Shown piece by piece: positions 1 to 64,000 of a DNA stretch of 64,000 nucleotides (its first letter is position 1; each line of letters opens with the position of its first letter). The stretch is from a virus, in the IMG/VR virus record IMGVR_UViG_3300042090_002370, positions 1-64,000 of that record. One strand, written 5' to 3'. The position numbers and the translations under genes are program-made. The notes under the pieces are model-generated. The model was not told the DNA's origin and ran no database searches. It saw only the letters and a list, made by a program, of their open reading frames with translations.

Positions 1-108
1 AGTGCGGCGAGTGCGGCGGAGAGTGCGGCGGAGAGTGCGGCGTATATTTTGATGGCTGATAAACTCCTTCAACTTCTCAAAGCCGCGCCGCACATACCCT
101 CTACGTGA
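1..108 (+). CDS. C-terminal end of an Ala-rich protein (partial)
   Basis: An open frame enters from the left edge and stops at 106-108. It reads as SAA/SAAE repeats followed by an amphipathic tail (MADKLLQLLKAA). The design matches the C-termini of the two Ala-rich proteins at 1390 and 2079: a GCG-rich repeat, then a short helix. It is probably a third member of that family, although the tail sequence differs. Its stop overlaps the next start as GTGA. Function is unknown. Confidence 0.6.
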   Translation, partial: SAASAAESAAESAAYILMADKLLQLLKAAPHIPST

Positions 109-266
109 ACTACCACCACTACTGCAACAACTCTCTCCGCTGCCCTGAGTGCGTTCATCGCTTTTGGAAATGGGCAGAGAATTACTCGCGACGGTTCGAG
201 CGGCCTAGGAAAGAACGAAGAGCAAAACGAGAATCGTTTTCCGTCAAGAAAGGAATACTTCGATGA
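105..266 (+). CDS. Small basic Cys-containing protein
   Basis: A 53-residue frame starts with GTG inside the GTGA overlap with the upstream gene and ends in an ATGA overlap with the secreted hydrolase at 263. The N-terminal third is rich in His, Tyr and Cys (YCNN...RCPEC, then HRFWKW), which could form a small metal site. The C-terminal half is strongly basic. The overlaps at both ends are the best evidence that it is translated. I recognise no family. Confidence 0.55.
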   Translation: MNYHHYCNNSLRCPECVHRFWKWAENYSRRFERPRKERRAKRESFSVKKGILR

Positions 267-1246
267 AGAGCAAGTCTACGTACGTGGTCGGAGTACTGTT
301 TCTATTCACGACAACAGCAGCGCACGCCCAAACTTGGGTGCCGCTACCAGGTACAGTGTGTCGAGACGGGTCGAGTCTTGGGTATACCGTCAACGAAACA
401 GAAGGGTCCACCGACCTGCTCGTGTTCTTGCAGGGCGGCGGTCTCTGTTACGACGAAGTCTCGTGCGCGGCGAATCGCGCCACGGTTCAGCAGCGAGACT
501 TCACGGGAGGGGTCTTCGACCGGGCGGATCCGGCGAATCCGTTCGCGACGTGGACCACGGTCTTCGTGCCTTACTGCTCGGGGGACTTTTGGGTTGGAGA
601 CGCGAGCGACATCACGATCGCGGGCGTGGCTGGCTTACAGCAGTTTCATGGGCGGTCGAACGTTGCCGCGCTCATTGCTTCGCTTACTGCGAGCTTCGCT
701 CCGAAGCACATCGTCGTCGCCGGCTCGTCGGCCGGAGGGTATGGCGCCGCACTGAACTACTCGCGCTTCGCGGCAGCTTTCCCGTCAGCCACCATGCAGG
801 CCATCGACGACTCGGGTCCTTTTGTCGGGGCCCCCGCGCTTGCGCCATGCCTGATTTCAGCATGGTCGCAAGCGTGGGGACTAGGTAGCACTGTCTTCGC
901 GAATGGCGCGACGGATTTCCCATCGGTATTCGCAGAAGAGCGAACATCGGCTCCGAACGTGAGTTTCGGGATCATCGAATCGTGGGACGACTACATCATC
1001 CGTGAGATCCTCGGTCGAGGGCAGAACGGGTGTACGGGGACTGCGCCACTAGACGGTACAACCTTCGACGAAGGGCTTAGCGCGCTCGTTACGCAGTTTT
1101 CTGGAGGCGGGCATTTCTTCCGGTTCTATTACCCAGGCGTACAACATCAAACGCTCTGGTACAGCGCATTCGATACGACCACGCGCCCATGGGGTGACGG
1201 CGGCGTCGAGTTTCTCTCGCAGTGGGTAGGAGCGCTTTCACAATGA
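263..1246 (+). CDS. Secreted pectinacetylesterase-like (Notum/CE13-like) hydrolase
   Basis: This 327-residue protein has a Sec signal peptide (residues 1-22, cleavage after AHA). It carries hallmarks of the pectinacetylesterase/Notum alpha-beta hydrolases: an oxyanion-type QGGGLC at 57-62, VPYCSGDFW near 102-110, the nucleophile elbow GSSAGG (Ser156) and a likely catalytic His295 in GVQHQT. The family removes acetyl or acyl esters from polysaccharides or proteins. Export suggests action in the host envelope or outside the cell, for example on capsule or O-antigen esters; this is inference. The start has an AAAGGA-type ribosome site and sits in an ATGA overlap; the stop overlaps the next gene the same way, so it belongs to the phage operon. 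Similar proteins are mainly bacterial, so transfer from a host is plausible. Confidence 0.75.
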   Translation: MKSKSTYVVGVLFLFTTTAAHAQTWVPLPGTVCRDGSSLGYTVNETEGSTDLLVFLQGGGLCYDEVSCAANRATVQQRDFTGGVFDRADPANPFATWTTVFVPYCSGDFWVGDASDITIAGVAGLQQFHGRSNVAALIASLTASFAPKHIVVAGSSAGGYGAALNYSRFAAAFPSATMQAIDDSGPFVGAPALAPCLISAWSQAWGLGSTVFANGATDFPSVFAEERTSAPNVSFGIIESWDDYIIREILGRGQNGCTGTAPLDGTTFDEGLSALVTQFSGGGHFFRFYYPGVQHQTLWYSAFDTTTRPWGDGGVEFLSQWVGALSQ

Positions 1247-1374
1247 AGCAATACAACGACTACGAGACGTCAACACGGGTGTGTAGCTGTGGCGCCCGCT
1301 TCACTTGGTCTGGGCTCGATCCGGCACTCGACGTATGGCTGGCCGAGCATGAAGCGCACGACAACCAATTTTAG
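1243..1374 (+). CDS. Small CxC...HxxH putative zinc protein
   Basis: A 43-residue frame is coupled by ATGA overlap to the hydrolase gene. It contains VCSCG near the N-terminus and EHEAH near the C-terminus, an arrangement able to bind one zinc ion. Nothing indicates a catalytic role; small single-zinc proteins in phages are often host-factor binders or regulators. Function is unknown. Confidence 0.6.
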   Translation: MKQYNDYETSTRVCSCGARFTWSGLDPALDVWLAEHEAHDNQF

Positions 1375-1389
1375 AAAGGTTGGTACACC

Positions 1390-2076
<687 letters not shown>

Positions 2077-2078
2077 CC

Positions 2079-2819
2079 ATGACCACGATGAATTTTAGCG
2101 ATCGAATCGACAGACTCCAGACACTGCGCCGCGAGCACCGACTTATCCGAAATAAGTGGGTCGACAAGGACGCCGACGGACAAGAGCTCGCATGCCTCCT
2201 CGCCGCACTCTCCCCGGAGGTTGGGGAGGCAGAGGCTGCCGACGCTTGCCCGGCGGACGTGGTCACGGACTGGTTTGCGCACCTCACACCTTGGATCGAC
2301 GACGCGGGATCGAAAGGGGCCTGGGAGGCGATGGTGTCGCGATACGTGGCGATCGTGTCAGCGTGGCAGACGCTGACACCGGAGCGTGACCGGTGCCTCA
2401 AGTACGCCGTTCGTGCTCTCTGCGTACGTGAGGCGATGCGGCACACGAGTGATGCGTCGGTTCTGGCGGTGTGTCAGCGCGTGGCCCTCTTGTGCGAGGG
2501 GGTGGCGGCCGGCGGGGCTATCGATTCCGAGGCGTTCGTGGAGGCGGAGGAGGCGTCGGCGGCGGCGGAGGCGGCGGCGGCGTCGTCGGCGGCGTCGAGG
2601 GCGGCGACGTCGGCGGCGACGGCGTCGTCGTGGGCGGCGGCGTCGAGGGAGGCGGCGTCGTGGGCGACGTCGTCGGCGGCGGCGTCGGCGTCGTGGGCGA
2701 CGTCGTCGAGGGCGGCCGCGGAGTGGGCGACGGCGGAGGCGGCGGCGGATCGGCTCATCGACGCGATCCTAGGTGCCTGCGAGCGTGAGCTCGGAATCGC
2801 AAAGGAGGGCAGATGTTGA
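2079..2819 (+). CDS. Ala-rich repeat protein, paralogue 2
   Basis: This 246-residue protein is a tandem paralogue of the gene at 1390. The N-terminal domain (RLQTLR.EHRLIRNKWV and the CVREAMRHTSDASV region) and the tail (GACERELGIAKEG) are nearly identical to it, while the Ala/Ser/Trp middle (about 155-228) differs in length and order. The start follows a strong GGAGGGC ribosome site that lies at the end of the previous gene. A terminator follows at 2885. Function is unknown; the variable middle between fixed ends suggests an extended helical spacer. Confidence 0.75.
   Translation: MTTMNFSDRIDRLQTLRREHRLIRNKWVDKDADGQELACLLAALSPEVGEAEAADACPADVVTDWFAHLTPWIDDAGSKGAWEAMVSRYVAIVSAWQTLTPERDRCLKYAVRALCVREAMRHTSDASVLAVCQRVALLCEGVAAGGAIDSEAFVEAEEASAAAEAAAASSAASRAATSAATASSWAAASREAASWATSSAAASASWATSSRAAAEWATAEAAADRLIDAILGACERELGIAKEGRC
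2541..2755 (+). repeat. GCG/TCG microsatellite in Ala-rich gene 2
   Basis: This is the same kind of tract as at 1840-2005, here mixing gcg and tcg units. It encodes runs of Ala, Ser and occasional Trp or Thr. It marks where the two paralogues differ most. Confidence 0.8.
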
Positions 2820-2884
2820 GAAACAAAAGGAGGCGTACGATGCGGCGCAACTAACTGCCTTTCACTTGATGACCGGTGTGTATC

Positions 2885-2930
2885 AAAGGGCCCATGACGC
2901 AAACCACGCGTTCTCTGGGCCCTTTTCTTT
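2885..2930 (+). terminator. Intrinsic terminator after the Ala-rich cassette
   Basis: A perfect 10-base stem (AAAGGGCCCA, 2885-2894, with TGGGCCCTTT, 2916-2925) is followed by TTTTCTTT. The T-run continues into TAGC, an extension shared with other terminators in this window. Confidence 0.85.
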
Positions 2931-2969
2931 AGCCGCGTGATTCGCACGCTGATAGACTCGGAGGACATC

Positions 2970-3599
2970 ATGACGCAACCTCTTCAGCCAGAATGGCGGA
3001 ACTCAGATCCGCTATGCGACCTCGTAAACCGTAAGAGCGCGGACATCGTCATTCTGCGCCCATCCATCAAGATCAAGGGATCGGCCAACAGGAGGAAGGC
3101 CGTAGCACGAGTCGCCAGAGTTCATCGTCGAGTAGCCAACATTCGAAAAGACGCGATCCACAAGATGACGACTGTGATCACCAAGCAAGCGTCCGTCATT
3201 GTGGTTGAAGACCTCAACGTCTCTGGGATGCTGAAGAACCACCGCCTTGCGCGAGCACTGTCCGATGCATCTCTTGCAGAGATTCACCGACAGTTAGCGT
3301 ACAAGTCCAAGTGGAACGGCGTCGAGTTTATCAAGGCGGATCGGTTCTATCCGTCGACCAAGCGATGCTCCGGATGTGGGGCGAAGAAAGAGATACTGTC
3401 GCTCTCAGAGCGAACGTACCGCTGCGAGTGTTGCGGTCTTGTTATTGACCGAGACCTGAATGCGGCGATCAACTTGAAGATGTGGCCGACAGTTGCGTCG
3501 GCGTCAGCCTGTTGTCCTGGAAGCTCTGGCCGGACTCTTCAGAGCCCGACGAAACTTCTGGTTGGGCAGGAACGAGCCGGTGAGGTTCAGGATGTCTGA
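2970..3599 (+). pseudogene. tnpB: TnpB C-terminal fragment (IS200/IS605 remnant)
   Basis: The 209-residue product matches only the C-terminal half of TnpB. It retains the RuvC-II stretch (IVVEDLNVSGM), the four-Cys zinc ribbon (CSGCG ... CECCG) and RuvC-III (DRDLNAAINL), plus a typical TnpB tail. The N-terminal domains and the RuvC-I Asp motif are missing; about 26 unrelated residues beginning at an ATG with a GGAGG site (2958-2964) replace them. RNA-guided cleavage is therefore unlikely. The reading frame is intact, so a stable fragment may still be made. A GTG at 2937 is an alternative start. No tnpA or clear transposon ends are visible, and the stop overlaps the next gene. Confidence 0.8.
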
Positions 3600-4065
3600 T
3601 CCTTACCACTTCGGAGAACGGTTAACGATGCTGCTCAAACCCGAACAACTCACGCGCGAACAAACAGAGAAAGACCGAGCCTTCCAAAACGAGATCGTCG
3701 AGATCGCCACGCAACGAGACAAGTTGCGTCAACAGCTCGAAAGGGTCGATGAACGGCTCATGCACGCCATCAACCTCCGGGACCTGAAACACTGCGAATG
3801 GGCCGGTGACCCTAGCTTCGCTATCATCGCACCCACCTTTGAATTGCCGCAAGCGGACAAGATGACCGTGGACGAGTACCGCTCGACCTTGGTCTTGATG
3901 AAGGCCCGGGCTGCACGGCTCAAGGAGCTAACACAGAGGTACCCGGTCTACTTGGTGATGGCTGGCCGCGGTTACCGCTTTCAGTCTCCGCAGGAGATCG
4001 TCCAGTTCGTTTCGATGCTTGAAGCTGAGATTGCTCGCTACGATGCCGCCGCCGCCGCTGCCTAG
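3592..4065 (+). CDS. Coiled-coil protein of unknown function
   Basis: A 157-residue protein starts inside the end of the TnpB remnant. Residues about 15-55 form a charged heptad-rich helix (TREQTEKD...RQQLERVDERL); the rest is mixed helix ending in a poly-Ala run. The overlap with the TnpB fragment suggests that the insertion landed directly upstream and its 3' end now supplies the leader. I recognise no family. Confidence 0.65.
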   Translation: MSDPYHFGERLTMLLKPEQLTREQTEKDRAFQNEIVEIATQRDKLRQQLERVDERLMHAINLRDLKHCEWAGDPSFAIIAPTFELPQADKMTVDEYRSTLVLMKARAARLKELTQRYPVYLVMAGRGYRFQSPQEIVQFVSMLEAEIARYDAAAAAA

Positions 4066-4432
4066 CAACACCGGGAAGCTGTTGTTCGATTCAGCGTGTA
4101 AGCTCGACTTGAAGTACGACCCGCTGTCGATTGACGAAAGCTTCTGCTGTGGAGGTCGTATGGCGTTGGAGCCTGGTGTGGCCACAGAACGACGCGAGAT
4201 CAAGCCGTTCCGCTTGAACTTCATCCGAGCCAACGACTTCCACCGTGTCGAACTCCGAGGTCGTACCGCCCAGACGCTTTTTCTAGCAGGTCCCCGAACG
4301 CAGGACTGGGGCTTTCTCGATCCAAAGACGGGGGAGTACTTGCCCTGGAAGGTGCACATGCAGCTTCGAGGTCAGACGACCGAGAGCGAACGTGCACCGC
4401 AAGAACTGCGAAGGGAGGCGAAGCATGTTTGA
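4043..4432 (+). CDS. Hypothetical protein
   Basis: A 129-residue frame overlaps the previous gene by 23 bases and the next gene by 8. It starts with a Pro-rich stretch, has a CCGG pair near residues 34-37, and a C-terminal half rich in Arg and aromatic residues. ATG 4043 is preferred to the in-frame TTG at 4019, although no strong ribosome site precedes it. It lies directly before the OPRT gene. Function is unknown. Confidence 0.6.
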   Translation: MPPPPLPSNTGKLLFDSACKLDLKYDPLSIDESFCCGGRMALEPGVATERREIKPFRLNFIRANDFHRVELRGRTAQTLFLAGPRTQDWGFLDPKTGEYLPWKVHMQLRGQTTESERAPQELRREAKHV

Positions 4433-4997
4433 CTACAGGGTGCAGGTGCTCGATCTCCTGAAGCTTCACTCGGTGAAGGTCGCGAAGCCGGGGGCAGAAC
4501 TTTTCAAGCTGACGTCCGGGGAGATGAGCCGGTTCTACATTGATGTGAAGAAGACTGCGCTCTCCTCGAAGGCTCACCTCCCCCTAGCGTACCTGCTCTA
4601 CGATGAGCTGGCCCACGGGGAGTTCGGTCCCGTCGAGGCTGTGGCAGGGGTTGCCCTCGGGGGTTGCCATCTAGCCAGCATTGTGGGCCTCTACGCTGTC
4701 CTCCAAGGGCAGACGCAGCTTGACGTCGTCTACGTCCGCAAGGAAGCCAAAGACCACGGGGCGATGAATCTGGTTGAGCACCCAGCGATGACCAAAGGTG
4801 CGCGCGTGGTTCTGCTCGAAGACGTCGTCACGACGGGAGGATCATCCGTGAAGGCCTCGGGGCATCTCACCGAGGTAGGCTACGATGTTCGTGGTGTCTT
4901 GGCTGTGATAGACCGGAGGGAGCATCGAGCTCCCGTTCTGTCGAACGGCTTGCCGATTCGCTCGATCTTCACGCTAGACGATTTTCACTCGGAGTAG
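4425..4997 (+). CDS. pyrE: Orotate phosphoribosyltransferase-like enzyme
   Basis: This 190-residue protein is the length of a normal OPRT and carries the family's signatures: YVRKEAKDHG (about 103-112) in the catalytic loop and the PRPP-binding loop VLLEDVVTTGGS (129-140). OPRT converts orotate plus PRPP to OMP in cytosolic pyrimidine synthesis. ATG 4425 has a GGGAGG site; an in-frame GTG at 4392 lacks support. The stop lies two bases before a virion gene, so it is expressed with structural genes. With ThyX, the MazG-like enzyme and the HAD nucleotidase it suggests phage control of pyrimidine supply. A related type I phosphoribosyltransferase specificity cannot be excluded. Confidence 0.85.
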   Translation: MFDYRVQVLDLLKLHSVKVAKPGAELFKLTSGEMSRFYIDVKKTALSSKAHLPLAYLLYDELAHGEFGPVEAVAGVALGGCHLASIVGLYAVLQGQTQLDVVYVRKEAKDHGAMNLVEHPAMTKGARVVLLEDVVTTGGSSVKASGHLTEVGYDVRGVLAVIDRREHRAPVLSNGLPIRSIFTLDDFHSE

Positions 4998-4999
4998 CC

Positions 5000-7900
5000 A
5001 TGTCCTTCGTCCCTGCAGCCGCCCCCTACACATCCGCCGAGATACAAGCTGTTGTGATGCAGCTCGTGCAGAGCTCTATCAATTACCCCGTCGACACGCT
5101 GGGGGTGAGAAGAACCGACTTGACCTTCGGAGACTTCCAACAAGCGGCGGCCGGAATCTTCATATTGTTTACGGATGCGCCATTCTATGTGTTGTGGTTG
5201 GGAACACAACGACTGAATGATGCGATTACAGCGGAGGCTAGTATCTGCGCTCAGCTGCTGTCTGCAATACAAGCGCTGGGTACGCCTGTCTCGCCCATCA
5301 CTGATGTAACGCCGCTCTTCAACGCTCAAGCCGCTCTGGCCAATCTCGGTGCGGCCGCAGCTCAGCGCGGAGGTACATTTACGAACATCCAGGCTACGCC
5401 AGGCTTCCAGCAGCTGATGAAGAGCACGCAGGCTTTCTTGAAGGGGCCTGGGCAGAACGTGGTGTCGCAGGGGCAGATCGTGCAGACGCCTCAAGCCGCC
5501 CGACAGTCTATCCCCGGTCTTGTTACGCAGCTTCAACAGGCGCACGCCGCGCTCATTCAGAGCGTGCAGAAGCTGGTGGACGGCATCGAGAACTACAACA
5601 GCGTCAATCTGCCTGCTGTGGTCTCTTCGAGCGTGCTCGCGAATGCCTCGAGTCTTGTGGGCAACGATGCGAACGTGATGAATAGTTTGACGCCGTCCGC
5701 GCGGCTACAGCAGGTGCGCCAGGTTGTACTCAACCTCATCGCGACACAGACCGTGGTGCAGACCTATTGTTCCTTCAGCGGACCAAGCCAGTTCATCCCG
5801 CTTACGGGAGTAGGTATGCCCTACTCCGATGCGCTGCATCTGGCTACGCCGGCGACTGCGGTGGCGACCCTTGGTGGAGGGGCCGCCATCGTGGCGGGGG
5901 TGAGCGATCAGCTCGAGCTCACGATGGACGGCGGAACGCCGTTCACTCTTACTCTTAGCCCCTCATTGGTAGCGACTCTACAAGGGCAGCTCGCTGAGCC
6001 TTTCCTTATTGGAGATGGCGTGAACCCACCAGAGCCGTACGGCCCTCCAACGAACCCGCCTACGCCGACCAACAACATCTTCCAGCTGCATGTTGGTGTT
6101 GTGACTTACACGGCTACGCTTACGACTGGTTTGCAGACGGCAGACCAGGTCGTTGCGGACATCCAGGCCGCGATGCCCTCGAATGTTACTGCGTCGCCCT
6201 ACTACTCCCCGCTCTACTACTCAGGTGGAATCAACATCGCAGCGGGCACGAATACAACCTGGACGCTGCCCGTTTTGGGCATCAGCGACTTCATCGCGCT
6301 CGGCATTACGGCCACGAACTCCACGGTTACCGTGCCGTCAGGCCCCAACGCAGGCACCTTCCCCCTTATCGCCGTAACGAGCAATACCGTTACGGTGACC
6401 GGTACGTTCGTGGCTCAATCGAACGTTCAGGTCGAGATCGGTGCGATCAACCGCAAGGTACAGATCGTCGTTGCAGATACTACGGCCGACATTCTGCTCG
6501 AGACAACGATGACGATACTCGGCACAACTACTACGACCGCGGCTTGTGCTCAGGCTCTTGGCTTCATCCCAGGCATCAGTGCTTCGTGCAAGAGAACAAC
6601 GCCAGACCAAACAGCGGCCTACATCAATACGGTCACTAGCCAAGTAGAAGCAGGTACGCAGAACCAGTATTCGCTCATCGGCGTACCGGCGCATAGCGTT
6701 GTGCTCTCTACAAGCGAGCTCGTCTTTGCTGAGGCGGAGACCATGGGCTCACAGGCTTTCACCGGCACGACACTCACGTATACAGTAGTTAGCCTTACCG
6801 TGGCCGGCTCCGTCAGTACGGGGGACACCATTGCGCTTCGAAGCGGGGACGCAGCTACGAACGGCTACACCATTACGACGGTCAATGGAGAAGCAGCGTT
6901 AGACCACGCACTAGCCGTGGGTGATGTTATCGTGGCTACGGGCTCGTACTCTGGCACCGCGGCAAGCAGTATCGATGCTGAGTACGGGCCCACCATTACC
7001 GCCAACGAGTACGACGTGGTGGACATACCCAGCGGGCAGAATCTGGGGACGTACTTCGTGCAAGGCAATGGTGCTACCGCCATCGACATTATTCTGCAAC
7101 GTCCGCTGCCCTATCCCATGACCGCCGCACAAGGCTCGGTCGATGTAACAGCCAACTACGGGGAGATGTACCTCACGCTCTCAAGCCTCAATACGACAAC
7201 ATTGAGCGCAGTTGAGGTAAAAGGAACTGGTGGCGCGCTATTTTTCGCTTCTGTTCCCTTCACGCAGCTTGGAACCACGCCCTGGTTTCAGCTCCCGAGC
7301 CTGCCACAGCAGCTGCAGCCAGGTGATCTCCTCTACACCTACGCCACGGACTACAACGAGCCTAGCGCTATCTACCTCATCACCGGCGTTGAGACCGGTG
7401 TGGGCACAGGCGTCATTCAGCTGCAGCCAGAGATACCCGATGGAGTGAGCTGGAGCTTCAATGCGCAGCCGCCGCCCTTCGCCCAACTCGCGTATGGGGT
7501 GCAGAACGATTACACCATCGTGCAGATGCAGTGGCAGGCTTGGCTCGAGGCCGCGCCTCAGCAGCCCAACTACTTCACCAACTTCAACGCGGTCTTGAAC
7601 CCCGTGCTGGTGAACACAGCGCCAAGAGCCGTCGACATCGGCAACGCGGTCAACTTCCTCAATGAGCTCTATGGCCTACTTACCACAGCGCAGGCCACGC
7701 TCCTCGAGGAAGACCCGACTGCCACCATCCAAGGCATCAGCGCGACCTTCACTGTTGAGCCCGTGCCCGCCGTCGATACGATGGTCACCACCTATACAGG
7801 TAAGGGCGCTGACCTCGCCGTCGATACTCTCCTGTCGGGCGACTTCGCTTCATTCTTTGGCCTGACGTCGCAGACCTCTAGCTATGCAGGAGCAATGCAG

Positions 7901-8173
7901 GCGGCAATACAAGCGGTCGCAATGAACGACCTGCCTATCAGGAAGATCAACCGCAGCATCGTGCAGACCAGCCAGATCATCGGCACTACGGCTTCGCCTG
8001 ACCTCGAGTACACAGCGAACAGTGTGACCGAGCAGCTCCAAGGCGATCAGCCCAACCCGCCTGCAGCGCTTGGAAGTGGGGTACCAAGTTCATACGGCAC
8101 AACCATTGGCATGCCCGCTACAGCAGGCGCCCAGACTAGTAATCAACCTACGCCAGGGAGCGGAAATACATGA
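5000..8173 (+). CDS. Large virion structural protein, probably tail or baseplate associated
   Basis: This 1057-residue protein has a helical N-terminal part (about 1-250, with Gln/Ala-rich coiled segments) followed by several hundred residues of Thr/Ser/Val/Gly-rich beta structure, the composition of phage tail, baseplate and fibre proteins. Stretches such as LELTMDGGTPFTLTL resemble segments of the baseplate J-like protein at 30881. The C-terminus is Gln/Pro/Gly-rich. No enzyme motif is visible. It starts just after the OPRT gene and its stop overlaps the next start as ATGA. A structural role is inferred from size and composition. Confidence 0.7.
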   Translation: MSFVPAAAPYTSAEIQAVVMQLVQSSINYPVDTLGVRRTDLTFGDFQQAAAGIFILFTDAPFYVLWLGTQRLNDAITAEASICAQLLSAIQALGTPVSPITDVTPLFNAQAALANLGAAAAQRGGTFTNIQATPGFQQLMKSTQAFLKGPGQNVVSQGQIVQTPQAARQSIPGLVTQLQQAHAALIQSVQKLVDGIENYNSVNLPAVVSSSVLANASSLVGNDANVMNSLTPSARLQQVRQVVLNLIATQTVVQTYCSFSGPSQFIPLTGVGMPYSDALHLATPATAVATLGGGAAIVAGVSDQLELTMDGGTPFTLTLSPSLVATLQGQLAEPFLIGDGVNPPEPYGPPTNPPTPTNNIFQLHVGVVTYTATLTTGLQTADQVVADIQAAMPSNVTASPYYSPLYYSGGINIAAGTNTTWTLPVLGISDFIALGITATNSTVTVPSGPNAGTFPLIAVTSNTVTVTGTFVAQSNVQVEIGAINRKVQIVVADTTADILLETTMTILGTTTTTAACAQALGFIPGISASCKRTTPDQTAAYINTVTSQVEAGTQNQYSLIGVPAHSVVLSTSELVFAEAETMGSQAFTGTTLTYTVVSLTVAGSVSTGDTIALRSGDAATNGYTITTVNGEAALDHALAVGDVIVATGSYSGTAASSIDAEYGPTITANEYDVVDIPSGQNLGTYFVQGNGATAIDIILQRPLPYPMTAAQGSVDVTANYGEMYLTLSSLNTTTLSAVEVKGTGGALFFASVPFTQLGTTPWFQLPSLPQQLQPGDLLYTYATDYNEPSAIYLITGVETGVGTGVIQLQPEIPDGVSWSFNAQPPPFAQLAYGVQNDYTIVQMQWQAWLEAAPQQPNYFTNFNAVLNPVLVNTAPRAVDIGNAVNFLNELYGLLTTAQATLLEEDPTATIQGISATFTVEPVPAVDTMVTTYTGKGADLAVDTLLSGDFASFFGLTSQTSSYAGAMQAAIQAVAMNDLPIRKINRSIVQTSQIIGTTASPDLEYTANSVTEQLQGDQPNPPAALGSGVPSSYGTTIGMPATAGAQTSNQPTPGSGNT

Positions 8174-8295
8174 AGCGATTATACGTCGCAGGAGGTGCTG
8201 TGTTACAGCTTCTACCAACAGACTTCGTCCTCAATCTACCCATCAACCACGGCATTGCTCTTGGTATTGAGATGGGACACAGGGAGATGGGCTGA
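8170..8295 (+). CDS. Small hypothetical protein (41 aa)
   Basis: The start overlaps the stop of the large virion gene (ATGA) and the stop overlaps the next ATG (TGATG). The product is a mostly hydrophobic 41-residue peptide without a clear transmembrane helix. The tight coupling on both sides argues for real translation. Confidence 0.5.
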   Translation: MKRLYVAGGAVLQLLPTDFVLNLPINHGIALGIEMGHREMG

Positions 8296-8639
8296 TGCTC
8301 GACTCTTCTTACTACCAGTGGACGATGGGGGATGCGACGATGTTCGTGCGCAAGCTCTCTGAGATCGTGGTTCCATTCGGTTACGAGGTTGCCATCGCTG
8401 GCTCCGTGCTCAAGACAGGGCGCAGTATGAAGAACCTCGACGTTGTTCTCTTCCCCACCTGCATCGGCAAGGAGGATGAGAAGAGCCTAACAAATGCGCT
8501 GCAGGCATTCGGCATGAGGATGACGCACGGTGCCGAACGTGTGCGCAAAGGCTGGGGTGAGAAGGGCGCGAGGGACACCAAGCATATAGAGGTGTGGGAT
8601 TACAACGGGAAGAGGGTTCACCTCTTCTTCTTGAAGTAG
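8295..8639 (+). CDS. Nucleotidyltransferase-like small protein
   Basis: A 114-residue protein contains a GS-x-D arrangement typical of the nucleotidyltransferase fold: AGSVLKTGRS (35-44) followed by LDVVLFP (48-54). Only one of the two usual metal-binding acidic residues is evident, so it may be a binding rather than a catalytic version. Proteins of this type occur in large phages as stand-alone domains. It is coupled by TGATG to the gene before it. Confidence 0.6.
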   Translation: MLDSSYYQWTMGDATMFVRKLSEIVVPFGYEVAIAGSVLKTGRSMKNLDVVLFPTCIGKEDEKSLTNALQAFGMRMTHGAERVRKGWGEKGARDTKHIEVWDYNGKRVHLFFLK

Positions 8640-8648
8640 GAGGCAATC

Positions 8649-8888
8649 GTGAGTGAAGATACAAGACGCGCGCTGTCTAAGCCTGGTGCTGCGTCAGCTA
8701 CAGAGGTCGAGTTGGGTAGAACAGAGCGAACACGCGCTGGCTACTGGGTACGGTTAGGGCGTGTGGAGTTCGAGGGTGAGGGCCTACGTGTACGCATCTC
8801 GTTGAACCGCGGCGATACGTTCGTACGGCACCTTGATCTCACACAGGAGCTCGCGCATGGCCTCTGCGGCCTGCTGAAGAAGCTGTAG
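8649..8888 (+). CDS. Hypothetical protein (79 aa)
   Basis: A GTG start at 8649 follows GGAGGCAATC. The 79-residue protein is charged, with a central beta-rich segment (YWVRLGRVEFEGEGLRVRISL) and a helical C-terminus. I recognise no family. Confidence 0.6.
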   Translation: MSEDTRRALSKPGAASATEVELGRTERTRAGYWVRLGRVEFEGEGLRVRISLNRGDTFVRHLDLTQELAHGLCGLLKKL

Positions 8889-8968
8889 TGCCGAAGAGAG
8901 CCTGCGGTCATCCATATGGCCTGCGGCGCGTTGACGCCGCCACAAGGTTCTGGTTTGAAGGAGATACA

Positions 8969-9295
8969 ATGAAAGAGTTTAGAACGAAGTTCCTCGTCTC
9001 CAAGAATGCCGCGAAGGCTACGACGACGGCGCCGGTGAATAGCGGCCCGCAACAACCCCAGCTCACGCGCAAGCAACGTCGAGCCAACGCCACATCACAC
9101 CGCCTGCTCACGCAGAAGATCAACAAGGCAACCGAGCTCGGTCGCCCAGTCTCCATTCAGCAGGGCAGGGGCGGTAGGCTCGAAGTCGTAGTGGGTAAGG
9201 CGAAGAAGCCAGACCCTGGCCCTCAGCCTGGTGAGGTCATTACCGAGGTCTCTGGTAACACGCTGCCCGAGCTACCAACACCAGAGGTAGAATGA
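8969..9295 (+). CDS. Hypothetical basic protein (108 aa)
   Basis: ATG 8969 is chosen because GAAGGAG precedes it at good spacing; a GTG at 8888 in the same frame would add 27 residues. The protein has a basic middle (LTRKQRRANATSHRLL) and an acidic, Pro-rich tail. Its stop overlaps the next start (ATGA). Function is unknown. Confidence 0.6.
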   Translation: MKEFRTKFLVSKNAAKATTTAPVNSGPQQPQLTRKQRRANATSHRLLTQKINKATELGRPVSIQQGRGGRLEVVVGKAKKPDPGPQPGEVITEVSGNTLPELPTPEVE

Positions 9296-9555
9296 GCGCC
9301 GATCTTGTTCGCCGGCTCGACGCTGCTATGAAGAAAGCTGGAATACCCGTGGCGCTTGGTGCGCGTTACGACAGTGCGCTCCAGATCGTCGCCTACGAGT
9401 TGGAGGGTACCGCTACTAATGGCCGAAGGTCCCGGCCTTTGGCGCACCGACGCTATCCACTCAATCGTCATGTACGACCACCTCTCATTCCAAGAGTTTC
9501 ACGACCGCGTCAACATAGCTGCGAGCAGACACGCTGGCTCCGTGCAGTGGCTTGA
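9292..9555 (+). CDS. Small ORF overlapping the M14-like peptidase gene
   Basis: The frame starts in an ATGA overlap. Its first 43 or so residues (SADLVRRLDAAMKKAGIPVA...) look like genuine protein. The remainder is Arg/Pro-rich and lies in the +1 shadow of the peptidase gene from 9419, so it is probably not selected. Either a short gene lost its stop codon, or a frameshift separates an N-terminal piece from the peptidase. Confidence 0.4.
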   Translation: MSADLVRRLDAAMKKAGIPVALGARYDSALQIVAYELEGTATNGRRSRPLAHRRYPLNRHVRPPLIPRVSRPRQHSCEQTRWLRAVA

Positions 9556-10159
9556 CAACGGCGGCGCCCAAGTTCGAATCGGAGATCAGCACCTCCCGGC
9601 CATTTGCATCGTAAGCGGGCTTCACGGCGACGAGCGAAGCGGCCCAATCGCGATCCTCCGACTCCTCGAGCGAGCAAATCTACTGCTGCCTGTGGGCTAC
9701 TCGCTACTGGTGTTTCCACTGGTCAACGACGTGGGATGGAACGCGCGGACACGAGAATGGAGCACCCTCGATCTGAATCGCAGCTTCGGTTTACCCCACG
9801 CTCCGAAGTTCCTCCAGCAGATCGCTGACGAGATCGCGCGTAGCCGACCGCCTGGGTTCCTCGATCTGCACGAGGACTCCGATACGGATTTTCCCTACAT
9901 CTTTCGATACCTGAGGGACGATCCTGAATTCGCTCTCGAGCTGCAGGCGGAGTTGAGCGCAAGAGACGAGTGGTGGGACGACAATCCCGGCTGGGCGGGT
10001 GCGAGCGAGTGCCACGCCCGCGCGCATGGGTCGCGTGTCGCCGCTACGCTGGAGGCTCCGCCCGTCTGGGCGCTCGAGCGACGGGTCGAGTGGAATATGA
10101 AAGCTGTCGAGGTCGGAATCGCATGCATGCCGCGCCATCTCGCGCGGGTTGCCCGCTAA
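9419..10159 (+). CDS. M14/AspA-like zinc carboxypeptidase or amidase
   Basis: The 246-residue protein carries the zinc-ligand set of M14-type carboxypeptidases and succinylglutamate desuccinylase relatives: HGDE (His69, Glu72), the substrate-binding DLNRSF (118-123) and FLDLHEDSD with the third ligand His151. The superfamily hydrolyses amide bonds at carboxyl ends of peptides or acyl amino acids. Some phage members cut peptidoglycan stem peptides, but no signal peptide or wall-binding domain is visible, so the substrate is unknown. ATG 9419 has an upstream GGAGGG at longish spacing. The glutamate that acts as general base in the family is not obvious. Confidence 0.75.
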   Translation: MAEGPGLWRTDAIHSIVMYDHLSFQEFHDRVNIAASRHAGSVQWLDNGGAQVRIGDQHLPAICIVSGLHGDERSGPIAILRLLERANLLLPVGYSLLVFPLVNDVGWNARTREWSTLDLNRSFGLPHAPKFLQQIADEIARSRPPGFLDLHEDSDTDFPYIFRYLRDDPEFALELQAELSARDEWWDDNPGWAGASECHARAHGSRVAATLEAPPVWALERRVEWNMKAVEVGIACMPRHLARVAR

Positions 10160-10307
10160 CGGGCAAGAGCTACAGCTCGGACCTTGGCAGGAGGTGCTGT
10201 GGGATTATGAGGCTGAACATGCGGACTCAAATAACTTTTACGGGCCTAGCATGCTTGGGCTAGAAATCCAGAAGCTCAAGTTCGTGTTCAGACCGGACAG
10301 AGTTTGA
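10149..10307 (+). CDS. Small hypothetical protein (52 aa or shorter)
   Basis: An open frame runs to a stop at 10305-10307, with a TTG start at 10149 or a GTG start at 10194. It reads as plausible protein (PWQEVLWDYEAEHADSNNFY, then MLGLEIQKLKFVF) and its stop forms TGATG with the next start. The start codon is uncertain. Confidence 0.4.
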   Translation: MPANGQELQLGPWQEVLWDYEAEHADSNNFYGPSMLGLEIQKLKFVFRPDRV

Positions 10308-10474
10308 TGGAACGGTTCAACGTGTGGGAGAGCTTGGTGTATACAGGGTTCATCGCCTTGCGGTATGCCAGCGTTGAGCTCGCGACGGAGTACTGGCAGA
10401 TCGTTCACACCTTTGAGGCCGAGAACAAGAAGGCGGCCGAAAAGGTCTTCAGGGAGATGGGAGGGGAGCCGTGA
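10307..10474 (+). CDS. Small helical protein (55 aa)
   Basis: The start lies in a TGATG overlap. The 55-residue product is helical and amphipathic, aromatic-rich at first (RFNVWESLVYTGF) and then charged (AENKKAAEKVFREMG). Function is unknown. Confidence 0.55.
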   Translation: MERFNVWESLVYTGFIALRYASVELATEYWQIVHTFEAENKKAAEKVFREMGGEP

Positions 10475-10498
10475 TTCAGAAGAAGGAGAATGAGGAGA

Positions 10499-10762
10499 AT
10501 GAGCGGCCAACTACGTAGTACACGCGACATCGAGGAAGCGCTACAATTCGTGCTCAGGGAGATGGTTCAGGATCCTGTGGGCATGACGAAGGATGGCGTT
10601 CCGAGGACCATCTACTACGTCGTCATCAAAGATGCCATGAGGGAGCTCCTCGAACGACGGAGCGACGCGCAGCACAAGGCCCAGACAACCTACCCTAAGG
10701 ACGCTCCGACCAACCCCGGTGGCAAGACCATACCTGCTGTGTCGGACAATGAGGAGAAATAG
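10499..10762 (+). CDS. Hypothetical protein (87 aa)
   Basis: ATG 10499 is favoured over ATG 10490 because the AAGGAG element is then properly spaced. The protein has a helical N-terminal part (STRDIEEALQFVLREMV) and a polar tail. It lies two bases before the next gene. Function is unknown. Confidence 0.6.
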   Translation: MSGQLRSTRDIEEALQFVLREMVQDPVGMTKDGVPRTIYYVVIKDAMRELLERRSDAQHKAQTTYPKDAPTNPGGKTIPAVSDNEEK

Positions 10763-10764
10763 CC

Positions 10765-11292
10765 ATGAGCAGTGACAACATGATTGTGATGTACGGCGCG
10801 CCGCCTGATCGCAGGTCCGAGCGGGTCCTCGAGGCAATCAAGAAGCACATGCAGCCACAATCTACTGTTGCGTCAGCACCAGTAACTGGGATGACGCTTA
10901 TCATCCACAATCCCTTTACCGGGGAGCCGATCAACCTTCTCGAGGTCCTAGCGCAGAACGCGAAGCTCACAGATGAGCGGGCGAAGCTAGAACTGGAGAT
11001 GCGTGACCTCAAGTCCGAAAATGAGACTCTGCTTGAGAACCACAGGATTGACCGTAGCTACATCGCCGAGCAGAAGAAGTCGTTGGCAGAAACGAACAGG
11101 CAGCTCGCGGCGGCCGCCAGTATACGAGAGGCAGACTGCACTGACTATATCAATGCCATCAAGATGCATGCGGCACAGGCCGCCGCTGATGGCGCTACCA
11201 TCAGCGCGCTGCAGCAGAGGATCAGTGTGCTCGAGGCGGAACTGAAGTACGCAGTAGGCGCGCTCAGAGGTAAGAAGCGGGAGATTAGGTAG
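10765..11292 (+). CDS. Coiled-coil protein (175 aa)
   Basis: Residues about 60-170 form a long, heptad-like helical segment rich in Glu, Lys, Leu and Ala. The N-terminal 55 residues include a compact motif (MTLIIHNPFTGEPINLLE). The next gene starts directly after the stop. An elongated oligomeric protein is likely; its role is unknown. Confidence 0.65.
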   Translation: MSSDNMIVMYGAPPDRRSERVLEAIKKHMQPQSTVASAPVTGMTLIIHNPFTGEPINLLEVLAQNAKLTDERAKLELEMRDLKSENETLLENHRIDRSYIAEQKKSLAETNRQLAAAASIREADCTDYINAIKMHAAQAAADGATISALQQRISVLEAELKYAVGALRGKKREIR

Positions 11293-11550
11293 ATGCCCTC
11301 CATCGAGCTGCGCCTAGAAGGCGATGGCGCCATCCCCGAGATGGCCGAAGCGATCAAGAAGAAGCGCGTTCACAAGGTAGAGAGCATCGTGCTCTCAGCT
11401 CTTGAGGGCGGCATGCAGAGCGGCAGGCCAAGCGTAGTTATCGCCATTCCGCTCAAAGACGGCTCGTGGGTCTACGCGCAATCGAGCATGCGTCTCTTCC
11501 TGGCTTGTGCAGAGGCGCTTAGGATTAGGTACGGTGACCAAGCAGGCTGA
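11293..11550 (+). CDS. Hypothetical protein (85 aa)
   Basis: The frame starts at the base after the previous stop. It predicts a small alpha-beta protein (IELRLEGDG ... ESIVLSALEGG ... SVVIAIPLKDGSWVYAQSS). Its stop forms TGATG with a possible next start. I recognise no family. Confidence 0.6.
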   Translation: MPSIELRLEGDGAIPEMAEAIKKKRVHKVESIVLSALEGGMQSGRPSVVIAIPLKDGSWVYAQSSMRLFLACAEALRIRYGDQAG

Positions 11551-11597
11551 TGCTCTCGTACAGCGTTCTCAATAGTGGGCAGACCGGGAGTGAAGAG

Positions 11598-11936
11598 ATG
11601 AGCGAGATCAAAGATCCCTACAAGAAGCTACGAGAAACGCAGGACCTTGTAGACAAGGCCGAGTCGGACATCTGCGGCCAGCCTCCACCGGATCCCTACC
11701 TCGAACTAGCAGAGCAGTACCCACACTGCGACGCGTACATTCTTCACCCGCGCGGTTCCTGCGAATTCTGTGACCTGCCCACCAGTGAGCCGCTACATGC
11801 GTGGCGTAAGGAGCACGGTATCAATCACACAGGCGAGTACGACCCAACAAAGAAGCCGTGCCCTGCAGAGCTCCGTCGTCCTAAGGGCGTCATCGACAAG
11901 TGGGGCGGCAACGTAGCAATGCCGCCCAAGATCTAG
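11598..11936 (+). CDS. Cys/His-containing hypothetical protein (112 aa)
   Basis: ATG 11598 follows GGGAGTGAAGAG; ATG 11550, overlapping the previous stop, is an in-frame alternative that adds 16 residues. The middle carries CDAYILHPRGSCEFCD followed by His residues (LHAWRKEHGINH), which could form a metal site. Function is unknown. Confidence 0.6.
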   Translation: MSEIKDPYKKLRETQDLVDKAESDICGQPPPDPYLELAEQYPHCDAYILHPRGSCEFCDLPTSEPLHAWRKEHGINHTGEYDPTKKPCPAELRRPKGVIDKWGGNVAMPPKI

Positions 11937-11947
11937 GAGAAGACGTA

Positions 11948-12202
11948 ATGCACGAACTTTCCTTGAGAGAGCGCAACGTACGTGCTGTGACGCACGATGG
12001 GATATGTGATGTCTGGGCTTGTACTTGCGATAGGCTGTACGAAGGTGAGCCTGGCGGCCCTCCACCTGACCTCGGACGCGAGCACGTTTTCAGCGAGCTG
12101 CGCTTGCACAAGACCTGCGTAACGGACGAGCATACCTGCGATACTCTTGCGGACGAGTGCAAAGCGTGTGAGGCCACCGAACTTTTGAAGAGCTTGCCGT
12201 GA
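11948..12202 (+). CDS. Cys-rich small protein (84 aa)
   Basis: ATG 11948 is preceded by TAGGAGA. The protein has Cys clusters (CDVWACTCD; CVTDEHTCD; CKAC) consistent with zinc binding. It is coupled by GTGA to the membrane protein that follows. Function is unknown. Confidence 0.6.
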   Translation: MHELSLRERNVRAVTHDGICDVWACTCDRLYEGEPGGPPPDLGREHVFSELRLHKTCVTDEHTCDTLADECKACEATELLKSLP

Positions 12203-12408
12203 CGCTCTTCATCGGCTTTCTGTACTTCTACGCCGCTGTCTCTGTTGCTACAGCATTGTGGCTAACCGCATTACCACATGCTGTCATCGCCATAGAAGAT
12301 GACGATGTCTATGCTGTCATCGCGATCTCAGTCTTTTGGCTCCCCATAGCCCTGACGCTTTCTCTGCTGTTCCTCGTCCTCTATGTGCACGCTCTGCTGA
12401 AGGACTAG
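12199..12408 (+). CDS. Small two-helix membrane protein (69 aa)
   Basis: A GTG start lies in a GTGA overlap. Two hydrophobic stretches (about residues 2-28 and 40-66) flank an acidic loop (EDDDVY), predicting an inner-membrane hairpin. Size and topology fit a small holin or an envelope-modulating protein, but the nearest endolysin gene is 10 kb away. Confidence 0.6.
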   Translation: MTLFIGFLYFYAAVSVATALWLTALPHAVIAIEDDDVYAVIAISVFWLPIALTLSLLFLVLYVHALLKD

Positions 12409-12427
12409 CAAGGAACGCGCAGCGAGC

Positions 12428-12437
12428 GGGATAAGAG
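12428..12437 (+). promoter_or_regulatory. GGGATAAGA element (hairpin type)
   Basis: GGGATAAGAG sits in the gap between two genes, followed two bases later by a perfect hairpin and then AGGAGG. The same layout occurs at 46122 and, more weakly, at 23052. It is promoter-like or a 5' mRNA control element. Confidence 0.5.
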
Positions 12438-12438
12438 A

Positions 12439-12462
12439 CTCGAGGGAAAGAGCTCCCTCGAG
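12439..12462 (+). promoter_or_regulatory. Leader hairpin overlapping a ribosome-binding site
   Basis: CTCGAGGGA (12439-12447) pairs perfectly with TCCCTCGAG (12454-12462) around a six-base loop. The end of the stem merges into the AGGAGG ribosome site (12461-12466) for the gene at 12475, so folding could protect the message 5' end or modulate translation. Confidence 0.6.
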
Positions 12463-12474
12463 GAGGATGTGCAC

Positions 12475-12744
12475 GTGGCAGATGAGAAGAAGGGCTTCTG
12501 GACTCAAGTGCTAGAAGGCGTTGCCGAGGACCTGAGGAGAGGGAGGATCACCGGAGCAGAACAAGCGCAAAGGGAACTGGACAGCTCACGCAAGCGGTCA
12601 GAGTGGGTTGCTGCCCGCATCGCCGTCGCGTTCGAGAACATGGCTGCCCACAGTCCAGGGATTACGCCTGCTACTGGTGCTCAGCTTTGGGATTGGGCCG
12701 AGGCCATCTACGACGAAGGAAAGAAGAGAGGGCATCTACCGTGA
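12475..12744 (+). CDS. Hypothetical helical protein (89 aa)
   Basis: GTG 12475 is chosen because AGGAGG (12461-12466) is eight bases upstream; GTG 12469 is too close. The product is helical and charged with a C-terminal motif (GAQLWDWAEAIYDEG). It heads a small operon behind the GGGATAAGA/hairpin leader, so it may be separately regulated. Confidence 0.55.
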   Translation: MADEKKGFWTQVLEGVAEDLRRGRITGAEQAQRELDSSRKRSEWVAARIAVAFENMAAHSPGITPATGAQLWDWAEAIYDEGKKRGHLP

Positions 12745-12806
12745 TCACCCGACCACCGAAAGTGACTGGTTGGCTCTGCTTGGCCTGCGGGGCGCAAGTG
12801 AGATGA
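12741..12806 (+). CDS. Mini-ORF with CxxC (21 aa)
   Basis: A 21-residue frame starts in a GTGA overlap and ends at a TGA that overlaps the ATG at 12803. It contains CLACGA. The precise coupling is the only evidence; it could be a tiny zinc protein or just a translational relay. Confidence 0.35.
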   Translation: MITRPPKVTGWLCLACGAQVR

Positions 12807-12985
12807 ACTCGAAGCTGCTCGATGAGCTTGCTTGGCTTTTCAAGGTAGAGTCCGTTCGCGAGAACAGTCATGGACGACAGGCTGAATCATTCCGCCTCTT
12901 CCTCATCGCTCGTGACATCGAGGAGCGCGCTCAGAACAAAAGACGCGAGGAATTCGAAGCATCTTACATAGGAGACCTGACATGA
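12803..12985 (+). CDS. Small helical charged protein (60 aa)
   Basis: ATG 12803 lies in an ATGA overlap. The protein is helical and rich in Glu and Arg (LDELAWLFKVESVRE; IEERAQNKRREEFEA). Its stop overlaps the next ATG. Function is unknown. Confidence 0.55.
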   Translation: MNSKLLDELAWLFKVESVRENSHGRQAESFRLFLIARDIEERAQNKRREEFEASYIGDLT

Positions 12986-13350
12986 TGGATATCGACGACA
13001 TCAATGCGTTGTTGAAGAAGGCGTGCGATCACGCCGAGAAGAAGCTCGGGCTCACGATCAAGCCAGGCAGCTTCGGTGTGGAGAGCAGCCATAGCAAAAT
13101 AGAACCGAGCGGCAGTGGGCGCTGTTGTCCCATCGGAGCTCTCGAGCTCTATTTGAAGCAGAGTCGTAGCGTGTTCGAGTTCAACTACGACTCGTTCGTA
13201 GATGGGTTCGACGCGGACATCGACGAGCTAGTGGCTGTGTCACATTGTACAGGGTGGCAGGTGGGTTTGACCCGCGAGCTCTTTTGGCTCGGGCGTGAGT
13301 TCAGGAAACAGTATGTGAAGGAGGCGCCACACGCCAGCGCGAGTGCATGA
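12982..13350 (+). CDS. Hypothetical protein with CCPIGAL motif (122 aa)
   Basis: ATG 12982 follows AGGAGACC and overlaps the previous stop. The protein has a helical N-terminus, a CCPIGALELYL motif in the middle and an aromatic/charged C-terminal helix (WQVGLTRELFWLGREFRKQY). The (C)CPIGAL segment resembles one seen in small uncharacterised phage and bacterial proteins. No catalytic residues are recognised. Confidence 0.65.
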   Translation: MMDIDDINALLKKACDHAEKKLGLTIKPGSFGVESSHSKIEPSGSGRCCPIGALELYLKQSRSVFEFNYDSFVDGFDADIDELVAVSHCTGWQVGLTRELFWLGREFRKQYVKEAPHASASA

Positions 13351-13574
13351 TGGCCGAGTCGCGTTCACGCGAAGAGTACCTACAGCTCGAGGTCAATCGG
13401 CTGAGGAGTGAGCTCGCCGAGGCCAAGAAGGAGATTGCGCACTGGAAGGTAAACCACGACAGCCAGGTACGCTCAAAGCGACGAGGGCACGAGATTCAGG
13501 CGGACATCATTGCCGACCTACGAGATGAGCTCGACGCTCTTCGAGCTCAGCTCACCCCTGAGCGTGAGGGCTAG
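13347..13574 (+). CDS. Coiled-coil protein (75 aa)
   Basis: Almost the whole 75-residue product is a predicted coiled coil (REEYLQLEVNRLRSELAEAK; ADLRDELDALRAQL). ATGA overlap couples it to the preceding gene. Its end meets the end of the leftward gene at 13571. Confidence 0.6.
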   Translation: MMAESRSREEYLQLEVNRLRSELAEAKKEIAHWKVNHDSQVRSKRRGHEIQADIIADLRDELDALRAQLTPEREG

Positions 13575-13948
13575 TGATGGATGCAGCTGGCGATGCCCGC
13601 GCCTGTGGTGATGATGCCAATGACGGAAAGTACGATGCCGGCCAGCGCACCGCCAGTAGCTGCACCGGCGAAGACTGTGCCAAAGCGCTCCAGGCGCGAT
13701 AGAGGCTCTCGACTCTGCAGCGCCTTCAGGGAACGGTCTGCTGCGTTCACGGCCGCTATCTTGGCGTCGATAGCGGCCGTCTTGGCGTTCTCTGAGGCTA
13801 GCGTGGCGCGGTTGCAGAGCCGTTCGACGATGAGAACGTGTGTGATGATGTAATTGAGCTTCGTATCAATGTTCTCTGGCGTTGGCGGGAGGCTCATAAC
13901 TTCGTCGGCCTCTACGCGCATCTGCCCGCTGTCCATACCGCCCAGCAT
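13571..13948 (-). CDS. Membrane-anchored coiled-coil protein, holin-like (XhlA-type layout)
   Basis: A leftward 125-residue protein converges with the rightward genes. Residues about 20-75 form an amphipathic helix (IDTKLNYIITHVLIVERL and the Ala-rich part that follows) and the C-terminal 40 residues hold one long or two short membrane segments (AGAATGGALAGIVLSVIGII). A cytoplasmic helix plus a C-terminal membrane hairpin is the layout of XhlA-like haemolysin/holin accessory proteins. Start ATG 13948 or 13936; neither has a strong ribosome site. The opposite-strand ORF is less protein-like. Lysis or envelope function is inference. Confidence 0.6.
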   Translation of the reverse strand: MLGGMDSGQMRVEADEVMSLPPTPENIDTKLNYIITHVLIVERLCNRATLASENAKTAAIDAKIAAVNAADRSLKALQSREPLSRLERFGTVFAGAATGGALAGIVLSVIGIITTGAGIASCIHH

Positions 13949-13979
13949 ACCCGGTGGCCTACAGAAAACGGAAGCACGA

Positions 13980-13990
13980 GGGGATAAGAG
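13980..13990 (+). promoter_or_regulatory. GGGATAAGA element
   Basis: GGGGATAAGAG is followed by AAGTGGAGG and the ATG at 14009. The 19-base core differs by a single base from the leftward copy at 45594-45612. Confidence 0.55.
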
Positions 13991-14008
13991 AAGTGGAGGA
14001 TATATGGC

Positions 14009-14203
14009 ATGAGCCGTCTCGACGAACTCAAACGGCAGGGTTTCGACCGAAGCTACGCCGTACCGTTCAAGGGCGTGTGGAAGGCGCTCTGCTCTCAGTG
14101 CGAAGCGGTCTGTCTCAATGGCATCCCGTGCCACGAGACTGGCTGCCTGAACGCGGCGAAGGCACGCAGGCAACGACAGCAGGAAGAGAGGGAACTCGAA
14201 TGA
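14009..14203 (+). CDS. Conserved-type Cys-rich protein (64 aa)
   Basis: ATG 14009 has GGAGG upstream within the GGGATAAGA element. The product has a dense Cys/His motif (CSQCEAVCLNGIPCHETGC), then a charged helix. Small proteins with CSQC...NG.PCHE.GC are a recurrent, uncharacterised type in phage genomes as far as I recall. Zinc binding is likely. It heads a run of overlapping genes. Confidence 0.7.
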   Translation: MSRLDELKRQGFDRSYAVPFKGVWKALCSQCEAVCLNGIPCHETGCLNAAKARRQRQQEERELE

Positions 14204-14439
14204 CCAAGCTAGAAGAAGCAGTAGCAAAGTTCAGCATGCTAGATGCTCAGCACTTACATCCGAGATTGAGTGAAATCATCCAGCTGGCTCGGGAAGAAGA
14301 ACAAGCCAAGTTCACCAAGCTCGTAGAGCTCGCGAAGAGCATCGCGCAGGTCTCAATGAAGGAGCCCGAGCACTGCAAGAAGGGGCCGTGTTCTGATTCG
14401 TCAGGGTGCATCTGCGGGTGCAAGGGGTGTCGGCCATGA
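14200..14439 (+). CDS. Hypothetical protein with Cys-rich tail (79 aa)
   Basis: ATG 14200 overlaps the previous stop. A helical body (LEEAVAKFSMLDAQHLHPRL) is followed by a C-terminal Cys cluster (CSDSSGCICGCKGC) that could bind metal. It overlaps the next gene by ATGA. Function is unknown. Confidence 0.6.
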   Translation: MTKLEEAVAKFSMLDAQHLHPRLSEIIQLAREEEQAKFTKLVELAKSIAQVSMKEPEHCKKGPCSDSSGCICGCKGCRP

Positions 14440-14684
14440 ACAAAAATAATCCGACGGTTGATGTGGTGCTGGATACTGTCATTGATCTAGCCGCCGACCT
14501 TTTCTACTACGACCGCAAAGAAGATGAGGACCTGCCTCTCGGTGTGATCCAGAAGATGGTGGATGCAGGTGAGATTACTGTCGACGAGATCGTGGCTGCT
14601 TTCGCAGAGGCGGTGAAGGAGCACGTGGGCTCCGGGCAAGTGGGCGAAGAAGACAAGGAGGATGGTGATGGAAACGCAGCTTAG
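14436..14684 (+). CDS. Acidic hypothetical protein (82 aa)
   Basis: ATG 14436 lies in an ATGA overlap. The product is helical and acidic, ending in an Asp/Glu/Gly-rich tail. The next gene begins within its last codons. Function is unknown. Confidence 0.55.
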   Translation: MNKNNPTVDVVLDTVIDLAADLFYYDRKEDEDLPLGVIQKMVDAGEITVDEIVAAFAEAVKEHVGSGQVGEEDKEDGDGNAA

Positions 14685-15411
14685 GGCAGAGGATCTGGAA
14701 CGACTTGCACCCTGCGCCACGAGGATAGCTTGGGCGTGGCCGATGAAGAACTCGGGGCTCACCGTGTTTTGGAACACGGGGTTCCCTCACCTAGGGAAAA
14801 CACTCCCTCAGCTCAAGGAGGAGCCTGCTACCAGCGTTCTCGCTCCTGACGCAGCCTCGCTCATCCATCCATCGAAGCCTGCCGTTGTAGTCCCGAAGTG
14901 CGAACTCGCTTTACCTAAGTGTGCAGACGCATGGGTTGCGGATTCACTGCTCGTACTGAAGCCGCGTATAGAGAGCAGCGAAGATTGGCGCATCCGGCAG
15001 TTTGAGGATCACGTACTCGGCGTCAACGAGGATAAGTCCGTTGACGCGAATAGAAGAAGGCGCGGTGCAGCACTGGCCTTGAACCCAGCCGTACGCCATG
15101 TCGGCATGGGCATCTGGTCGGCGCCGTCGACAACGTCAGTCAAAGATAAGCGTCTGGACAAGAACAAGAAGCTGACAAGTAGCTACATGGTTGACATGAC
15201 TCTCGGTACTTGTTCCTGCCCTGACTACGACCGTCACAAGAAGAAGTGCAAGCACATCTATGCTGTTGAGCACGTCAAGAATGGGAACATGTATATGGGC
15301 GGAGAGTTTACAGCCGGGGTCTTGATGAAGGCTCTCAACGACACACTGAATATAAGTGTGGCGCCACCACGTGTGCCTGACTTCATCCAGTTCGAATGGC
15401 GTGAGCTATGA
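14668..15411 (+). CDS. SWIM zinc-finger protein
   Basis: This 247-residue protein has a C-terminal SWIM-type zinc finger of the CxC-x(n)-CxH form: YMVDMTLGTCSCPDY...KKKCKHIYAV, with Cys182, Cys184, Cys194 and His196. SWIM domains bind DNA or proteins and occur in helicases, transposases and recombination cofactors. The N-terminal 150 residues show no known catalytic motif, so it is a stand-alone SWIM protein. ATG 14668 is preferred because AAGGAGG lies six bases upstream. It is in an operon with small Cys-rich genes. A role in DNA binding or takeover is inference. Confidence 0.75.
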   Translation: METQLRAEDLERLAPCATRIAWAWPMKNSGLTVFWNTGFPHLGKTLPQLKEEPATSVLAPDAASLIHPSKPAVVVPKCELALPKCADAWVADSLLVLKPRIESSEDWRIRQFEDHVLGVNEDKSVDANRRRRGAALALNPAVRHVGMGIWSAPSTTSVKDKRLDKNKKLTSSYMVDMTLGTCSCPDYDRHKKKCKHIYAVEHVKNGNMYMGGEFTAGVLMKALNDTLNISVAPPRVPDFIQFEWREL

Positions 15412-15764
15412 GTATCGACATCTACGGTAAGAAGCCAGACAGCACGCCCATCGTACTGCGGTACACACATCCGAGTAGCCTCAACCTGGCGAACGTGAAT
15501 GCATGCGCGTTACTTCGTTTGCTCGGTCTACCATTCGAACAAGGTTATGGAGAGGCGTCGGTTGTAGACGTACGCCGAGCAGTGATAAAAGCCAAGGCCC
15601 TCTTCGAGAAGAAGGCAGATGCTTTTACGCAGGAGCCAGTCGACGAAGGCAACTACCACTTCGGCGGTATACGCAAAGACTACTTGCGCATGCGCCTTGA
15701 CGACCTCTCCAGCACCGTTGAGACACTGGCAGGGATGGGCGCCACAATCGTCTACTGGTGCTAG
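15408..15764 (+). CDS. Hypothetical protein (118 aa)
   Basis: ATGA overlap couples this gene to the SWIM protein. The 118-residue protein looks like a compact alpha-beta domain (NLANVNACALLRLLGLPFE; YHFGGIRKDYLRMRLDDL). It resembles small unassigned proteins of phage genomes in style, but I recognise no family. Confidence 0.65.
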   Translation: MSIDIYGKKPDSTPIVLRYTHPSSLNLANVNACALLRLLGLPFEQGYGEASVVDVRRAVIKAKALFEKKADAFTQEPVDEGNYHFGGIRKDYLRMRLDDLSSTVETLAGMGATIVYWC

Positions 15765-15765
15765 C

Positions 15766-15778
15766 GCGGGATAAGAAG
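15766..15778 (+). promoter_or_regulatory. GGGATAAGA element
   Basis: GCGGGATAAGAAG continues as AATGGAGGACAGCC to the ATG at 15793. It differs at one base from the copy at 16651 across the 19-base core. Confidence 0.55.
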
Positions 15779-15792
15779 AATGGAGGACAGCC

Positions 15793-15978
15793 ATGCCTGA
15801 CAGAATCGACAAGTACAACGCCGAGGTGGATAGGTACAACGCCGAGGTCGACGCCTACAACGCTGAACTAGAGATCGGAGGATCATCATGCAAGAAGACA
15901 AGAAGAAACAAGAGTTCGACCCTGACTTCAGTCCACAAGCCGAAGTCAACAAAGAAGCGGCGAAAGACCACGGGTTGA
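15793..15978 (+). CDS. Small protein with YNAEVD repeats
   Basis: ATG 15793 has the strong GGAGG of the GGGATAAGA element. Residues 7-26 are three tandem YNAEVD-like repeats. After about residue 32 the frame becomes basic and runs as a shadow of the gene at 15888, so the selected part may be only the N-terminal repeat region. Confidence 0.45.
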   Translation: MPDRIDKYNAEVDRYNAEVDAYNAELEIGGSSCKKTRRNKSSTLTSVHKPKSTKKRRKTTG

Positions 15979-16055
15979 AGTACGACCGCAGGTCCGGGTT
16001 CTACAAGGACGAGGACGGTTGCCTGCGAAGAGACAAGTTCGGCCAGCCACTGTAG
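15888..16055 (+). CDS. Small charged protein (55 aa)
   Basis: ATG 15888 follows CGGAGGATCATC. The product reads as real protein (FDPDFSPQAEVNKEAAKDHG; SGFYKDEDGCLRRDKFGQPL). It overlaps the repeat-containing ORF by 91 bases in another frame. Function is unknown. Confidence 0.55.
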   Translation: MQEDKKKQEFDPDFSPQAEVNKEAAKDHGLKYDRRSGFYKDEDGCLRRDKFGQPL

Positions 16056-16086
16056 AGAAGCTCAGGGAGCTAGATAAGGCGGCGCC

Positions 16087-16278
16087 ATGACAAACACTGA
16101 ACAGAATAACGTGATTGAGATCGCGAAGGAGCATACTGCCGACGACGACATCGTCGCAGTCGACGACGCGGGAGACGCTGGTGGAGAAGATCATGAAGAC
16201 GGACCTGCTGAAGAAGCCTGCATGGGCGCTTCCGCAGACGCCATGAGGAAGAGATGGGCTGGGCGACAGAGTACGTAG
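16087..16278 (+). CDS. Acidic small protein (63 aa)
   Basis: The frame starts at ATG 16087 after a GATAAGGCGGCGCC leader. It is strongly acidic (residues about 17-44 are mostly Asp, Glu, Gly and Ala). It overlaps the S24-like gene by 25 bases. Support is composition and position only. Confidence 0.45.
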   Translation: MTNTEQNNVIEIAKEHTADDDIVAVDDAGDAGGEDHEDGPAEEACMGASADAMRKRWAGRQST

Positions 16279-16550
16279 AGCGCCTCGCCAGGGGTGAGAC
16301 GGTGCAGTTCAGGCCGCATGGAAACTCGATGGTTCCGAGAATCCGATCTGGTCAGCTCTGCACCGTCGAGCCTGCGGTCGTGGACCAAGTAGAGAAGGGC
16401 GACATTGTTCTCTGCAAGGTCGGAGGCTCGGTGTACCTGCACCTCGTGAAGGCATGCACTGTCGGTCGGGTGCTGATTGGGAACAACAAGGGGCACGACA
16501 ACGGCTGGACCCATCAGGTGTTCGGCAAGTTGATCAGAGTGGAGGACTGA
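16254..16550 (+). CDS. S24/S26-type peptidase domain protein
   Basis: The 98-residue protein matches the catalytic half of LexA/UmuD/signal-peptidase-fold proteases: FRPHGNSMVPRIRSGQ with nucleophile Ser25, and a candidate general-base Lys66 in YLHLVKA. It lacks the N-terminal DNA-binding domain of LexA-type repressors and any membrane anchor. It could be a UmuD-like self-cleaving protein or a small processing protease. Start ATG 16254 has AGGAAG upstream. No partner repressor or polymerase gene is adjacent. The domain match is clear; the function is not. Confidence 0.7.
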   Translation: MGWATEYVERLARGETVQFRPHGNSMVPRIRSGQLCTVEPAVVDQVEKGDIVLCKVGGSVYLHLVKACTVGRVLIGNNKGHDNGWTHQVFGKLIRVED

Positions 16551-16650
16551 AGTGGGCTGGAGGGTCCAGGAACACGTGCCTTGGGCGAACCGAGCAGAGA
16601 CGTGATGATCACTCGAGCTCGAAAGAATGAGCAAAAGCCGTCAGCTTTCA

Positions 16651-16663
16651 GGCATAAGAAGAA
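16651..16663 (+). promoter_or_regulatory. GGCATAAGA element
   Basis: GGCATAAGAAGAA runs into TGGAGGGAGATC and the ATG at 16676. It matches the copy at 15768 at 18 of 19 core positions. The gap before it (16551-16675) otherwise holds only very short, poorly supported ORFs. Confidence 0.5.
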
Positions 16664-16675
16664 TGGAGGGAGATC

Positions 16676-16990
16676 ATGCACAATACAAAACAGTACGGGA
16701 GAAGTGAGCTATTTTCATCAGGAGGACGAGATAGCGATTGGGATGACCCGGTGGTCAACCCACGGGAGCTAGTAGACCCGAGCGAGAAGATTGAGGGGCC
16801 TAAGCGTAGGCGCGTCAATGCGAGAAGGGTGGTAGAACGCAGCGGGTCCACGGCAATCGTACGTCCGTACAACGCGCCGAACTTGAGTGGCTACGACCCG
16901 TTCCTCAAACCGCCGGCACAAGGCCTTGCTATCGATACGATGCCACGGCCGCTAAAGCCGCCTAGTGCGCTGGTTAGGGGCTCTGAATGA
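16676..16990 (+). CDS. Hypothetical polar protein (104 aa)
   Basis: ATG 16676 follows TGGAGGGAGATC. The protein is polar and basic with little predicted secondary structure (KIEGPKRRRVNARRVVERS; Pro-rich tail). It is coupled by ATGA to the next gene. Function is unknown. Confidence 0.6.
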   Translation: MHNTKQYGRSELFSSGGRDSDWDDPVVNPRELVDPSEKIEGPKRRRVNARRVVERSGSTAIVRPYNAPNLSGYDPFLKPPAQGLAIDTMPRPLKPPSALVRGSE

Positions 16991-17226
16991 GCATCGCCAA
17001 GTTCAAAGTGTACGCCACTCTTGATGGCGCAGGCGGCATGAAGAAGGGGACGTTCGAGATAGACCGTGAGACAGGCGTTGTTACAGTGCGCCCATACAGG
17101 TCACGGTTGGTCTACGAGGTTCTGCTCAACAACTTGGCCACGACTGTATGCAAGCAGAACCTTGGCGTCGTGCGTGAAGAGAAGAAGGCTAAGAAGGCGA
17201 AGAGGGCAGCTCATGACGACGCGTAG
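16987..17226 (+). CDS. Hypothetical protein (79 aa)
   Basis: ATGA overlap sets the start. The N-terminal 55 residues look like a small beta domain (KFKVYATLDGAG ... GTFEIDRETGVVTVRPYRSR) and the C-terminus is a Lys/Ala-rich tail. Function is unknown. Confidence 0.6.
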   Translation: MSIAKFKVYATLDGAGGMKKGTFEIDRETGVVTVRPYRSRLVYEVLLNNLATTVCKQNLGVVREEKKAKKAKRAAHDDA

Positions 17227-17470
17227 TATCTCCAGCAGAGAAGCACACCCAGAGTTAGTTGCTGCCGGTAAGAAGCTCACACAGCTGCTAGCGACGCTGC
17301 CTCATAATATCGGCATAGCCTTCGTCCTAGTCCGTGAAGAAGGGCGCGACGTGCTCATGGGCGGCAACCTGACCGTCGATTCCATGCTCGAGTCGTTCAC
17401 CGCGGCGGTCGATCTTTTGCAGCATGATGGTAGTGCAATCGAAGCGATCGAAAATAAAACCAAGCACTGA
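17213..17470 (+). CDS. Hypothetical protein (85 aa)
   Basis: ATG 17213 lies in the end of the previous gene with GAGGG upstream. The product is a small alpha-beta protein (HPELVAAGKKLTQLLATL; IAFVLVREEGRDVLMGGN). Function is unknown. Confidence 0.55.
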   Translation: MTTRSISSREAHPELVAAGKKLTQLLATLPHNIGIAFVLVREEGRDVLMGGNLTVDSMLESFTAAVDLLQHDGSAIEAIENKTKH

Positions 17471-17477
17471 GGGAGCC

Positions 17478-17924
17478 ATGCGAACACAAGATGAGATCGT
17501 AGTCAGGATGAGAAACAGTAGGTCGTTCCTCGGGTTCGAGATGGAGGTCTTGATCACGGCGCTGGACTTCGAGCACGCCAAGGAGTTCCTGAGGCCCGAG
17601 GTAAAAGCGGAGGATTGGAAGTGCAGCGATGAGCAGACGCTGCTCAGTGAAGCGCAGATCTACGCAGCGTTCGCGTGGGGCAAGGCAGCAGATCATCGCG
17701 GCATCAGCGCAGGGCGCGGCGTTGAGAAACTGAGCGCGGTTGCATGGCTACTCGGTCGAGACGACGTAGTATCGGCCATGGCGGCAGTGGACTATGCCTA
17801 CTACGGATGCCCGAAACTCAAGGCCTTCTGTGAGGGCATGTGTTTCCCTATCGGCACCGGCGCCGCGTTAGAGCGGATGATGAAAGGGGAGCCGTGCAGC
17901 GATGGGTGCGACAGTTGCTGCTAA
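17478..17924 (+). CDS. Phage-type conserved hypothetical protein (148 aa)
   Basis: ATG 17478 follows GAGGGAGCC. The sequence has a pattern I associate with a common uncharacterised phage protein: RSFLGFEMEVLITALDFEHA, then FAWGKAADHRGISAGRGVEK, and a YAYYGCPKLKAFCE segment, with a Cys-rich C-terminus (CSDGCDSCC). The conserved central helix suggests a folded helical domain. No enzymatic function is known to me. Confidence 0.65.
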   Translation: MRTQDEIVVRMRNSRSFLGFEMEVLITALDFEHAKEFLRPEVKAEDWKCSDEQTLLSEAQIYAAFAWGKAADHRGISAGRGVEKLSAVAWLLGRDDVVSAMAAVDYAYYGCPKLKAFCEGMCFPIGTGAALERMMKGEPCSDGCDSCC

Positions 17925-17931
17925 GGCTGAC

Positions 17932-18564
17932 ATGCTGCATTACTACACGCTGCCTAACATCAAAGGCGAAGGCTGGGCGCACATCGCTATCAATACCGAG
18001 ACCGGCTTCTTCGCCGCGGTCTCCGACTGGGGGAACTTCTCGTACCTCTGGACCCACCCGGGGATGGAGTTCCGCAAGTTCCTCACGGAGCTTCAGCCTG
18101 ATTACCTTCACAGTAAGCTCATGATGGGGAGGCCGGACCGCGCAGTCTTCAGTGGGAGCAAGACGGTGGAGAACATCCGTCAGGCTATTGAGGACAAGAA
18201 CAAGGAGGAGGGGCGTTGGGCGTTCTACCACGAGGAGATGGACACGCTCAAAGCGCTCGGGCCAGACCCAGAGAAGTACGCGCTTGACGTTTGGGAGAGC
18301 GAGACGCATCTCACGGATGTTTGGGAGTACGTCGTCTACTTACCCGAGCCGCAGTGCCGCAGCTTCTGCGAAAAGGTCTGGCCGCGTTTCAAGAAGCTGC
18401 TCTTGGACGAGCTTGAGGAAGAGAAAGTGACGGTCATTTACGGGACAAGAGGGAAGAACAAGAGCGTCGACACGCCTAACGCCACGGTGCTCACTATGCT
18501 CATGACAGAGGAAGACAAGGCAGGGCTTCCTCTGAAGATGACGGGACCGGACCGCAATGGTTGA
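17932..18564 (+). CDS. Phage-type conserved hypothetical protein (210 aa)
   Basis: ATG 17932 is preferred because AAGG lies just upstream and it follows the previous stop; ATG 17902 would overlap. The N-terminal region (NTETGFFAAVSDWGNFSYLW, then EFRKFLTEL) has the look of a widespread phage protein of unknown function. The middle and C-terminus are helical and charged. It forms a block with the preceding conserved gene. Confidence 0.65.
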   Translation: MLHYYTLPNIKGEGWAHIAINTETGFFAAVSDWGNFSYLWTHPGMEFRKFLTELQPDYLHSKLMMGRPDRAVFSGSKTVENIRQAIEDKNKEEGRWAFYHEEMDTLKALGPDPEKYALDVWESETHLTDVWEYVVYLPEPQCRSFCEKVWPRFKKLLLDELEEEKVTVIYGTRGKNKSVDTPNATVLTMLMTEEDKAGLPLKMTGPDRNG

Positions 18565-18598
18565 GCCGCTCAAGACAAATGCCTAGGAGGTCTCGAGG

Positions 18599-18862
18599 AT
18601 GAGGCTGCCAGGCGGTCGCGTTATCGAACGACCTTGGCAGAGGAGCGAGCTCTTCCAGCTCTACATGCGTGGTTGGAGAGATGGCGCTGGCAGTAAGCCA
18701 ATGCGCAAGGACCACATGGACTGCCCGGAGTACGACAAGGCTTACGCAGCAGGTTGCAAGGCTAGGGAAGCTGTTTCTCGTCGTGTTGCTAACCGGCTGC
18801 GTCACACACCCAATATCCTGCGTCTCGCAGAGAAAGAGAAAAATGGAGCACGACAGCGATAG
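18599..18862 (+). CDS. Hypothetical protein (87 aa)
   Basis: ATG 18599 has AGGAGG upstream. The sequence contains ELFQLYMRGWRDGAG and YDKAYAAGCKAREAV, a helical pattern seen in small phage proteins of unknown role. Overlaps the next gene by 20 bases. Confidence 0.6.
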   Translation: MRLPGGRVIERPWQRSELFQLYMRGWRDGAGSKPMRKDHMDCPEYDKAYAAGCKAREAVSRRVANRLRHTPNILRLAEKEKNGARQR

Positions 18863-19334
18863 CGATGAGGTCTGCCTAGGGACAGTGGCTAGGCCACTAG
18901 CTGAAATAACCGCGCTCAATACGGTCTCGCGTATGATGAAGCGACTGGAGCTCGCGGAGAAGGTGTGCGATAGGTTAGTGGCGTGCATAGCTTACGGCAG
19001 CGCCGACTTCATGGATGCTGAGGCGCTAGAGCATACGCTCGTGGCGTGGGAGGAGGCCCGTGGCTCGCGCTTCATCTACACTGACGGCAACGACCACGTC
19101 ATCGCGACAGGTCGTGGTGGTCTCAGTCGGTGGCTCGATGAGCAGGGCTACGATCCCGATCAACGGCTATGGGATCTCGTACAGCCTGAGGCCACCATCG
19201 CCATCTGCTGTGACAAGGACGGGAATATATGCAGCACAGAGGACGACGCGCGAGTAGAGCAGCCGCGCACAAGAACAGCCCAGGAATGGCTAGCGCAGGT
19301 GAAGGAGAACGGTTTACTTTGCACCGAGGACTGA
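18843..19334 (+). CDS. Hypothetical protein (163 aa)
   Basis: ATG 18843 lies in the end of the preceding gene after GAGAAAGAGAAA. The protein has an N-terminal helix (VSRMMKRLELAEKVCDRLVA) and a C-terminal half with beta character (FIYTDGNDHVIATGRGG). No motif of known function is seen. Confidence 0.6.
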   Translation: MEHDSDSDEVCLGTVARPLAEITALNTVSRMMKRLELAEKVCDRLVACIAYGSADFMDAEALEHTLVAWEEARGSRFIYTDGNDHVIATGRGGLSRWLDEQGYDPDQRLWDLVQPEATIAICCDKDGNICSTEDDARVEQPRTRTAQEWLAQVKENGLLCTED

Positions 19335-19378
19335 GGAGTAGGTGTAGCGCATTGTCGCGGATTCGTAGTAGGGCTGTG

Positions 19379-19528
19379 ATGGGCTGGACCATGTTCAAAA
19401 TCATGGTGAAGCTCTACTACGATCTTCGCGGCTATAACGGCGACGACTTCTTCGTAGGCCTAGCCGACGACGAGCTGGAGAGGATCAACAAGAAGCCGAG
19501 TCCGTTCCACAGATACAGGAGAAGGTGA
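19379..19528 (+). CDS. Small hypothetical protein (49 aa)
   Basis: An open frame from ATG 19379 (AGTAGGG upstream) gives MGWTMFKIMVKLYYDLRGYN followed by an acidic stretch and a basic end. It stops two bases before the next start, which supports it. Confidence 0.45.
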   Translation: MGWTMFKIMVKLYYDLRGYNGDDFFVGLADDELERINKKPSPFHRYRRR

Positions 19529-19529
19529 G

Positions 19530-19826
19530 ATGCTTGAACGAACTGTAGAGCAGTGGCTCGAGCTCGCTGAGCAGGGCCCAGATGATATGGAGCATACGTG
19601 CCGCGGTTGCCTTTGCTCAATGACGATAGACGACACGTGTGAGCCTTCAGCGTTCTGTCACAAGTGCGCTCAGATCTTCTTGCCGCTGCTCATCGAGAAG
19701 TACAACATCGTGTTGAAGTCAGCGAAGGCCGGCTGGCGGTCGGCTAAGCTACTTGCGAGCGCACTCGGGCGTCCTATCTCTTTGGTGGCAGCCGACAACG
19801 CACTGAAGGAGTTGGGCGATGCCTAG
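19530..19826 (+). CDS. Cys-rich hypothetical protein (98 aa)
   Basis: ATG 19530 follows AGGAGAAGGTGAG. Residues about 24-46 hold CRGCLCS ... CEPSAFCHKC, likely a zinc site, followed by a long helix. Its end overlaps the next gene by 8 bases. Function is unknown. Confidence 0.6.
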   Translation: MLERTVEQWLELAEQGPDDMEHTCRGCLCSMTIDDTCEPSAFCHKCAQIFLPLLIEKYNIVLKSAKAGWRSAKLLASALGRPISLVAADNALKELGDA

Positions 19827-20058
19827 AGGAGACGACGAGAAAGAGTTCACCATCGACAATGCCAAGTGCATTCGCGAGAGTGAGAAGGCCATTTTTGTGA
19901 AGGCTCAGTTCTTCGAAGACCTGGGCCTACAGGACGGCCAGGTCTGGATTCCGAAGAGTCAGGTGACAGACAACAGCGAAGTCTTCGAGACGGATGGTGA
20001 GGGCAAGCTCATCGTGACAATGTGGTTCGCCAGAAAATCTGAGTGGGTAGATGACTGA
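19819..20058 (+). CDS. Conserved-type small protein (79 aa)
   Basis: The 79-residue protein is a small beta domain with pattern (KAIFVKA ... VWIPKSQV ... LIVTMWFARKSEW) that I recognise as recurrent in phage and bacterial genomes without a known function. It overlaps genes on both sides. Confidence 0.6.
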   Translation: MPRGDDEKEFTIDNAKCIRESEKAIFVKAQFFEDLGLQDGQVWIPKSQVTDNSEVFETDGEGKLIVTMWFARKSEWVDD

Positions 20059-20158
20059 GGATAAATTCTGGCTACATGTAGACAAGTCAGGTGGATCCGA
20101 CCACTCGGGCTGCCAGTCATCCTGCGTAAGACGCGGCGGAAAGACCTGTAGTTGGTGA
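20051..20158 (+). CDS. Mini-ORF with Cys residues (35 aa)
   Basis: ATG 20051 lies within the end of the preceding gene. The peptide has an aromatic start (DKFWLHVDKSGG) and three Cys in its C-terminal half. The clean overlap supports it modestly. Confidence 0.4.
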   Translation: MTEDKFWLHVDKSGGSDHSGCQSSCVRRGGKTCSW

Positions 20159-20172
20159 GCGAAAGAAGTACA

Positions 20173-20709
20173 ATGGGTGGTGTGGAACAACCAGCGCCGC
20201 CCTTCGTCCCCTCCTTACGTTGTACGCTTACGCACTTCTGCGAGTTGAGGCCGCGTGGCGAGAAGCTCGGTTCGGTGAACAATCGTCGCCTTGTTTCGAT
20301 CACGAGCCAGTATCGGTTTGCGAGCAGTCGCGGTTTAGACTCGCTGCGCGGTGCTGTCTTGTCTAGCGTCAGTGGGGAGAGGGCCTTCGAACCGGCCCTT
20401 CTTCCCATCGGCGCCGCGCTTTTACAAGACGTGATGCCTATTGAGTTTATCTTCCGTCATCTACGCGGCGGGCAGCAAGAACTACGAGCAGCGGCGGTCT
20501 TCGCATCAGTTTACTACTCCTCTACTGACCTAAGTGTCGAGATCGCCGAGGAGCTCATCTCGGACAAGGGCGACAAGCTAATACTACAAGCGATGCATGA
20601 AGTTCTTGACTTGCGTATTAGAACTAGTACAGGTGGAACCTGCCATCGATGTGGCGCTAGAGGAACCCGTCAACTACAGCAGCTCGACTGGCTTCCTTAC
20701 AGAATGTAG
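20173..20709 (+). CDS. Hypothetical protein (178 aa)
   Basis: The C-terminal 95 residues look protein-like (IEFIFRHLRGGQQELRAAAV, then LSVEIAEELISDKGDKLI) and end in a CHRCGARG motif. The N-terminal half is less convincing and a leftward ORF overlaps it, so the true start may be later, for example ATG 20432. Weak ribosome site. Function is unknown. Confidence 0.5.
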   Translation: MGGVEQPAPPFVPSLRCTLTHFCELRPRGEKLGSVNNRRLVSITSQYRFASSRGLDSLRGAVLSSVSGERAFEPALLPIGAALLQDVMPIEFIFRHLRGGQQELRAAAVFASVYYSSTDLSVEIAEELISDKGDKLILQAMHEVLDLRIRTSTGGTCHRCGARGTRQLQQLDWLPYRM

Positions 20710-20720
20710 CCCGCAGAACT

Positions 20721-20740
20721 CTTTTTTTAGCTACGCGAGG
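20721..20740 (+). promoter_or_regulatory. T-run/TAGCTACGCG element
   Basis: CTTTTTTTAGCTACGCG lies just upstream of the exonuclease gene. The same T-run followed by TAGC(T)AC occurs at the terminators at 2923, 47452, 44795 and 55621. No stable hairpin precedes the T-run here, so terminator function is doubtful at this site. Confidence 0.4.
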
Positions 20741-20745
20741 CCAAC

Positions 20746-21345
20746 ATGTGGTCTAGCTCGTTCGTTGCGATAGACACGGAAACTTCTGGGTTCGGGCCAG
20801 ACGCCCGCATTCTAGAAGTTGCTGTTGTAGTGTTCGAGAACGGGCTACCTGTTCATTCGTTCTCGCGACTCATCTGCCCGCCGGATCTCGATTGGGAGAA
20901 GTCGGCCGAGGCCTTGTCCGTGAACAATCTCACAAAAGAGGCGCTAGTCGGCAAGCCTACATTCGAGGAGACGCTCCCTGATCTCATGGTCGAGCTCGCA
21001 CATCCAGTATGGGTTGCGCACAACATGCCCTTCGACTTTCAGATGCTCGCGCAGGAATGGGCTAGGCTAGGAAGAACGCTCGAACCGCCACCGCTCTTAC
21101 TTTGCACATGCCGGCTTGCCGCGTTTCTTAGCCCTATGGCTCAGGGTAACAAGCTTCACCAAGTCGCCGCCCGTTACGGTGTAGTTCAAGACGGCGCTCA
21201 CCGCGCCGTTGTTGACGCTGAGGTCTGCGGCGGGATCGCTACTAGTATGGTAAAACAGGGTAAGCTGCCCACAGACAATGACACGATGCGCATGATGATG
21301 CGGCAAGCCGACGTTGCCTGGAAGAGAAAGGGGCGACGTGGCTGA
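20746..21345 (+). CDS. DnaQ-like 3'-5' exonuclease (DEDDh)
   Basis: The 199-residue protein carries all DEDDh catalytic residues: Asp10 and Glu12 in AIDTET, Asp97 in HNMPFDF, and His152 with Asp157 in GAHRAVVDAE. This is the fold of the polymerase III epsilon proofreading subunit and RNase T, which remove 3' nucleotides from single-stranded DNA or RNA. It is a single-domain version, far from the polymerase operon, so it may act in nucleic acid turnover instead of proofreading; the family A polymerase has its own exonuclease domain. The T-run/TAGCTAC element lies directly upstream. Confidence 0.85.
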   Translation: MWSSSFVAIDTETSGFGPDARILEVAVVVFENGLPVHSFSRLICPPDLDWEKSAEALSVNNLTKEALVGKPTFEETLPDLMVELAHPVWVAHNMPFDFQMLAQEWARLGRTLEPPPLLLCTCRLAAFLSPMAQGNKLHQVAARYGVVQDGAHRAVVDAEVCGGIATSMVKQGKLPTDNDTMRMMMRQADVAWKRKGRRG

Positions 21346-21542
21346 TGGGTACGCACAAACGTCCGTGCTGCAAATGCGACGCAGTACTAATTATGGAAGG
21401 CGCAGTTCAGCTTCAAGACGAAACTGGAGACGCCGACTTCGCGATGCGCGACTACGCCCTGCGAAATGGGTGGGACGCACGCATGATCATTAGCGGAGCC
21501 TTACTATTCACCTGTCCAAGTTGCCTATTGAAGGCGGCCTAA
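21345..21542 (+). CDS. Small putative zinc-ribbon protein (65 aa)
   Basis: ATG 21345 overlaps the exonuclease stop (TGATG). CCKCDAVL near the N-terminus and CPSCLL near the C-terminus give a two-knuckle arrangement. Translational coupling to the exonuclease suggests a linked function, but none is known. Confidence 0.6.
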   Translation: MGTHKRPCCKCDAVLIMEGAVQLQDETGDADFAMRDYALRNGWDARMIISGALLFTCPSCLLKAA

Positions 21543-21575
21543 AAAGGCGCTACGACAGCGCTCATGGAGAACAAC

Positions 21576-22067
21576 ATGAAAAAGAATCTTTCGATCATCC
21601 TCGCTCTCACGTCTCTTCTTGCCATCACCCCGGGCTGCGCGGCCGCCAATACGTGGTGGCAGCAATTCCAGAGTAACCCTGTTGCTCAGGTGCAGACATT
21701 CGAACAGGGCGTTCAGATCGCACTCTCCAGCGCGTCGGTAGCGTGGGGTGTCGTCCTCCCGCTTCTGCCGTTGGCCTCTCAGGCGAAAGCCCAGGCCGAC
21801 TACAACAACGCCGTCGTTTCTGTGAACCATGGATTGCAGGCGCTGAACGACGCCGTTCAGGCGGCCGTGGATGCGAAGACATCGAACCCCGACTTCTCCG
21901 CCGCTATCGCGCAGATTCAGGCGGCTGTTACGCAGGTTCTCGACATCGTCAATCAGTACACGGCGCTCGCTCCGCCTTCCGTGAGTGCACTATCACACCC
22001 CGTTCCTGGCATCGTCGAAGCGAAGGCAGCAGTGCAATCTCTTACGCGCTTCTCAGGAAAGTTCTAG
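21576..22067 (+). CDS. Phage lipoprotein upstream of endolysin
   Basis: ATG 21576 (GGAGAACAAC upstream) gives a 163-residue protein with a lipoprotein signal: basic MKKN, hydrophobic core, and lipobox ending TPGC near residue 20. The mature part is helical and rich in Ala, Gln and Val. The next gene is a GH25 endolysin two bases downstream, so an outer-membrane spanin-type or other lysis role is plausible, though it is longer than most outer spanins. The signal sequence supports a Gram-negative host. Confidence 0.7.
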   Translation: MKKNLSIILALTSLLAITPGCAAANTWWQQFQSNPVAQVQTFEQGVQIALSSASVAWGVVLPLLPLASQAKAQADYNNAVVSVNHGLQALNDAVQAAVDAKTSNPDFSAAIAQIQAAVTQVLDIVNQYTALAPPSVSALSHPVPGIVEAKAAVQSLTRFSGKF

Positions 22068-22069
22068 TC

Positions 22070-22780
22070 GTGACGCGTCTCATTACCGATGTGTCCGCAG
22101 CGAACGCTCTAGGGCGTGCGCCTGGTCGTGCCCTATCACAAGATGATCTCGACTGGGCTTGGGCGAAGAGCCAGGGCGTAGTCGGCAGCTACGTGGAGGG
22201 CTACATCGGTAATGACGGGCCGAACACTGACTTCGACCTGCAGATGCAGGACATCGTAGACGCCGGTCTTCTTGCCGGCGTCTACGACTACGTCTACCCG
22301 CTGCCAACGGTAGCTGGGCACGCGAACCGCGACCCCGTCGCACAAGCGCAGCTTCATGGCGCTAAGTCGGGCCCATGGAAGCCTGGCATGCTTCGCTTCA
22401 TGGGCGATCTCGAGTGGCCTTCGCCAGCCCAGTGGGCGCAGTGGGGGTGCTCGGCACAGCAGATCATAGACTGGATTTGCGCTTACCTCCTTACACGTGA
22501 CGGCCTCGCCGGTTGTATGGTCGGCCTATACACCTACGAAGACTTCTGGATGGAGCTCACCGCCGGTGGCACGAATGTGCCCTCCGAGCTTGCCGACCGC
22601 CCGCTATGGGTGGCCGGCTCATCTGCCTGGGTGAAGCCTCCCTGGTCGGCCGCTACGCTCTGGCAGATGACTGGCCAAGAGCTCAAGGTGCAGACGACTT
22701 CCGGGCGTCCGCCGGTAACCACAGACTGCTCGCAGTTTCTCGGAGACGATGCCGCTTGGTCGGCTTTTATTGGCCAGTAA
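22070..22780 (+). CDS. GH25-type endolysin (lysozyme-like muramidase)
   Basis: GTG 22070 follows an AGGAAA site and the lipoprotein stop. The 236-residue product is one catalytic domain with GH25 signatures: ITDVS with Asp7, an ADxGVYDYVYP-like strand near 65-76, FMGDLEW with Asp113 and Glu115 (catalytic DxE), and a C-terminal LWQMTGQEL ... TTDCSQFLGD segment like the family's LWQ...D.N.F end. GH25 enzymes cleave the N-acetylmuramic acid to N-acetylglucosamine bond of peptidoglycan. No signal peptide or binding domain is present, so release would need a holin. Longer upstream starts in this frame lie inside the lipoprotein gene and are rejected. Confidence 0.85.
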   Translation: MTRLITDVSAANALGRAPGRALSQDDLDWAWAKSQGVVGSYVEGYIGNDGPNTDFDLQMQDIVDAGLLAGVYDYVYPLPTVAGHANRDPVAQAQLHGAKSGPWKPGMLRFMGDLEWPSPAQWAQWGCSAQQIIDWICAYLLTRDGLAGCMVGLYTYEDFWMELTAGGTNVPSELADRPLWVAGSSAWVKPPWSAATLWQMTGQELKVQTTSGRPPVTTDCSQFLGDDAAWSAFIGQ

Positions 22781-22790
22781 GGAGGACGTT

Positions 22791-23030
22791 ATGACGGTCG
22801 TCAACAAAGACATCGACGCGCTTTTGGAGTTGGAGTCCAAGCTCACTGAGGCTTTTACTTGTGAGGAGGCCTACCCCATCTACATGGCCAAGTTGCGGTT
22901 CGAGGAGAAGCTCCGCACTATGGAGGCGGAGGTCAACCGAGCCGCTCGAGGTTGGGCGTACATGAGCCCGCAGCCAATGCCTCTCAAGAGAAGCCCGGTT
23001 ACATCGTTGCGCCTCTACGCAACGCAGTAA
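22791..23030 (+). CDS. Hypothetical helical protein (79 aa)
   Basis: ATG 22791 has TAAGGAGG upstream. The product is helical (IDALLELESKLTEAFTCEEA and KLRFEEKLRTMEAEV) with a polar tail. It follows the endolysin by ten bases and may be co-expressed with it. Confidence 0.6.
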   Translation: MTVVNKDIDALLELESKLTEAFTCEEAYPIYMAKLRFEEKLRTMEAEVNRAARGWAYMSPQPMPLKRSPVTSLRLYATQ

Positions 23031-23051
23031 GGCAAGCATCCGTCATCCGCA

Positions 23052-23060
23052 GGGATAAGG
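23052..23060 (+). promoter_or_regulatory. GGGATAAGG element (hairpin type)
   Basis: GGGATAAGG in the short intergenic gap is followed by a GGCG-CTTG-CGCC hairpin (23071-23082) and GGAGG (23084-23088), repeating the order seen at 12428 and 46122. Confidence 0.45.
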
Positions 23061-23096
23061 GGTCCGACTGGGCGCTTGCGCCTGGAGGTAAGGACC

Positions 23097-23399
23097 ATGG
23101 GTGACTGGTCGGATGTGGAAGATGATGTGATCTTACGCAGAGCGCTACGCTGCGCTCGTGGTGACTATCAGCGGGCGCTCATCTACGGAGATGAAGCCAC
23201 CTCAGGCAGCACATTGAAGGGCAAGGCGAGAGAGTACTCTGGTCGTTATAAGGCATCTGTTGTGGGGCTGATGTCTAGATTAGAGCGCCTTGACGGGATC
23301 CTGTGCTACGTCGAGAAGCGTGGCCAGCGACATGTACTGATCCTACGCTGGCAAACTGAACAGGATCTCGTCGACCTCGCAGAAAGACGGATGGCATGA
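23097..23399 (+). CDS. Hypothetical protein (100 aa)
   Basis: ATG 23097 has TGGAGGTAAGG upstream, behind the GGGATAAGG/hairpin leader. The product is alpha-beta with a basic centre (GSTLKGKAREYSGRYKASVV) and a strand-rich C-terminus (CYVEKRGQRHVLILRW), reminiscent of a small winged-helix-like fold, but I cannot confirm that. ATGA couples it to the next gene. Confidence 0.55.
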   Translation: MGDWSDVEDDVILRRALRCARGDYQRALIYGDEATSGSTLKGKAREYSGRYKASVVGLMSRLERLDGILCYVEKRGQRHVLILRWQTEQDLVDLAERRMA

Positions 23400-23578
23400 C
23401 ACACGAGCGCCGGCAGCTCGAGTATGCTATCGAGGTCATGCGGCAGAAATACGTAATGGTGGCAGCGATAGGACCCGCAACAGATCGTCCTGTAGAAGGC
23501 CGTATACGCTTAGACGCCATAGCCTTTGCTGCCCATCGTTTACAGCGGCCCTACTTCCCCGTGAGCCCGTTTATCTAG
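23396..23578 (+). CDS. Small hypothetical protein (60 aa)
   Basis: The start lies in an ATGA overlap. The sequence (RRQLEYAIEVMRQKYVMVAA, then RIRLDAIAFAAHRL) predicts two helices. Function is unknown. Confidence 0.55.
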   Translation: MTHERRQLEYAIEVMRQKYVMVAAIGPATDRPVEGRIRLDAIAFAAHRLQRPYFPVSPFI

Positions 23579-23585
23579 GAGAGGT

Positions 23586-23798
23586 ATGGACAAGGTTGAA
23601 CTGCTGAAGCTTTCAAAGGAAGAACTGGTCCGGCTTCTGGAGCTCGCTGTCGAGGGGCAGAAGCTGGCCACCAAGAACATGTCCAGCATCAATGAAATGA
23701 GCAAACAGCTCTACGAAGAGAATCGTCAGCTAAAGGACGAGAAGGCTACGCTCGAGGCGGAGCTCATCGTGCTGAAGAACAAGCCAGCGAAGGATTAG
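23586..23798 (+). CDS. Coiled-coil protein (70 aa)
   Basis: ATG 23586 has AGGAGAGGT upstream. Two helical blocks (LLKLSKEELVRLLELAVEGQ and ENRQLKDEKATLEAELIVLK) make up nearly all of it, the latter a coiled coil. Function is unknown. Confidence 0.6.
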   Translation: MDKVELLKLSKEELVRLLELAVEGQKLATKNMSSINEMSKQLYEENRQLKDEKATLEAELIVLKNKPAKD

Positions 23799-23802
23799 AA
23801 TC

Positions 23803-24051
23803 ATGCTCAGTATTGCGTTTGATAGAAGCTGGGATACCAGCATGCCGGTATTGCTTGTAGATGGGCAGGCCGCGGCCTTCATCGCCGAGATGGAGCTCGC
23901 AGAGTCGTGTTCTTTGTCCGACAACGCGGGTTTGATCGTCACCAAGCTGCGCGTATATCTCGGGCAATATATGGGCAGACCAATGGTGGAACTGCCGAAG
24001 GATGCCCTCATCGAGGTCATTCCGAGAGAAGGAGCACCGCTCCCACTATGA
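23803..24051 (+). CDS. Hypothetical protein (82 aa)
   Basis: The frame predicts a small alpha-beta protein (MPVLLVDGQAAAFIAEME; ALIEVIPREGAPLPL). It ends in an ATGA overlap with the glycosyltransferase-sulfotransferase gene, so the two are probably translated together. Confidence 0.55.
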   Translation: MLSIAFDRSWDTSMPVLLVDGQAAAFIAEMELAESCSLSDNAGLIVTKLRVYLGQYMGRPMVELPKDALIEVIPREGAPLPL

Positions 24052-25391
24052 ATGCATACAGGCAACAGATGCAGGTTGCTTTCTGCACAACCTGTAAGGG
24101 ACGAACACAGCACATCGAGGAGACGCTTCCAGCGAACCTGCGAGACAGCACAAAGGCTCGCATGGTTCTCGTGAACTACAACAGCCCAGACCACCTCGAC
24201 GCATTCATTCAGAAGAACCATATGGTTGACATCGAGAGCGGCAAGCTCTCTGTCTACCGCTTCACGGAGCCTGGGCCGTTCCGTATGGCCCACGCGAAGA
24301 ATCTGTCTCATAGGCTGGCACTGCTGGGCGGGGCCGACCTACTCGTGAATATGGACGCGGACAACTTCGCAGCCCCGGACTTCGATCAGTACATCGCAGA
24401 GGAGCTCTCTGACGAGAACGTGTTCTTGTGGGCGAACATGCGAAAGGGCGATCTTGAGTACACGAAGAGGCGCGGGATCTCCGGGCGCATCGCGGTCACC
24501 AAGCACGCGTTCCTTGCAGCCGGTGGCTACGACGAAGCTTTTGCTGAGTGGGGTCCTGACGATAAGGACTTCAACACTAGACTCCGGCGGCTTGGGTTCT
24601 TGGCCAGGGAGATCGACCTGCGCTTTCTCAATGCGGTAAGCCACAACGACAAGATGCGCTTCCGCGAATACCCACATCTCAGGCATGCTGCCGTGCCCTA
24701 CACCTTCGACTTGCCGGGGCGCGAGCACATTCGCATTGCCAATGCAGGGAACTTCGGCTGCGGCGTCGTCTACAAGAATTTTGGATGTGAGCCCATCGAG
24801 CTCCTGCCGTTGCCCACACGTATCTTCGGTATCGGCATGCAGAAGACAGCGACTACCAGCCTGCACCGCGCCTTGATCATGCTGGGGTACGACAGCGCGC
24901 ACTGGAAGACCGCGCACTGGGCGAAGGCTATCTGGGAGGAGATGAAGCGTTACGGAACGTCTACAACACTGGAGCGCAGCTACGCGCTGTGCGACCTGCC
25001 CATCCCATTACTGTTTCGTGAACTGGACGCTGCGTACCCAGGCTCCAAGTTCATTCTCACACTCCGTGACGAAGACGCGTGGGTTGAAAGCGTCCGTGCT
25101 CACTGGAGTGACGAGAACCCCTTCCGCGTACAGTGGGACACGGATCCATTCACACACAGAATACATACGGAGCTCTACGGACGCAGGAAGTTCGATGAGC
25201 AAGTCATGCGCGAGCGCTATCGCCGTCACAATACCGAGGTCCTGGAGTACTTCAAGGCGCGGCCGCGCGACTTACTCGTCATGAATATGAGCACCGGTGC
25301 AGGCTGGTACGAGCTCTGTGGATTCCTCCGCAAGCCACTACAGACCGCGTCGTACCCACGAGAATCCATACGACTACATCCACGAGGATGA
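24048..25391 (+). CDS. Glycosyltransferase-sulfotransferase fusion
   Basis: This 447-residue protein joins two enzymes. Residues about 8-235 are a GT2/GT-A glycosyltransferase: an NTP-sugar-binding start (VAFCTTCKGRTQHI), a DxD-type LVNMDADN (99-106), and GGYDEAFAEWGPDDKDF (149-165) like the acceptor-side motif of GT2 enzymes. Residues about 257-447 resemble P-loop sulfotransferases: RIFGIGMQKTATTSLHRALI with the PAPS 5'-phosphosulfate loop, and AYPGSKFILTLRDEDAW with the 3'-phosphate-binding Arg and Trp. Together they could add a sugar and then sulfate it. Targets might be virion proteins, modified bases or host glycans; the sequence does not decide. ATG 24048 lies in an ATGA overlap. Confidence 0.8.
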   Translation: MNAYRQQMQVAFCTTCKGRTQHIEETLPANLRDSTKARMVLVNYNSPDHLDAFIQKNHMVDIESGKLSVYRFTEPGPFRMAHAKNLSHRLALLGGADLLVNMDADNFAAPDFDQYIAEELSDENVFLWANMRKGDLEYTKRRGISGRIAVTKHAFLAAGGYDEAFAEWGPDDKDFNTRLRRLGFLAREIDLRFLNAVSHNDKMRFREYPHLRHAAVPYTFDLPGREHIRIANAGNFGCGVVYKNFGCEPIELLPLPTRIFGIGMQKTATTSLHRALIMLGYDSAHWKTAHWAKAIWEEMKRYGTSTTLERSYALCDLPIPLLFRELDAAYPGSKFILTLRDEDAWVESVRAHWSDENPFRVQWDTDPFTHRIHTELYGRRKFDEQVMRERYRRHNTEVLEYFKARPRDLLVMNMSTGAGWYELCGFLRKPLQTASYPRESIRLHPRG

Positions 25392-25393
25392 CC

Positions 25394-26038
25394 ATGCACG
25401 AACGAACGATTGCTTCACTGTGCCAGCGCTCACACGAACTCTCCCGCTCCAAGGGGTGGTACAACGGCGAGGAGAAAGACCCGCGTTCCATCCAGCTCAT
25501 CACACTGCTGATGCAGTCCGAGCTCATCGAGGCCCTCGAGGAGTGGCGGGACAACAAGAAGCCCGACGAGATCTACTTCACCATGGCCGGGCACACGTTC
25601 TCAGCTGCAGAGCGCGCCCGGTCTGTTGAGCCGCCTGGAAACGATGATGCCTTCTGGAAACCAGAGGGTATCCTCATCGAGCTAGCTGACTGTATTATCA
25701 GAATAGCTCAGCGCTGCGGCTCCGACGAAACGCCACTCGAGGACATCATCAACATTGCCGTACTACCGCAGCACGTGACGTTCACAAACGACTTCGAGAC
25801 CATGCTCGCTACGGCGATGGCGGACCTATCGGTGTCCTATTTGGCTACTACGCCTGGCGGCAAGCAGATGCTGGAGGCACACTGCATGCCCGATAAGCCA
25901 GAACTGTTCTGGGCGGTGGTGTGTGCCGGTATTTTCTCCTGGGCCGATCAGAACAGGCTCGACCTCTGGAGTGCTATCGAGTTGAAGGAAGCCTTCAACG
26001 CAACGCGGCCTATGAGACATGGTGGGAAGAAAGCCTGA
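25394..26038 (+). CDS. MazG/dUTPase-like NTP pyrophosphohydrolase
   Basis: ATG 25394 is favoured because GAGG is six bases upstream; ATG 25388 overlaps the previous stop. The 214-residue protein has the all-alpha NTP pyrophosphatase metal motif: QSELIEALEEWRD (Glu43, Glu46 of the ExxE pair) and ILIELADCIIRI (Glu96, Asp99 of ExxD). Members hydrolyse (d)NTPs or (d)UTP to monophosphates and PPi. It is longer than a minimal MazG domain because of a C-terminal helical extension. It neighbours a nucleotidase-like gene, consistent with nucleotide-pool control. Confidence 0.75.
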   Translation: MHERTIASLCQRSHELSRSKGWYNGEEKDPRSIQLITLLMQSELIEALEEWRDNKKPDEIYFTMAGHTFSAAERARSVEPPGNDDAFWKPEGILIELADCIIRIAQRCGSDETPLEDIINIAVLPQHVTFTNDFETMLATAMADLSVSYLATTPGGKQMLEAHCMPDKPELFWAVVCAGIFSWADQNRLDLWSAIELKEAFNATRPMRHGGKKA

Positions 26039-26039
26039 C

Positions 26040-26651
26040 ATGAAGCCTGTTCTTCTCCTCGACGCTGACGGCGTGATCTGTGATTTCATAGGAGCGGCGC
26101 TTCTTGCGTTACGCGCTGAGTCTGGCGTCCTCGTACCACGAGAGTCAATTACTACTTGGGAGATATTTGACTCTGTCCCAGAAGATCTTCAGAAGCACAA
26201 GGCCAACGTATACGGCTTGCTCAAAGCGCGGCTGGGCTGCTTTTCCATGCGTCCGTACGACGGCGCAAAAGACGGCGTTCGGCGTTTGAAAGAGCTAGCT
26301 GAGGTGGTAGTAGTTACAAGCCCATTCCCGGACAGCGATACGTGGATGTCAGAACGCGAGAAGTGGCTCCACAGTCACTTCGGCATCATCAGTCACAACG
26401 TTATCCATGCACGAGCTAAGCATCACGTGAAGGGTGACATCTTCGTCGATGATAAGACGTCGCATGTTGTGACATGGGCCGACGCTCATCCTCAAGGTAC
26501 CGCGCTGCTATGGAACATGAAGTACAACGAGCAAGACGAGCTCCCAGACAACGTCAGCCGCGTTGTGGGCTGGGGCCAGTTGCATGCGCGCGTTCAGCTC
26601 TGGATAGCCAATCATGAAGCTGTATCTGCCCGTCACGTACGCACGGGCTGA
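26040..26651 (+). CDS. HAD-family 5'-nucleotidase-like phosphatase
   Basis: ATG 26040 follows the MazG-like stop directly. The 203-residue protein starts with the HAD motif I LLLDADGVICDF (nucleophile Asp8, Asp10). Motif II is near VVVTSPFPDS, a conserved Lys follows in HARAKHHVKGDIF, and motif IV is FVDDKTSHV. Length and a DADGVICD-type start resemble deoxyribonucleotidases (NT5C-like), which dephosphorylate dNMPs. The exact substrate is inferred. Confidence 0.75.
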   Translation: MKPVLLLDADGVICDFIGAALLALRAESGVLVPRESITTWEIFDSVPEDLQKHKANVYGLLKARLGCFSMRPYDGAKDGVRRLKELAEVVVVTSPFPDSDTWMSEREKWLHSHFGIISHNVIHARAKHHVKGDIFVDDKTSHVVTWADAHPQGTALLWNMKYNEQDELPDNVSRVVGWGQLHARVQLWIANHEAVSARHVRTG

Positions 26652-27063
26652 GGCGCTGAGGTATACCGTCAGTGTTTTAGAGGGCGTTGTTCCTGCAGGG
26701 TCTATCGTACTGAACCACGAACGCACAGCGATGCTGACGATGGACCGATTGGGCGCGTGCCTTGTACTTGACCCTGCACCAGATTGTTACGAAAGAACAT
26801 CGCTAGCTAACTGGTGCAGGCTGCTGGAGGAAGTGCCCGTAGTAGAGCTGCGGATCAAGGACCTTGATCAGCATCTGGTTGATGTGGCTGAGCAGCGCAT
26901 TCTTGGCCTGCCGGAACCGAAAGAGCCGAACGTTCAGTTTGTGAAACCGCTGGTACGTCCGACATTCAAGCCAGCAGATGAGGCGCTCAGGAAGTTCCGC
27001 GTACAGAACGGACGTTCGCCGAACGACAGCGAGTTGCGTAAGATGTCAGGGTGGCGCAGGTGA
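26614..27063 (+). CDS. AEQRI-motif protein 1 (149 aa)
   Basis: The gene overlaps the HAD gene by 38 bases and ends in a GTGA overlap. Near residues 89-98 it has VDVAEQRILG, a motif repeated in the next two genes. The C-terminus is basic (KFRVQNGRSPNDSELRKMSG), resembling a small DNA-binding tail. Function is unknown. Confidence 0.6.
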   Translation: MKLYLPVTYARAEALRYTVSVLEGVVPAGSIVLNHERTAMLTMDRLGACLVLDPAPDCYERTSLANWCRLLEEVPVVELRIKDLDQHLVDVAEQRILGLPEPKEPNVQFVKPLVRPTFKPADEALRKFRVQNGRSPNDSELRKMSGWRR

Positions 27064-27395
27064 AATCGGAAACCTCCATGCAGCGGCGCATAAGAGAGGC
27101 CAGCGATAAGGCCCTCGAGCAGATTGGCTTCAGCCGCTACGATAGCGGCGAGCTCCGACCTCCGCCGGCGACCGATGCCGAAGTCGCGGAGCTAGCGCTG
27201 GTCAATATCGCAGAACAACGTATCTGCGGTAGTGAAGAGGAGAAGAAGAGTGACCTGCAGCAGCCTTTCGATCTCTATGCGACTGGTATGGTCAGTATGA
27301 AGGCCTTGCTGCAGCACTTCGGGCTTGAGGTGGATGATGGTCCAGAGAAAGAGGCAGCGTCGGAAGAGGTACCGGAGCAAGCAGCGGCTCTATAA
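27060..27395 (+). CDS. AEQRI-motif protein 2 (111 aa)
   Basis: GTG 27060 lies in a GTGA overlap; GTG 27051 is an alternative. The middle carries VNIAEQRICG (27201-27230). The N-terminus is basic and helical (MQRRIREASDKALEQIG); the C-terminus is acidic. It looks like a diverged paralogue sharing only the motif region with its neighbours. Confidence 0.55.
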   Translation: MKSETSMQRRIREASDKALEQIGFSRYDSGELRPPPATDAEVAELALVNIAEQRICGSEEEKKSDLQQPFDLYATGMVSMKALLQHFGLEVDDGPEKEAASEEVPEQAAAL

Positions 27396-27399
27396 GCGG

Positions 27400-27522
27400 A
27401 TGGAGCAGGCCTTGATTGATGTTGCTGAGCAGCGCATCTGCGGTAGTACTTTGTCAAAGCGTCAGCTACGGTTCATCCAGATGCTTGTGGCGGATGGCTT
27501 GAAGCAGTTACATCGCAACTAG
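27400..27522 (+). CDS. AEQRI-motif mini-protein 3 (40 aa)
   Basis: ATG 27400 follows the previous stop by four bases. The 40-residue product consists of IDVAEQRICG (27415-27444) and a basic helix (SKRQLRFIQMLVADGLKQL). It may be the minimal form of the motif family or a decayed copy. The ribosome site (AAGCGG) is weak. Confidence 0.5.
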   Translation: MEQALIDVAEQRICGSTLSKRQLRFIQMLVADGLKQLHRN

Positions 27523-27543
27523 TTCAGGGGGAGAAGGCGTAGA

Positions 27544-28083
27544 ATGAGTCACAGGTCGAACACACGTAATGGGCTAAGGCCGCTACGAATCGAATGGCGT
27601 ACGGTTGCTGTCTCTGCGACGGACACGGTCGAGTACGCGGCGCAGCTTCAGTCGTCGTTGCAGGAGCTCTCAGATGCCGGCTTCAATATCTTGTCGCAGC
27701 AGCAACGGGGTACGGCACTCATCATTCTCGCGCAGCGTGTAGTCGTCGATCAGTCTCACCAGCCTGGTCCCATTTCTGGCCCAGAGCCGCCGCTTCCACC
27801 ACCACCCCCGCTGTCGAAGTTACGTATGCAGGCGAATCTCAACGCGCACGCAGATCAGTTCGTCTATCACTTCATCTCTCCTGACGGTCCACAAGCCAGG
27901 CGCTTTACTACGATGGTGGATGCTCTACGGATGGTGAGAGAGCATGTCGACGGTGATGGGCGATTCGTACCTGGTTGCCTTTTGACCATGACGGTCTCGA
28001 CGTATGAGGGGCATGCACTAGGCGGGCTCCTAAAGGCGTACGCCAGTGACATCGCAGCACAACCACCGAAGCAGGTAGACTGA
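27544..28083 (+). CDS. Two-domain hypothetical protein (179 aa)
   Basis: ATG 27544 follows GGGGGAGAAGG. Residues 15-70 look like one alpha-beta domain (WRTVAVSATDTVEYAAQL). A Pro-rich linker (EPPLPPPPPLSK) follows, then a second domain (residues about 100-170). The layout suggests an adaptor. Its stop forms TGATG with the next start. Function is unknown. Confidence 0.6.
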   Translation: MSHRSNTRNGLRPLRIEWRTVAVSATDTVEYAAQLQSSLQELSDAGFNILSQQQRGTALIILAQRVVVDQSHQPGPISGPEPPLPPPPPLSKLRMQANLNAHADQFVYHFISPDGPQARRFTTMVDALRMVREHVDGDGRFVPGCLLTMTVSTYEGHALGGLLKAYASDIAAQPPKQVD

Positions 28084-28397
28084 TGCCCGGAAACAGCCAG
28101 GATAGCCCGTCTCTTCAGCAGCAGAACCAGAACATTCGTGTTGCGCTTAGCGACGCCTACGCGGCGGTGCAGGGCAATACAACGAACCAGTCGTTCAACT
28201 CCGTCACCTTTGAGGAGCTCGCTAATCAGCAGATCCTCGCCATCAGTGGGCCTGATACACAGTCGCGTCCTAATGAATTGGACGCCATACAGAATGTGCT
28301 CAACAACCTGACTCAGGCCGTCACCCAGATCATGAACGCGCCACCAGAGCAGTTCTTGGAACCGGATAGCTCGCGTGACGTCAACACTTCTCCTTGA
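28083..28397 (+). CDS. Gln/Asn-rich hypothetical protein (104 aa)
   Basis: The start lies in a TGATG overlap. The product is polar with many Gln and Asn (SLQQQNQNIRVALSDAYAAV; IQNVLNNLTQAVTQIMNAP), largely helical. Function is unknown. Confidence 0.55.
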   Translation: MPGNSQDSPSLQQQNQNIRVALSDAYAAVQGNTTNQSFNSVTFEELANQQILAISGPDTQSRPNELDAIQNVLNNLTQAVTQIMNAPPEQFLEPDSSRDVNTSP

Positions 28398-28404
28398 GGC
28401 AAAA

Positions 28405-28710
28405 ATGGAAGACCAGGGCAAAGAGACGCTCCATCAGACGGCTAGCATTCCGCGTGCACAATTAGACGCCGAGTACGCTCTAGTACTTGGCCCAAACGTA
28501 CCATCCGGATCCGGCGTCCGATCAGTAGGGCGCTATGCACTAGTTTCTACCAGGCGGCGCGATAAACTTGAGCAGATCGCAGAGCTCGCCAATGTGCTCC
28601 ATCTAGGAGGTTGTACACACAAAAGTACGATCTTCTGTCTCAAGCACGGAGACCTTCTCAGGGCGCTACGCGAAGCGCTGCGGGACTTAGAGCGCATGGA
28701 CCCAGTGTGA
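28405..28710 (+). CDS. Hypothetical protein (101 aa)
   Basis: ATG 28405 has GAGG upstream. The protein is alpha-beta and carries GGCTHKSTIFCLKHGD near the C-terminus. It ends in a GTGA overlap with RNase HII. Function is unknown. Confidence 0.55.
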   Translation: MEDQGKETLHQTASIPRAQLDAEYALVLGPNVPSGSGVRSVGRYALVSTRRRDKLEQIAELANVLHLGGCTHKSTIFCLKHGDLLRALREALRDLERMDPV

Positions 28711-29291
28711 GCAAGCTCATAATAGGCGCAGATGAGGTTGGGTATGGGTCTTTAGCCGGACCTCTTGTGACCTGTGCCGTCGCGGTGCCAGAAGATTGGC
28801 CGGCACCACTAGGGCTCAGAGACTCGAAGAAGATGACACGAGAGTCGCGTGAGGTTGTGTACGGAGCTCTCTACGGGCTGCCGATGTACATCTCTGCGTC
28901 GAGCCCCGAGCTCATTGACTCGATGGGCGCTGGCGTAGTTCTACGAGCTGCACACACGCAGACCATCAAAGAGATGTTGCACCAATTCCCAGATGCCGAA
29001 GTCATCCTTGATGGCAGCATGCGCCTACCTGACCTGCCACGCGTACGTTGCATACCAAAAGCTGATGGCAAGTTCCCTGCTGTCATGGCAGCGAGCATCA
29101 TTGCAAAGGTGAGTCATGACAGGCTCATGTTGGAGTACGCCAAGCAGTATCCCGGCTATGACTTCGAACGCAATATGGGGTACAGCTCTAAGAAGCACCT
29201 CGACGGAATACGCAAGCTAGGGCGCTGTCACATACACCGTACCTCCTATCGAGTTCGCGCCCTCGGCGAGAAAGAGTTCAGCGTCCGATGA
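28707..29291 (+). CDS. rnhB: Ribonuclease HII
   Basis: GTG 28707 overlaps the previous stop. The 194-residue protein has the normal RNase HII length and acidic active site: Asp9-Glu10 in GADEVGYGSLAGPL, Asp102 in VILDGSM, and Asp138 in IIAKVSHDRL; LRDSKKMT and the C-terminal YSSKKHLDGIRKLG also fit the family. The enzyme nicks RNA in RNA-DNA hybrids, removing primers or single ribonucleotides. In a phage with its own DNA polymerase it probably helps primer removal during lagging-strand synthesis. Confidence 0.9.
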   Translation: MSKLIIGADEVGYGSLAGPLVTCAVAVPEDWPAPLGLRDSKKMTRESREVVYGALYGLPMYISASSPELIDSMGAGVVLRAAHTQTIKEMLHQFPDAEVILDGSMRLPDLPRVRCIPKADGKFPAVMAASIIAKVSHDRLMLEYAKQYPGYDFERNMGYSSKKHLDGIRKLGRCHIHRTSYRVRALGEKEFSVR

Positions 29292-29470
29292 TTGATCGTA
29301 TCTATGCCATCGTGGAACCTGGAGCAGACCGCGTGTATTACAGCCACGCGCCGCCCAAGGAATACCAGAAGCCACCCGGTGCGAAGGTCTACGTCGTTGA
29401 CGTGGCTCTTCCAGACTTCTTCAGCTTTGACGGCCATATTCACGCCGCTGTAACCACTGAGGAGACATGA
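29288..29470 (+). CDS. Small hypothetical protein (60 aa)
   Basis: ATGA overlap with RNase HII at the start and with the next gene at the end. The product is a small beta-rich protein (IYAIVEPGADRVYYSH; AKVYVVDVALPDFFSFD). Function is unknown. Confidence 0.6.
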   Translation: MIDRIYAIVEPGADRVYYSHAPPKEYQKPPGAKVYVVDVALPDFFSFDGHIHAAVTTEET

Positions 29471-30144
29471 TGAACTGTCGAGGAAGAGAGCTGCCGGACC
29501 CGCTTGAGCTTGTTGTAAAAGGGTGCGAAGACACACCTATCGGCTACGCCTGTCCGAAGTGCGGAGCGTCGTACCTCATTCATAGGAGGAAAGACCCGAA
29601 GCTCTACGAGGCTGACCGCCAGCATCAACAAGAAGAAGCGGCGGCGCACTGTGTGAAGGAGTGCGTTTGTGGCGAGCTCATCGAGCAGTCTTACCGCCTT
29701 CGATGTCAGGCATGCCTGGCGCAGATGGAGGCGGACAAGGAGCAGAAACTGTTCGAGAAGGCGCAGAAGCTCCGCATTGAAGAGTACGACGGGCCGATCT
29801 ACTGGGAAGGGCATACCGGCGATATGGGCGATGGCTACTTCTCCGATGTGGACGCTCTGCTCGACTACTGCGAGCAAAACGGCGTAGAGGTCCCCGAGTA
29901 CACGTGGGCTTGTGAGAAGAATGAGCTGAAGCTACACGCCGAGCATATCGTCGAGAACGCCGTCTCGGACATGTATGAGGATGCGTATGACAGCATCCCG
30001 GAGAAGGCTATCGACTCGCTTCAAGCTTATCTCGATGCTTGGTGTAAGGAGGTAAGCATCGTTAGCTGGTCCGACGACCGCAGCCGCGTCATCATTCTGA
30101 GGGAGCAGGACGTCCCTCTGGAAGCGCCGGCGCTTGCGGGTTGA
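29467..30144 (+). CDS. Zinc-ribbon-containing protein (225 aa)
   Basis: Two Cys clusters occur in the N-terminal half: YACPKCGASY (about 29-38) and CVKECVCGE ... RCQACLA (about 62-83), consistent with two zinc sites. The C-terminal half is acidic and helical (VDALLDYCEQNGVEVPEYTW). It is the last gene before the terminator at 30154. Nucleic-acid or protein binding is possible; no enzyme motif is seen. Confidence 0.65.
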   Translation: MMNCRGRELPDPLELVVKGCEDTPIGYACPKCGASYLIHRRKDPKLYEADRQHQQEEAAAHCVKECVCGELIEQSYRLRCQACLAQMEADKEQKLFEKAQKLRIEEYDGPIYWEGHTGDMGDGYFSDVDALLDYCEQNGVEVPEYTWACEKNELKLHAEHIVENAVSDMYEDAYDSIPEKAIDSLQAYLDAWCKEVSIVSWSDDRSRVIILREQDVPLEAPALAG

Positions 30145-30153
30145 TGAAATTGG

Positions 30154-30187
30154 GGGCGGCTCGGGCAATCCGAGCTGCCCTTTTTTC
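30154..30187 (+). terminator. Intrinsic terminator ending the accessory operon
   Basis: GGGCGGCTCGG (30154-30164) pairs with CCGAGCTGCCC (30170-30180) with one G-U pair and a short loop, followed by TTTTTT. It separates the accessory block from the baseplate module. Confidence 0.9.
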
Positions 30188-30214
30188 TAGCCTCTGGTAC
30201 GCTGGGTCAAGCGC

Positions 30215-30871
30215 ATGGCGACCGACTTCCAAGTTTGTTACCCTCAGTCGGTCATCCCGCTGAGCAGCGTGATGCAAGTTCCGGGCATGCAGCCTCGTAC
30301 GCTTCAGCTCGTGGGCAAGGACTTCTCTTCGGTCGACCAGGTTCTTATCAATGACCTGCCGTCGCCAAGCGTTGTTATCACCTCTAAGACTAGGCTCTTG
30401 GCCCAGGTTCCCTCGCAGCTGACCTATACGCTTCTGACTTCAGTCACGGTCACCTCATACAACCTTACCGTCTCGAAGCGCAGTCTCATCAAGTTTCAGA
30501 TCGGCAGTCCGGCCAGCAAAGTCTCCGGCATTCTTCGCCTACTGCAGATCTTCCTGAAGCTCCTGTTTACCACACCAGGGCGTGACATCTTCGCTCCACG
30601 TCTAGGTGGCAGCGGCTTGAAGAATGTGGGGGTCACCTTCGATTCAGATGAGGGCGGAAACATCGTCAGCGACTTTGTGCTTGCGGTGAGCCTAACTCAG
30701 AGACAGCTTCTTGCCATCCAGTCGAAGAACCCCACGCTGGCTAGCAGTGAGCGCCTCATGTCGGCTACTGTCTTGTCTGCGACCTATAGCCCTACCGAGA
30801 CAGCGCTCATTGTTTCCGTACAAGTTACTTCTCAAGCCGGGCAGTCCGCTACGGCAAACGTAATGGTGTAG
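30215..30871 (+). CDS. gp25/gpW-like baseplate wedge protein with N-terminal IPT-like domain
   Basis: The C-terminal part (about 95-218) resembles the gp25/lysozyme-like baseplate wedge family: a hydrophobic helix (ILRLLQIFLKLLFTTPGRD), FAPRLGGSGLKNVG, and a beta-rich end (TALIVSVQVTSQAG). The family's T4 member initiates the baseplate wedge and sheath. The N-terminal 90 residues look like an IPT/TIG immunoglobulin-type domain (TLQLVGKDFSSVDQVLINDL), unusual for this protein. It stands directly upstream of the J-like protein, the expected order. First gene after the terminator. Confidence 0.7.
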   Translation: MATDFQVCYPQSVIPLSSVMQVPGMQPRTLQLVGKDFSSVDQVLINDLPSPSVVITSKTRLLAQVPSQLTYTLLTSVTVTSYNLTVSKRSLIKFQIGSPASKVSGILRLLQIFLKLLFTTPGRDIFAPRLGGSGLKNVGVTFDSDEGGNIVSDFVLAVSLTQRQLLAIQSKNPTLASSERLMSATVLSATYSPTETALIVSVQVTSQAGQSATANVMV

Positions 30872-30880
30872 GATACATAC

Positions 30881-33800
30881 ATGGCCCTCGTAGACCTTCA
30901 GGCGTTTATCGACCAGTGCCTCTCGAACGTCGACCCGACGCTCGATCTGTCTCCTGGCTCGCCCTACGACACAGGGGTGGTGCAGCCGATCCTTCAGCGT
31001 CTTGGCACAGATCCCTTCACCGTCGATATCGGGCTCTTCATCCAGACGACTCTGAATCAGCAGTTCCCCGACATGCCTACGAGTGAGGGGGACGCGTTCA
31101 CCGACCTCTTCATCAAAGCTGCGGTCATCCTCTGGAACCCCATCGTTCGTGAGGTCACGCGCGTCGCCAACAGCCTCTCCTTCCAGAACCCGCAGATTCT
31201 GACGGTGGCTGAGGCACAGGCACTCGGCGCCAATCTCTTCGCCACCCTCGACCAGGGCAATAAGGCCACTGGCGTCGTCCGCATCTACTTCGCCCAGCCG
31301 CAGAACATTTCCATCAGCCCGGCCAACTTCATCACCGACAATCAAGGGCTGCACTTCTACCCTACGGAGATTCAGAGTATCGGCGTCACTGAGATGCTCC
31401 TGAATGTCGAAGGCACGCTCTACTACTTCGACATCAACGTCATCGCCGAGGCCGCGGGAAGTCAGTACAACGATATCCCCAACTCAGTCGTTACTATCGC
31501 CAACGTCTCCAGCGCCGTCCGCATTACGAACAAGGCGAAGTTCAGTGATGGTACGCCGTCACAAACGGCCGTGCAGTTCATCGATGCCACGCAGCAGTCG
31601 CTCACTGAGCGCTCTCTAGTTACACAGCGCGGCATCGTTGCGCAGCTCACAACGGCCTTCTCCGAGCTCACTCAGATCAATGTCCGAGGCTTCAATGACC
31701 CGGAGATGAACCGGGACGTCCTTACTGGTGGCGGGTTGGGGCCCGTCTTGGGTTCGGGCGTGAACGTTGAGTCGATCTCGGATGGTTCCGGCGCTCCTCT
31801 TACACGTCGCATAGAGATCGCCCCTGGTCAAGGTGTGGATTTTACTGCGCTCATAGGCCCTCCCGGTCCGGCGCCAGCCGGGTTCATCTTTACTGCCTTC
31901 GGGATGTTCCCTGTTGGTGTGCTGCCCACAGTGCAGGACCTCGAAGTGCTGACCGTCGTAGACGCCCTCACGCTCGATATGACGGAGCAGGTCTTCCAGG
32001 TCGACGCGATCGGCGTCGGCTTCACGCTGCGCCAGAATGTTCTTACCCTGTCGGGAATCCCTGGCGGTATCCTCTTCCCCAACCAGCCCGACGGGACGCT
32101 GCAGATACCGAATGGAACTGTTCATATCGGTGGTTGTACGGATGTCTACGTTCTCGACCCATCGACCATCACGCAGCAACTCATCATTACCGACATCTTC
32201 GACGACCAGCCGGTCCTTGCTGGGGTGGCGCTCACCATCCTCAGTGCGACGTCGGTCGGGCTCAATGACCTAGTTCTCGGTACGAACTATGCGCTCAACG
32301 ATTCGACATATACGGCGCTCGCCAACGCGCCCACGAACAACCTCTCCATCCAGGTTCTCGACCCCCCAGACGCCGGTGGCTATCGCATAACGGGCGTGAC
32401 GCAGACGCTGGGGTCCTCACCAGTCCTTACCATCGCACCGGCCTTGTCTGTGGTCGTAGGCGGTAACTTCCGCTGGACCGTCAGCGACCAGATCTACATC
32501 GATCTACTGGCTCCGAAAGAAACGCGTGTCTCTGGCCCTGACCTCACGACGGTTCTGGGTTCGGCGGTCGTCAGCACCATCAGCGGCACTGATTTCGAGA
32601 ACTACGGCGTGTCGCAGAACGACGTACTGGTTATCAGTACTGGCCATCTCATCAAAGGGACGTACACGGTTGAGTCCGTCAATGTTCCATTCTTCGACCA
32701 GCTCACGCTCGACCGCCCTCTGGCGGCTACGGTGAGTGGAGCCACGTACGCCATCTACCGTCCGAACGTGACGGGCGGGCTTGTGCCACCCTTCTTGCGC
32801 ATCGATAGCATAGAGCTGCTCGATACTTCGAGTCAGCCTATCGGGACGACTATCCCCTACGCCAAGCCGGTCAATGTGGAATCGAACGGCTTCGCGAACT
32901 CGGCCAACGGCATTAAGACGGACGTTACGGACGGCGTTATGGGCATCGTTTTCGGCCTACAACCTGGGCCGCTGAACGTTGTCGGTCTCTCAATGACCAT
33001 ACAGCTAGGGTCACCGCCGGTCTACGCGCCGTTCTCTGTCACTTTTACTGGAACGAATCCGCTTACATCGGTCCAGATCAGCGCGCAGATCAATGCTGCT
33101 TGTGCCGGGGCCACCGGCGGTGCCCTCAGCTTCATCGCTACCGCGCTAAACGGAACCACGACCGTTGGCGGAATCATTCCAGCCATCCCCGACACGCGCA
33201 TCACGGGCGGCTCGGCGTGCGCCGTCCTCTTCGGTTTCACCCCCACCTCCTCGAACCCCATCTCGACGCGGGACATCACCTCGAAGACTGTAGACGGTCT
33301 GGGTGGCTGGGCCGAGCTGCGTCCTGTCCTCGACTCCGACTTCGACGTCGCTCAGACGCTCGACGGGAACCAGCTCGGGTTCTTCTGGCTGGGCAATGGC
33401 CAGCCTGTACCGAACTCTCCGTTCAACCACGCCTTGTGGGACCCGCTGGTTACGCGTACGGATTTCGTTCCGCAGTACGATATCCATGTGCAGGTGGGCT
33501 CACGAGCGCTAGGCACAGCCACCATCTTCTTCATTGATCCGACGAGCTTCCAGATCGATGCATTCCCGTCGGTGCAGCAAGTCACGCCGCCCTCTTACAC
33601 TGTTTTCACGCTGACCAACCCCGATGGCTCGGTGCTGAACTTCTTCGCCGATCCTACGAACAGCTATCAGGCCATCCCCGCCTTGCCGAGCGGCGCTAAG
33701 CCCTTGGACGGTACGACAGGGGCACCGTTGGCGGCCAATGTCTTCCAGTCCCTTTCTTCAGACTTCCTCGCCTCTGGTATTCAGGCCGGTGACCAGCTCG

Positions 33801-34963
33801 TCATCGACTTCGTGCCGGTAACCGGGACTGCGGTGCTGGCAGACCCGGTACTGAGTATGAACGGCGCCGTGCTCCTCATCTCGTTAGCAGGCGGCATCAC
33901 CAAGACCATTACCTTCATCACCGATAGCGCCTTCATCCCTACGGGCGCTGTGACGCGAGCTGGTGTCATCACACAGATCAACCAGCAGGCAGGACAAACC
34001 ATCTGCGCACTCAATGGCGCCAACCAGATTGTCTTCAACCCCACAGTCTCTCTTGCAATCCTTGGCAGCGCGGCAGCGAATAGTGCCAACATTCAATTGG
34101 GCTTCCCACTCACGAGCGGCAACGATGTCTACAACACAGCGCTGAATGCCGGGACGTACACAGTTATGCAGGTAGCCCCAGGCGGCAACGTCGAGGAGCT
34201 CGTGGTCAGCCCGAATTTCCCAACGGGTGAGAGCAACGAACAGTTCAGCGTCTCACACACTGGCGTTCAGCGCATTGTATCCACGACGATGGCTACGCAG
34301 CAGGGCATCGCTAGCCTCTATTACTTCCAGGTAACACTGGTCTCTGAGGGCACTGGGAGCCAGTACAGTATCGGGGCAGGCTTGCAGATGACGGTCACGG
34401 GTTACAAGTCGGATGGCTACTACGTCACGACAGCCAATCCGAACCTGACCTTCTCTTCGGTAGAGGAGCCGGCGCTCATCATGTCGCTCTCTATCTTGCC
34501 GGTGGGTGTGAGCGACGACCCAAGCAACGCTGTGCAGCTGTCCGGCCAGAACATACAGGTGAACTACGACCAGTCCAGCCTCGTGCAGAACGTATCGAAC
34601 TTCATCACGTCGGACACTGAACGCGTTGTCTGCTCGAGCCCACTAGGCCGGCATCTTCTGCCCTACTACGTACGATTCGATATGACCTACTATGGCGGGT
34701 CGAATACGAACGTTGTGGTCCCGGCCATCAATACGTACATAGAGGGGCTCGACCCGACTGAGCGCCTAGAGGTTTCTAGCCTCAATAACATCGCGCTCTC
34801 CAACGGCGCCACGGCCGTTCAGAACCCGATTACTTTGGTGGCACTCATCCACAACTTCGACCGGTCCATCACAGTTGAGCAGTCGAGTGACTCTTTGAAC
34901 ACAGGTGTTCTGGCAGCGTTCATTCCTGATGTTCTCAACGTTGTGCGGAACGTGTCGACGTAG
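30881..34963 (+). CDS. Baseplate J-like protein, greatly enlarged
   Basis: The first 300 or so residues follow the baseplate J/gp47 pattern: TSEGDAFTDLFIKAA, then a strand-rich block (ATGVVRIYFAQPQNISISPA; GLHFYPTEIQSI; VIAEAAGSQYNDIPNSVVTI) like the family's 'A..aG..yNv..g' signature. At 1360 residues it is several times longer than P2 gpJ; the extra length is a series of beta-rich modules. The C-terminal region returns to a helical/beta domain (VRFDMTYYGGSNTNVVVPAI). J proteins form the outer baseplate ring and connect wedges to fibres. Gene order with the gp25-like protein supports the call. Confidence 0.8.
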   Translation: MALVDLQAFIDQCLSNVDPTLDLSPGSPYDTGVVQPILQRLGTDPFTVDIGLFIQTTLNQQFPDMPTSEGDAFTDLFIKAAVILWNPIVREVTRVANSLSFQNPQILTVAEAQALGANLFATLDQGNKATGVVRIYFAQPQNISISPANFITDNQGLHFYPTEIQSIGVTEMLLNVEGTLYYFDINVIAEAAGSQYNDIPNSVVTIANVSSAVRITNKAKFSDGTPSQTAVQFIDATQQSLTERSLVTQRGIVAQLTTAFSELTQINVRGFNDPEMNRDVLTGGGLGPVLGSGVNVESISDGSGAPLTRRIEIAPGQGVDFTALIGPPGPAPAGFIFTAFGMFPVGVLPTVQDLEVLTVVDALTLDMTEQVFQVDAIGVGFTLRQNVLTLSGIPGGILFPNQPDGTLQIPNGTVHIGGCTDVYVLDPSTITQQLIITDIFDDQPVLAGVALTILSATSVGLNDLVLGTNYALNDSTYTALANAPTNNLSIQVLDPPDAGGYRITGVTQTLGSSPVLTIAPALSVVVGGNFRWTVSDQIYIDLLAPKETRVSGPDLTTVLGSAVVSTISGTDFENYGVSQNDVLVISTGHLIKGTYTVESVNVPFFDQLTLDRPLAATVSGATYAIYRPNVTGGLVPPFLRIDSIELLDTSSQPIGTTIPYAKPVNVESNGFANSANGIKTDVTDGVMGIVFGLQPGPLNVVGLSMTIQLGSPPVYAPFSVTFTGTNPLTSVQISAQINAACAGATGGALSFIATALNGTTTVGGIIPAIPDTRITGGSACAVLFGFTPTSSNPISTRDITSKTVDGLGGWAELRPVLDSDFDVAQTLDGNQLGFFWLGNGQPVPNSPFNHALWDPLVTRTDFVPQYDIHVQVGSRALGTATIFFIDPTSFQIDAFPSVQQVTPPSYTVFTLTNPDGSVLNFFADPTNSYQAIPALPSGAKPLDGTTGAPLAANVFQSLSSDFLASGIQAGDQLVIDFVPVTGTAVLADPVLSMNGAVLLISLAGGITKTITFITDSAFIPTGAVTRAGVITQINQQAGQTICALNGANQIVFNPTVSLAILGSAAANSANIQLGFPLTSGNDVYNTALNAGTYTVMQVAPGGNVEELVVSPNFPTGESNEQFSVSHTGVQRIVSTTMATQQGIASLYYFQVTLVSEGTGSQYSIGAGLQMTVTGYKSDGYYVTTANPNLTFSSVEEPALIMSLSILPVGVSDDPSNAVQLSGQNIQVNYDQSSLVQNVSNFITSDTERVVCSSPLGRHLLPYYVRFDMTYYGGSNTNVVVPAINTYIEGLDPTERLEVSSLNNIALSNGATAVQNPITLVALIHNFDRSITVEQSSDSLNTGVLAAFIPDVLNVVRNVST

Positions 34964-35225
34964 TTCCTCGCTCTAGGAGCAGACCAGAATGCGGATCGAA
35001 GAGTGCGCGGCAAGCTACGCAACGAAGACAAGAACGAGGCACCAGGGTGTCTTGGTCACCGAAGACGTGCCCTCTGACGTGTTCCTTCTGGCAGGCGCCT
35101 CCGCACTGTTTGCACTTGAACTGCCTGTAGAAGGCGGCGAGCGCTTTTTGCGCGGGCGCCAGCTCGTCTGTGTACCCTTCGATGGCCTTCCTGGCGAGCT
35201 CGGGGTCCATTTCGATCAGCTTCAT
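34935..35225 (-). CDS. Leftward zinc-ribbon protein (96 aa)
   Basis: A leftward gene sits between the J-like and fibre genes and overlaps the 3' end of the J-like gene by 29 bases. After an N-terminal helix (LARKAIEGYTDELAPAQKAL) it has CKQCGGAC and CLRCVACRALFD, a four- to six-Cys zinc ribbon. The rightward ORF through the same DNA has no such features. Ribosome site is weak. The sharp palindrome at 35238-35250 lies just upstream. It may be an inserted 'moron'; function is unknown. Confidence 0.6.
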   Translation of the reverse strand: MKLIEMDPELARKAIEGYTDELAPAQKALAAFYRQFKCKQCGGACQKEHVRGHVFGDQDTLVPRSCLRCVACRALFDPHSGLLLERGTTSTRSAQR

Positions 35226-35237
35226 GCGCTGAGCATA

Positions 35238-35250
35238 ATGCTGTCAGCAT
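35238..35250. promoter_or_regulatory. Palindrome in a divergent gene gap
   Basis: ATGCTG-T-CAGCAT is a perfect 13-base palindrome located between the divergent starts at 35225 (leftward) and 35262 (rightward). It is placed like an operator, but no repressor is known here. Confidence 0.35.
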
Positions 35251-35261
35251 AGGAGAGCAAC

Positions 35262-36521
35262 ATGGAACGGTTTAACAACTATGCGTTGATTGTGCTCACC
35301 GCGCCGTGCGGCGCTTTGGACACGTTCATCACCATCAGCAACCCCGGAGCGCTAGTCAGCGAGGGCAACTTCCGTCTCACCGTGGACGGCGAGATTATGT
35401 TGGCGACGGCAGGTCCTACTGGCGACACTGTTCCTGTAGCACGCGCTCAAGAGGGAACCGCCGCTACGGCGCACGACCTGGGCGCTCAGGTCATTCCAGG
35501 ACTCACCGCTGGTGCATTGGAGCAGCTCGAGGCTGACATCGAGGGGCTGATTCCGCCTGCTACTGCGAAGAGTCCGGCGTTTCAGAGCACGGTTGGCCCT
35601 ATTACTTCTTTCTACACGCTCGTCCAAGAGACTATGACTGAGGTAGACACGACTGGTGGGCCAGTCACCAATCTCTTGCCAACCTATTCTGATGTGGTTG
35701 ATGGCGATGTCATCGCCGTGGTCGATGTAGGCGGGGCGTTCGCAACGAACAACTACACGCTTGAACCACAGATCTCTGAGGGCGTGAGCATACAGGACCC
35801 TGTGAGCAAGATTGTAACGGGCGGTAGCATTGTGCTGGCCCGTTCAGGTATGAGCGCCAGTTGGGTATACGATTCCAATTCGGCGACTTGGTGGTGCTAT
35901 TCGGTTACTGTCACCGGGTCGCTTGTGCAGTCGACATTGCTCACCTCGAGTTCTGGAACATTTACCACACAGCCGCAGACAAGATTCGTGCGAATCCGAG
36001 GCGTGGGCGGTGGTGGTGCGAGTGGTGGGACGCCGTCAACTAGCGGCACTCAGAGCGCAGCGTCACCTGGCGCAAGTAGCGGTGGGTACCTTGAGGCACT
36101 GGTTCCAGTGGCCGGTAGCACTGGCTACGCCTACACCTGCGGCGCAGGCGGGACTCCTGTGTCAGGTGCTGCCGGCAATAACGGTGGGAACGCTACGTTC
36201 GTGATTGGTGCCACGACATACACAGCCGGTCACGGCCTCGGTTCAGCGGCGGGCACAGTTACGTCTACCGTCGCGGCCGTCGCCGGTCCTGCAGGTGGGA
36301 CCTCTACGAATGGCGAGTTCAACACTGCCGGACAACACGGCGGCGCCGGCTTGGTACTCCTAGGTACAAGCGCCGTGGTCGCCCCCGGCTTAGGTGGTGT
36401 CAGCGCGCTCGGTTCTACATACGGAAACGGCGCTAATGGTGTCTCGGCTGGTAACTCGGCCTCTGCACAAGCAGGTAACGCTGGGCTGCCAAGCTGTTGG
36501 ATAGTGGACGAGTACATATAG
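35262..36521 (+). CDS. Tail fibre-like protein with Gly-rich C-terminus
   Basis: ATG 35262 has AGGAGAG upstream. The 419-residue protein has an N-terminal beta region (FITISNPGALVSEGNFRLTV ... IMLATAGPTGDTVPVARAQE) like a baseplate-attachment domain, a middle beta domain, and a C-terminal 170 residues extremely rich in Gly, Ala, Ser and Thr (GGGGASGGTPSTSGTQSAAS and beyond). Gly-rich ends of this type occur in fibre tips and adhesins that contact host receptors. The role is inferred from composition and gene order. Confidence 0.7.
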   Translation: MERFNNYALIVLTAPCGALDTFITISNPGALVSEGNFRLTVDGEIMLATAGPTGDTVPVARAQEGTAATAHDLGAQVIPGLTAGALEQLEADIEGLIPPATAKSPAFQSTVGPITSFYTLVQETMTEVDTTGGPVTNLLPTYSDVVDGDVIAVVDVGGAFATNNYTLEPQISEGVSIQDPVSKIVTGGSIVLARSGMSASWVYDSNSATWWCYSVTVTGSLVQSTLLTSSSGTFTTQPQTRFVRIRGVGGGGASGGTPSTSGTQSAASPGASSGGYLEALVPVAGSTGYAYTCGAGGTPVSGAAGNNGGNATFVIGATTYTAGHGLGSAAGTVTSTVAAVAGPAGGTSTNGEFNTAGQHGGAGLVLLGTSAVVAPGLGGVSALGSTYGNGANGVSAGNSASAQAGNAGLPSCWIVDEYI

Positions 36522-36525
36522 TCCG

Positions 36526-39500
36526 ATGCCGCTTACCTCCTCCATAGGCCTGCTCAGCGGCGGGCTGGGGTTCCAGCAGATACTAGGCCCCATCACGTCT
36601 TCTGGCCTGCCCTCAGAGCCGCCGTTCGATATCTACTGTGTTGCGCTCTGCGAGTCGCTTATCTCGTACACGCAGGTCAGTACAATCGGCAACGGCCTGC
36701 AGTTCTTTGTAGGGCCGAGTCCGAACTTTGATCAGGAAATAGCCTCTGGTGGGGTGTACCCAGTAGGAGACGCTGCTGTCATTATCGACGTCGATGTCAC
36801 TGCGGAATTTACGTTCCAGTTCACCGCGCTCTGGAACAACCTCCCAAACAACTTCTCCGACCTCGTCAATGAGCATTCGTACTTCGGGACCTTCTCCGCA
36901 TCCGCTGGCTGCGTTGGGCTCTTCTTCTCTAAGGTAGGCATCGCGTATACGGGCTCGGTTCACTTCGACGGCAGCAATAACCTCGTTCTCGACACACCTG
37001 TACAAGAGCTCCCAGGTAGCCAGTTCTTCGTCAGTGAGAACGAGTACTGGACTGTTCGTGTTGCGTTGAGTTTCACAACAGGCGTGGTTTACATCTACGT
37101 CACGCTGGCATCCGAGTTGCCGAGTATTGGCCACCAGCTTCGTTACATCATGCCTGTGATCCCGTCCTCGAGCGCAGCAGTGAACCCGCCAGACGAGACG
37201 CTGGTCTCAGTGCGCGGTACTCCTGGGGCACCGACGTGGGTTAGCCTCAACGAGATCTGCCTCTCTTCCTCGCTGCTCATTCCCACCATCCCACCGGTAG
37301 CCAGTGCTGGCAATGATTCTTCGTTGCTCATCTGCTCCATCCTGCAGTTGAGTGGGTCAGCAAGCTTTGACCCGCAAGGTGGTGCGCTCACATACAAGTG
37401 GCAGCTTATCGATGCGCCGCCTGGAAGTCAGTACATTGTCAATTGCGTCGACGGTCTGACTTACCCTGGCAGTCCTCCTACAGGGTTCACTGACAAGCTC
37501 TACTCAGTGACATTGCAAAACATCAATGCGCTGTCCCCCATACCGATAGGCAATGTCGTGGTTGTGGACGGCGTTTCATACACGGTCACCGGTACGGGCT
37601 CTGACGGCCACGGTTTCTTTGTTGTGGTTACGCCATTCGAGTTACCTGACAGTTTGTCGGCACCGACGACCTTCACGTACATGCTCCAGAACGGTCTGAA
37701 CACGTCGACGAGCGAGAACCCAACGTTCTATCCGGACGTCCTCGGCATCTTCAAGTTCAGCCTCGTGGTTTACAACGGAGCGCTCTTCTCACTTCCAGCG
37801 GAGGTCATCGCGAATGTCGTAGAGAACGACATTGCGCGTGGTTGTGTGCCAGACCTCACCTTCCTCTGGAACTACCTCTCGGACTTCTGGAATCTTGTTG
37901 AAGGGACGGACCGCGTTGCTGTCCTCTGGCAGGGCCTGGCGCAGGTTGCAGGCGCCGAGCTCTTGAACCTCTGGCAGGTTGATTACTCAAAGAGTCTGCG
38001 CGATATCCAACGCACCTTCCAGCGTCGTTGGATGCACTATGACTTTCTTATGCAAGAAAACCCGGCGCTCGTCGCGCTCTCGACTGTCTCAGCGGTCTAC
38101 GGCGGTGTGGAGTCAAGCAATATCGCTGACAGCGGAATCACAGGCATCTACGGAACGCACCTCGATCTGCAGGTCTCTTTACAGTCCAGTCCGGTCATTG
38201 TCAGCTTTACGCTACCTGGCACGTACCTCCCGGCGCAGATTCAGGCGGTACTCCAAGCGGCGCTGTCACAAATCAACCACGGCTTCGTTGTGGAAGCCAT
38301 CCCGAATCACGCGGGTACCATCACGCGTATTCGCATCGACGCGCCATTCCCATTCATGGTTATGGGAACCTCCACTGTTCCCATCTTCACTGCGGGGCAG
38401 GCGAACGGATCTCCTACTGGGACCGCTGGCGCGGCGGTAGGTTTGCAGACCTACCTACTTGACCGTAGTGCGCAGTATCTCGACATCGCGATGAATGACT
38501 TCTTGTGCATCGACGGCGTTGCGTACCGTATCTCGGGTGTTGTTGACGTAGCCTCAGATGAATGGCCTTTCCAACGAGTAACACTCCTAGATACGCTGCC
38601 TGCTCCTGTAGACGCTAACTGGACTATTTCTGGTACCGCGACGTCGGAGGACCTCGACTTCTGGAGCGGCCTTTGTGAGCAGAGTGACATTGTCACCTTC
38701 GAGGTTCTGAATCGCGTCTCGAATCAGATCACCCTGGTGACCAGCTCGGTGCTTGGGGCGAACGAGACCCTCACCGGTAGCCTGCCCGTAGACGCCACAC
38801 CGGTTGGGGCGTACTTGTCGCAGCCCAACCTGTACTCGGTGTATCTCTATAGTGTACTCAGGCGGAAGTACATCCAGCTCGAGCCGCTCATCGTGAGCGT
38901 CCCCTACCTGCAGCAGTACATCATCAACACGGACGATACACAGGTCCTTCGACAGAACGTCGACTACTTCCTTACGACCTTCCGTGGTCAGCCTGTCTTC
39001 AGCTTCGTGACCCCGGTACCAGCAAGCGCAGGCGGACCGGATGTCTGGGAAGGGCAGCCGCCGCCGAACTCGTTGTGGGCAGAGACGTCCTATCTCGACA
39101 ACCGTCCGCGCATCGAGGCGAACTTTGGCATACCTGCGGATTTCACGTTAGACGATCTTGCACAGCTGCCAAGTAGCGTTGACTACCTCTCAACGGTAAC
39201 CGGGCTCTGGTACGCGTACTGGAACGGACCGACGATGTTCAATCTACGTGTAGGCACGCAGATTCTCATTGGTCTGCCCTTCGCTGATGAGACCGGTATC
39301 ATCGTTGAGATTCGCAGCGATTTCAGTGTTTCGACTGGGCTCATCTTGGTGCAGGACGCTGCGAATACTGCGGTTGTTCGATCGTACTCTTACCCAGTTT
39401 CGCTCGCCCTCGAGACCAATCCTGCGACCAACTTGCCTTACGCTGTCGGTGATACGGTTCAGCAGTTCGCTCCGCTTGTCACGGGGGCCACTGTGGAGGA

Positions 39501-40443
39501 CTACGTCAACAACCCGACCTGGTTTCAGGGCTACCTCGAACAGGGTGACTTTTTCGAGGTGGAGAAGTTCTTCAAGTTCCTTGTGCAAGTGGACAGCGCG
39601 GCCTTCAGCTTACCGGCTCTCACCTTCGTTCAGCAGTTCATCTTGCGTATCAAGCCGACCTACACGTACCCGCTCTTCGTGGTCAGCGCAGATGTAGCGA
39701 GCGCGACGGTTTCGGTCAGCGACGAGATCGGGCTTTCTGGCACCTTATCGCTTTACGACGATACGTGCTTCCCTGGCACCTGGGGCGTGGCGACGATGTT
39801 CGACCAGCCTAGCCCAAATGGTGGGTGGCGCAGTCAGTTTGACCACAACCAGGACCCCACCAACCTGCCGACGTTCCCCAATCCGAACTACCCCATCATC
39901 TGGGGCTTCGACAAGAACTACTTGTGCCCAGAGGACTTCATCCAGGGAACGCTTTGCACGACGTTTTCGGTACCGACGCTGCCGACTTTCGATTCGCTTT
40001 TCGCCTTCGACAAGCCGCTCTACACGGCAGACCAGGCTTCGTTCTTCACCGGGCCGACGATCTCGATTCCTGCTGGTCCGTCAGGGCTACCTATTGGCGG
40101 GCCCTATACAATACCGAACAACGGAACGATCAACTCCATCTCGTTGGAGCTCGTCTGCGGGAGCCCAGGATCGCCGGCAAACTACCTGCTAAACCTCTAC
40201 AAGAACGGGACGTTACAATCCTCGACGGCGTTCACCTGCGGCGCTTCTGGGATCACGCTTATGGCCACCATCTCCGTCGCCGTCGTCGCCAGCGATATTC
40301 TGACGGTTGCGATTCTGCCTGCGAGCGGTGGCCCCATTACCGTCGCATGGGATAGCGCTCTTGTAGAAACTGGGCAGTCGATTCCCTGGTTCTTCGACAC
40401 GGACGTCGCAGCTGGAACTTATTGCGCATTCAAGGCGTTATGA
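36526..40443 (+). CDS. Large virion protein with PKD-like domain
   Basis: This 1305-residue protein begins five bases after the fibre gene. Residues about 255-310 resemble a PKD-type immunoglobulin domain (PPVASAGNDSS, then SASFDPQGGALTYKWQLIDA). Residues 435-560 are helical (LTFLWNYLSDFWNLVEGTD; LWQVDYSKSLRDIQRTFQRR) and the remainder alternates beta modules. The composition and position fit a baseplate hub, tail-tip or fibre-adaptor protein. No enzyme motif is evident. Its stop overlaps the next start (ATGA). Confidence 0.65.
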   Translation: MPLTSSIGLLSGGLGFQQILGPITSSGLPSEPPFDIYCVALCESLISYTQVSTIGNGLQFFVGPSPNFDQEIASGGVYPVGDAAVIIDVDVTAEFTFQFTALWNNLPNNFSDLVNEHSYFGTFSASAGCVGLFFSKVGIAYTGSVHFDGSNNLVLDTPVQELPGSQFFVSENEYWTVRVALSFTTGVVYIYVTLASELPSIGHQLRYIMPVIPSSSAAVNPPDETLVSVRGTPGAPTWVSLNEICLSSSLLIPTIPPVASAGNDSSLLICSILQLSGSASFDPQGGALTYKWQLIDAPPGSQYIVNCVDGLTYPGSPPTGFTDKLYSVTLQNINALSPIPIGNVVVVDGVSYTVTGTGSDGHGFFVVVTPFELPDSLSAPTTFTYMLQNGLNTSTSENPTFYPDVLGIFKFSLVVYNGALFSLPAEVIANVVENDIARGCVPDLTFLWNYLSDFWNLVEGTDRVAVLWQGLAQVAGAELLNLWQVDYSKSLRDIQRTFQRRWMHYDFLMQENPALVALSTVSAVYGGVESSNIADSGITGIYGTHLDLQVSLQSSPVIVSFTLPGTYLPAQIQAVLQAALSQINHGFVVEAIPNHAGTITRIRIDAPFPFMVMGTSTVPIFTAGQANGSPTGTAGAAVGLQTYLLDRSAQYLDIAMNDFLCIDGVAYRISGVVDVASDEWPFQRVTLLDTLPAPVDANWTISGTATSEDLDFWSGLCEQSDIVTFEVLNRVSNQITLVTSSVLGANETLTGSLPVDATPVGAYLSQPNLYSVYLYSVLRRKYIQLEPLIVSVPYLQQYIINTDDTQVLRQNVDYFLTTFRGQPVFSFVTPVPASAGGPDVWEGQPPPNSLWAETSYLDNRPRIEANFGIPADFTLDDLAQLPSSVDYLSTVTGLWYAYWNGPTMFNLRVGTQILIGLPFADETGIIVEIRSDFSVSTGLILVQDAANTAVVRSYSYPVSLALETNPATNLPYAVGDTVQQFAPLVTGATVEDYVNNPTWFQGYLEQGDFFEVEKFFKFLVQVDSAAFSLPALTFVQQFILRIKPTYTYPLFVVSADVASATVSVSDEIGLSGTLSLYDDTCFPGTWGVATMFDQPSPNGGWRSQFDHNQDPTNLPTFPNPNYPIIWGFDKNYLCPEDFIQGTLCTTFSVPTLPTFDSLFAFDKPLYTADQASFFTGPTISIPAGPSGLPIGGPYTIPNNGTINSISLELVCGSPGSPANYLLNLYKNGTLQSSTAFTCGASGITLMATISVAVVASDILTVAILPASGGPITVAWDSALVETGQSIPWFFDTDVAAGTYCAFKAL

Positions 40444-40907
40444 AGACACACAAACTCAAAGGGCATCTGACGTACCAAGGGCTCAATATCGCCATTGAGC
40501 AATTCAAAGGCGACACAAGAAGCGGCGTCAGTGCCACAGGCAAGCCCTGGTCTACTACGATGAAGAACCCCTACGGATACGTAGTCGGTTCGGAGGGGGC
40601 AGACGGCGACGGCGTTGACGTGTTCGTTGGCGACGATAAGAAGGCCCCGAATGTCTACGTCGTGCAGCAGAAAAAGGACGACGGCAGCTATGACGAGGAC
40701 AAGTGTATCCTAGGTGTGAACAGCGTCGAAGAAGCAAAGAAGCTCTACCTTTCGAACTATGATACGGCCAAGTACCTCGGGCCTATCAAGACGGTTCCCA
40801 TCGAGCGCTTCAAGGCTCTCGTGACCTCCGGCAAGAAGCTCACCAAGATCTCGAGCGTCGTGCTAGCCTTCTTCGACGAGCTCACCAAGATAGAGGGCGC
40901 GACATGA
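40440..40907 (+). CDS. InPase-type (inorganic pyrophosphatase-like) domain protein
   Basis: ATG 40440 lies in an ATGA overlap. The 155-residue protein contains the motif block GKPWSTTMKNPYGYVVGSEG ... GADGDGVDVFVGDDK ... VYVVQQK ... DEDKCILGVN. I recognise this as the InPase domain found in phage and mobile-element proteins, related in motif (DGDxVDVFVG) to soluble pyrophosphatases. Soluble pyrophosphatases hydrolyse PPi using acidic residues like those in DGDGVDVF. Its place among virion genes suggests packaging with the particle or simple co-expression; which is unknown. Confidence 0.7.
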   Translation: MKTHKLKGHLTYQGLNIAIEQFKGDTRSGVSATGKPWSTTMKNPYGYVVGSEGADGDGVDVFVGDDKKAPNVYVVQQKKDDGSYDEDKCILGVNSVEEAKKLYLSNYDTAKYLGPIKTVPIERFKALVTSGKKLTKISSVVLAFFDELTKIEGAT

Positions 40908-41578
40908 TTCGACGCAGCAATGTGGGTACCAGCAACAAGAAGAGGGCTGGCGGCAGCTGGGGCCTCAAGGCGACGGTCGAGACGAAGAATAACGTCCGTA
41001 TGGTCATGCGCGAGCGCGGCAAGATCATCGGGCGCTACGAGAACCATAATATCTGGCTGAATCTCGGGCGGGAGTACTTGGCCTCGCTACTCGACTACAT
41101 ATCCTTCGTGGGGCCTACACCGGAGAATAACAACCGCATCGCGTACATGGGCGTTGGGATCGGCGGCAACCAGCAGATCGCGCTGACCGTTGCAAACGCG
41201 GTGCCGCTGGTTACAGCCTACCCGGGTACGAACGCGCAGACGAATACTGACCCGACGGTTACAAAGCTCGAGCGCCCTGTTCGTATCTCCGGTGGGTCGC
41301 TCCCATACCCCGGGGCGTTCAGCGACTTGTGGCTCGGACAAGTTCAGGCCCCTGCTATGCATCTTACGGCAACGCAGGTAACCTTCAACCACCTCTTCGC
41401 TGACACGGACATCAGTTACTCACCATTCCTTGTGGTGCCGCTGAGCGAGATCATGCTTTTCACGTACGCCGCGAATCCGAATGTGTACAACAACACCGGC
41501 GTGGCGTACGACACATTCCCTACCATCTCCAAGACAAACGCCTTCTCGTTGGAAGTCGCGTGGACCGTTTTGTTCTAG
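40904..41578 (+). CDS. Virion-associated hypothetical protein (224 aa)
   Basis: ATGA overlap sets the start. After a basic N-terminus the protein is beta-rich and aromatic (WLNLGREYLASLLDYISFVG; AYMGVGIGGNQQIAL; TQVTFNHLFADTDISY; NAFSLEVAWTVLF). This resembles small phage tail-completion or fibre-base proteins that have an 'asN.V...G.e.l..ll' start. It precedes the tailspike gene by 15 bases. Confidence 0.6.
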   Translation: MIRRSNVGTSNKKRAGGSWGLKATVETKNNVRMVMRERGKIIGRYENHNIWLNLGREYLASLLDYISFVGPTPENNNRIAYMGVGIGGNQQIALTVANAVPLVTAYPGTNAQTNTDPTVTKLERPVRISGGSLPYPGAFSDLWLGQVQAPAMHLTATQVTFNHLFADTDISYSPFLVVPLSEIMLFTYAANPNVYNNTGVAYDTFPTISKTNAFSLEVAWTVLF

Positions 41579-41593
41579 GCACACGAGGTACAC

Positions 41594-44500
41594 ATGGCAC
41601 TCTTTCACAGGCTCAGCGTTCCATCATACTTTGGTGGCCTCCCTGCAGGTTACGACTATGTGAACAACGCCATCTCCGGTACGCCTGCGCCTGCTTCCGG
41701 TCAGCAAGGTGCAGGGCCGAATGCTGGTTCCTACTTCATTACATTCGGTGAGGATGCGACGGCTAATGATGCCAACCGTCCGGCGCAGGCGTTGGCAACG
41801 AACACGGATTACCTCGACGACATCCTGCGCACAGATCTCGTTCAGATCATCCGCTCGAGCGACAGTACTGTATCGGGCTCTCCGCTGACGAGCGTCACTA
41901 TTACAGGCAGTAACAACATTTGGCTCGGCAGCGGCGGGTACGCTTTGCAGGACCTCTTCCACGTCGTTGACTCAACCGAGCGCGAGATTGAGGTCAGTGG
42001 TACCAGGGTGGTTGTCTCGGCGATTGCTTCTGGGGGCACGCTAGGTGGTGGCTTCGCGACCGGCAACGTCACGCTCACACTGAATGTCGGCATTCCGGTT
42101 GGCGTCACCTGGCACATCTACTACTGCCAGAGAACGAACCTTGCCTCGATTCCGATTGACGCGCTCACGCTCCCCTTCCTGCGAAACCAAGATAGCGTCG
42201 ACGGCAGTGTCGTAGATTTCGTGGCGCAGATCTCTGCACCAGGCGTGCTGGGCAGCCCCGTTACTGCGCTCGAGGCCTATACCTACTCCACGCCTTACAG
42301 CCGTCTCGCAGCCACTGGCACGATGACGTTCAGCTGCGACCCGACAGACTCTGGCGCGACAGTTCGGCATTTCTACTTCGTCACGCGTGGGCAGACGGTC
42401 AACAGAGACATCTTCGATATCTGGGATGACCCTACGTCTAGCGCTGTTGGCGCTGGTCTGACTGGGCGCATACGCGGCGATGTTGGTGTTGCCTACTCTA
42501 GCTTGGGCACGTTGCCGCTACAGGATGCGAACATTGTCTCTGGGCTCGGTGCCGGGATGAATGCGTTCTGGCCGCTTACAAGTTCGACAACGGTCAGCGG
42601 CGATCAGTACCCGCGTCTTTTTGAAAAGGTGGTCACGGACGCTGCGTTTGGTAATGCGACGCCGCCCTCCATTCTGCGTTACGTGAATGGTCGCTGGTGC
42701 TGCACCGTGGGTGACGGTACGAACTCGTTCGGTGACTTCAGCGGTGCTGCCTCTTTGGAAGCAGCGCTGGCCTACGCTGCGGCAGCCGGCGTGACGAATC
42801 TGCACATCCAGATGAAGCTCGGTACCTTTACGGTGAGCTCATCGCACACGTTCGCTGGCGAGGTCGTTCTAGAGGGGCACTCCTCCGGGCAGACGGTCAT
42901 TCAGACACACGTAACTGCGTCCAGCCCCGTCTTCACAACGACGTTTGGGCTGATCCTGAAACACCTGAGCATCGTGTACGCAACAGGTGCTGGCTGCGCG
43001 GTGGTTGTTACTGGTGCTACTGCGTTCCTAGAGGATGTGGGCCTGTACGGCATTCCGCTGCAGCTCGTCAACGGTGTTTCGACCTACGGTCAGACCCTTC
43101 TCTGCAGAGACTGTTACTTCCAGCCGTCTGTGGCTAACTCCCCGACGAGTACCTACAGCGTTCTGATTACAGTCAACGATGGCGTCACGCACGCTGGGTA
43201 CCAGTTCTATGGATGCACGTGGCTCTGTGCGGATGAGACTGGGCCTGTTCAGATCACGGCCTTTGGCGCAACGCTAGCAACCACCGTAGAAGGGGTTCTC
43301 TTCAGAGACTGCTACTACACGTTGGGTGGTACGGCGACGACGAGCTCGCACCTGACTACGAACACTGGCGTCCTTTACGTCAATCCGGCTGGTACTAACC
43401 TCCTGCTGAACATCACGGATGTCACGTGGGAAGACTGCTATCCGTCTGGGAACAATACGTCCTCTACGAACGGTGTACTGGCTAGGATTCATCCCATTGG
43501 CACCGGCGATAACAGTACCAGTCACAAGGCCGTCGTGGGCGCGGTTGTTATCAGGGGTGGTATCTGGACTGCTAATGCCTGCTCAGGCGCCGGCAGCATC
43601 ATCTCGCAGTTACTCATTGCCGCGCAGACCATCACCGTCGCCGACGTTATATTCAACGCGAACAGCCAGCCGTATGGTGGCGGACCGAGCAGCGAAGACC
43701 AGTACATCATTGACGGTGTCTCGCACTCTGTGCAGGACTGGCATCAGTTCATCTTCGCGCCGGGTGGGCAGTCCGTCCTTTCGCCTTTGAACGGGACGAC
43801 TGTGCTTGCGATGCGTAACGTGCAGTTCCAGAACTTCGTTGCAGGATCGAGCTCCGGTGACATCTGGTTCTATTTAGGCGGTAGGGTAGACATCGACGGC
43901 GTGTTCTTGTCAGGGTACCAGTCCTCTACGGGCACGTTGCCCAACGCGCGCGTACGAGTGACGCCCAATGCAACGTCAGGTAGCTTCAAGGGGCTTTCAC
44001 TGCACGGCGCCTCTGCTGGTACTGGGACATTCACGAACTACAGTAACCGCGGCCTGGCTGCGTTCGTTCTACTTGAGCCCAGCCCGGTGTCTGTTACGCA
44101 GGCATTGCTGCTCTCCGGTTTGATCTTGGAGAACTTCACCTACTCCGGGTCGAACTATGACGACGGTATCGTTATGGTCAATCCAGCAACCGGAACGTTC
44201 TCGTGGCGGTACTGGATTGACCAAGCGAAGGTATCTGGCGTCTGGAACGGCTTTGCGATGTACGGACAAGATGTCGGCAGCCAGGGCGGGAACAACACGC
44301 CGCTCGCCAACTTTCGGATTACCGACAGCGAGTTCAGCGAGAATTTCAACTACGGCATCCTGCTGAACCCCGATGAGCTGACGTCTGTACAGCTTGAGGG
44401 GAACAGCATGGCCATCAATGGCCTGTATGGGCTGTACTTCATTCCGCACACCTGGACTAACGGCGTAGTGACCTTTACGGACAACTACATGTTGGAGAAC

Positions 44501-44788
44501 AACGCCAATAACGCGCAGGCGTTCTTTGCGTCTACTCAGGCTGGCGCATCCCCTCACATGACCATACGCGATAACGTTGCGCTAGGTAACTTGGGCGCGC
44601 TTGCATCGATCAAGGTGCAGTTCCAGAGTTCTGGCGCATTGCCGAGTACCGGTGTGCCAGGCAACCTAAGCAACTTCTTCATCTTCGGGGTGCACACCGG
44701 CATCTCTAGTCTTGGCGTGCCCACGCCGCTGTCCTATACGAGTACGTCTGCGATGATGGAGAACATGGCGCTGCTTCTGACGCCATGA
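41594..44788 (+). CDS. Tailspike-like protein with right-handed beta-helix
   Basis: The 1064-residue protein has an N-terminal adaptor region (about 1-350, beta-rich) and, from about residue 385, a pectate-lyase-like right-handed beta-helix. Indicators are the entry AASLEAALAYAAAAGVTNLH, strand-turn coils such as GEVVLEGHSSGQTVIQTH, LILKHLSIVYATGAG and LLCRDCYFQPS, and coil-type FRITDSEFSENFNYGILLNP near residue 915. Tailspikes of this fold bind and often cleave surface polysaccharides; catalytic acids cannot be assigned by eye. It is the last gene of the rightward structural block. Confidence 0.75.
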   Translation: MALFHRLSVPSYFGGLPAGYDYVNNAISGTPAPASGQQGAGPNAGSYFITFGEDATANDANRPAQALATNTDYLDDILRTDLVQIIRSSDSTVSGSPLTSVTITGSNNIWLGSGGYALQDLFHVVDSTEREIEVSGTRVVVSAIASGGTLGGGFATGNVTLTLNVGIPVGVTWHIYYCQRTNLASIPIDALTLPFLRNQDSVDGSVVDFVAQISAPGVLGSPVTALEAYTYSTPYSRLAATGTMTFSCDPTDSGATVRHFYFVTRGQTVNRDIFDIWDDPTSSAVGAGLTGRIRGDVGVAYSSLGTLPLQDANIVSGLGAGMNAFWPLTSSTTVSGDQYPRLFEKVVTDAAFGNATPPSILRYVNGRWCCTVGDGTNSFGDFSGAASLEAALAYAAAAGVTNLHIQMKLGTFTVSSSHTFAGEVVLEGHSSGQTVIQTHVTASSPVFTTTFGLILKHLSIVYATGAGCAVVVTGATAFLEDVGLYGIPLQLVNGVSTYGQTLLCRDCYFQPSVANSPTSTYSVLITVNDGVTHAGYQFYGCTWLCADETGPVQITAFGATLATTVEGVLFRDCYYTLGGTATTSSHLTTNTGVLYVNPAGTNLLLNITDVTWEDCYPSGNNTSSTNGVLARIHPIGTGDNSTSHKAVVGAVVIRGGIWTANACSGAGSIISQLLIAAQTITVADVIFNANSQPYGGGPSSEDQYIIDGVSHSVQDWHQFIFAPGGQSVLSPLNGTTVLAMRNVQFQNFVAGSSSGDIWFYLGGRVDIDGVFLSGYQSSTGTLPNARVRVTPNATSGSFKGLSLHGASAGTGTFTNYSNRGLAAFVLLEPSPVSVTQALLLSGLILENFTYSGSNYDDGIVMVNPATGTFSWRYWIDQAKVSGVWNGFAMYGQDVGSQGGNNTPLANFRITDSEFSENFNYGILLNPDELTSVQLEGNSMAINGLYGLYFIPHTWTNGVVTFTDNYMLENNANNAQAFFASTQAGASPHMTIRDNVALGNLGALASIKVQFQSSGALPSTGVPGNLSNFFIFGVHTGISSLGVPTPLSYTSTSAMMENMALLLTP

Positions 44789-44794
44789 GTAGCT

Positions 44795-44831
44795 AGGAAA
44801 AAGAGCGCCGGGGTTGCCTGCCCCTACGCTC
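44795..44831 (-). terminator. Leftward intrinsic terminator after the lipoprotein gene
   Basis: On the minus strand GAGCG-TA-GGGG pairs with CCCC-GG-CGCTC around a short loop and runs into TTTTTCCTAGCTAC. The T-run is followed by the TAGCTAC extension seen at other terminators. Confidence 0.75.
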
Positions 44832-44843
44832 GATTACCTAAGA

Positions 44844-45584
44844 CTACGGAACGGTCGTAGTCCATGTGCCACCCCAAGCGCCTTCGCAGTTCGACTGGTC
44901 TTGGTCGAGCGTGAGCTGCCCACTTGCCGCAGTGCTCGGAAAGCATGCCTCCGTCGTCTCTCCGCCAAATGGGATCTTGCAGCATCCGCCGAGGTCTAGC
45001 CCCTGACAAGATGGCGCTGGAGCCGCGCAGCCTACCGTGCCGCCAGACACTCCATTGCATCCACAATCGGCCGCGTTCAAACCTACTGCGTAGTCACACG
45101 CGTCGACCTGATTCACCGTACCTGTCCCGGCAACATAGCTTCCTGAGAAAGCCGGCCCAGGTCCGTTAGGCGCTGCGGTAGGGGGCCACGTAGGCGTTTC
45201 GGCAAGAACAAAGTCGGTGGGGTCTAGTACTGTGACAACGTATCGACCGTTCGCTGCAGGTACACCTTGTACGCCGTTTACAGTAATGCTCTGACCGGTG
45301 ACCGCCCCTGATGCCGTGGCCGTTTTGATCTGAATAAGCCCACCAGTGTAGCTCTGCACATTGACCACACTTGTTAGCGGGTTCCCCCAGTAGACACATG
45401 CCTGCCCTACTGGTGGGGTGTTTCCATTCAATGCCTGCTCAGGCGGTAATGGTGGAAGCGGGGCATACGGCGGCACGACGACGTCGTCCCTGCCCTCAGC
45501 CACAGGCGGCAGTTCGGCCGTGCAGTTGGGCAGAAGAAGAAGAAGTGCGACAAGCGACGAATACAGCGAGAGTGCTCTTTTCAT
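44844..45584 (-). CDS. Leftward lipoprotein (moron-like)
   Basis: ATG 45584 (GGAGG at 45593-45597) gives 246 residues with a lipoprotein signal: MKRA, a Leu-rich core and lipobox ending LLPNC near residue 27. A Pro-rich linker follows, then beta-rich sequence (GRYVVTVLDPTDFVLAETPT) and a Cys-rich C-terminus with about ten Cys residues (CDYAVGLNAADCGCNG; CQGLDLGGCCKIPF). It points opposite to the flanking virion genes and has its own GGGATAAGA element and terminator, the classic layout of a separately expressed phage cargo gene. Outer-membrane lipoproteins of this type often alter the host surface or block superinfection; this is inference. Confidence 0.75.
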   Translation of the reverse strand: MKRALSLYSSLVALLLLLPNCTAELPPVAEGRDDVVVPPYAPLPPLPPEQALNGNTPPVGQACVYWGNPLTSVVNVQSYTGGLIQIKTATASGAVTGQSITVNGVQGVPAANGRYVVTVLDPTDFVLAETPTWPPTAAPNGPGPAFSGSYVAGTGTVNQVDACDYAVGLNAADCGCNGVSGGTVGCAAPAPSCQGLDLGGCCKIPFGGETTEACFPSTAASGQLTLDQDQSNCEGAWGGTWTTTVP

Positions 45585-45593
45585 GATGGGTTC

Positions 45594-45613
45594 CTCCACT
45601 ACTCTTATCCCCG
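45594..45613 (-). promoter_or_regulatory. GGGATAAGA element (leftward)
   Basis: Reading leftward, CGGGGATAAGAG continues as TAGTGGAGG to the lipoprotein start. Its 19-base core matches the rightward copy at 13981 at 18 of 19 positions, although the two are 31 kb apart and on opposite strands. Confidence 0.6.
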
Positions 45614-45692
45614 AAATGTGCAAAAACTTGCCTGGATGTAGGTCGCTAGGCTCCTTCGTTTCTTCTAGCGTCACGTGGTAACCTTCCAGGCT

Positions 45693-46103
45693 ATGCCGCT
45701 GAACTCGCTGGACCAGATTCTAACCGTTCCAACGCTGTGCCTCATCATCGTTTTGGCCGTGATGACGCTGCTCCTGCGGAGATTGGCAGAGGCTGTCTGG
45801 CCAGTCCTTTCTTCTACGACGCCGCTGACGACCGCTCAGCGTGTCTGGGAAGAGTTCGTACTGCCGACCATCCCGGCGGCTATGGGTACGCTGTTCTGCT
45901 CGTTCGTGCCGATGAGCATGTACCCCTATCCAGCTGTAGCATCCGTAACGACGCTCTCCAGGATTCTCTACGGTTTCTCTCTTGGTTGGTTTTCTTCAGG
46001 CGGGTACCGTGGTATCTCCGCTGTCCTCAAGAAGAAGTGGAATATTAGCCTGCCTGGTGATACGGACCCGCCGCCGCGCTTGAACGGCACCGGCGGCCAC
46101 TAG
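45693..46103 (+). CDS. Membrane protein, possible holin (136 aa)
   Basis: ATG 45693 is preferred to GTG 45675. Predicted membrane segments are at about 12-30 (LCLIIVLAVMTLLL), 58-80 (PAAMGTLFCSFVPM) and 84-108 (ASVTTLSRILYGFSLGW), followed by a basic, polar tail. Three-helix membrane proteins of this size are typical of class I holins, but a membrane role unrelated to lysis is equally possible. A T-run/TAGC sequence lies at 45657-45670 upstream. Confidence 0.6.
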   Translation: MPLNSLDQILTVPTLCLIIVLAVMTLLLRRLAEAVWPVLSSTTPLTTAQRVWEEFVLPTIPAAMGTLFCSFVPMSMYPYPAVASVTTLSRILYGFSLGWFSSGGYRGISAVLKKKWNISLPGDTDPPPRLNGTGGH

Positions 46104-46121
46104 AAACTTTCGTCGTAGGTT

Positions 46122-46131
46122 GGGAATAAGA
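46122..46131 (+). promoter_or_regulatory. GGGAATAAGA element (hairpin type)
   Basis: GGGAATAAGA, with one extra A relative to other copies, lies four bases before a perfect hairpin and GAGGAGG. It controls or leads the thyX gene. Confidence 0.5.
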
Positions 46132-46135
46132 CCTG

Positions 46136-46151
46136 CGCACTCTCTAGTGCG
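46136..46151 (+). promoter_or_regulatory. thyX leader hairpin
   Basis: CGCACT and AGTGCG pair perfectly around a CTCT tetraloop; the stem end overlaps the first base of GAGGAGG (46151-46157). The layout copies that at 12439-12466. Confidence 0.6.
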
Positions 46152-46164
46152 AGGAGGCTTTCTC

Positions 46165-47076
46165 ATGCGCAAAGACGTCACCATTCTCACAGGCGACCCC
46201 ACCATCGAGCTCATCGCCGCGATGAAGCTATTGCCTATCGGCATCGAGGCCATGATGGACTGGGTTCGCGTCCACCGGCCAGAGTGTCTGCCGGACGACC
46301 CCGAGGATCAGAGCTGGCGTTCGCTCTTCCCGCACGACCTCGAGGAGGCCACGGCGAATGCGAACGACTCCATGGTCGTGCAGAAGCGGCCGCTCACCGA
46401 CAACGAGCTCCTCGTCGAGCTCGCCGGCAGGAAGTGTTACGACTCCTTCGGGAAGAAGGCCGGCAAGAAGTCCAACAGCGAGTACATCAAAAACACGCAG
46501 CAGGGCGACATCCCGCACGCCAGCATCCTCTACCACGCCAAGCTCAGCTTCTTCTTCGCCGGCATCTCCCGCCGGGTTAGCCACGAGCTCATCAGAAACT
46601 ATGTGGGCGCCGACCGTGATGAGGAGGGAGCTCCGTCGCAGGAATCCACGCGCTTCACGCACCACTACGGGTTCTTTATCTGCCCACCGCGTTATCTCGG
46701 CTCTGACGCCTTCTGGGATGCTGCCGCTGCCTCTGGCGTACGCCAGCACTTCGAGCAGTCCATGCAGTTGGCGTACGACAACTACCTCAAGGCCGTGGAG
46801 CTCGAGGTGAAGGAGTTTGAGTTACGGTATGGCAAGCCACCCACCAGCATCGACAAGAAGCGCATCTACGAGGCCGCCTCGAGCTTCCTGCCGCACCAGG
46901 CCGAGACCAGCTTCATCTGGACCACGAACCCAGCAGCCATCGCGAAGCTGGTACGTGAACGGGCGAACAACGCCGCCGACCTAGAAATACAGCGTTTCGC
47001 TCGGAAGCTTCGGCGCGTTGCAGTCGACTACTGCCCCAATTTATTTCCGCAAGTTTGGATGCAATCAACGGATTAG
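46165..47076 (+). CDS. thyX: Flavin-dependent thymidylate synthase (ThyX)
   Basis: ATG 46165 follows GAGGAGGCTTTCTC. The 303-residue protein matches ThyX, which methylates dUMP to dTMP using folate, FAD and NADPH. The family signature RHRxxSxNExSxR appears in altered form: SHELIRNYVGADRDEEG then SQESTRF (Ser158, Ser161, Arg163), so the second Arg of RHR is a Tyr and the spacing is longer. The C-terminal NLF helix region (NPAAIAKLVRERANNAADLE, then IQRFARKL) fits the usual EIR helix. The changed motif makes it a divergent member; activity is likely but not assured. A GGGAATAAGA/hairpin leader precedes it. Confidence 0.85.
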   Translation: MRKDVTILTGDPTIELIAAMKLLPIGIEAMMDWVRVHRPECLPDDPEDQSWRSLFPHDLEEATANANDSMVVQKRPLTDNELLVELAGRKCYDSFGKKAGKKSNSEYIKNTQQGDIPHASILYHAKLSFFFAGISRRVSHELIRNYVGADRDEEGAPSQESTRFTHHYGFFICPPRYLGSDAFWDAAAASGVRQHFEQSMQLAYDNYLKAVELEVKEFELRYGKPPTSIDKKRIYEAASSFLPHQAETSFIWTTNPAAIAKLVRERANNAADLEIQRFARKLRRVAVDYCPNLFPQVWMQSTD

Positions 47077-47117
47077 CTGATTGGATAGACCTTGTAACAA
47101 AGAAAGAGGAGTAGAAC

Positions 47118-47423
47118 ATGGCGGCGGAACCCTCTAAGGCGGAACAACCGGTTATTGGAGTACGTCCTGTAGTGCAGGACAAGGCCCTCAACGGGGCTGC
47201 AGCAGCCAAGCCGGACGCCTTCGCCCCTCTGCGGGAGTTTGTCGAGCAGATGGTGAAGGACGCACGTGAGGAGGGGCGCAAAGCTGGCGTGGTTGAAGGT
47301 CGTGTGTTGGGCTTGCGACGGGCCTGTACGCTACTAGGCATTGCGATGAGCAAGCTCTCAGTGGATGACAGGAACAAGCTCGCCGGCGCACTCGAGGACG
47401 TTGAGCACGAGCTCGTAAAGTAG
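47118..47423 (+). CDS. Hypothetical protein (101 aa)
   Basis: ATG 47118 follows AGAGGAGTAGAAC. After a disordered Ala/Pro start the protein is one long helical region (FVEQMVKDAREEGRKAGVVE, then LGLRRACTLLG and VDDRNKLAGALEDVEHEL). It shares a transcript with thyX and is followed by a terminator. Function is unknown. Confidence 0.6.
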   Translation: MAAEPSKAEQPVIGVRPVVQDKALNGAAAAKPDAFAPLREFVEQMVKDAREEGRKAGVVEGRVLGLRRACTLLGIAMSKLSVDDRNKLAGALEDVEHELVK

Positions 47424-47426
47424 AAG

Positions 47427-47461
47427 AGGTGGGCCCGCGAGGGCCGGGCCCCCTTCTTTTA
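47427..47461 (+). terminator. Intrinsic terminator after the thyX operon
   Basis: GGGCCCG (47431-47437) pairs with CGGGCCC (47445-47451), extended imperfectly by GAGG/CCTT, and runs into CTTCTTTTAGCTACGTG. The TAGCTACGTG extension is shared with other sites. Confidence 0.8.
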
Positions 47462-47489
47462 GCTACGTGTTGGATGCATACTGTTCTTC

Positions 47490-47876
47490 ATGCTGGCCGT
47501 CAGCACCAACACGCGCAACGTCGAGGTTATGGCCACGACGGCCAGTATGAATGGCGGGTATCTGCGCGTGTACGGAGCCCCACGGCCGCCTGCACCGGAG
47601 GTTGCCGTAACCTCTCAAGTGCTGTTCGTGGAGTTGCGTTTCGCCACTTCCGCATTCGCGCCTCCGGTAAATGGTGTAGCTCAGGTGACTACAATCCCAG
47701 CTGGGGCCATCCTCGCAAGCGGCATGCCTACATGGTTTCGGGCATTTGCCGAAGACGGGGTTACAGCTATCCTAGACGGTGACATTGGTGAGGACCTCGA
47801 TCTAAGTCAGTCTCGCATCATCTCCGGCGGCACCTTTTCCGTGGTCTCTCTCGTGTACTACATCCCCAACCCCTAA
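47490..47876 (+). CDS. Small virion protein (128 aa)
   Basis: The 128-residue protein has the pattern of a common small phage structural protein: GYLRVYGAPRPPAPEVAV, VLFVELRFATSAFAPP, ASGMPTWFRAFAEDGVTAIL, DGDIGEDLDLSQSRIISGGT, ending VVSLVYYIPNP. Proteins of this pattern sit next to fibre genes and probably form a beta-sandwich. ATG 47490 lacks a strong ribosome site; ATG 47532 is a possible later start. Confidence 0.65.
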   Translation: MLAVSTNTRNVEVMATTASMNGGYLRVYGAPRPPAPEVAVTSQVLFVELRFATSAFAPPVNGVAQVTTIPAGAILASGMPTWFRAFAEDGVTAILDGDIGEDLDLSQSRIISGGTFSVVSLVYYIPNP

Positions 47877-47925
47877 GCCACGTTCGGCGTTCCCAGACGC
47901 TGCCGCAACCTGATAGGCTAAGCGC

Positions 47926-48231
47926 ATGCACCAGCTCCCTCTGACGTTAACGGTTCGTTCGGTGAGGGTCACTGACCAGGGCGTCGACTTTGCGTGCGTC
48001 GTAGAAGACGCCAAGGGCGAAAGCGTTCGCTTCGTTCCGATGACTACCGGCCCTGTTTCTGCTGCCGAGGCGTTCGCTATTCTGCAGGGGCATGCAGACA
48101 CGCTGGCAAAAGATCTTCTACGTCAAGGTAAGGCGCAGTTGGTTGAAGTCAGCCAGAGTGAAGAAGAGAGGGTCAAAGCTCTCGAGGCCATGGTTGGGCT
48201 TCATTTCGAAGGAAGCACGGTGCGCGTATGA
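47926..48231 (+). CDS. Hypothetical protein (101 aa)
   Basis: The N-terminal half is a small beta domain (LPLTLTVRSVRVTDQGVDFA) and the C-terminal half a helix (QGHADTLAKDLLRQGKAQLV). It ends in an ATGA overlap with the virion gene that follows. Function is unknown. Confidence 0.6.
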   Translation: MHQLPLTLTVRSVRVTDQGVDFACVVEDAKGESVRFVPMTTGPVSAAEAFAILQGHADTLAKDLLRQGKAQLVEVSQSEEERVKALEAMVGLHFEGSTVRV

Positions 48232-49289
48232 GCAATCAGCTTTTCGGTATCGCGAAGCAGCGCCTTGTCGACGCAGGCATGCCGCGGATCTACATCTCAC
48301 GCCGCGTTCTCGCTGAGCTCAACGACTTCGAGGAGTCCAGGGCGCGCAAGAAGTCGTTCGTGCGTAGGGAGCGTGAGTTTCGGGCCTGCGGCATGTCCGC
48401 TAGGTTGTTCGATACTGGGCGCAACGCTTTCAATACGAAGGCTATCTCGTGGACAGGTGATACGCAGAAGGCGCTCTTGCTCGACATGAGCGCTACTGGC
48501 ACCTACGTGAAGGTCATCTCAACGGTCTCCAACGCGAGCCCAGCGGTGTACACCACGACAGTGGCACACGGGTTCTCTACTGGCGACGTCGTTGTGGTAA
48601 CCGGCGTGCTGGGTAACCTGTCAACGAACCAGACTGGGCTTGTGACGAGCCCGAGCGGCTCCACGTTCTCCATGACGACCCTCGAGGGTCAGACCATCGC
48701 TGGGTCAGCTGCGTACACCTCTGGTGGGTACTGCATCGACCTGACGCAGGCACAGTTCGTTTCCGGTATTCTCGGCAACCGTGTCGGCACAGATCAGACT
48801 CTTGCGGGTACGACGAGCTCCAAGGGCGTCGCAAACGCAACCACGCCCATCACCTGGCCCACAGTTCCTTCTGGCAACCCTGCGCAGGCGGTTGTCTTCT
48901 ACGACGCAGCTGGCGGCTCAGACGCCACCAACCAGATCATCGGCTGGCAGGATGGGAAGATCCGCGTCATCACGGTCGGGGATACGCCGCTTTCATCGAC
49001 GTCCATGAAGGTACAGCCGCTTCGAGCTCAGCTCTGGGACGGGTCGACAGGCTCCGCGCCTGTGCTCTGGTTCTCCAACGGGTTCTCTGCCACGCTCAAC
49101 GCCGCTGCTGCACAGGGCGCAGACTCCCTCACCGTGACGTCAACCGGACACGACATCCCTGACCTTCAGACGGCAGACGTCATCGCATTTGGAGCGGGTC
49201 TACCCGTTACCCCGTCCGGCGGTAACATCGCGTTCAACATCGGTTCTATCTACGCTCCGCTCACGCCGACTGGAATCTACGAGTTGTAG
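48228..49289 (+). CDS. Virion structural protein (353 aa)
   Basis: A short basic helical N-terminus (residues 1-60) leads into beta-rich sequence typical of phage particle proteins: ISWTGDTQKALLLDMSATGT, TTVAHGFSTGDVVVVTGV, and a C-terminal FGAGLPVTPSGGNIAFNIGS. The segment from about residue 65 resembles minor tail proteins in which WTxDxxxAxLLD introduces a conserved domain. No enzyme motif is seen. It belongs to the rightward block 47490-55366. Confidence 0.65.
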   Translation: MSNQLFGIAKQRLVDAGMPRIYISRRVLAELNDFEESRARKKSFVRREREFRACGMSARLFDTGRNAFNTKAISWTGDTQKALLLDMSATGTYVKVISTVSNASPAVYTTTVAHGFSTGDVVVVTGVLGNLSTNQTGLVTSPSGSTFSMTTLEGQTIAGSAAYTSGGYCIDLTQAQFVSGILGNRVGTDQTLAGTTSSKGVANATTPITWPTVPSGNPAQAVVFYDAAGGSDATNQIIGWQDGKIRVITVGDTPLSSTSMKVQPLRAQLWDGSTGSAPVLWFSNGFSATLNAAAAQGADSLTVTSTGHDIPDLQTADVIAFGAGLPVTPSGGNIAFNIGSIYAPLTPTGIYEL

Positions 49290-49334
49290 AAGCGTGGCGC
49301 GTCGCTGGCGGCGTGCCAGGCTTAGTGACCGCCT

Positions 49335-51833
49335 ATGATCTTACTCGACAACACCTCGAGCGTACTCCAGATCGTCTCTGGCGGTCAGGCAGCACTGCAT
49401 GTGCAAGCCGACTGGGTAGACCTTCTCAGTAGTACGGTCACGCCTAGCGTTCCCCCGCAAAATACGCTCATCGCAGCTACGCCCGGAACGACGACAGTCG
49501 TCGGTTCTCCCGCCGCGACCTACTCGCGTTCGGTCGTGGGGCTGTCGATTACGAATACAAGCGCGTCGCTTGGTTGCACCGTTCAAGTGCAACACAACGA
49601 CGGGACGAATGTTGCGGACGTCACTCCGTCTGCAACGCTCCCAGCAAATTCAACACTGATCTACAACGGTCAGAGCTGGGATCTCGTCACGAGCAACTTT
49701 TTTCGCGGCGCGGTTGTAGAAGTCACGGATGGGCTCAACGGAAACGTTGGCGTAGCGCCGGCCAACACGGCGGGTGCGGTGGCTCAACCCGCGCTCGTCA
49801 CGACGCTCTCACCGAACTCCGCCCCCCAGCCCAACACGTCCCTATCGGGGACGCTGTCCTCGGTCACGGCGGGGCCAGCGATGTCCACGGCGGGGATGTC
49901 GTCGTTTTCGGTCGTCTTCGAGGCGGTCACGGCGGTCGCAACGATCACGATGCAGGAGTCGAGGGACGGTGGGACCACGTGGCAGACGGTCAAGCTGCAA
50001 CTGATTCCAAGCGGGCTGCCGGTCTCCGGAGTGGTTACGTGGTCCGGCGCAACGGTGATCCTGTTCTACGGGATCGCCGTCAACTCTGGCGTGGGTCTTC
50101 TGCGCGCGAATATGACCTCGTACACGAGCGGCGGTCCGGTCGTCTACACGATAGAGGGCTCGACCGTCGCCCCTCCGTTCCTCGCGAACACCGTAGGAGC
50201 GCCGGGGGCCGCGATTCCCCCCTCGGCGCTGCAAGTTGGGGGGAATGACGGGACGGACATTCGAGCGCTGTCGACGGACTCGTCCGGGCGCGTGAATGTT
50301 GTCGGCCCAGCCGCCGCCGGAGCCGTACCGGTTGGTAACCCGGTTCTTGCCGCAGGGTATGACGGCACGGATGTTCGGACGATCCTGACCGACACTTCCG
50401 GTCGCGTGATCGGGGAGATCACAGACGGAACCAACGGGATCGTAGGGGTAGCTCCTGCCAGCACGGCCCCAGTCGCGACTCAACCCGCGCTCGTGGTGGC
50501 TCTCTCACCGAACTCGCAGCCGTACACCGACTCGAGTCCTGCCACGCAAAACATCACTGCGCAGGACACCAACACAACTTCCACAACCGTCGCCAACGGA
50601 CAGACGTTTTTCACCGGTACGCCTACGGCTGGCTCTGCTGCGACGTTCACTCTTGCATCGCAAGAGACAGTCACTGTTCAGGTGACCGGAACTTGGACAG
50701 GCACCCTGCAAGCCGAGTCGTCGATGGACGGTGGGACCACGTACACGGTCCTGCCGATCCAGCAGGGTACCTACCAGAGCGCCTGGACTCAGAATTTCAA
50801 AGGCACGGGTAACGTCGGAGGCACGACGCAGTTCCGTATTCGAGCTACTGCGGCGTGGACGGGCACTGCGACTGTCAAGGTCGTCACCTCGAGTAATCCA
50901 TATGTCACGACAAACGTCGTAACTGATACGACCAACTCTGCGTCTCTCGCCGCGTTGAACGCGGCGGTGCAGGTTGCGACATCGGGTCAGAACAGCGTTG
51001 CGCTGGAGATCACCAACTCGACGTTCACTGGCACATTGATCGCGGAGGTCAGTGCAGACGGAACGACGTGGAACGCGGCGAAGACGTTCAGCATCGTCGG
51101 CACGCCGTTTCCGAACGGTGTCGCCTACGCGGCGAGCAGCGGGGCCGGGTTCCTGTCTATCCTCCTGTTGCCCGGTGTTGGGTTCGCCCGCATTCGATGC
51201 TCGGCGTACACGAGCGGGTCGTCCCTGGTCTCGATGCGCGCGTCCACGGCGGGCAAAGACCTTGTGCAGCTTGCACTAGGTACCATCGCTGCCGGAGCGC
51301 TCCCGACCAACGCGCTGATGGCGGGTCTCACGGACGGGACGGCGCTGCGCGGGATGCTGGGGGATACGAGCGGCCGCCCGAACGTCGTCGGCGCGGCGGC
51401 GGACGGTGCTGCGGTAGCGGGTAACCCCGTTCTCGTCGCTGGTCAGTTTCAGACCACGGCCGCTAACACGGTGAACACGCTAGTTACGGATCAGTACGGA
51501 GATCTGTTCGTCAGCCCGGGACTCAGTGAGGATATGACTGGGCTCAATAGACAGAGCCCTGACGTTCCCTCGCTTAGTAACACCAATGTCCCGAATTACG
51601 AGATCGCGCGCACAAAAGTCGCTGTTGGCCGCTTCCAGCAAGACCAAGGTGACGCGTCTTTCGACTACCCGCTTCCGGCCGAGTCGAGGAACGAGCGTCA
51701 GCGCTTGGAGCTGGCCTCGCTTGCGAATCAGGACCATGGGATTCTGTCCATAGCGTTCGGGGGACGCACAAGCTCACGGTTTCCGTCGTTGACATTCGGC
51801 CAACGCGGCTTTGGTGATAGAGGAGGAAGGTAA
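49335..51833 (+). CDS. Tail fibre or receptor-binding-like protein with internal repeats
   Basis: The 832-residue protein is rich in Thr, Ser, Ala, Gly and Val. Two related modules (VTDGLNGNVGVAPANTAG and EITDGTNGIVGVAPASTA) begin near residues 130 and 357, and GTDIRALSTDSSGRVNVVG-type units appear three times. Between them are beta-sandwich modules (TITMQESRDGGTTWQTVKL; TGTLQAESSMDGGTTYTVL). Such shuffled modules are typical of fibre and particle-surface proteins. The C-terminus is charged. Codons in 50200-51450 look richer in G and C at third positions than the flanks, which may mark a recombined segment. Confidence 0.65.
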   Translation: MILLDNTSSVLQIVSGGQAALHVQADWVDLLSSTVTPSVPPQNTLIAATPGTTTVVGSPAATYSRSVVGLSITNTSASLGCTVQVQHNDGTNVADVTPSATLPANSTLIYNGQSWDLVTSNFFRGAVVEVTDGLNGNVGVAPANTAGAVAQPALVTTLSPNSAPQPNTSLSGTLSSVTAGPAMSTAGMSSFSVVFEAVTAVATITMQESRDGGTTWQTVKLQLIPSGLPVSGVVTWSGATVILFYGIAVNSGVGLLRANMTSYTSGGPVVYTIEGSTVAPPFLANTVGAPGAAIPPSALQVGGNDGTDIRALSTDSSGRVNVVGPAAAGAVPVGNPVLAAGYDGTDVRTILTDTSGRVIGEITDGTNGIVGVAPASTAPVATQPALVVALSPNSQPYTDSSPATQNITAQDTNTTSTTVANGQTFFTGTPTAGSAATFTLASQETVTVQVTGTWTGTLQAESSMDGGTTYTVLPIQQGTYQSAWTQNFKGTGNVGGTTQFRIRATAAWTGTATVKVVTSSNPYVTTNVVTDTTNSASLAALNAAVQVATSGQNSVALEITNSTFTGTLIAEVSADGTTWNAAKTFSIVGTPFPNGVAYAASSGAGFLSILLLPGVGFARIRCSAYTSGSSLVSMRASTAGKDLVQLALGTIAAGALPTNALMAGLTDGTALRGMLGDTSGRPNVVGAAADGAAVAGNPVLVAGQFQTTAANTVNTLVTDQYGDLFVSPGLSEDMTGLNRQSPDVPSLSNTNVPNYEIARTKVAVGRFQQDQGDASFDYPLPAESRNERQRLELASLANQDHGILSIAFGGRTSSRFPSLTFGQRGFGDRGGR
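49722..50515 (+). repeat. Duplicated module within the fibre-like gene
   Basis: About 100 bases at 49722-49822 and again at 50413-50515 encode near-matching peptides (TDG.NG.VGVAPA.TA ... QPALV..LSPNS), with shared DNA such as ctcaacccgcgctcgt. This is an internal duplication. Confidence 0.6.
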
Positions 51834-52489
51834 TGATCACAGAAGGCGTAGCAGGTAGGCGTGCACGACGGCAGCAGGGGAACGTGGTTTCCGCCTATAC
51901 GCAGTTGGGGAGCGTTCCCATCGCGTACATGGAGGGAGAGGGCGACGAAGGCACGCGTACAGGAATGCGGATGCAGTTGTCTGCCCTTGGCGCTACCGGG
52001 ATCGCGCCAGTGCAGGCGGTCCCGACAACCGCCGCACAGTGGCTGATCGTCAATCCAGCGGCGAATACGAAGTCCGCGTACATCGACGAGCTGGGGATGA
52101 TACTGGTGAGCGGTACGGGCGGCGCTAACGCAACCGTGCTCTGTGCTGTCCTGCCACCGGCGAATATGCCGGCTACGGTTCCGTCAGCCTCGGCTGCCAA
52201 TATCGTGATCACGAACAGGTCGACGTCCAGTGGAAACACCTCGAGGCTGATCGTGGCTTCCGCTCAAACGCTGGTCGGCGTGACGGCAGGTTGGTGGTAT
52301 CCGCTCGCGTGGGAAGACATCGCCAACACCCTGCTAGGGCAGACGCAGCTCGTTGACCGAGACATTCGCGGCAAGATCGAGATTGCACCTGGTGGGGGAG
52401 TCGCGTTGGCGGTCATCAGCCCAACAGGGACCACGCCTCTTTGGGGCCCTGTAGGAACCTGGCGCGAGTACGAGTCCGACAACGAGTAA
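51833..52489 (+). CDS. Virion-associated protein (218 aa)
   Basis: The first base of ATG 51833 is the last base of the previous stop. The protein has a basic N-terminus and a mostly beta body with Ala-, Thr- and Val-rich strands (LSALGATGIAPVQAVPTTAA; YIDELGMILVSGTGGANATV; IEIAPGGGVALAVISPTGTT). Position and composition suggest a particle-surface or fibre-accessory protein. Confidence 0.6.
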   Translation: MITEGVAGRRARRQQGNVVSAYTQLGSVPIAYMEGEGDEGTRTGMRMQLSALGATGIAPVQAVPTTAAQWLIVNPAANTKSAYIDELGMILVSGTGGANATVLCAVLPPANMPATVPSASAANIVITNRSTSSGNTSRLIVASAQTLVGVTAGWWYPLAWEDIANTLLGQTQLVDRDIRGKIEIAPGGGVALAVISPTGTTPLWGPVGTWREYESDNE

Positions 52490-52513
52490 CCGCTTCCCCG
52501 GAGAGGGTGGGAC

Positions 52514-55366
52514 ATGAGCCACGCATGGGTCGGCCAATGGGGTGCGCTGGCCGTCCCTGCGGGGTGGTGGGGCGGTGCGGTAGGCGTCGCCACGCCTTCG
52601 GCTACCGGTTGGTTCGATCCCGAGCTTCTACGTCTGCCGTCGACTACGGCGTCACTGACTGGATCTATCCCAACATCAGAGGCGCTAGGCGCCTTCATTA
52701 TGACGGTTGTGCTCACGTTGCCTGGCATACCGAGCGGAGAGGGATGGTCTAAGGCTTCGCTGACGTATGGGGTTAGCGCATCAGGTATTGCTAGCGCAGA
52801 GGTTTTGGGGGCACCGAATGTAGGGGGGGCACTGTCACCGTCCGGCGTTTCTAGCGCCGAGGCCGTGGGTGCAGAGAAGACAACGTACGGGCTCACACCA
52901 GTTGGAATACCGTCATCAGAAGCGCTGGGTGCTGAAACTACGACGAGCGTGCTCGCGCCCTACGGCGTTTCTTCCGAAGAGAGGCTCGGCGCCGAAACTG
53001 TAACAGTTGGTATATCACCGCCAGGTGTGGCGACTGCGGAGTCCTTGTCGAAGGCCGGTACGACTTTGGGCGTGTCTACGTCTGGCATCGACAGCGCCGA
53101 GCGTGTTAGCGCTCCGACTACCTCGACGGTACTAGCACCAACCGGAATAAGCTCAGCTGAGTCTCTACCAGGCACCAGCACTACTTCTGGTCTTTCACCA
53201 TTCGGTATTGCGACATCTGAGGTTGTTGGCCAACCGAACGTAGGATGGGCTGTAGACGCCAACGGTATTCCGACCGCTGAAGGGCTAGGTGCAGGTACGC
53301 TTTCTGCTGCGCTCACTCCATCAGGTATCGATACTGCTGAGTCGTTACCGACAGCAAGTACTACAACTGCAGTATCTGTCGCTGGTATCTCGTCGGCTGA
53401 GACCGTTGGTGCTGGCGGTGTGGCGTCGCCACTGAACCCACCAGGAATCCCTAGTGCTGAAGCGCTGGGTGCGGAAACAGTCGCTTTCACAGGTACTGTT
53501 ACAGGTATTGACTCTGCCGAGTCGCTGCCCGGTGCGCGTACTACATTGGGTATCGCTACGTCGGGCGTAGCCTCCGCTGAGGTTGTCGGTGCGCCAAACA
53601 CTGGCTGGGCGGTAAACGCTACAGGCGTACCTACTGCTGAGGCCATCGGCGCAGAGACGGCAGTACTCTCTGGGTCTGTGCCTGGTATCGCAACAAGTGA
53701 GGTGCTGGGCGCACCAGCTACTGCATTGCAGGTCTCCGTGGCTGGAATTGCATCTGCAGAGGCCGTTGGAGCAGAGGATGTCTCGCCAGCGCTCTCACCA
53801 CCGGGTATTTCTACAACCGAGGCACTCAGCGCGGAGAAAGCCACAGTCACACTTTCGCCTTACGGGATATCTAGCTCGGAGGCTGTTGGTGCGGAGACGC
53901 TGTCGAGCTCGCTCGCGCTTTCAGGGATTGCTACGACGGAGATTATAGGAGCGCCGAATACAGGCCCTGCGCCAGCACCGGCAGGCATACCTACCGCAGA
54001 GGTTTTGGGCGCCACAACATCCAAGACCGTTTTGTCGGTGTCTGGGATCAGCAGCGCGGAAGCCCTCTCACCTTCGCCCATTTCTTTCGTGCTAGCGCCC
54101 AGTGGAATACCAACAGCGGAAGCGCTTGGTGCTGAGAACGTACTCATTGCGTATACGTTGTGGGGCATTGCTTCTGAGGAAAAGCTTGGCGCTACGACGT
54201 CGTCTAGCACCCTCAAAGGTTTTGGTATCGACTCCGCTGAGGTGCTGGGCCAGTCAACCACTGCGCGTACAGCGTTCATCTCAGGGATTATCGGTAGTGA
54301 TGAGGCATGGGGGTATGGAAAGACAACACAGGGTGTCAGCGTTGCCGGCATTTCTTCTACAGAAGCGCTTTCGGCTGCGAGCACTACTCAGTGCGTTTCC
54401 ACAAGCGGTATTGCCAGTAGCGAAGCTCTTGGCGCACCCGATGTCGGGTGGGCTCTACAGCCGGCTGGCATTTCGACCGTTGAGTCATTGGGCGCAGAGA
54501 AGATAACGCTGACGCTCGCACCGTCCGGCATTTCCAGCAATGAGGCCGTAGGCGCATCCGATGTGGGCCATGCGATATCGCCAGGCGGTATTCCTAGTGC
54601 CGAAGCGGTATCCAAGAGCGCTGTCTCTATTACGCTGTCCCCGTACGGCATCGGTTCCAATGAGGCGCTGTCAGGCGCGTCGGTTGCGCAGTCGTTCACC
54701 TTCTTTGGTATTGATAGCGTCGAGCGTGTGGGAGCGCCGAATGTTGGTTGGGCGCTGTCGCCGTCAGGGGTCGCATCAGCAGAGTCCGTCAATGTACAGA
54801 GAACAACCGCAACTTTCACGCTTGTTGGGATAGGAAGCGCTGAGGCTGTGGGTAGTATGAGTACCGGTCCAGCCATACGCATTGCTGGAATACCGGCAGC
54901 TGAGTCGGTTGGCTATTCCACGGTTTCAATTGTGTTGACTCTGCAAGGTATCTCCTCTCAAGAGGTGCTTTCGGAGCCGTCTGCTACGCAAGCGTCGGCT
55001 GTCGCCGGCATCGCAAGCGATTCAGTAATCGGTGCGGGCACCGTTCAGATTATTCTCGCGAACGTTACCGCTACAGGTGAGTGGATACAGTACACGTACC
55101 TCTCTGGCACTGGGGCTTCGATCGGGTACAGACAACCCAGCTTTATCTCCCTCGTGAGTGGTGCAAAAGGCATCGGTGTTCGGCCTACGTCGCGACCGGT
55201 TCAAGTTCCTGTGGCGGCACCCACATCGCCGGCTCCCCCTCAAGGCCCCGCACCGGTGTCTGGCAAGGATATGCTCCCCCCGACGATTAGCGTACCGCGC
55301 GTACAACTTCCAGAGCCGGCACCAGAGGGTCCGCCACAAGGGCCGGCACCGACCCGCCGACGATGA
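52514..55366 (+). CDS. Long 20-residue-repeat fibre-like protein
   Basis: The 950-residue protein has a short N-terminus (1-49), about 40 tandem units of 20 residues (50-851), a small beta domain (about 852-890), and a Pro-rich tail (about 890-950) with repeated PPQGPAP. The unit consensus is G-I-x-S-x-E-A-L-G-A followed by ten variable residues that end in a small or Pro/aromatic residue. Repeats of the GIxSAEAxG type occur in phage and bacterial surface proteins; a regular period suggests a long beta-solenoid or spiral fibre. It ends the rightward virion block. A receptor-contacting or spacer role is inference. Confidence 0.75.
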   Translation: MSHAWVGQWGALAVPAGWWGGAVGVATPSATGWFDPELLRLPSTTASLTGSIPTSEALGAFIMTVVLTLPGIPSGEGWSKASLTYGVSASGIASAEVLGAPNVGGALSPSGVSSAEAVGAEKTTYGLTPVGIPSSEALGAETTTSVLAPYGVSSEERLGAETVTVGISPPGVATAESLSKAGTTLGVSTSGIDSAERVSAPTTSTVLAPTGISSAESLPGTSTTSGLSPFGIATSEVVGQPNVGWAVDANGIPTAEGLGAGTLSAALTPSGIDTAESLPTASTTTAVSVAGISSAETVGAGGVASPLNPPGIPSAEALGAETVAFTGTVTGIDSAESLPGARTTLGIATSGVASAEVVGAPNTGWAVNATGVPTAEAIGAETAVLSGSVPGIATSEVLGAPATALQVSVAGIASAEAVGAEDVSPALSPPGISTTEALSAEKATVTLSPYGISSSEAVGAETLSSSLALSGIATTEIIGAPNTGPAPAPAGIPTAEVLGATTSKTVLSVSGISSAEALSPSPISFVLAPSGIPTAEALGAENVLIAYTLWGIASEEKLGATTSSSTLKGFGIDSAEVLGQSTTARTAFISGIIGSDEAWGYGKTTQGVSVAGISSTEALSAASTTQCVSTSGIASSEALGAPDVGWALQPAGISTVESLGAEKITLTLAPSGISSNEAVGASDVGHAISPGGIPSAEAVSKSAVSITLSPYGIGSNEALSGASVAQSFTFFGIDSVERVGAPNVGWALSPSGVASAESVNVQRTTATFTLVGIGSAEAVGSMSTGPAIRIAGIPAAESVGYSTVSIVLTLQGISSQEVLSEPSATQASAVAGIASDSVIGAGTVQIILANVTATGEWIQYTYLSGTGASIGYRQPSFISLVSGAKGIGVRPTSRPVQVPVAAPTSPAPPQGPAPVSGKDMLPPTISVPRVQLPEPAPEGPPQGPAPTRRR
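52661..55066 (+). repeat. About 40 tandem 60-base repeats
   Basis: Each 60-base unit encodes 20 residues; two units are one codon longer. Third-position variation is high, so the array is old and kept by protein selection. A higher-order pattern exists: units containing GAPNVGWA-type sequence recur every five to eight units, usually followed by a GIPTAEALGAE-type unit. Confidence 0.85.
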
Positions 55367-55375
55367 AAAAAGGTC

Positions 55376-55606
55376 TTGCGCTTTTTCGTCGCGTTGTGCA
55401 TGATAGGGCGTGATGCAAAGGCAACGCAGACCCTGAATCCGCTTATGGGCTACGCGATGCCTGATATCGCCAGTCTTCGCGTTCACGGCCATCACCGGCC
55501 CGTCCACGGGGGGAAGATGAAGCACGACGTGGAATTGACGCCGGGTGCCGGGTGCCGGTGGTCGCGTGGCTCCAGGCGTAGACGCGAGTCCCGCTCTCTG
55601 CACTAA
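55376..55606 (+). CDS. Doubtful small ORF
   Basis: A 76-residue frame begins at TTG 55376 after AAAAAAGG. The middle (MPDIASLRVHGHHRPVHGGK) is somewhat protein-like but the end is Arg-rich. A leftward ORF on the opposite strand is no better. It is the only candidate in the gap 55367-55620. Confidence 0.25.
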   Translation: MRFFVALCMIGRDAKATQTLNPLMGYAMPDIASLRVHGHHRPVHGGKMKHDVELTPGAGCRWSRGSRRRRESRSLH

Positions 55607-55620
55607 GAACCCGGGTAGCT

Positions 55621-55644
55621 AAAAAAGAGGGCCCGTTGGGGCCC
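55621..55644 (-). terminator. Leftward terminator of the replication operon
   Basis: On the minus strand GGGCCC pairs with GGGCCC around CAAC and is followed by TCTTTTTTAGCTACCC. It lies just beyond the last leftward gene (55650-55817). Confidence 0.8.
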
Positions 55645-55649
55645 CCTGT

Positions 55650-55817
55650 TTACTGGCTGCGCCCCGCGTCCTCGAGCGCTGTGGTTTGTGGGCATGGCGA
55701 CGCGCCTACATCTATGGGCTTGTCGAAGTCATTACAGCGCGTTGTGATGAGCGCGAAGGCCAACCAGAATAGCAGGATTCCGACTGTGATGATGGCCTCC
55801 TTCGTGCGTCTCTTCAT
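55650..55817 (-). CDS. Small membrane protein, spanin-like (55 aa)
   Basis: ATG 55817 has GGAG nine bases upstream, overlapping the stop of the frameshift ORF. The peptide has basic MKRRTK, one membrane segment (AIITVGILLFWLAFALI, about 8-24), a Cys at 29 and a polar, partly acidic tail. It could be a small single-pass membrane protein, possibly a spanin-type or holin-antiholin component. Last gene of the operon, directly before the terminator. Confidence 0.65.
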   Translation of the reverse strand: MKRRTKEAIITVGILLFWLAFALITTRCNDFDKPIDVGASPCPQTTALEDAGRSQ

Positions 55818-55821
55818 GGTG

Positions 55822-56034
55822 TTACTCCGCTTGGTTTCTTTTGAGCCGTACTCTCACGAGGTCTGGAAAGCGTTCTTCCTCTACAAGCAATACGCCAGCC
55901 CGGCGAGCGAGTTCGATAATCGATCCGTGGCTCACGGTATCCAGCAGCGCCTCATCGACTTCGATGAAGTCCAGTTTCTGCGGGCGCGTGGTACCCGGCC
56001 ACGGATCGTCGAGTACAGCTCTTACGCTTTTCCC
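55822..56034 (-). CDS. -1 frameshift extension of the 309-aa protein
   Basis: This open frame overlaps the end of the 309-residue gene in the -1 frame and has no usable start codon upstream: the first in-frame CTG or GTG lies well inside it. Its 68 codons beyond the slip site read as ordinary folded protein (PQKLDFIEVDEALLDTVSHG, then IIELARRAGVLLVEEERFPD). Its stop overlaps the ribosome site of the next gene with normal operon spacing. Translation by a -1 shift at GGGAAAA would give a 376-residue fusion. Confidence 0.65.
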   Translation of the reverse strand, partial: GKSVRAVLDDPWPGTTRPQKLDFIEVDEALLDTVSHGSIIELARRAGVLLVEEERFPDLVRVRLKRNQAE

Positions 56035-56951
56035 GTTGCCTGGTTGACGATGGACTGGAAGTTGTTCCCGTCCTCTATCGCACTGCGCAGAACGTCGATG
56101 GGGCTGACCCCGTTCACGGCTGACTGTGACTGCAGAAGCATCATCATGGTCCAGATCTGGACCTTCCAGGTGCTCTCTACGAGATTGGTGAGCGTGGTCA
56201 TCTGCGCCGTGAGCGCCTTGTATTGAACCTCCAGTTCGGTAATACGACTGGCCTTCATGCTGGCGGCCTCCTCGAGAATCGAGGAGACGTTCTTCTGCAT
56301 AGCGTCGTAACGTTCACGGTCCTTGTCTTGACCGTCGATAAGACGCTGTAGGAAGTTGATGACGTCGGCGCCGAGGTCGACTGCGGCACCTGCGCCGGCG
56401 TTTGTTTTAGGTGCGCGCTTCGGTTTCTCGCCGGCAGCGACGGCACCAGCCGCAGCGATGGCACCAGGGCTCACGTTGGGGATGAAGCCCGGTCCTGCAG
56501 TCACAGCGCCGGCAGCGGCGACACCGACGACCCCGACGCCGCTGGTCAACGGCGTGGTCATCGTGGTGGGAGGTGGCACAAACCCGGTTGTAGGCGCGCC
56601 TATGGGGGCAACGGGCTGCATCTGCTGCACACCCGGCTGCAGTGAGCTTGCCATCGAGTTTACAACGGGGGTGCGTTCGACGACTGGTGCCGGCATTGCG
56701 TGGCCGGAGACACCGTTGGTTGGCGCTGCAGCGCCTGGGTTCTGCTGGTCCCAGCGTTTCAGTAGTTCGAGGATGTATGTGACGCGGGCATCGGTAGTTT
56801 TGAGCTGGTACCAAGCTTGCTTCTCGGCTTCAGTGCGCATACTGCCGAGGTGACGCTCTGCGAGTAGGCGCAGCTGGAACGGGCTCTTCTCTGCCAGTGC
56901 GACAGCGTCACGCGGTGCGTTCTGCGGGGTCAATTCATTCGGGTCAGCCAT
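56022..56951 (-). CDS. Coiled-coil protein with programmed -1 frameshift site
   Basis: The zero-frame product has 309 residues: an N-terminal helical domain (1-70), a long Ala/Pro/Val/Thr-rich linker (about 72-185), and a C-terminal coiled coil (about 190-285: VINFLQRLIDGQDKDRERYD; MKASRITELEVQYKALTAQM). The last codons are ACG GGA AAA GCG TAA, containing the heptamer G GGA AAA in exactly the X XXY YYZ phase. After it a 5-bp hairpin (CGTGG/CCACG) can form about 25 bases downstream. It lies in the replication operon between small genes. Tail-assembly chaperones use such shifts, but this protein does not resemble one. Confidence 0.75.
   Translation of the reverse strand: MADPNELTPQNAPRDAVALAEKSPFQLRLLAERHLGSMRTEAEKQAWYQLKTTDARVTYILELLKRWDQQNPGAAAPTNGVSGHAMPAPVVERTPVVNSMASSLQPGVQQMQPVAPIGAPTTGFVPPPTTMTTPLTSGVGVVGVAAAGAVTAGPGFIPNVSPGAIAAAGAVAAGEKPKRAPKTNAGAGAAVDLGADVINFLQRLIDGQDKDRERYDAMQKNVSSILEEAASMKASRITELEVQYKALTAQMTTLTNLVESTWKVQIWTMMMLLQSQSAVNGVSPIDVLRSAIEDGNNFQSIVNQATGKA
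56028..56034 (-). promoter_or_regulatory. Slippery heptamer GGGAAAA (-1 frameshift)
   Basis: Reading leftward the zero frame is ACG GGA AAA GCG TAA. Slipping one base back pairs both tRNAs on GGG AAA and continues AGC GTA AGA in the extension frame. The stop follows one codon later, a common arrangement at programmed shift sites. Confidence 0.65.
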
Positions 56952-56960
56952 TGTAGTCTC

Positions 56961-57341
56961 CTAACTTTTCTTGTGCAGCAGGATGAGCCGTTGGTTCTCG
57001 GCTCCGTTTGAGGTGAGGCAGCTGTACACCTGAGCGTCGACGCAGGCGAAGCAGGCGTCGGGCTTGAAAGAGCGTGCGGGACACGTGAGCTGTGTCTCGA
57101 GTTTCTTTCTATGATCGATGATGAATTTCATGAGAGCAATGCGTGTCTCATCCACGTCGTGGAACGGCAGCGGCGGGGGTGGTACTTCACCGATGATGAT
57201 TCGTATGAGGGCGTCGCGACTTAGGCTGGGTAATACAACGTGTCCGGCACCGCGCGCAATCTGGTAGATCTCTGTATGGTTGCAGCGCTCGAAGAGAGCG
57301 TACTCTGCAGCGAACTCAGGTGAGACGGTCGAAGACGTCAT
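56961..57341 (-). CDS. Conserved-type Cys-containing protein (126 aa)
   Basis: ATG 57341 lies inside the end of the RusA-like gene. The protein has an N-terminal helical domain (AAEYALFERCNHTEIYQIAR), a Pro-rich turn (GEVPPPPLPFHD) and a C-terminal motif CPARSF-PDACFACVDAQVYSC. The last resembles small zinc-binding proteins that often neighbour RusA-type resolvases in phages, from memory. Function is unknown. Confidence 0.65.
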   Translation of the reverse strand: MTSSTVSPEFAAEYALFERCNHTEIYQIARGAGHVVLPSLSRDALIRIIIGEVPPPPLPFHDVDETRIALMKFIIDHRKKLETQLTCPARSFKPDACFACVDAQVYSCLTSNGAENQRLILLHKKS

Positions 57342-57762
57342 TGAACGGGCAGCTTTCTTCTTCCAGACTCCAGACCCAGAGCGTGCTGCGCTCCGGCGTA
57401 CCCTGAACCTTCTGCGGGTGCATGGACAAGAATTGCGAGTCGTCGATTCCACCAGCCTCTTTGAGCGCGTCAATGAGCAGCTTGAGACGGTTATCGACGT
57501 CGATATGCTTATACCGCGATGCGGCCTTTCCTGTCGTGAATCCGGAGTTCTCTATCTGCTCGAGATGGAAGCGCAGTGCAATTACATATGGTTTGTTCGG
57601 TTTGAAGATGCGCATCTCCTTTGGGTAGTTCTGGGAGAAGTGAGCGGTGGTCGTCGTGAGGAACTCCCTGCCGACTTTGGTGAGGATGCGTCCACGACCA
57701 CGCATGTTGAGGTAGGCATGATTCGAGCTAGGCGGTATCCAGGGAACGTCCAGGCGAATCAT
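57316..57762 (-). CDS. rusA: RusA-like Holliday junction resolvase
   Basis: ATG 57762 is preferred (GGGAAGA upstream); ATG 57777 is possible. The 148-residue protein has the RusA layout: an N-terminal PPSSNHAYLNM and the catalytic acidic block HIDVDNRLKLLIDALKEAGGIDDSQF (Asp88, Asp90, Asp98, with Asp107-Asp108). RusA proteins are dimeric nucleases that cut four-way DNA junctions, here presumably during recombination or before packaging. It follows the RecA-like and nuclease genes in the same operon. Confidence 0.85.
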   Translation of the reverse strand: MIRLDVPWIPPSSNHAYLNMRGRGRILTKVGREFLTTTTAHFSQNYPKEMRIFKPNKPYVIALRFHLEQIENSGFTTGKAASRYKHIDVDNRLKLLIDALKEAGGIDDSQFLSMHPQKVQGTPERSTLWVWSLEEESCPFNDVFDRLT

Positions 57763-58379
57763 CGAGAGTCTTCCCATCGGCCGCGTGACTGGCCCGGCAT
57801 GTTTGCTGACCTGTTGCCGGCATCACTCTCCATCCTTCGTGTCTCAATCTGTCTCGAGATAACCTTGACGTTAGTCTCGACCTCCTTGCACCAGGCGTTT
57901 GCTTTGAGCTCGAGTTGCTGAAGCTCCTGCTGACGAATCGCCAGCGTGTGGTAAGCGGGGTCGCTCTCGATGACGTCTGACATCGTTTGTACGGTCATAC
58001 GCTCGCTCTTCTTCTTGCCAGATTCCAGGTTGCGGAAGTGTTCGCGTTTCGTGCGTGAGATATCAGCCATCTCGTTTTCGACCTGCAGTAGCTCAGCACG
58101 AATGTCGGCGAGGATCCGTACGATGTGGTTGTACCATCGGACGTGCGCCGTGTGTGTCACGGTGTACGACTTGGCGTCAGGTACCAAAAGCTGTTCGGCA
58201 GTGATGGGGAGGTACGCGACGTTTGGCTCCTGGCTGATTTGCATGCCAGACATCCTCAGTCGCGCGTCGACGTATGGCAGCGTGTCTCGTTCGCCGGCGA
58301 TGTAATCTGCGTCTTGCTGGCCGATGCCGATGTCACCCGGCAGACGCAGGCCACCTGTCTGAGGCGCTCGTGTGGTCAT
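57759..58379 (-). CDS. Helical protein between nuclease and RusA genes (206 aa)
   Basis: After a short polar N-terminus the protein is almost all helical: HVRWYNHIVRILADIRAELL, then RTKREHFRNLESGKKKSERM and a final LELKANAWCKEVETNVKVIS coiled coil. It overlaps both neighbours by four bases. Location between a Cas4-like nuclease and RusA suggests a recombination accessory or mediator role, similar in context only to UvsY. There is no sequence proof of that. Confidence 0.6.
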   Translation of the reverse strand: MTTRAPQTGGLRLPGDIGIGQQDADYIAGERDTLPYVDARLRMSGMQISQEPNVAYLPITAEQLLVPDAKSYTVTHTAHVRWYNHIVRILADIRAELLQVENEMADISRTKREHFRNLESGKKKSERMTVQTMSDVIESDPAYHTLAIRQQELQQLELKANAWCKEVETNVKVISRQIETRRMESDAGNRSANMPGQSRGRWEDSR

Positions 58380-59248
58380 AGCGCTGGTCCTCTCAGTCCC
58401 CTGCGTAGTTGGCGTGGTGAGTCATCTCGTACACTTGCTGGCTCGCATGTGTAGGCCCAGGGGCAGAACTGGCAGATGACGGTTTCGGTTCGTGGTGGTA
58501 GCTGGTTTCTCGCTGCATGCGCCGTAGCGTCAATGCAGCGATTCTCTACCTCCACCCAGATTTTTGGCTGCCACACCATCAGCCATGGTGCCTGTGAGTT
58601 GGTGTTGTTTTGATTGGACTTGTTCATGTAGAAGAACCAGATGAGCGGAACGTCAAGGCAGGCCATGTAGATGTGCCCCTGACGTATGTGCTGTTCCTCG
58701 GGGACCTTGAGCTTCTCGTACTCGGGAGCGGACTTGCTCTTGATCTCGAGACCAATGCGCAGCACGAGCTCATCTGTGTCTAGGTCGAAGAAGCTGAAAA
58801 TGCCATCGCAGCTGGAGTGGATGTTGTAGTGCGCGGCGATGGCCTGGAATTTCGGGCTCACTGGCGCCTCAGACTCGAACGCCATACGGCAGTTCATCTT
58901 CTCTGCGATGTGCTCCGCGAAGGTTTTGGCCTGCCCGATGACCTGCTGCTTGGCCATCTTGTGGAAGTCCCGCTGCAGCATGTCGTGTATGGCTGAGCCA
59001 ACCTTGAAGCGCTGTTTCCAGAACTTCGAGACGTTGTTCTTCTTGGGCACGTTCATCAGTGAGTAGACGACCTTGCGCAGGCACGGGTAGAGCTCCGAGG
59101 CGTGGATGCCAGGGGCCCTCTCGTGACTGTCCGCTTGGTCGAATGCGATGAACTCGTCGTACATGTCTGAGAGCTGCAGCGCCTGACCTACGCGAAAGGC
59201 TACTTCTTCAGGTGGGCCGTTCAGATCTGCGATTCTGGCTAGCGGCAT
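58376..59248 (-). CDS. PD-(D/E)XK nuclease, Cas4/RecB-like, with Fe-S Cys set
   Basis: The 290-residue protein shows the RecB/Cas4 nuclease layout: HASELYPCLRK with Cys56, a conserved His88 (SAIHDML), the catalytic CDGIFSFFDLD-LRIGLEIKSK (Asp148, Glu168, Lys170), a QGHIYM segment (Gln190, Tyr194) and C-terminal CQFCPWAYTC (Cys259, Cys262, Cys268). Four Cys at these places match the Fe-S cluster of Cas4/AddB-type exonucleases. It probably resects DNA ends for the RecA-like recombinase. No CRISPR genes or arrays are nearby. Confidence 0.8.
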   Translation of the reverse strand: MPLARIADLNGPPEEVAFRVGQALQLSDMYDEFIAFDQADSHERAPGIHASELYPCLRKVVYSLMNVPKKNNVSKFWKQRFKVGSAIHDMLQRDFHKMAKQQVIGQAKTFAEHIAEKMNCRMAFESEAPVSPKFQAIAAHYNIHSSCDGIFSFFDLDTDELVLRIGLEIKSKSAPEYEKLKVPEEQHIRQGHIYMACLDVPLIWFFYMNKSNQNNTNSQAPWLMVWQPKIWVEVENRCIDATAHAARNQLPPRTETVICQFCPWAYTCEPASVRDDSPRQLRRGLRGPAL

Positions 59249-59774
59249 AGAGCTCCTTGAGGTCGTTGGAATGGAGGACAGCGAAGCGGTCTTTCAGCTT
59301 CCCAGTACCCTGGGTGAGGAAGTCTATAAACAGTACGGCTAGCTCTCCGTGGGTTGCTTCGCCGGCGATCTTGTAGAGCTCATCGAGCTTGAGGCTGAAG
59401 GACTCGGCTTGTGTGAACTTGGCCTCGATGCGGAGCTCCCCCTTCTTGCGATTGTCCCCCTTCGTCCCGGCTTGGTTGCCGGAGCCAGGCTGCCGGCGGG
59501 CGCCCCACTCCTCTTGGATGTCGAGCTCCTGGCGTAGGGAGGACCGCTGGTTGGACCTGAGGGCCTTCTTGCGCGGTGCCGGGCCTGGGGCGAGTTCGTG
59601 CATCGGCACGTTGGTCTTCTGGCCGTCGCAGTTCATCAGGCAGGTGGAACACAGCGGCTCGGCGTCACCGTAGTGGCCGTCCACGAGCAGCATGAAGCCG
59701 AGGACCCAGACGCCCTCGGCCTTACACTTCGAGCAGATGCCGATTTTCGCTACGGTGTTCAGCGATACGCGCAC
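59208..59774 (-). CDS. Zinc-ribbon plus PD-(D/E)XK-like endonuclease
   Basis: GTG 59774 overlaps the end of the RecA-like gene. The 188-residue protein has a zinc ribbon (CSKC at 14-17, CSTC at 42-45) and a C-terminal nuclease-like domain: RRQPGSGNQAGTKGDN, then ELRIEAKFTQ, giving Asp107, Glu117 and Lys119. The RxxPGSG...KGD...EAK pattern resembles Holliday-junction-resolvase-type and VSR-like endonucleases found in phage replication operons. It overlaps the Cas4-like gene by 41 bases. Substrate is unknown. Confidence 0.7.
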   Translation of the reverse strand: MRVSLNTVAKIGICSKCKAEGVWVLGFMLLVDGHYGDAEPLCSTCLMNCDGQKTNVPMHELAPGPAPRKKALRSNQRSSLRQELDIQEEWGARRQPGSGNQAGTKGDNRKKGELRIEAKFTQAESFSLKLDELYKIAGEATHGELAVLFIDFLTQGTGKLKDRFAVLHSNDLKELYAASQNRRSERPT

Positions 59775-61018
59775 TGAACCCCCGCGGCGGTGAGCAGCAT
59801 GCGTCTCAGTAACAGCTCAAGCTCGAAGTCCGCCTTCATCATGTCGACAAGGCGGTCGACACCAGCGAGCTTCTTGAGCCCCTCGAGCGGTTCCATCGTG
59901 GTCGGATTGTAGACGGTGATGTATCCGTCGTCGGCTGCGGCGATGCCCTGTTGCACCAAGGCTTCGACGATCATCTTCTGGTCCTCGGTAAGCTTCTCGA
60001 AGTGGAAGTCGAACTCGCCGGTGACGCCGTCGTGCACGCCAGCCTTCCCCTTCATGATCTCGTAGTTGACAGTCTTGCTGACGGCGACCTTCTTCTGCTT
60101 CTGTTTCTCCTTCTCTTCTGCCTCTGCGGCTGGACCAACGCCCTTCACGACCTCGCGCTCCTTGCTGCCCGGTTTCACTAGGATGTCGATGAGCTTGCCG
60201 TGCTTGGCTGCCCACGCTCCCATCGCGGCGTAGTCGGGCAGGAACTTCTGGATGTGTGCCATGGCCTCTGCCTTCTTGTTGTTGGCGCGCACCTGTGCGG
60301 TGAAGATGACCGTTGTCGGGTTGGGGCCGTAGTAGCCCGTGGTCCCGTTCAGGTAGTGTTGGAAGAAGCGTGTGAGCATGCCAGCGGCCGCGGCCCTCTT
60401 CGCCGGCTCGTCCAGGTCCTTCATGGCGTCGGCCTCAGGGAGGCAGGCGGACACGGAGTCCAGGCAGATGAGGTCGAAGCACTTGGCCTCGAAGCACTTG
60501 AGCATTGACTCCAAGAGCTCTTCACCTGTCGCCCCTCGGAGGATCTTGAGCTCGCCTACTGTATCCGTGCGGAGGCTCTTGAGATCCTCCTTGGTGAAGG
60601 AGGGGAGCCCGCGTCTCTTGAGCTCATCTACGCGCTCTGCGATCATCTCTTCAGGGATGGCGAGCTGTACACCGCAGCGCCGCATCCAGAAGTGGTCAGG
60701 AGCGGCTTCGCTGACCGCGAGCACCTGCGCGGACTGCTTCCCGTATAAGCGCTGGTTCATTGCGAGGTACTTGTAGAGCAAGAAGGTCTTGCCAGTACCG
60801 TCAGGTCCGGACAGGTACGTGAGGCCGCCGGCGGGCAAGCCGCCCCCCGTATCAATGTCTAAGCCGATGATGCCGGAGGGCCGCCTTAGGAAGTACGTGT
60901 TGGGCGCCGTGTCGATGTCAGCCATGACACGAGCGCCCTTCACCTTCGGCTTCTTATTGAGCCGAGCCTCGAGGCCGGCGATCTTTCTTGTAAGTTCGTT
61001 CACCGGCATCCGAGGCAT
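59759..61018 (-). CDS. RecA/UvsX-like recombinase
   Basis: The 419-residue ATPase has Walker A GPDGTGKT (71-78), an acidic loop AVSEAAPDHF (101-110), Walker B FDLICLDSVSA (Asp187) and a RecA-type entry SGIIGLDIDTGGGLPAGGLT. The core matches phage RecA-family strand-exchange proteins; a Lys/Glu-rich insertion (EEKEKQKQKKV, about 307-317) and a C-terminal helical domain are extra. It probably forms filaments on single-stranded DNA for recombination-dependent replication and repair. Neighbouring Cas4-like, HJR-like and RusA-like nucleases complete a recombination set. Confidence 0.85.
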   Translation of the reverse strand: MPRMPVNELTRKIAGLEARLNKKPKVKGARVMADIDTAPNTYFLRRPSGIIGLDIDTGGGLPAGGLTYLSGPDGTGKTFLLYKYLAMNQRLYGKQSAQVLAVSEAAPDHFWMRRCGVQLAIPEEMIAERVDELKRRGLPSFTKEDLKSLRTDTVGELKILRGATGEELLESMLKCFEAKCFDLICLDSVSACLPEADAMKDLDEPAKRAAAAGMLTRFFQHYLNGTTGYYGPNPTTVIFTAQVRANNKKAEAMAHIQKFLPDYAAMGAWAAKHGKLIDILVKPGSKEREVVKGVGPAAEAEEKEKQKQKKVAVSKTVNYEIMKGKAGVHDGVTGEFDFHFEKLTEDQKMIVEALVQQGIAAADDGYITVYNPTTMEPLEGLKKLAGVDRLVDMMKADFELELLLRRMLLTAAGVQCAYR

Positions 61019-61333
61019 CTACTTCTTCTCCGTCTCGAATGGCTCGGTTCCACAGTTGTTGCACGTGAGCGTGGCGCCGTGTCTTGCGACGCGACCACCG
61101 CACTTTGGGCACCCCTGCATGGCCTGCTTCTCGAGTTCTTCTTGATTCGCGCCTTCTTCCACGCCGAATTTTTCCATGGTGTCCTCCGTTCTGAATGTAA
61201 TCCTACGCGGTGTCGCCGTCGGTTCGATATCGTTCGAGCAAGCACCATCGTGATTTGGGTTGAGAATGCAGTACTGCGCCCCTATGTGCGTAGAGAAAGC
61301 CTTGCCGCACAGTTCTACTTTGCGTTCGCCCAT
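61019..61333 (-). CDS. Zinc-ribbon protein (104 aa; possible internal start at 61177)
   Basis: The full frame from ATG 61333 (GGAAAGGG upstream) overlaps the polymerase stop and has two Cys/His regions: ELCGKAF ... YCILNPNHDGAC in the first half and GCPKCGGRVARHGATLTCNN, Cys again, in the second. An internal ATG at 61177 has a stronger ribosome site (GGAGGACACC) and would make the second zinc ribbon alone (52 aa). Both products may be made. It sits between polymerase and recombinase genes. Confidence 0.65.
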   Translation of the reverse strand: MGERKVELCGKAFSTHIGAQYCILNPNHDGACSNDIEPTATPRRITFRTEDTMEKFGVEEGANQEELEKQAMQGCPKCGGRVARHGATLTCNNCGTEPFETEKK

Positions 61334-63378
61334 GACGGGCCCTTTCCGATGGAGATGGTGAGGGGGACAGCGAGGTCTGTGGGTAGTGGGTGCTGCATCA
61401 GTTCGCTGATCTCTGTCATGCACTCGTCTGCTGTCTCCTCCGGGCACTCGAACATGAGCTCGTCGTGAATCTGGAGGAGCATCTTGCAGCCGTACTTGTA
61501 CTCGAGGTTTGCCTTCGAGACCTTGATCATCGCCATGCGTACGACGTCGGCTGCGGAGCCCTGGATGTTGTTGTTCACTGCCTTCCGCTCTTCGCCCCAC
61601 CGGTCCATCGTGTTGCGTGAGTTGATGCTGGGGTGGAAGCGCCGGCGGCCGAGGACCGTGGACGAGAACCCGGTCTGACGGGCCTCTGTCTTGGCGGATT
61701 CGTAGAAGTCCTCGATGGCCGGGTAGGTCTTGAAGTACCGGTCGATGATGTCGAGCGCTTCGTCCTCGGAGATGCCCAGATCGCGCGCAAGCTTCTTCTC
61801 CTTCATGCCGTAGTTCAGTCCGAAGGAGACGGTCTTGATGGCGTTCCTGGCGAAGACTGCGAGTCGAATCTCCTCGGTGCGGTCGGAGTCGTGGAGCTTG
61901 CCCTCCTTGATGAGCCCGTCGATCTTCTTCGCGTTCTTCAGGAAGTCGTACGTGAGGCGGAAGCCGTACTTCTTGGCGTAGATGTCCCCGTACACTAGCT
62001 CGGCGGAGCCCATATGGATGTCCTTGCCGTCGAGGAAGATCTGAATCATGTCTCGAGCGCCCATGGGATTCTCGGGCGTGACGGTGGCGCAGGCCAGGAG
62101 CCGCATCTCGAGTGCCGCGTAGTCGGCAACGATGAGTGTGTTGCCGCTGTTAGGCTGTGGCTGGAACGCGCCGCGTAGTCTGAACCTGTCCTTGTCGGGC
62201 GTTGGGACGTTCTGCAGGTTAGGATTAGATGAGCTTAGCCGTCCAGTGCGCGCGATGTCTTGGTTGAACCGCGTGTGCATACGGCCGAAGCTGTCGCGGT
62301 GTTGGTCGACGTTGTTGATGTACGTACTGAGGAGCTTCTCCAGCTTTGAATACTCCTCGAGCGCGTCTGCCATAGGGCTCTCCTCGGCGTAGTGCTCGAG
62401 GAACTTTTTGTCGATACTGGCCTTCTTGACGCCGCTCTTGCCGCCCTTGGTCATCATGAGCGGCCGCAACCCCTCCATGTTCAGGAAGTAGTCGCGTTTC
62501 TGCTCGACCGAGTTCGGGTTGAAGTTGACGTTACCTGATAGCTGAACCATCTTCATCTTCAGCTCGTCGAGCGTCCGCTGCATACCGGTACCAAGGTTGG
62601 TCAGGTAGTCCTTGTTGACGTAGACGCCGTTGCGCTCGCAGCCGAAGAGCACCTTGGTGAACGGTACCTCGGTCAGGAAGAACAGGTCGGCCATGGTCGG
62701 CAGCCACTCTGGGTAGAGTGTGTTGAGCCGCTCGTGCTCGAGTTCCTTCCTCAGTTTCTCGTAGATGCATAAGGTGCCGTACGCGTCGTTGGAGGCGTAG
62801 TCGACGAGTTTCTCGAGGTTGTCCTTCTCGAAGCGCTTGAGGAGCTCGTGAATCTCTTCTCGTCGATTGGGGTAAACGAGCTTGCCGGCATTGGTTTTGG
62901 TGGCGCCGACCAGCTTGGGCGGTTTGCTGGTGTCGGGAACCATCTCACGCGGGAACGTGTCGAAGAAGTCGGTCCAGCGCCAGCCGAGGACGCTCTTAGC
63001 CATGTCCTTCAGCTTGTGGGACTCCTCTTCGTAGAGGAGCGCGTGCATAACTTGCGTGTCGGCGCAGTCGCCGGCGAACTGAACACCGACATTGCTCAGC
63101 ATGTGCATGTCGAACTTCGCGTTGGCGAAGACCCAGCGTACTGTCTCGTCCACGAAGGAATCGTGGAAGTATCGCAGCGTTTCAATGGGCATGCAGACAC
63201 GGCGCTGTCCCCAAGACAGCGACCAGAAGAGCGGCATGTCCTTCCACACCACGAGGCCTGTCGTCTCGGTGTCTATAGCGAGGACGTCTTGGTCACGTAC
63301 TTCTCGTACTAAGCCGTCTAGCCGCTCGTCCCCCATGGGGTACCACTCGGCATCCGGCATGTCGATGTTCCAACCCAT
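61315..63378 (-). CDS. polA: Family A DNA polymerase with 3'-5' exonuclease domain
   Basis: ATG 63378 has AGGAGAGC upstream. The 687-residue protein has a proofreading domain (Asp36-Glu38 in AIDTETTG, Asp90 in ANAKFDMHML, Asp198 in DYASNDAY) and the polymerase motifs A VADYAALEMRLLA (Asp419), B RNAIKTVSFGLNYG (Arg511, Lys515, Phe519) and C LQIHDELMFE (His638-Asp639). No 5'-3' exonuclease domain is present, as in T7-like enzymes. Phe519 at the position equivalent to Pol I Phe762 is the usual bacterial residue. The stretch between A and B is longer than in Pol I by some tens of residues. It replicates the phage genome. Confidence 0.95.
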   Translation of the reverse strand: MGWNIDMPDAEWYPMGDERLDGLVREVRDQDVLAIDTETTGLVVWKDMPLFWSLSWGQRRVCMPIETLRYFHDSFVDETVRWVFANAKFDMHMLSNVGVQFAGDCADTQVMHALLYEEESHKLKDMAKSVLGWRWTDFFDTFPREMVPDTSKPPKLVGATKTNAGKLVYPNRREEIHELLKRFEKDNLEKLVDYASNDAYGTLCIYEKLRKELEHERLNTLYPEWLPTMADLFFLTEVPFTKVLFGCERNGVYVNKDYLTNLGTGMQRTLDELKMKMVQLSGNVNFNPNSVEQKRDYFLNMEGLRPLMMTKGGKSGVKKASIDKKFLEHYAEESPMADALEEYSKLEKLLSTYINNVDQHRDSFGRMHTRFNQDIARTGRLSSSNPNLQNVPTPDKDRFRLRGAFQPQPNSGNTLIVADYAALEMRLLACATVTPENPMGARDMIQIFLDGKDIHMGSAELVYGDIYAKKYGFRLTYDFLKNAKKIDGLIKEGKLHDSDRTEEIRLAVFARNAIKTVSFGLNYGMKEKKLARDLGISEDEALDIIDRYFKTYPAIEDFYESAKTEARQTGFSSTVLGRRRFHPSINSRNTMDRWGEERKAVNNNIQGSAADVVRMAMIKVSKANLEYKYGCKMLLQIHDELMFECPEETADECMTEISELMQHPLPTDLAVPLTISIGKGPSWANAK

Positions 63379-63400
63379 AGCTCTCCTAGTGTGCATGGAA

Positions 63401-63418
63401 CCCCGCCCGAAGGCGGGG
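63401..63418 (-). promoter_or_regulatory. Leader hairpin upstream of the polymerase gene
   Basis: CCCCGCC pairs with GGCGGGG around a TTCG tetraloop on the leftward strand, between the preceding stop (63436) and the polymerase ribosome site. The T-run needed for a terminator is missing, so a message-stabilising or attenuating leader is more likely. Confidence 0.5.
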
Positions 63419-63435
63419 CTCCGCGCACGGTGGCC

Positions 63436-63999
63436 TCAGCTTGTCTTGGGGCCGTAGTTGGTGAACGGCTGTGTTCCTGGTGCGCCAGTTACTGGCGTAC
63501 GCCCGGTGGTTGGCGGTGCGGCACCAAATCGAGAGATCTGATACTCCATCGAGTCTGGGGCGTAGCGGGCGACGAGGTCTACGGGTACAGCCATCTCTGC
63601 AAAGTCAGGTGCGACAGGTCGCGGCGGTGACCAACCCATGACTTGTAGCATTTTGGCCTTCTGGCCTGGTACCTCGGTGAGTTGTACGCGAATGTCGACG
63701 TCGAACAGCCCGGCGCGCTTACCAACCTGACCGAGCTTTTCGCATTCTACGCAGATGATCTCTTCGCGAAGTAGGCTCTTCTCGCCGCAGGCCGGGCATT
63801 CGTATGGCCGGTCCGTAAGCTTGTAGATCTCGTCCCATTTCAGTGAGGTGTTGCTCATGTCGATGGCAGGTTCGCCGCAGTGGCGGCAAGCCCAGACGAG
63901 GCTTCGGATAGGCGACTCGGTGCGGCCGTCTGGCTTGAGGTCCATTGTGCGGCAGACGGCGCACGACTGCCCGATGTTGACCTCAGAAGCGATGAGCAC
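63436..63999 (-). CDS. Multi-zinc-ribbon protein (5' end may lie outside the window)
   Basis: The frame reads from the right edge; GTG at 63997-63999 is the first possible start seen, so the true start may be further out. It has several CxxC pairs: SCAVC, ACRHC, ECPACGEKS and ICVEC, forming at least two zinc ribbons, then a beta-rich region (DVDIRVQLTEVPGQKAKMLQ) and a Pro/Thr-rich tail. It is the upstream neighbour of the polymerase, so a replication accessory role is possible. Confidence 0.65.
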   Translation of the reverse strand: MLIASEVNIGQSCAVCRTMDLKPDGRTESPIRSLVWACRHCGEPAIDMSNTSLKWDEIYKLTDRPYECPACGEKSLLREEIICVECEKLGQVGKRAGLFDVDIRVQLTEVPGQKAKMLQVMGWSPPRPVAPDFAEMAVPVDLVARYAPDSMEYQISRFGAAPPTTGRTPVTGAPGTQPFTNYGPKTS

Positions 64000-64000
64000 T

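What the first reader, a model, noticed from the sequence alone, without database searches (positions are those of the whole stretch)
55822..56951. Programmed -1 ribosomal frameshift in the leftward replication operon
The 309-codon gene ends ACG GGA AAA GCG TAA. G GGA AAA is a canonical X XXY YYZ heptamer in the correct phase one codon before the stop. Slipping -1 continues into a 68-codon frame that has no start codon of its own, reads like folded protein and ends with normal operon spacing before the next gene. A hairpin (CGTGG/CCACG) can form downstream. Similar shifts make tail-assembly chaperones (lambda G/GT), but this protein is unlike those and lies among replication genes, so it may be a new use of frameshifting.
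Basis: partly seen in the sequence, partly recalled or inferred. Interest (0 to 1): 0.78.

Follow-up and report, generated by a model that had tools for sequence, protein, structure and literature searches.

The report
Conserved phage frameshift adding a domain
In a group of large uncultured phages, ribosomes are apparently made to slip back one base at the end of a gene in the DNA replication and recombination operon, adding a conserved small domain that mostly has no start codon of its own; the slip site is kept in all 24 distinct relatives found, so this is very probably a real and undescribed programmed frameshift.

Summary
The 309-codon minus-strand ORF (56951-56022) ends ACG GGA AAA GCG TAA; its -1 frame runs 68 codons further and ends 4 nt before the next ATG. 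I selected homologues mainly by the upstream neighbour gene, so neither heptamer nor extension was used. All 24 distinct loci (window, 22 IMG/VR contigs, one MAG contig) keep an in-phase slippery heptamer at the ORF's 3' end: G_GGA_AAA in 18, G_GGA_AAC in 5, G_GGG_GGA in 1. All continue in the -1 frame into the same extension family (cut short in three). In four loci the shift must occur within 28-31 nt, where the heptamer is the only canonical site. The extension evolves as protein in the -1 frame (pN/pS 0.17-0.57). G_GGA_AAM near the 3' end was absent from all other ORFs of at least 100 aa examined. The extension is confidently modelled as a small helical domain; its Rho-N/SAP/HeH resemblance is sub-significant. 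No isolate phage carries the gene. The -1 slippage mechanism is known; the gene family and its place in a recombination operon appear new. Frameshift efficiency and function are untested.

The parts
56022..56951 (-). Zero-frame ORF, 309 aa: helical N-terminal domain, disordered Pro/Ala-rich linker, long C-terminal helix
   Evidence: AlphaFold2 model; homologues
56028..56034 (-). Slippery heptamer G_GGA_AAA in phase
   Evidence: conserved as G_GGA_AAA/AAC in 23 of 24 loci and G_GGG_GGA in one
56022..56024 (-). Zero-frame stop codon TAA, one sense codon after the heptamer
   Evidence: stop 0-3 sense codons after the slip in 21 of 24 loci
55822..56030 (-). -1-frame extension (68 codons with stop, read from the last A-site base region of the heptamer), predicted helical domain
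   Evidence: conserved in -1 frame, pN/pS below 0.6, model pLDDT 85.9
55987..56003 (-).
56961..57341 (-). Upstream neighbour, 126 aa, four invariant cysteines, used as the independent search handle
57316..57777 (-). RusA-like Holliday junction resolvase of the same operon
   Evidence: Pfam RusA E 1.1e-6, PHROG 34
55626..55647 (-). Intrinsic-terminator-like stem at the end of the operon
   Evidence: consensus match only

Best explanation
The gene is decoded in two ways. Ribosomes that stay in frame stop one codon after the heptamer and release a 309-residue protein: an N-terminal helical domain, a disordered linker and a long helix. At G_GGA_AAA, with tRNA-Gly in the P site and tRNA-Lys in the A site, a fraction of ribosomes slip back one base (GGA to GGG, AAA to AAA), translate 68 more codons and make a 376-residue form with an extra C-terminal helical domain. 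Supported by the comparative sequence evidence: the -1 continuation is under protein-level selection and the heptamer is the crossing point. Inferred only: the share of ribosomes that slip; that the short form is the majority; that the long helix makes oligomers mixing short and long subunits; and that the extra domain binds nucleic acid or a recombination partner through a Rho-N/SAP/HeH-like fold.
For: (1) Loci chosen by the neighbour protein alone all carry the arrangement: 13 of 13 contigs in the first scan, 25 of 25 in the deeper scan plus one MAG contig. (2) Slip site G_GGA_AAA/AAC in 23 of 24 distinct loci and G_GGG_GGA in the other, although the extension is only 28% identical at the median and the zero-frame C-terminus barely aligns. 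(3) In L025, L028, L035 and L043 a -1-frame stop upstream and the zero-frame stop downstream confine the shift to 28-31 nt, where the heptamer is the only canonical site. (4) pN/pS 0.17-0.57 in the -1 frame for 13 pairs, against 0.73-1.65 and 1.09-4.72 in the other two frames. (5) No start codon within 60 nt of the slip in 17 of 24 loci. (6) L032 lacks the nearby zero-frame stop yet keeps GGGAAAA and the extension. (7) No other ORF of at least 100 aa has G_GGA_AAM near its 3' end. (8) Many heptamers shift above background without a stimulator in E. coli, G_GGA_AAG being among the best (PMC4066793), and some tailed-phage shifts seem to need no stimulator (PMC5009743).
Against: No experiment. 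No stimulator is shared by all loci: SD-like pairing upstream is mildly enriched overall (mean rank 0.35) but not in the window (rank 0.58), and downstream folding is unremarkable in the window, so efficiency could be low. G_GGA_AAC is inefficient in E. coli (PMC4066793). L030 and L033 have an ATG at the slip site, so reinitiation could replace or add to slippage there. The extension is shortened in L029, L031 and L033. The domain's fold resemblance is not significant.
Confidence: 0.94

Rival explanations
1. Termination-reinitiation or independent initiation: the extension is a separate small protein started near the zero-frame stop, at an ordinary or unusual start codon.
For: The stop lies close to the start of the extension; L030 (ATGA overlap) and L033 have an ATG there; GTG/TTG codons lie within 60 nt in five others.
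Against: 17 of 24 loci have no ATG/GTG/TTG within 60 nt; it would not explain an in-phase two-codon heptamer kept in all loci, including L032 with no nearby stop and L039 with a different heptamer.
Confidence: 0.04
2. Sequencing error or decayed gene: the two frames were one ORF and an indel split them.
For: A single metagenomic contig could hold an error.
Against: The same split with the same frame relation occurs in 24 distinct loci from separate contigs, with purifying selection on both sides.
Confidence: 0.005
3. Transcriptional slippage on the homopolymer run gives mRNAs in the shifted frame.
For: The site contains A runs; L039 has a G6 run.
Against: Runs here are A4 or A3, shorter than runs known to cause efficient transcriptional slippage (general knowledge), and G_GGA_AAC has only A3; the pattern conserved is the tandem codon heptamer.
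Confidence: 0.01
4. The frameshift product is a tail assembly chaperone of the lambda G/GT type in an unusual place.
For: Same type of heptamer and a C-terminal extension.
Against: Recombination operon, not beside tail genes in the same operon; no tail chaperone match among 23 homologues; different architecture.
Confidence: 0.02

Closest known systems
Phage lambda G/GT tail assembly chaperone frameshift
   Same: -1 tandem slip at a G_GGA_AAR-type heptamer near the 3' end of a phage gene, giving a C-terminally extended form; apparently no conserved stimulator
   Different: Recombination operon rather than tail genes; no match to tail chaperone families; stop 0-3 codons after the slip in most loci; different protein architecture
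dnaX gamma/tau frameshift of Escherichia coli
   Same: Replication-related gene giving two C-terminal forms; a model for mixed oligomers
   Different: There the frameshift product is the shorter one; no clamp-loader ATPase here; no conserved SD and hairpin stimulators
Phage capsid and tail protein frameshift extensions (T3/T7 major capsid, phage A2, Listeria phages; PMC5009743)
   Same: Frameshift adds a C-terminal domain to a phage protein
   Different: Those are structural proteins, often Ig-like domains; here a small helical domain in a recombination operon
SAP / HeH-LEM / Rho N-terminal helix-extended-helix domains
   Same: Weak sequence and fold hints in the extension and the neighbour
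   Different: No significant match (HeH E 0.047 in one of 21 members; Foldseek E 0.4 or worse); membership not shown

Membership tests
Programmed -1 ribosomal frameshift site | X_XXY_YYZ heptamer in the zero-frame phase | tested here: met
   24 of 24 distinct loci; the only canonical heptamer in the allowed window in 22 of 24
Programmed -1 ribosomal frameshift site | Conserved coding -1 extension without its own start | tested here: met
   pN/pS below 0.6 in the -1 frame; no start within 60 nt in 17 of 24; exceptions L030 and L033 with an ATG at the site
Programmed -1 ribosomal frameshift site | Stimulatory element (upstream SD-like sequence or downstream structure) | tested here: inconclusive
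   None evident in the window; SD-like pairing or strong hairpin in some lineages only; pseudoknots not modelled
Programmed -1 ribosomal frameshift site | Fusion product actually made | not testable with these tools
   Needs a reporter or proteomics
Lambda G/GT tail assembly chaperones | Located among tail genes before the tape measure gene | tested here: not met
   Last genes of a polymerase/UvsX/resolvase/RusA operon; similar ORF layout in relatives
Lambda G/GT tail assembly chaperones | Sequence family match | tested here: not met
   No PHROGs tail chaperone match for 23 homologues at E 0.1 or better
DnaX clamp loader | AAA+ ATPase domain in the zero-frame product | tested here: not met
   No such Pfam match; helical domain, disordered linker and long helix predicted
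SAP / HeH / Rho_N domain | Curated profile match above cut-off | tested here: not met
   Best is HeH, 13.9 bits against a cut-off of 28.9, in one of 21 members
SAP / HeH / Rho_N domain | Helix-extended-helix fold | tested here: inconclusive
   Confident helical model; Rho_N, SAP and HeH proteins recur among weak viral Foldseek hits, best E 0.4; no significant PDB hit

The most novel reading that the evidence does not exclude
A phage lineage uses -1 frameshifting in its replication/recombination operon to set the composition of a coiled-coil assembly in which a minority of subunits carries a nucleic-acid-binding domain: a DnaX-like stoichiometry device in a new recombination factor that works with UvsX/UvsY-type proteins and the cysteine-rich neighbour.
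Probability: 0.3. Interest if true: 0.85.

Novelty: new variant of a known kind. Interest (0 to 1): 0.72.

Why it matters
In the literature I could search, phage programmed frameshifts are mostly described in structural genes: tail assembly chaperones, capsid and tail proteins (PMC5009743, PMC10885494). Here a frameshift is kept across a deeply diverged, uncultured phage lineage in a gene of the DNA metabolism operon, so two C-terminal forms at some ratio may matter for phage replication or recombination. The extension has no start codon in most relatives, so ordinary gene callers are likely to miss it. The heptamer is the target of a simple reporter test, and relatives with no nearby stop (L032), another heptamer (L039) or AAC in the A site give natural variants for comparing slippage rules.

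Tried and rejected
Hairpin CGTGG/CCACG as stimulator: rejected. RNAalifold proposed GCCACGGG/CCCGUGGC enclosing the slip site; it uses heptamer bases, breaks in several sequences and shows no covariation. Upstream SD-like stimulator: some lineages only. Search with the zero-frame protein alone found nothing. Named phages gave nothing for the protein, neighbour, extension of L041 or UvsX; the one phage hit for the window extension (Stenotrophomonas phage Yut3, E 0.09) lies antisense inside a ligase gene and was dismissed. Profile searches against solved structures: nothing credible. Foldseek on the zero-frame model: nothing. Rfam: only a sub-threshold miRNA match. hhalign of the extension against the neighbour (probability 16.5%) and the zero-frame N-domain (33%) is too weak to claim duplication. 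The last two viral scans returned only contigs already known, so this collection looks saturated at this sensitivity. One alignment (A7) was too diverse to search with.

Full report
What is there. The window is the first 64 kb of a 163,859-base virus record. The minus-strand ORF 56951-56022 has 309 codons and ends ACG GGA AAA GCG TAA. The heptamer G_GGA_AAA (56034-56028) is in phase. The -1 frame continues for 68 codons to TAA at 55824-55822, 4 nt before the next ATG.

Are homologues built the same way? The extension alone first retrieved relatives at about 60% identity, covered from the first residue, each with the heptamer and a zero-frame stop directly after. A DNA pattern that included the heptamer added L006, L007 and L010. 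To avoid circularity I then searched with the upstream 126-aa neighbour only. That search recovered all of those contigs again and many more, and every locus it found has the arrangement. Counting near-duplicates once there are 24 distinct loci: the window, 22 IMG/VR contigs and one contig of a MAG labelled Deltaproteobacteria.

Slip site. G_GGA_AAA in 18 loci, G_GGA_AAC in 5 (L035, L037, L038, L041, L043), G_GGG_GGA in 1 (L039). The zero-frame stop follows after 0-3 sense codons in 21; it is farther away in L031 and L027, and over 50 codons away in L032, which still keeps GGGAAAA. In L025, L028, L035 and L043 the shift must occur within 28-31 nt, where the heptamer is the only canonical site. 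Among 353 non-overlapping ORFs of at least 100 aa, G_GGA_AAM in the last 36 nt occurs 13 times, each time in this gene. Some copies of this gene were dropped from that count by the overlap filter, so 13 is a floor, and the test covers the window and the fetched loci, not whole genomes.

The extension is protein-coding. For 13 pairs pN/pS in the -1 frame is 0.17-0.57, against 0.73-1.65 and 1.09-4.72 in the other two frames. Pairs share sequences, so they are not independent. The extension keeps a WP[GN]C...D...L..LA..LGV pattern, while the zero-frame C-terminus barely aligns apart from the G of the GK/GN encoded by the heptamer. Three loci have shortened extensions (L029, L031, L033).

Mechanism. 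Tandem slippage of the P- and A-site tRNAs explains the conserved two-codon pattern. Reinitiation is unlikely as a general explanation: 17 of 24 loci have no start codon within 60 nt of the slip in the -1 frame; L030 and L033 do have an ATG there. Transcriptional slippage is unlikely on A4 or A3 runs. Error or decay is excluded by the conservation. Stimulators look lineage-specific: strong downstream folds in L032, L039 and L042, SD-like pairing in several others. Published E. coli work shows that many heptamers shift without stimulators and that G_GGA_AAC is weak there (PMC4066793); some tailed-phage shifts appear to need no stimulator (PMC5009743). Efficiency here is unknown.

What the protein may do. 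The operon encodes a family A DNA polymerase, a UvsX-like recombinase, a Holliday junction resolvase, a Cas4-like nuclease, a protein with a weak UvsY-like match, and RusA, followed by the neighbour and this gene. ORF layouts in the four relatives inspected resemble this, although those ORFs were not scanned against families. The zero-frame product is modelled as a helical N-terminal domain, a disordered linker and an 88-residue helix. The extension is modelled as a helical domain with mean pLDDT 85.9. Rho_N, SAP and HeH proteins recur among its weak viral Foldseek hits, but none is significant, so nucleic-acid binding is a hypothesis. In L027 the neighbour and this gene form one open frame with an internal ATG, which suggests, but does not prove, that they act together.

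Novelty. No phage isolate among 50,697 records matches the protein, the neighbour or the extension credibly. Six literature searches turned up no such frameshift; the library holds only openly licensed papers, so this is weak evidence of absence. The mechanism class is known; the gene family, the operon setting and the domain added appear new.

Noticed in passing
window 52514-55366 (+); L002 5635-10128 (-): A 950-aa protein of diverged GIxSAExxGA repeats converges on the frameshift operon; L002 has a different 1497-aa protein of SESxxTPSDSVxR repeats next to its copy. No DNA-level tandem repeat was detected in the window.
   Followed up: partly
L027:3708-4841: Neighbour gene and zero-frame gene form one uninterrupted ORF, with an internal ATG at 4089.
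   Followed up: partly
L032:7058-7226: The zero-frame stop near the slip is absent, giving a zero-frame tail of over 50 codons, while GGGAAAA and the -1 extension are kept.
   Followed up: partly
L039:7166: GGGAAAA is replaced by G_GGG_GGA in phase, followed by a strong predicted hairpin.
   Followed up: partly
L029:7360-7509; L033:7478-7633: Both carry a shortened extension (49-51 aa) that keeps the WPG start but loses the usual helix pattern.
   Followed up: no
L031 (JAKPDW010000076.1): A 5.6-kb contig binned into a Deltaproteobacteria MAG carries the gene pair; it may be a phage contig and hint at the host group.
   Followed up: no
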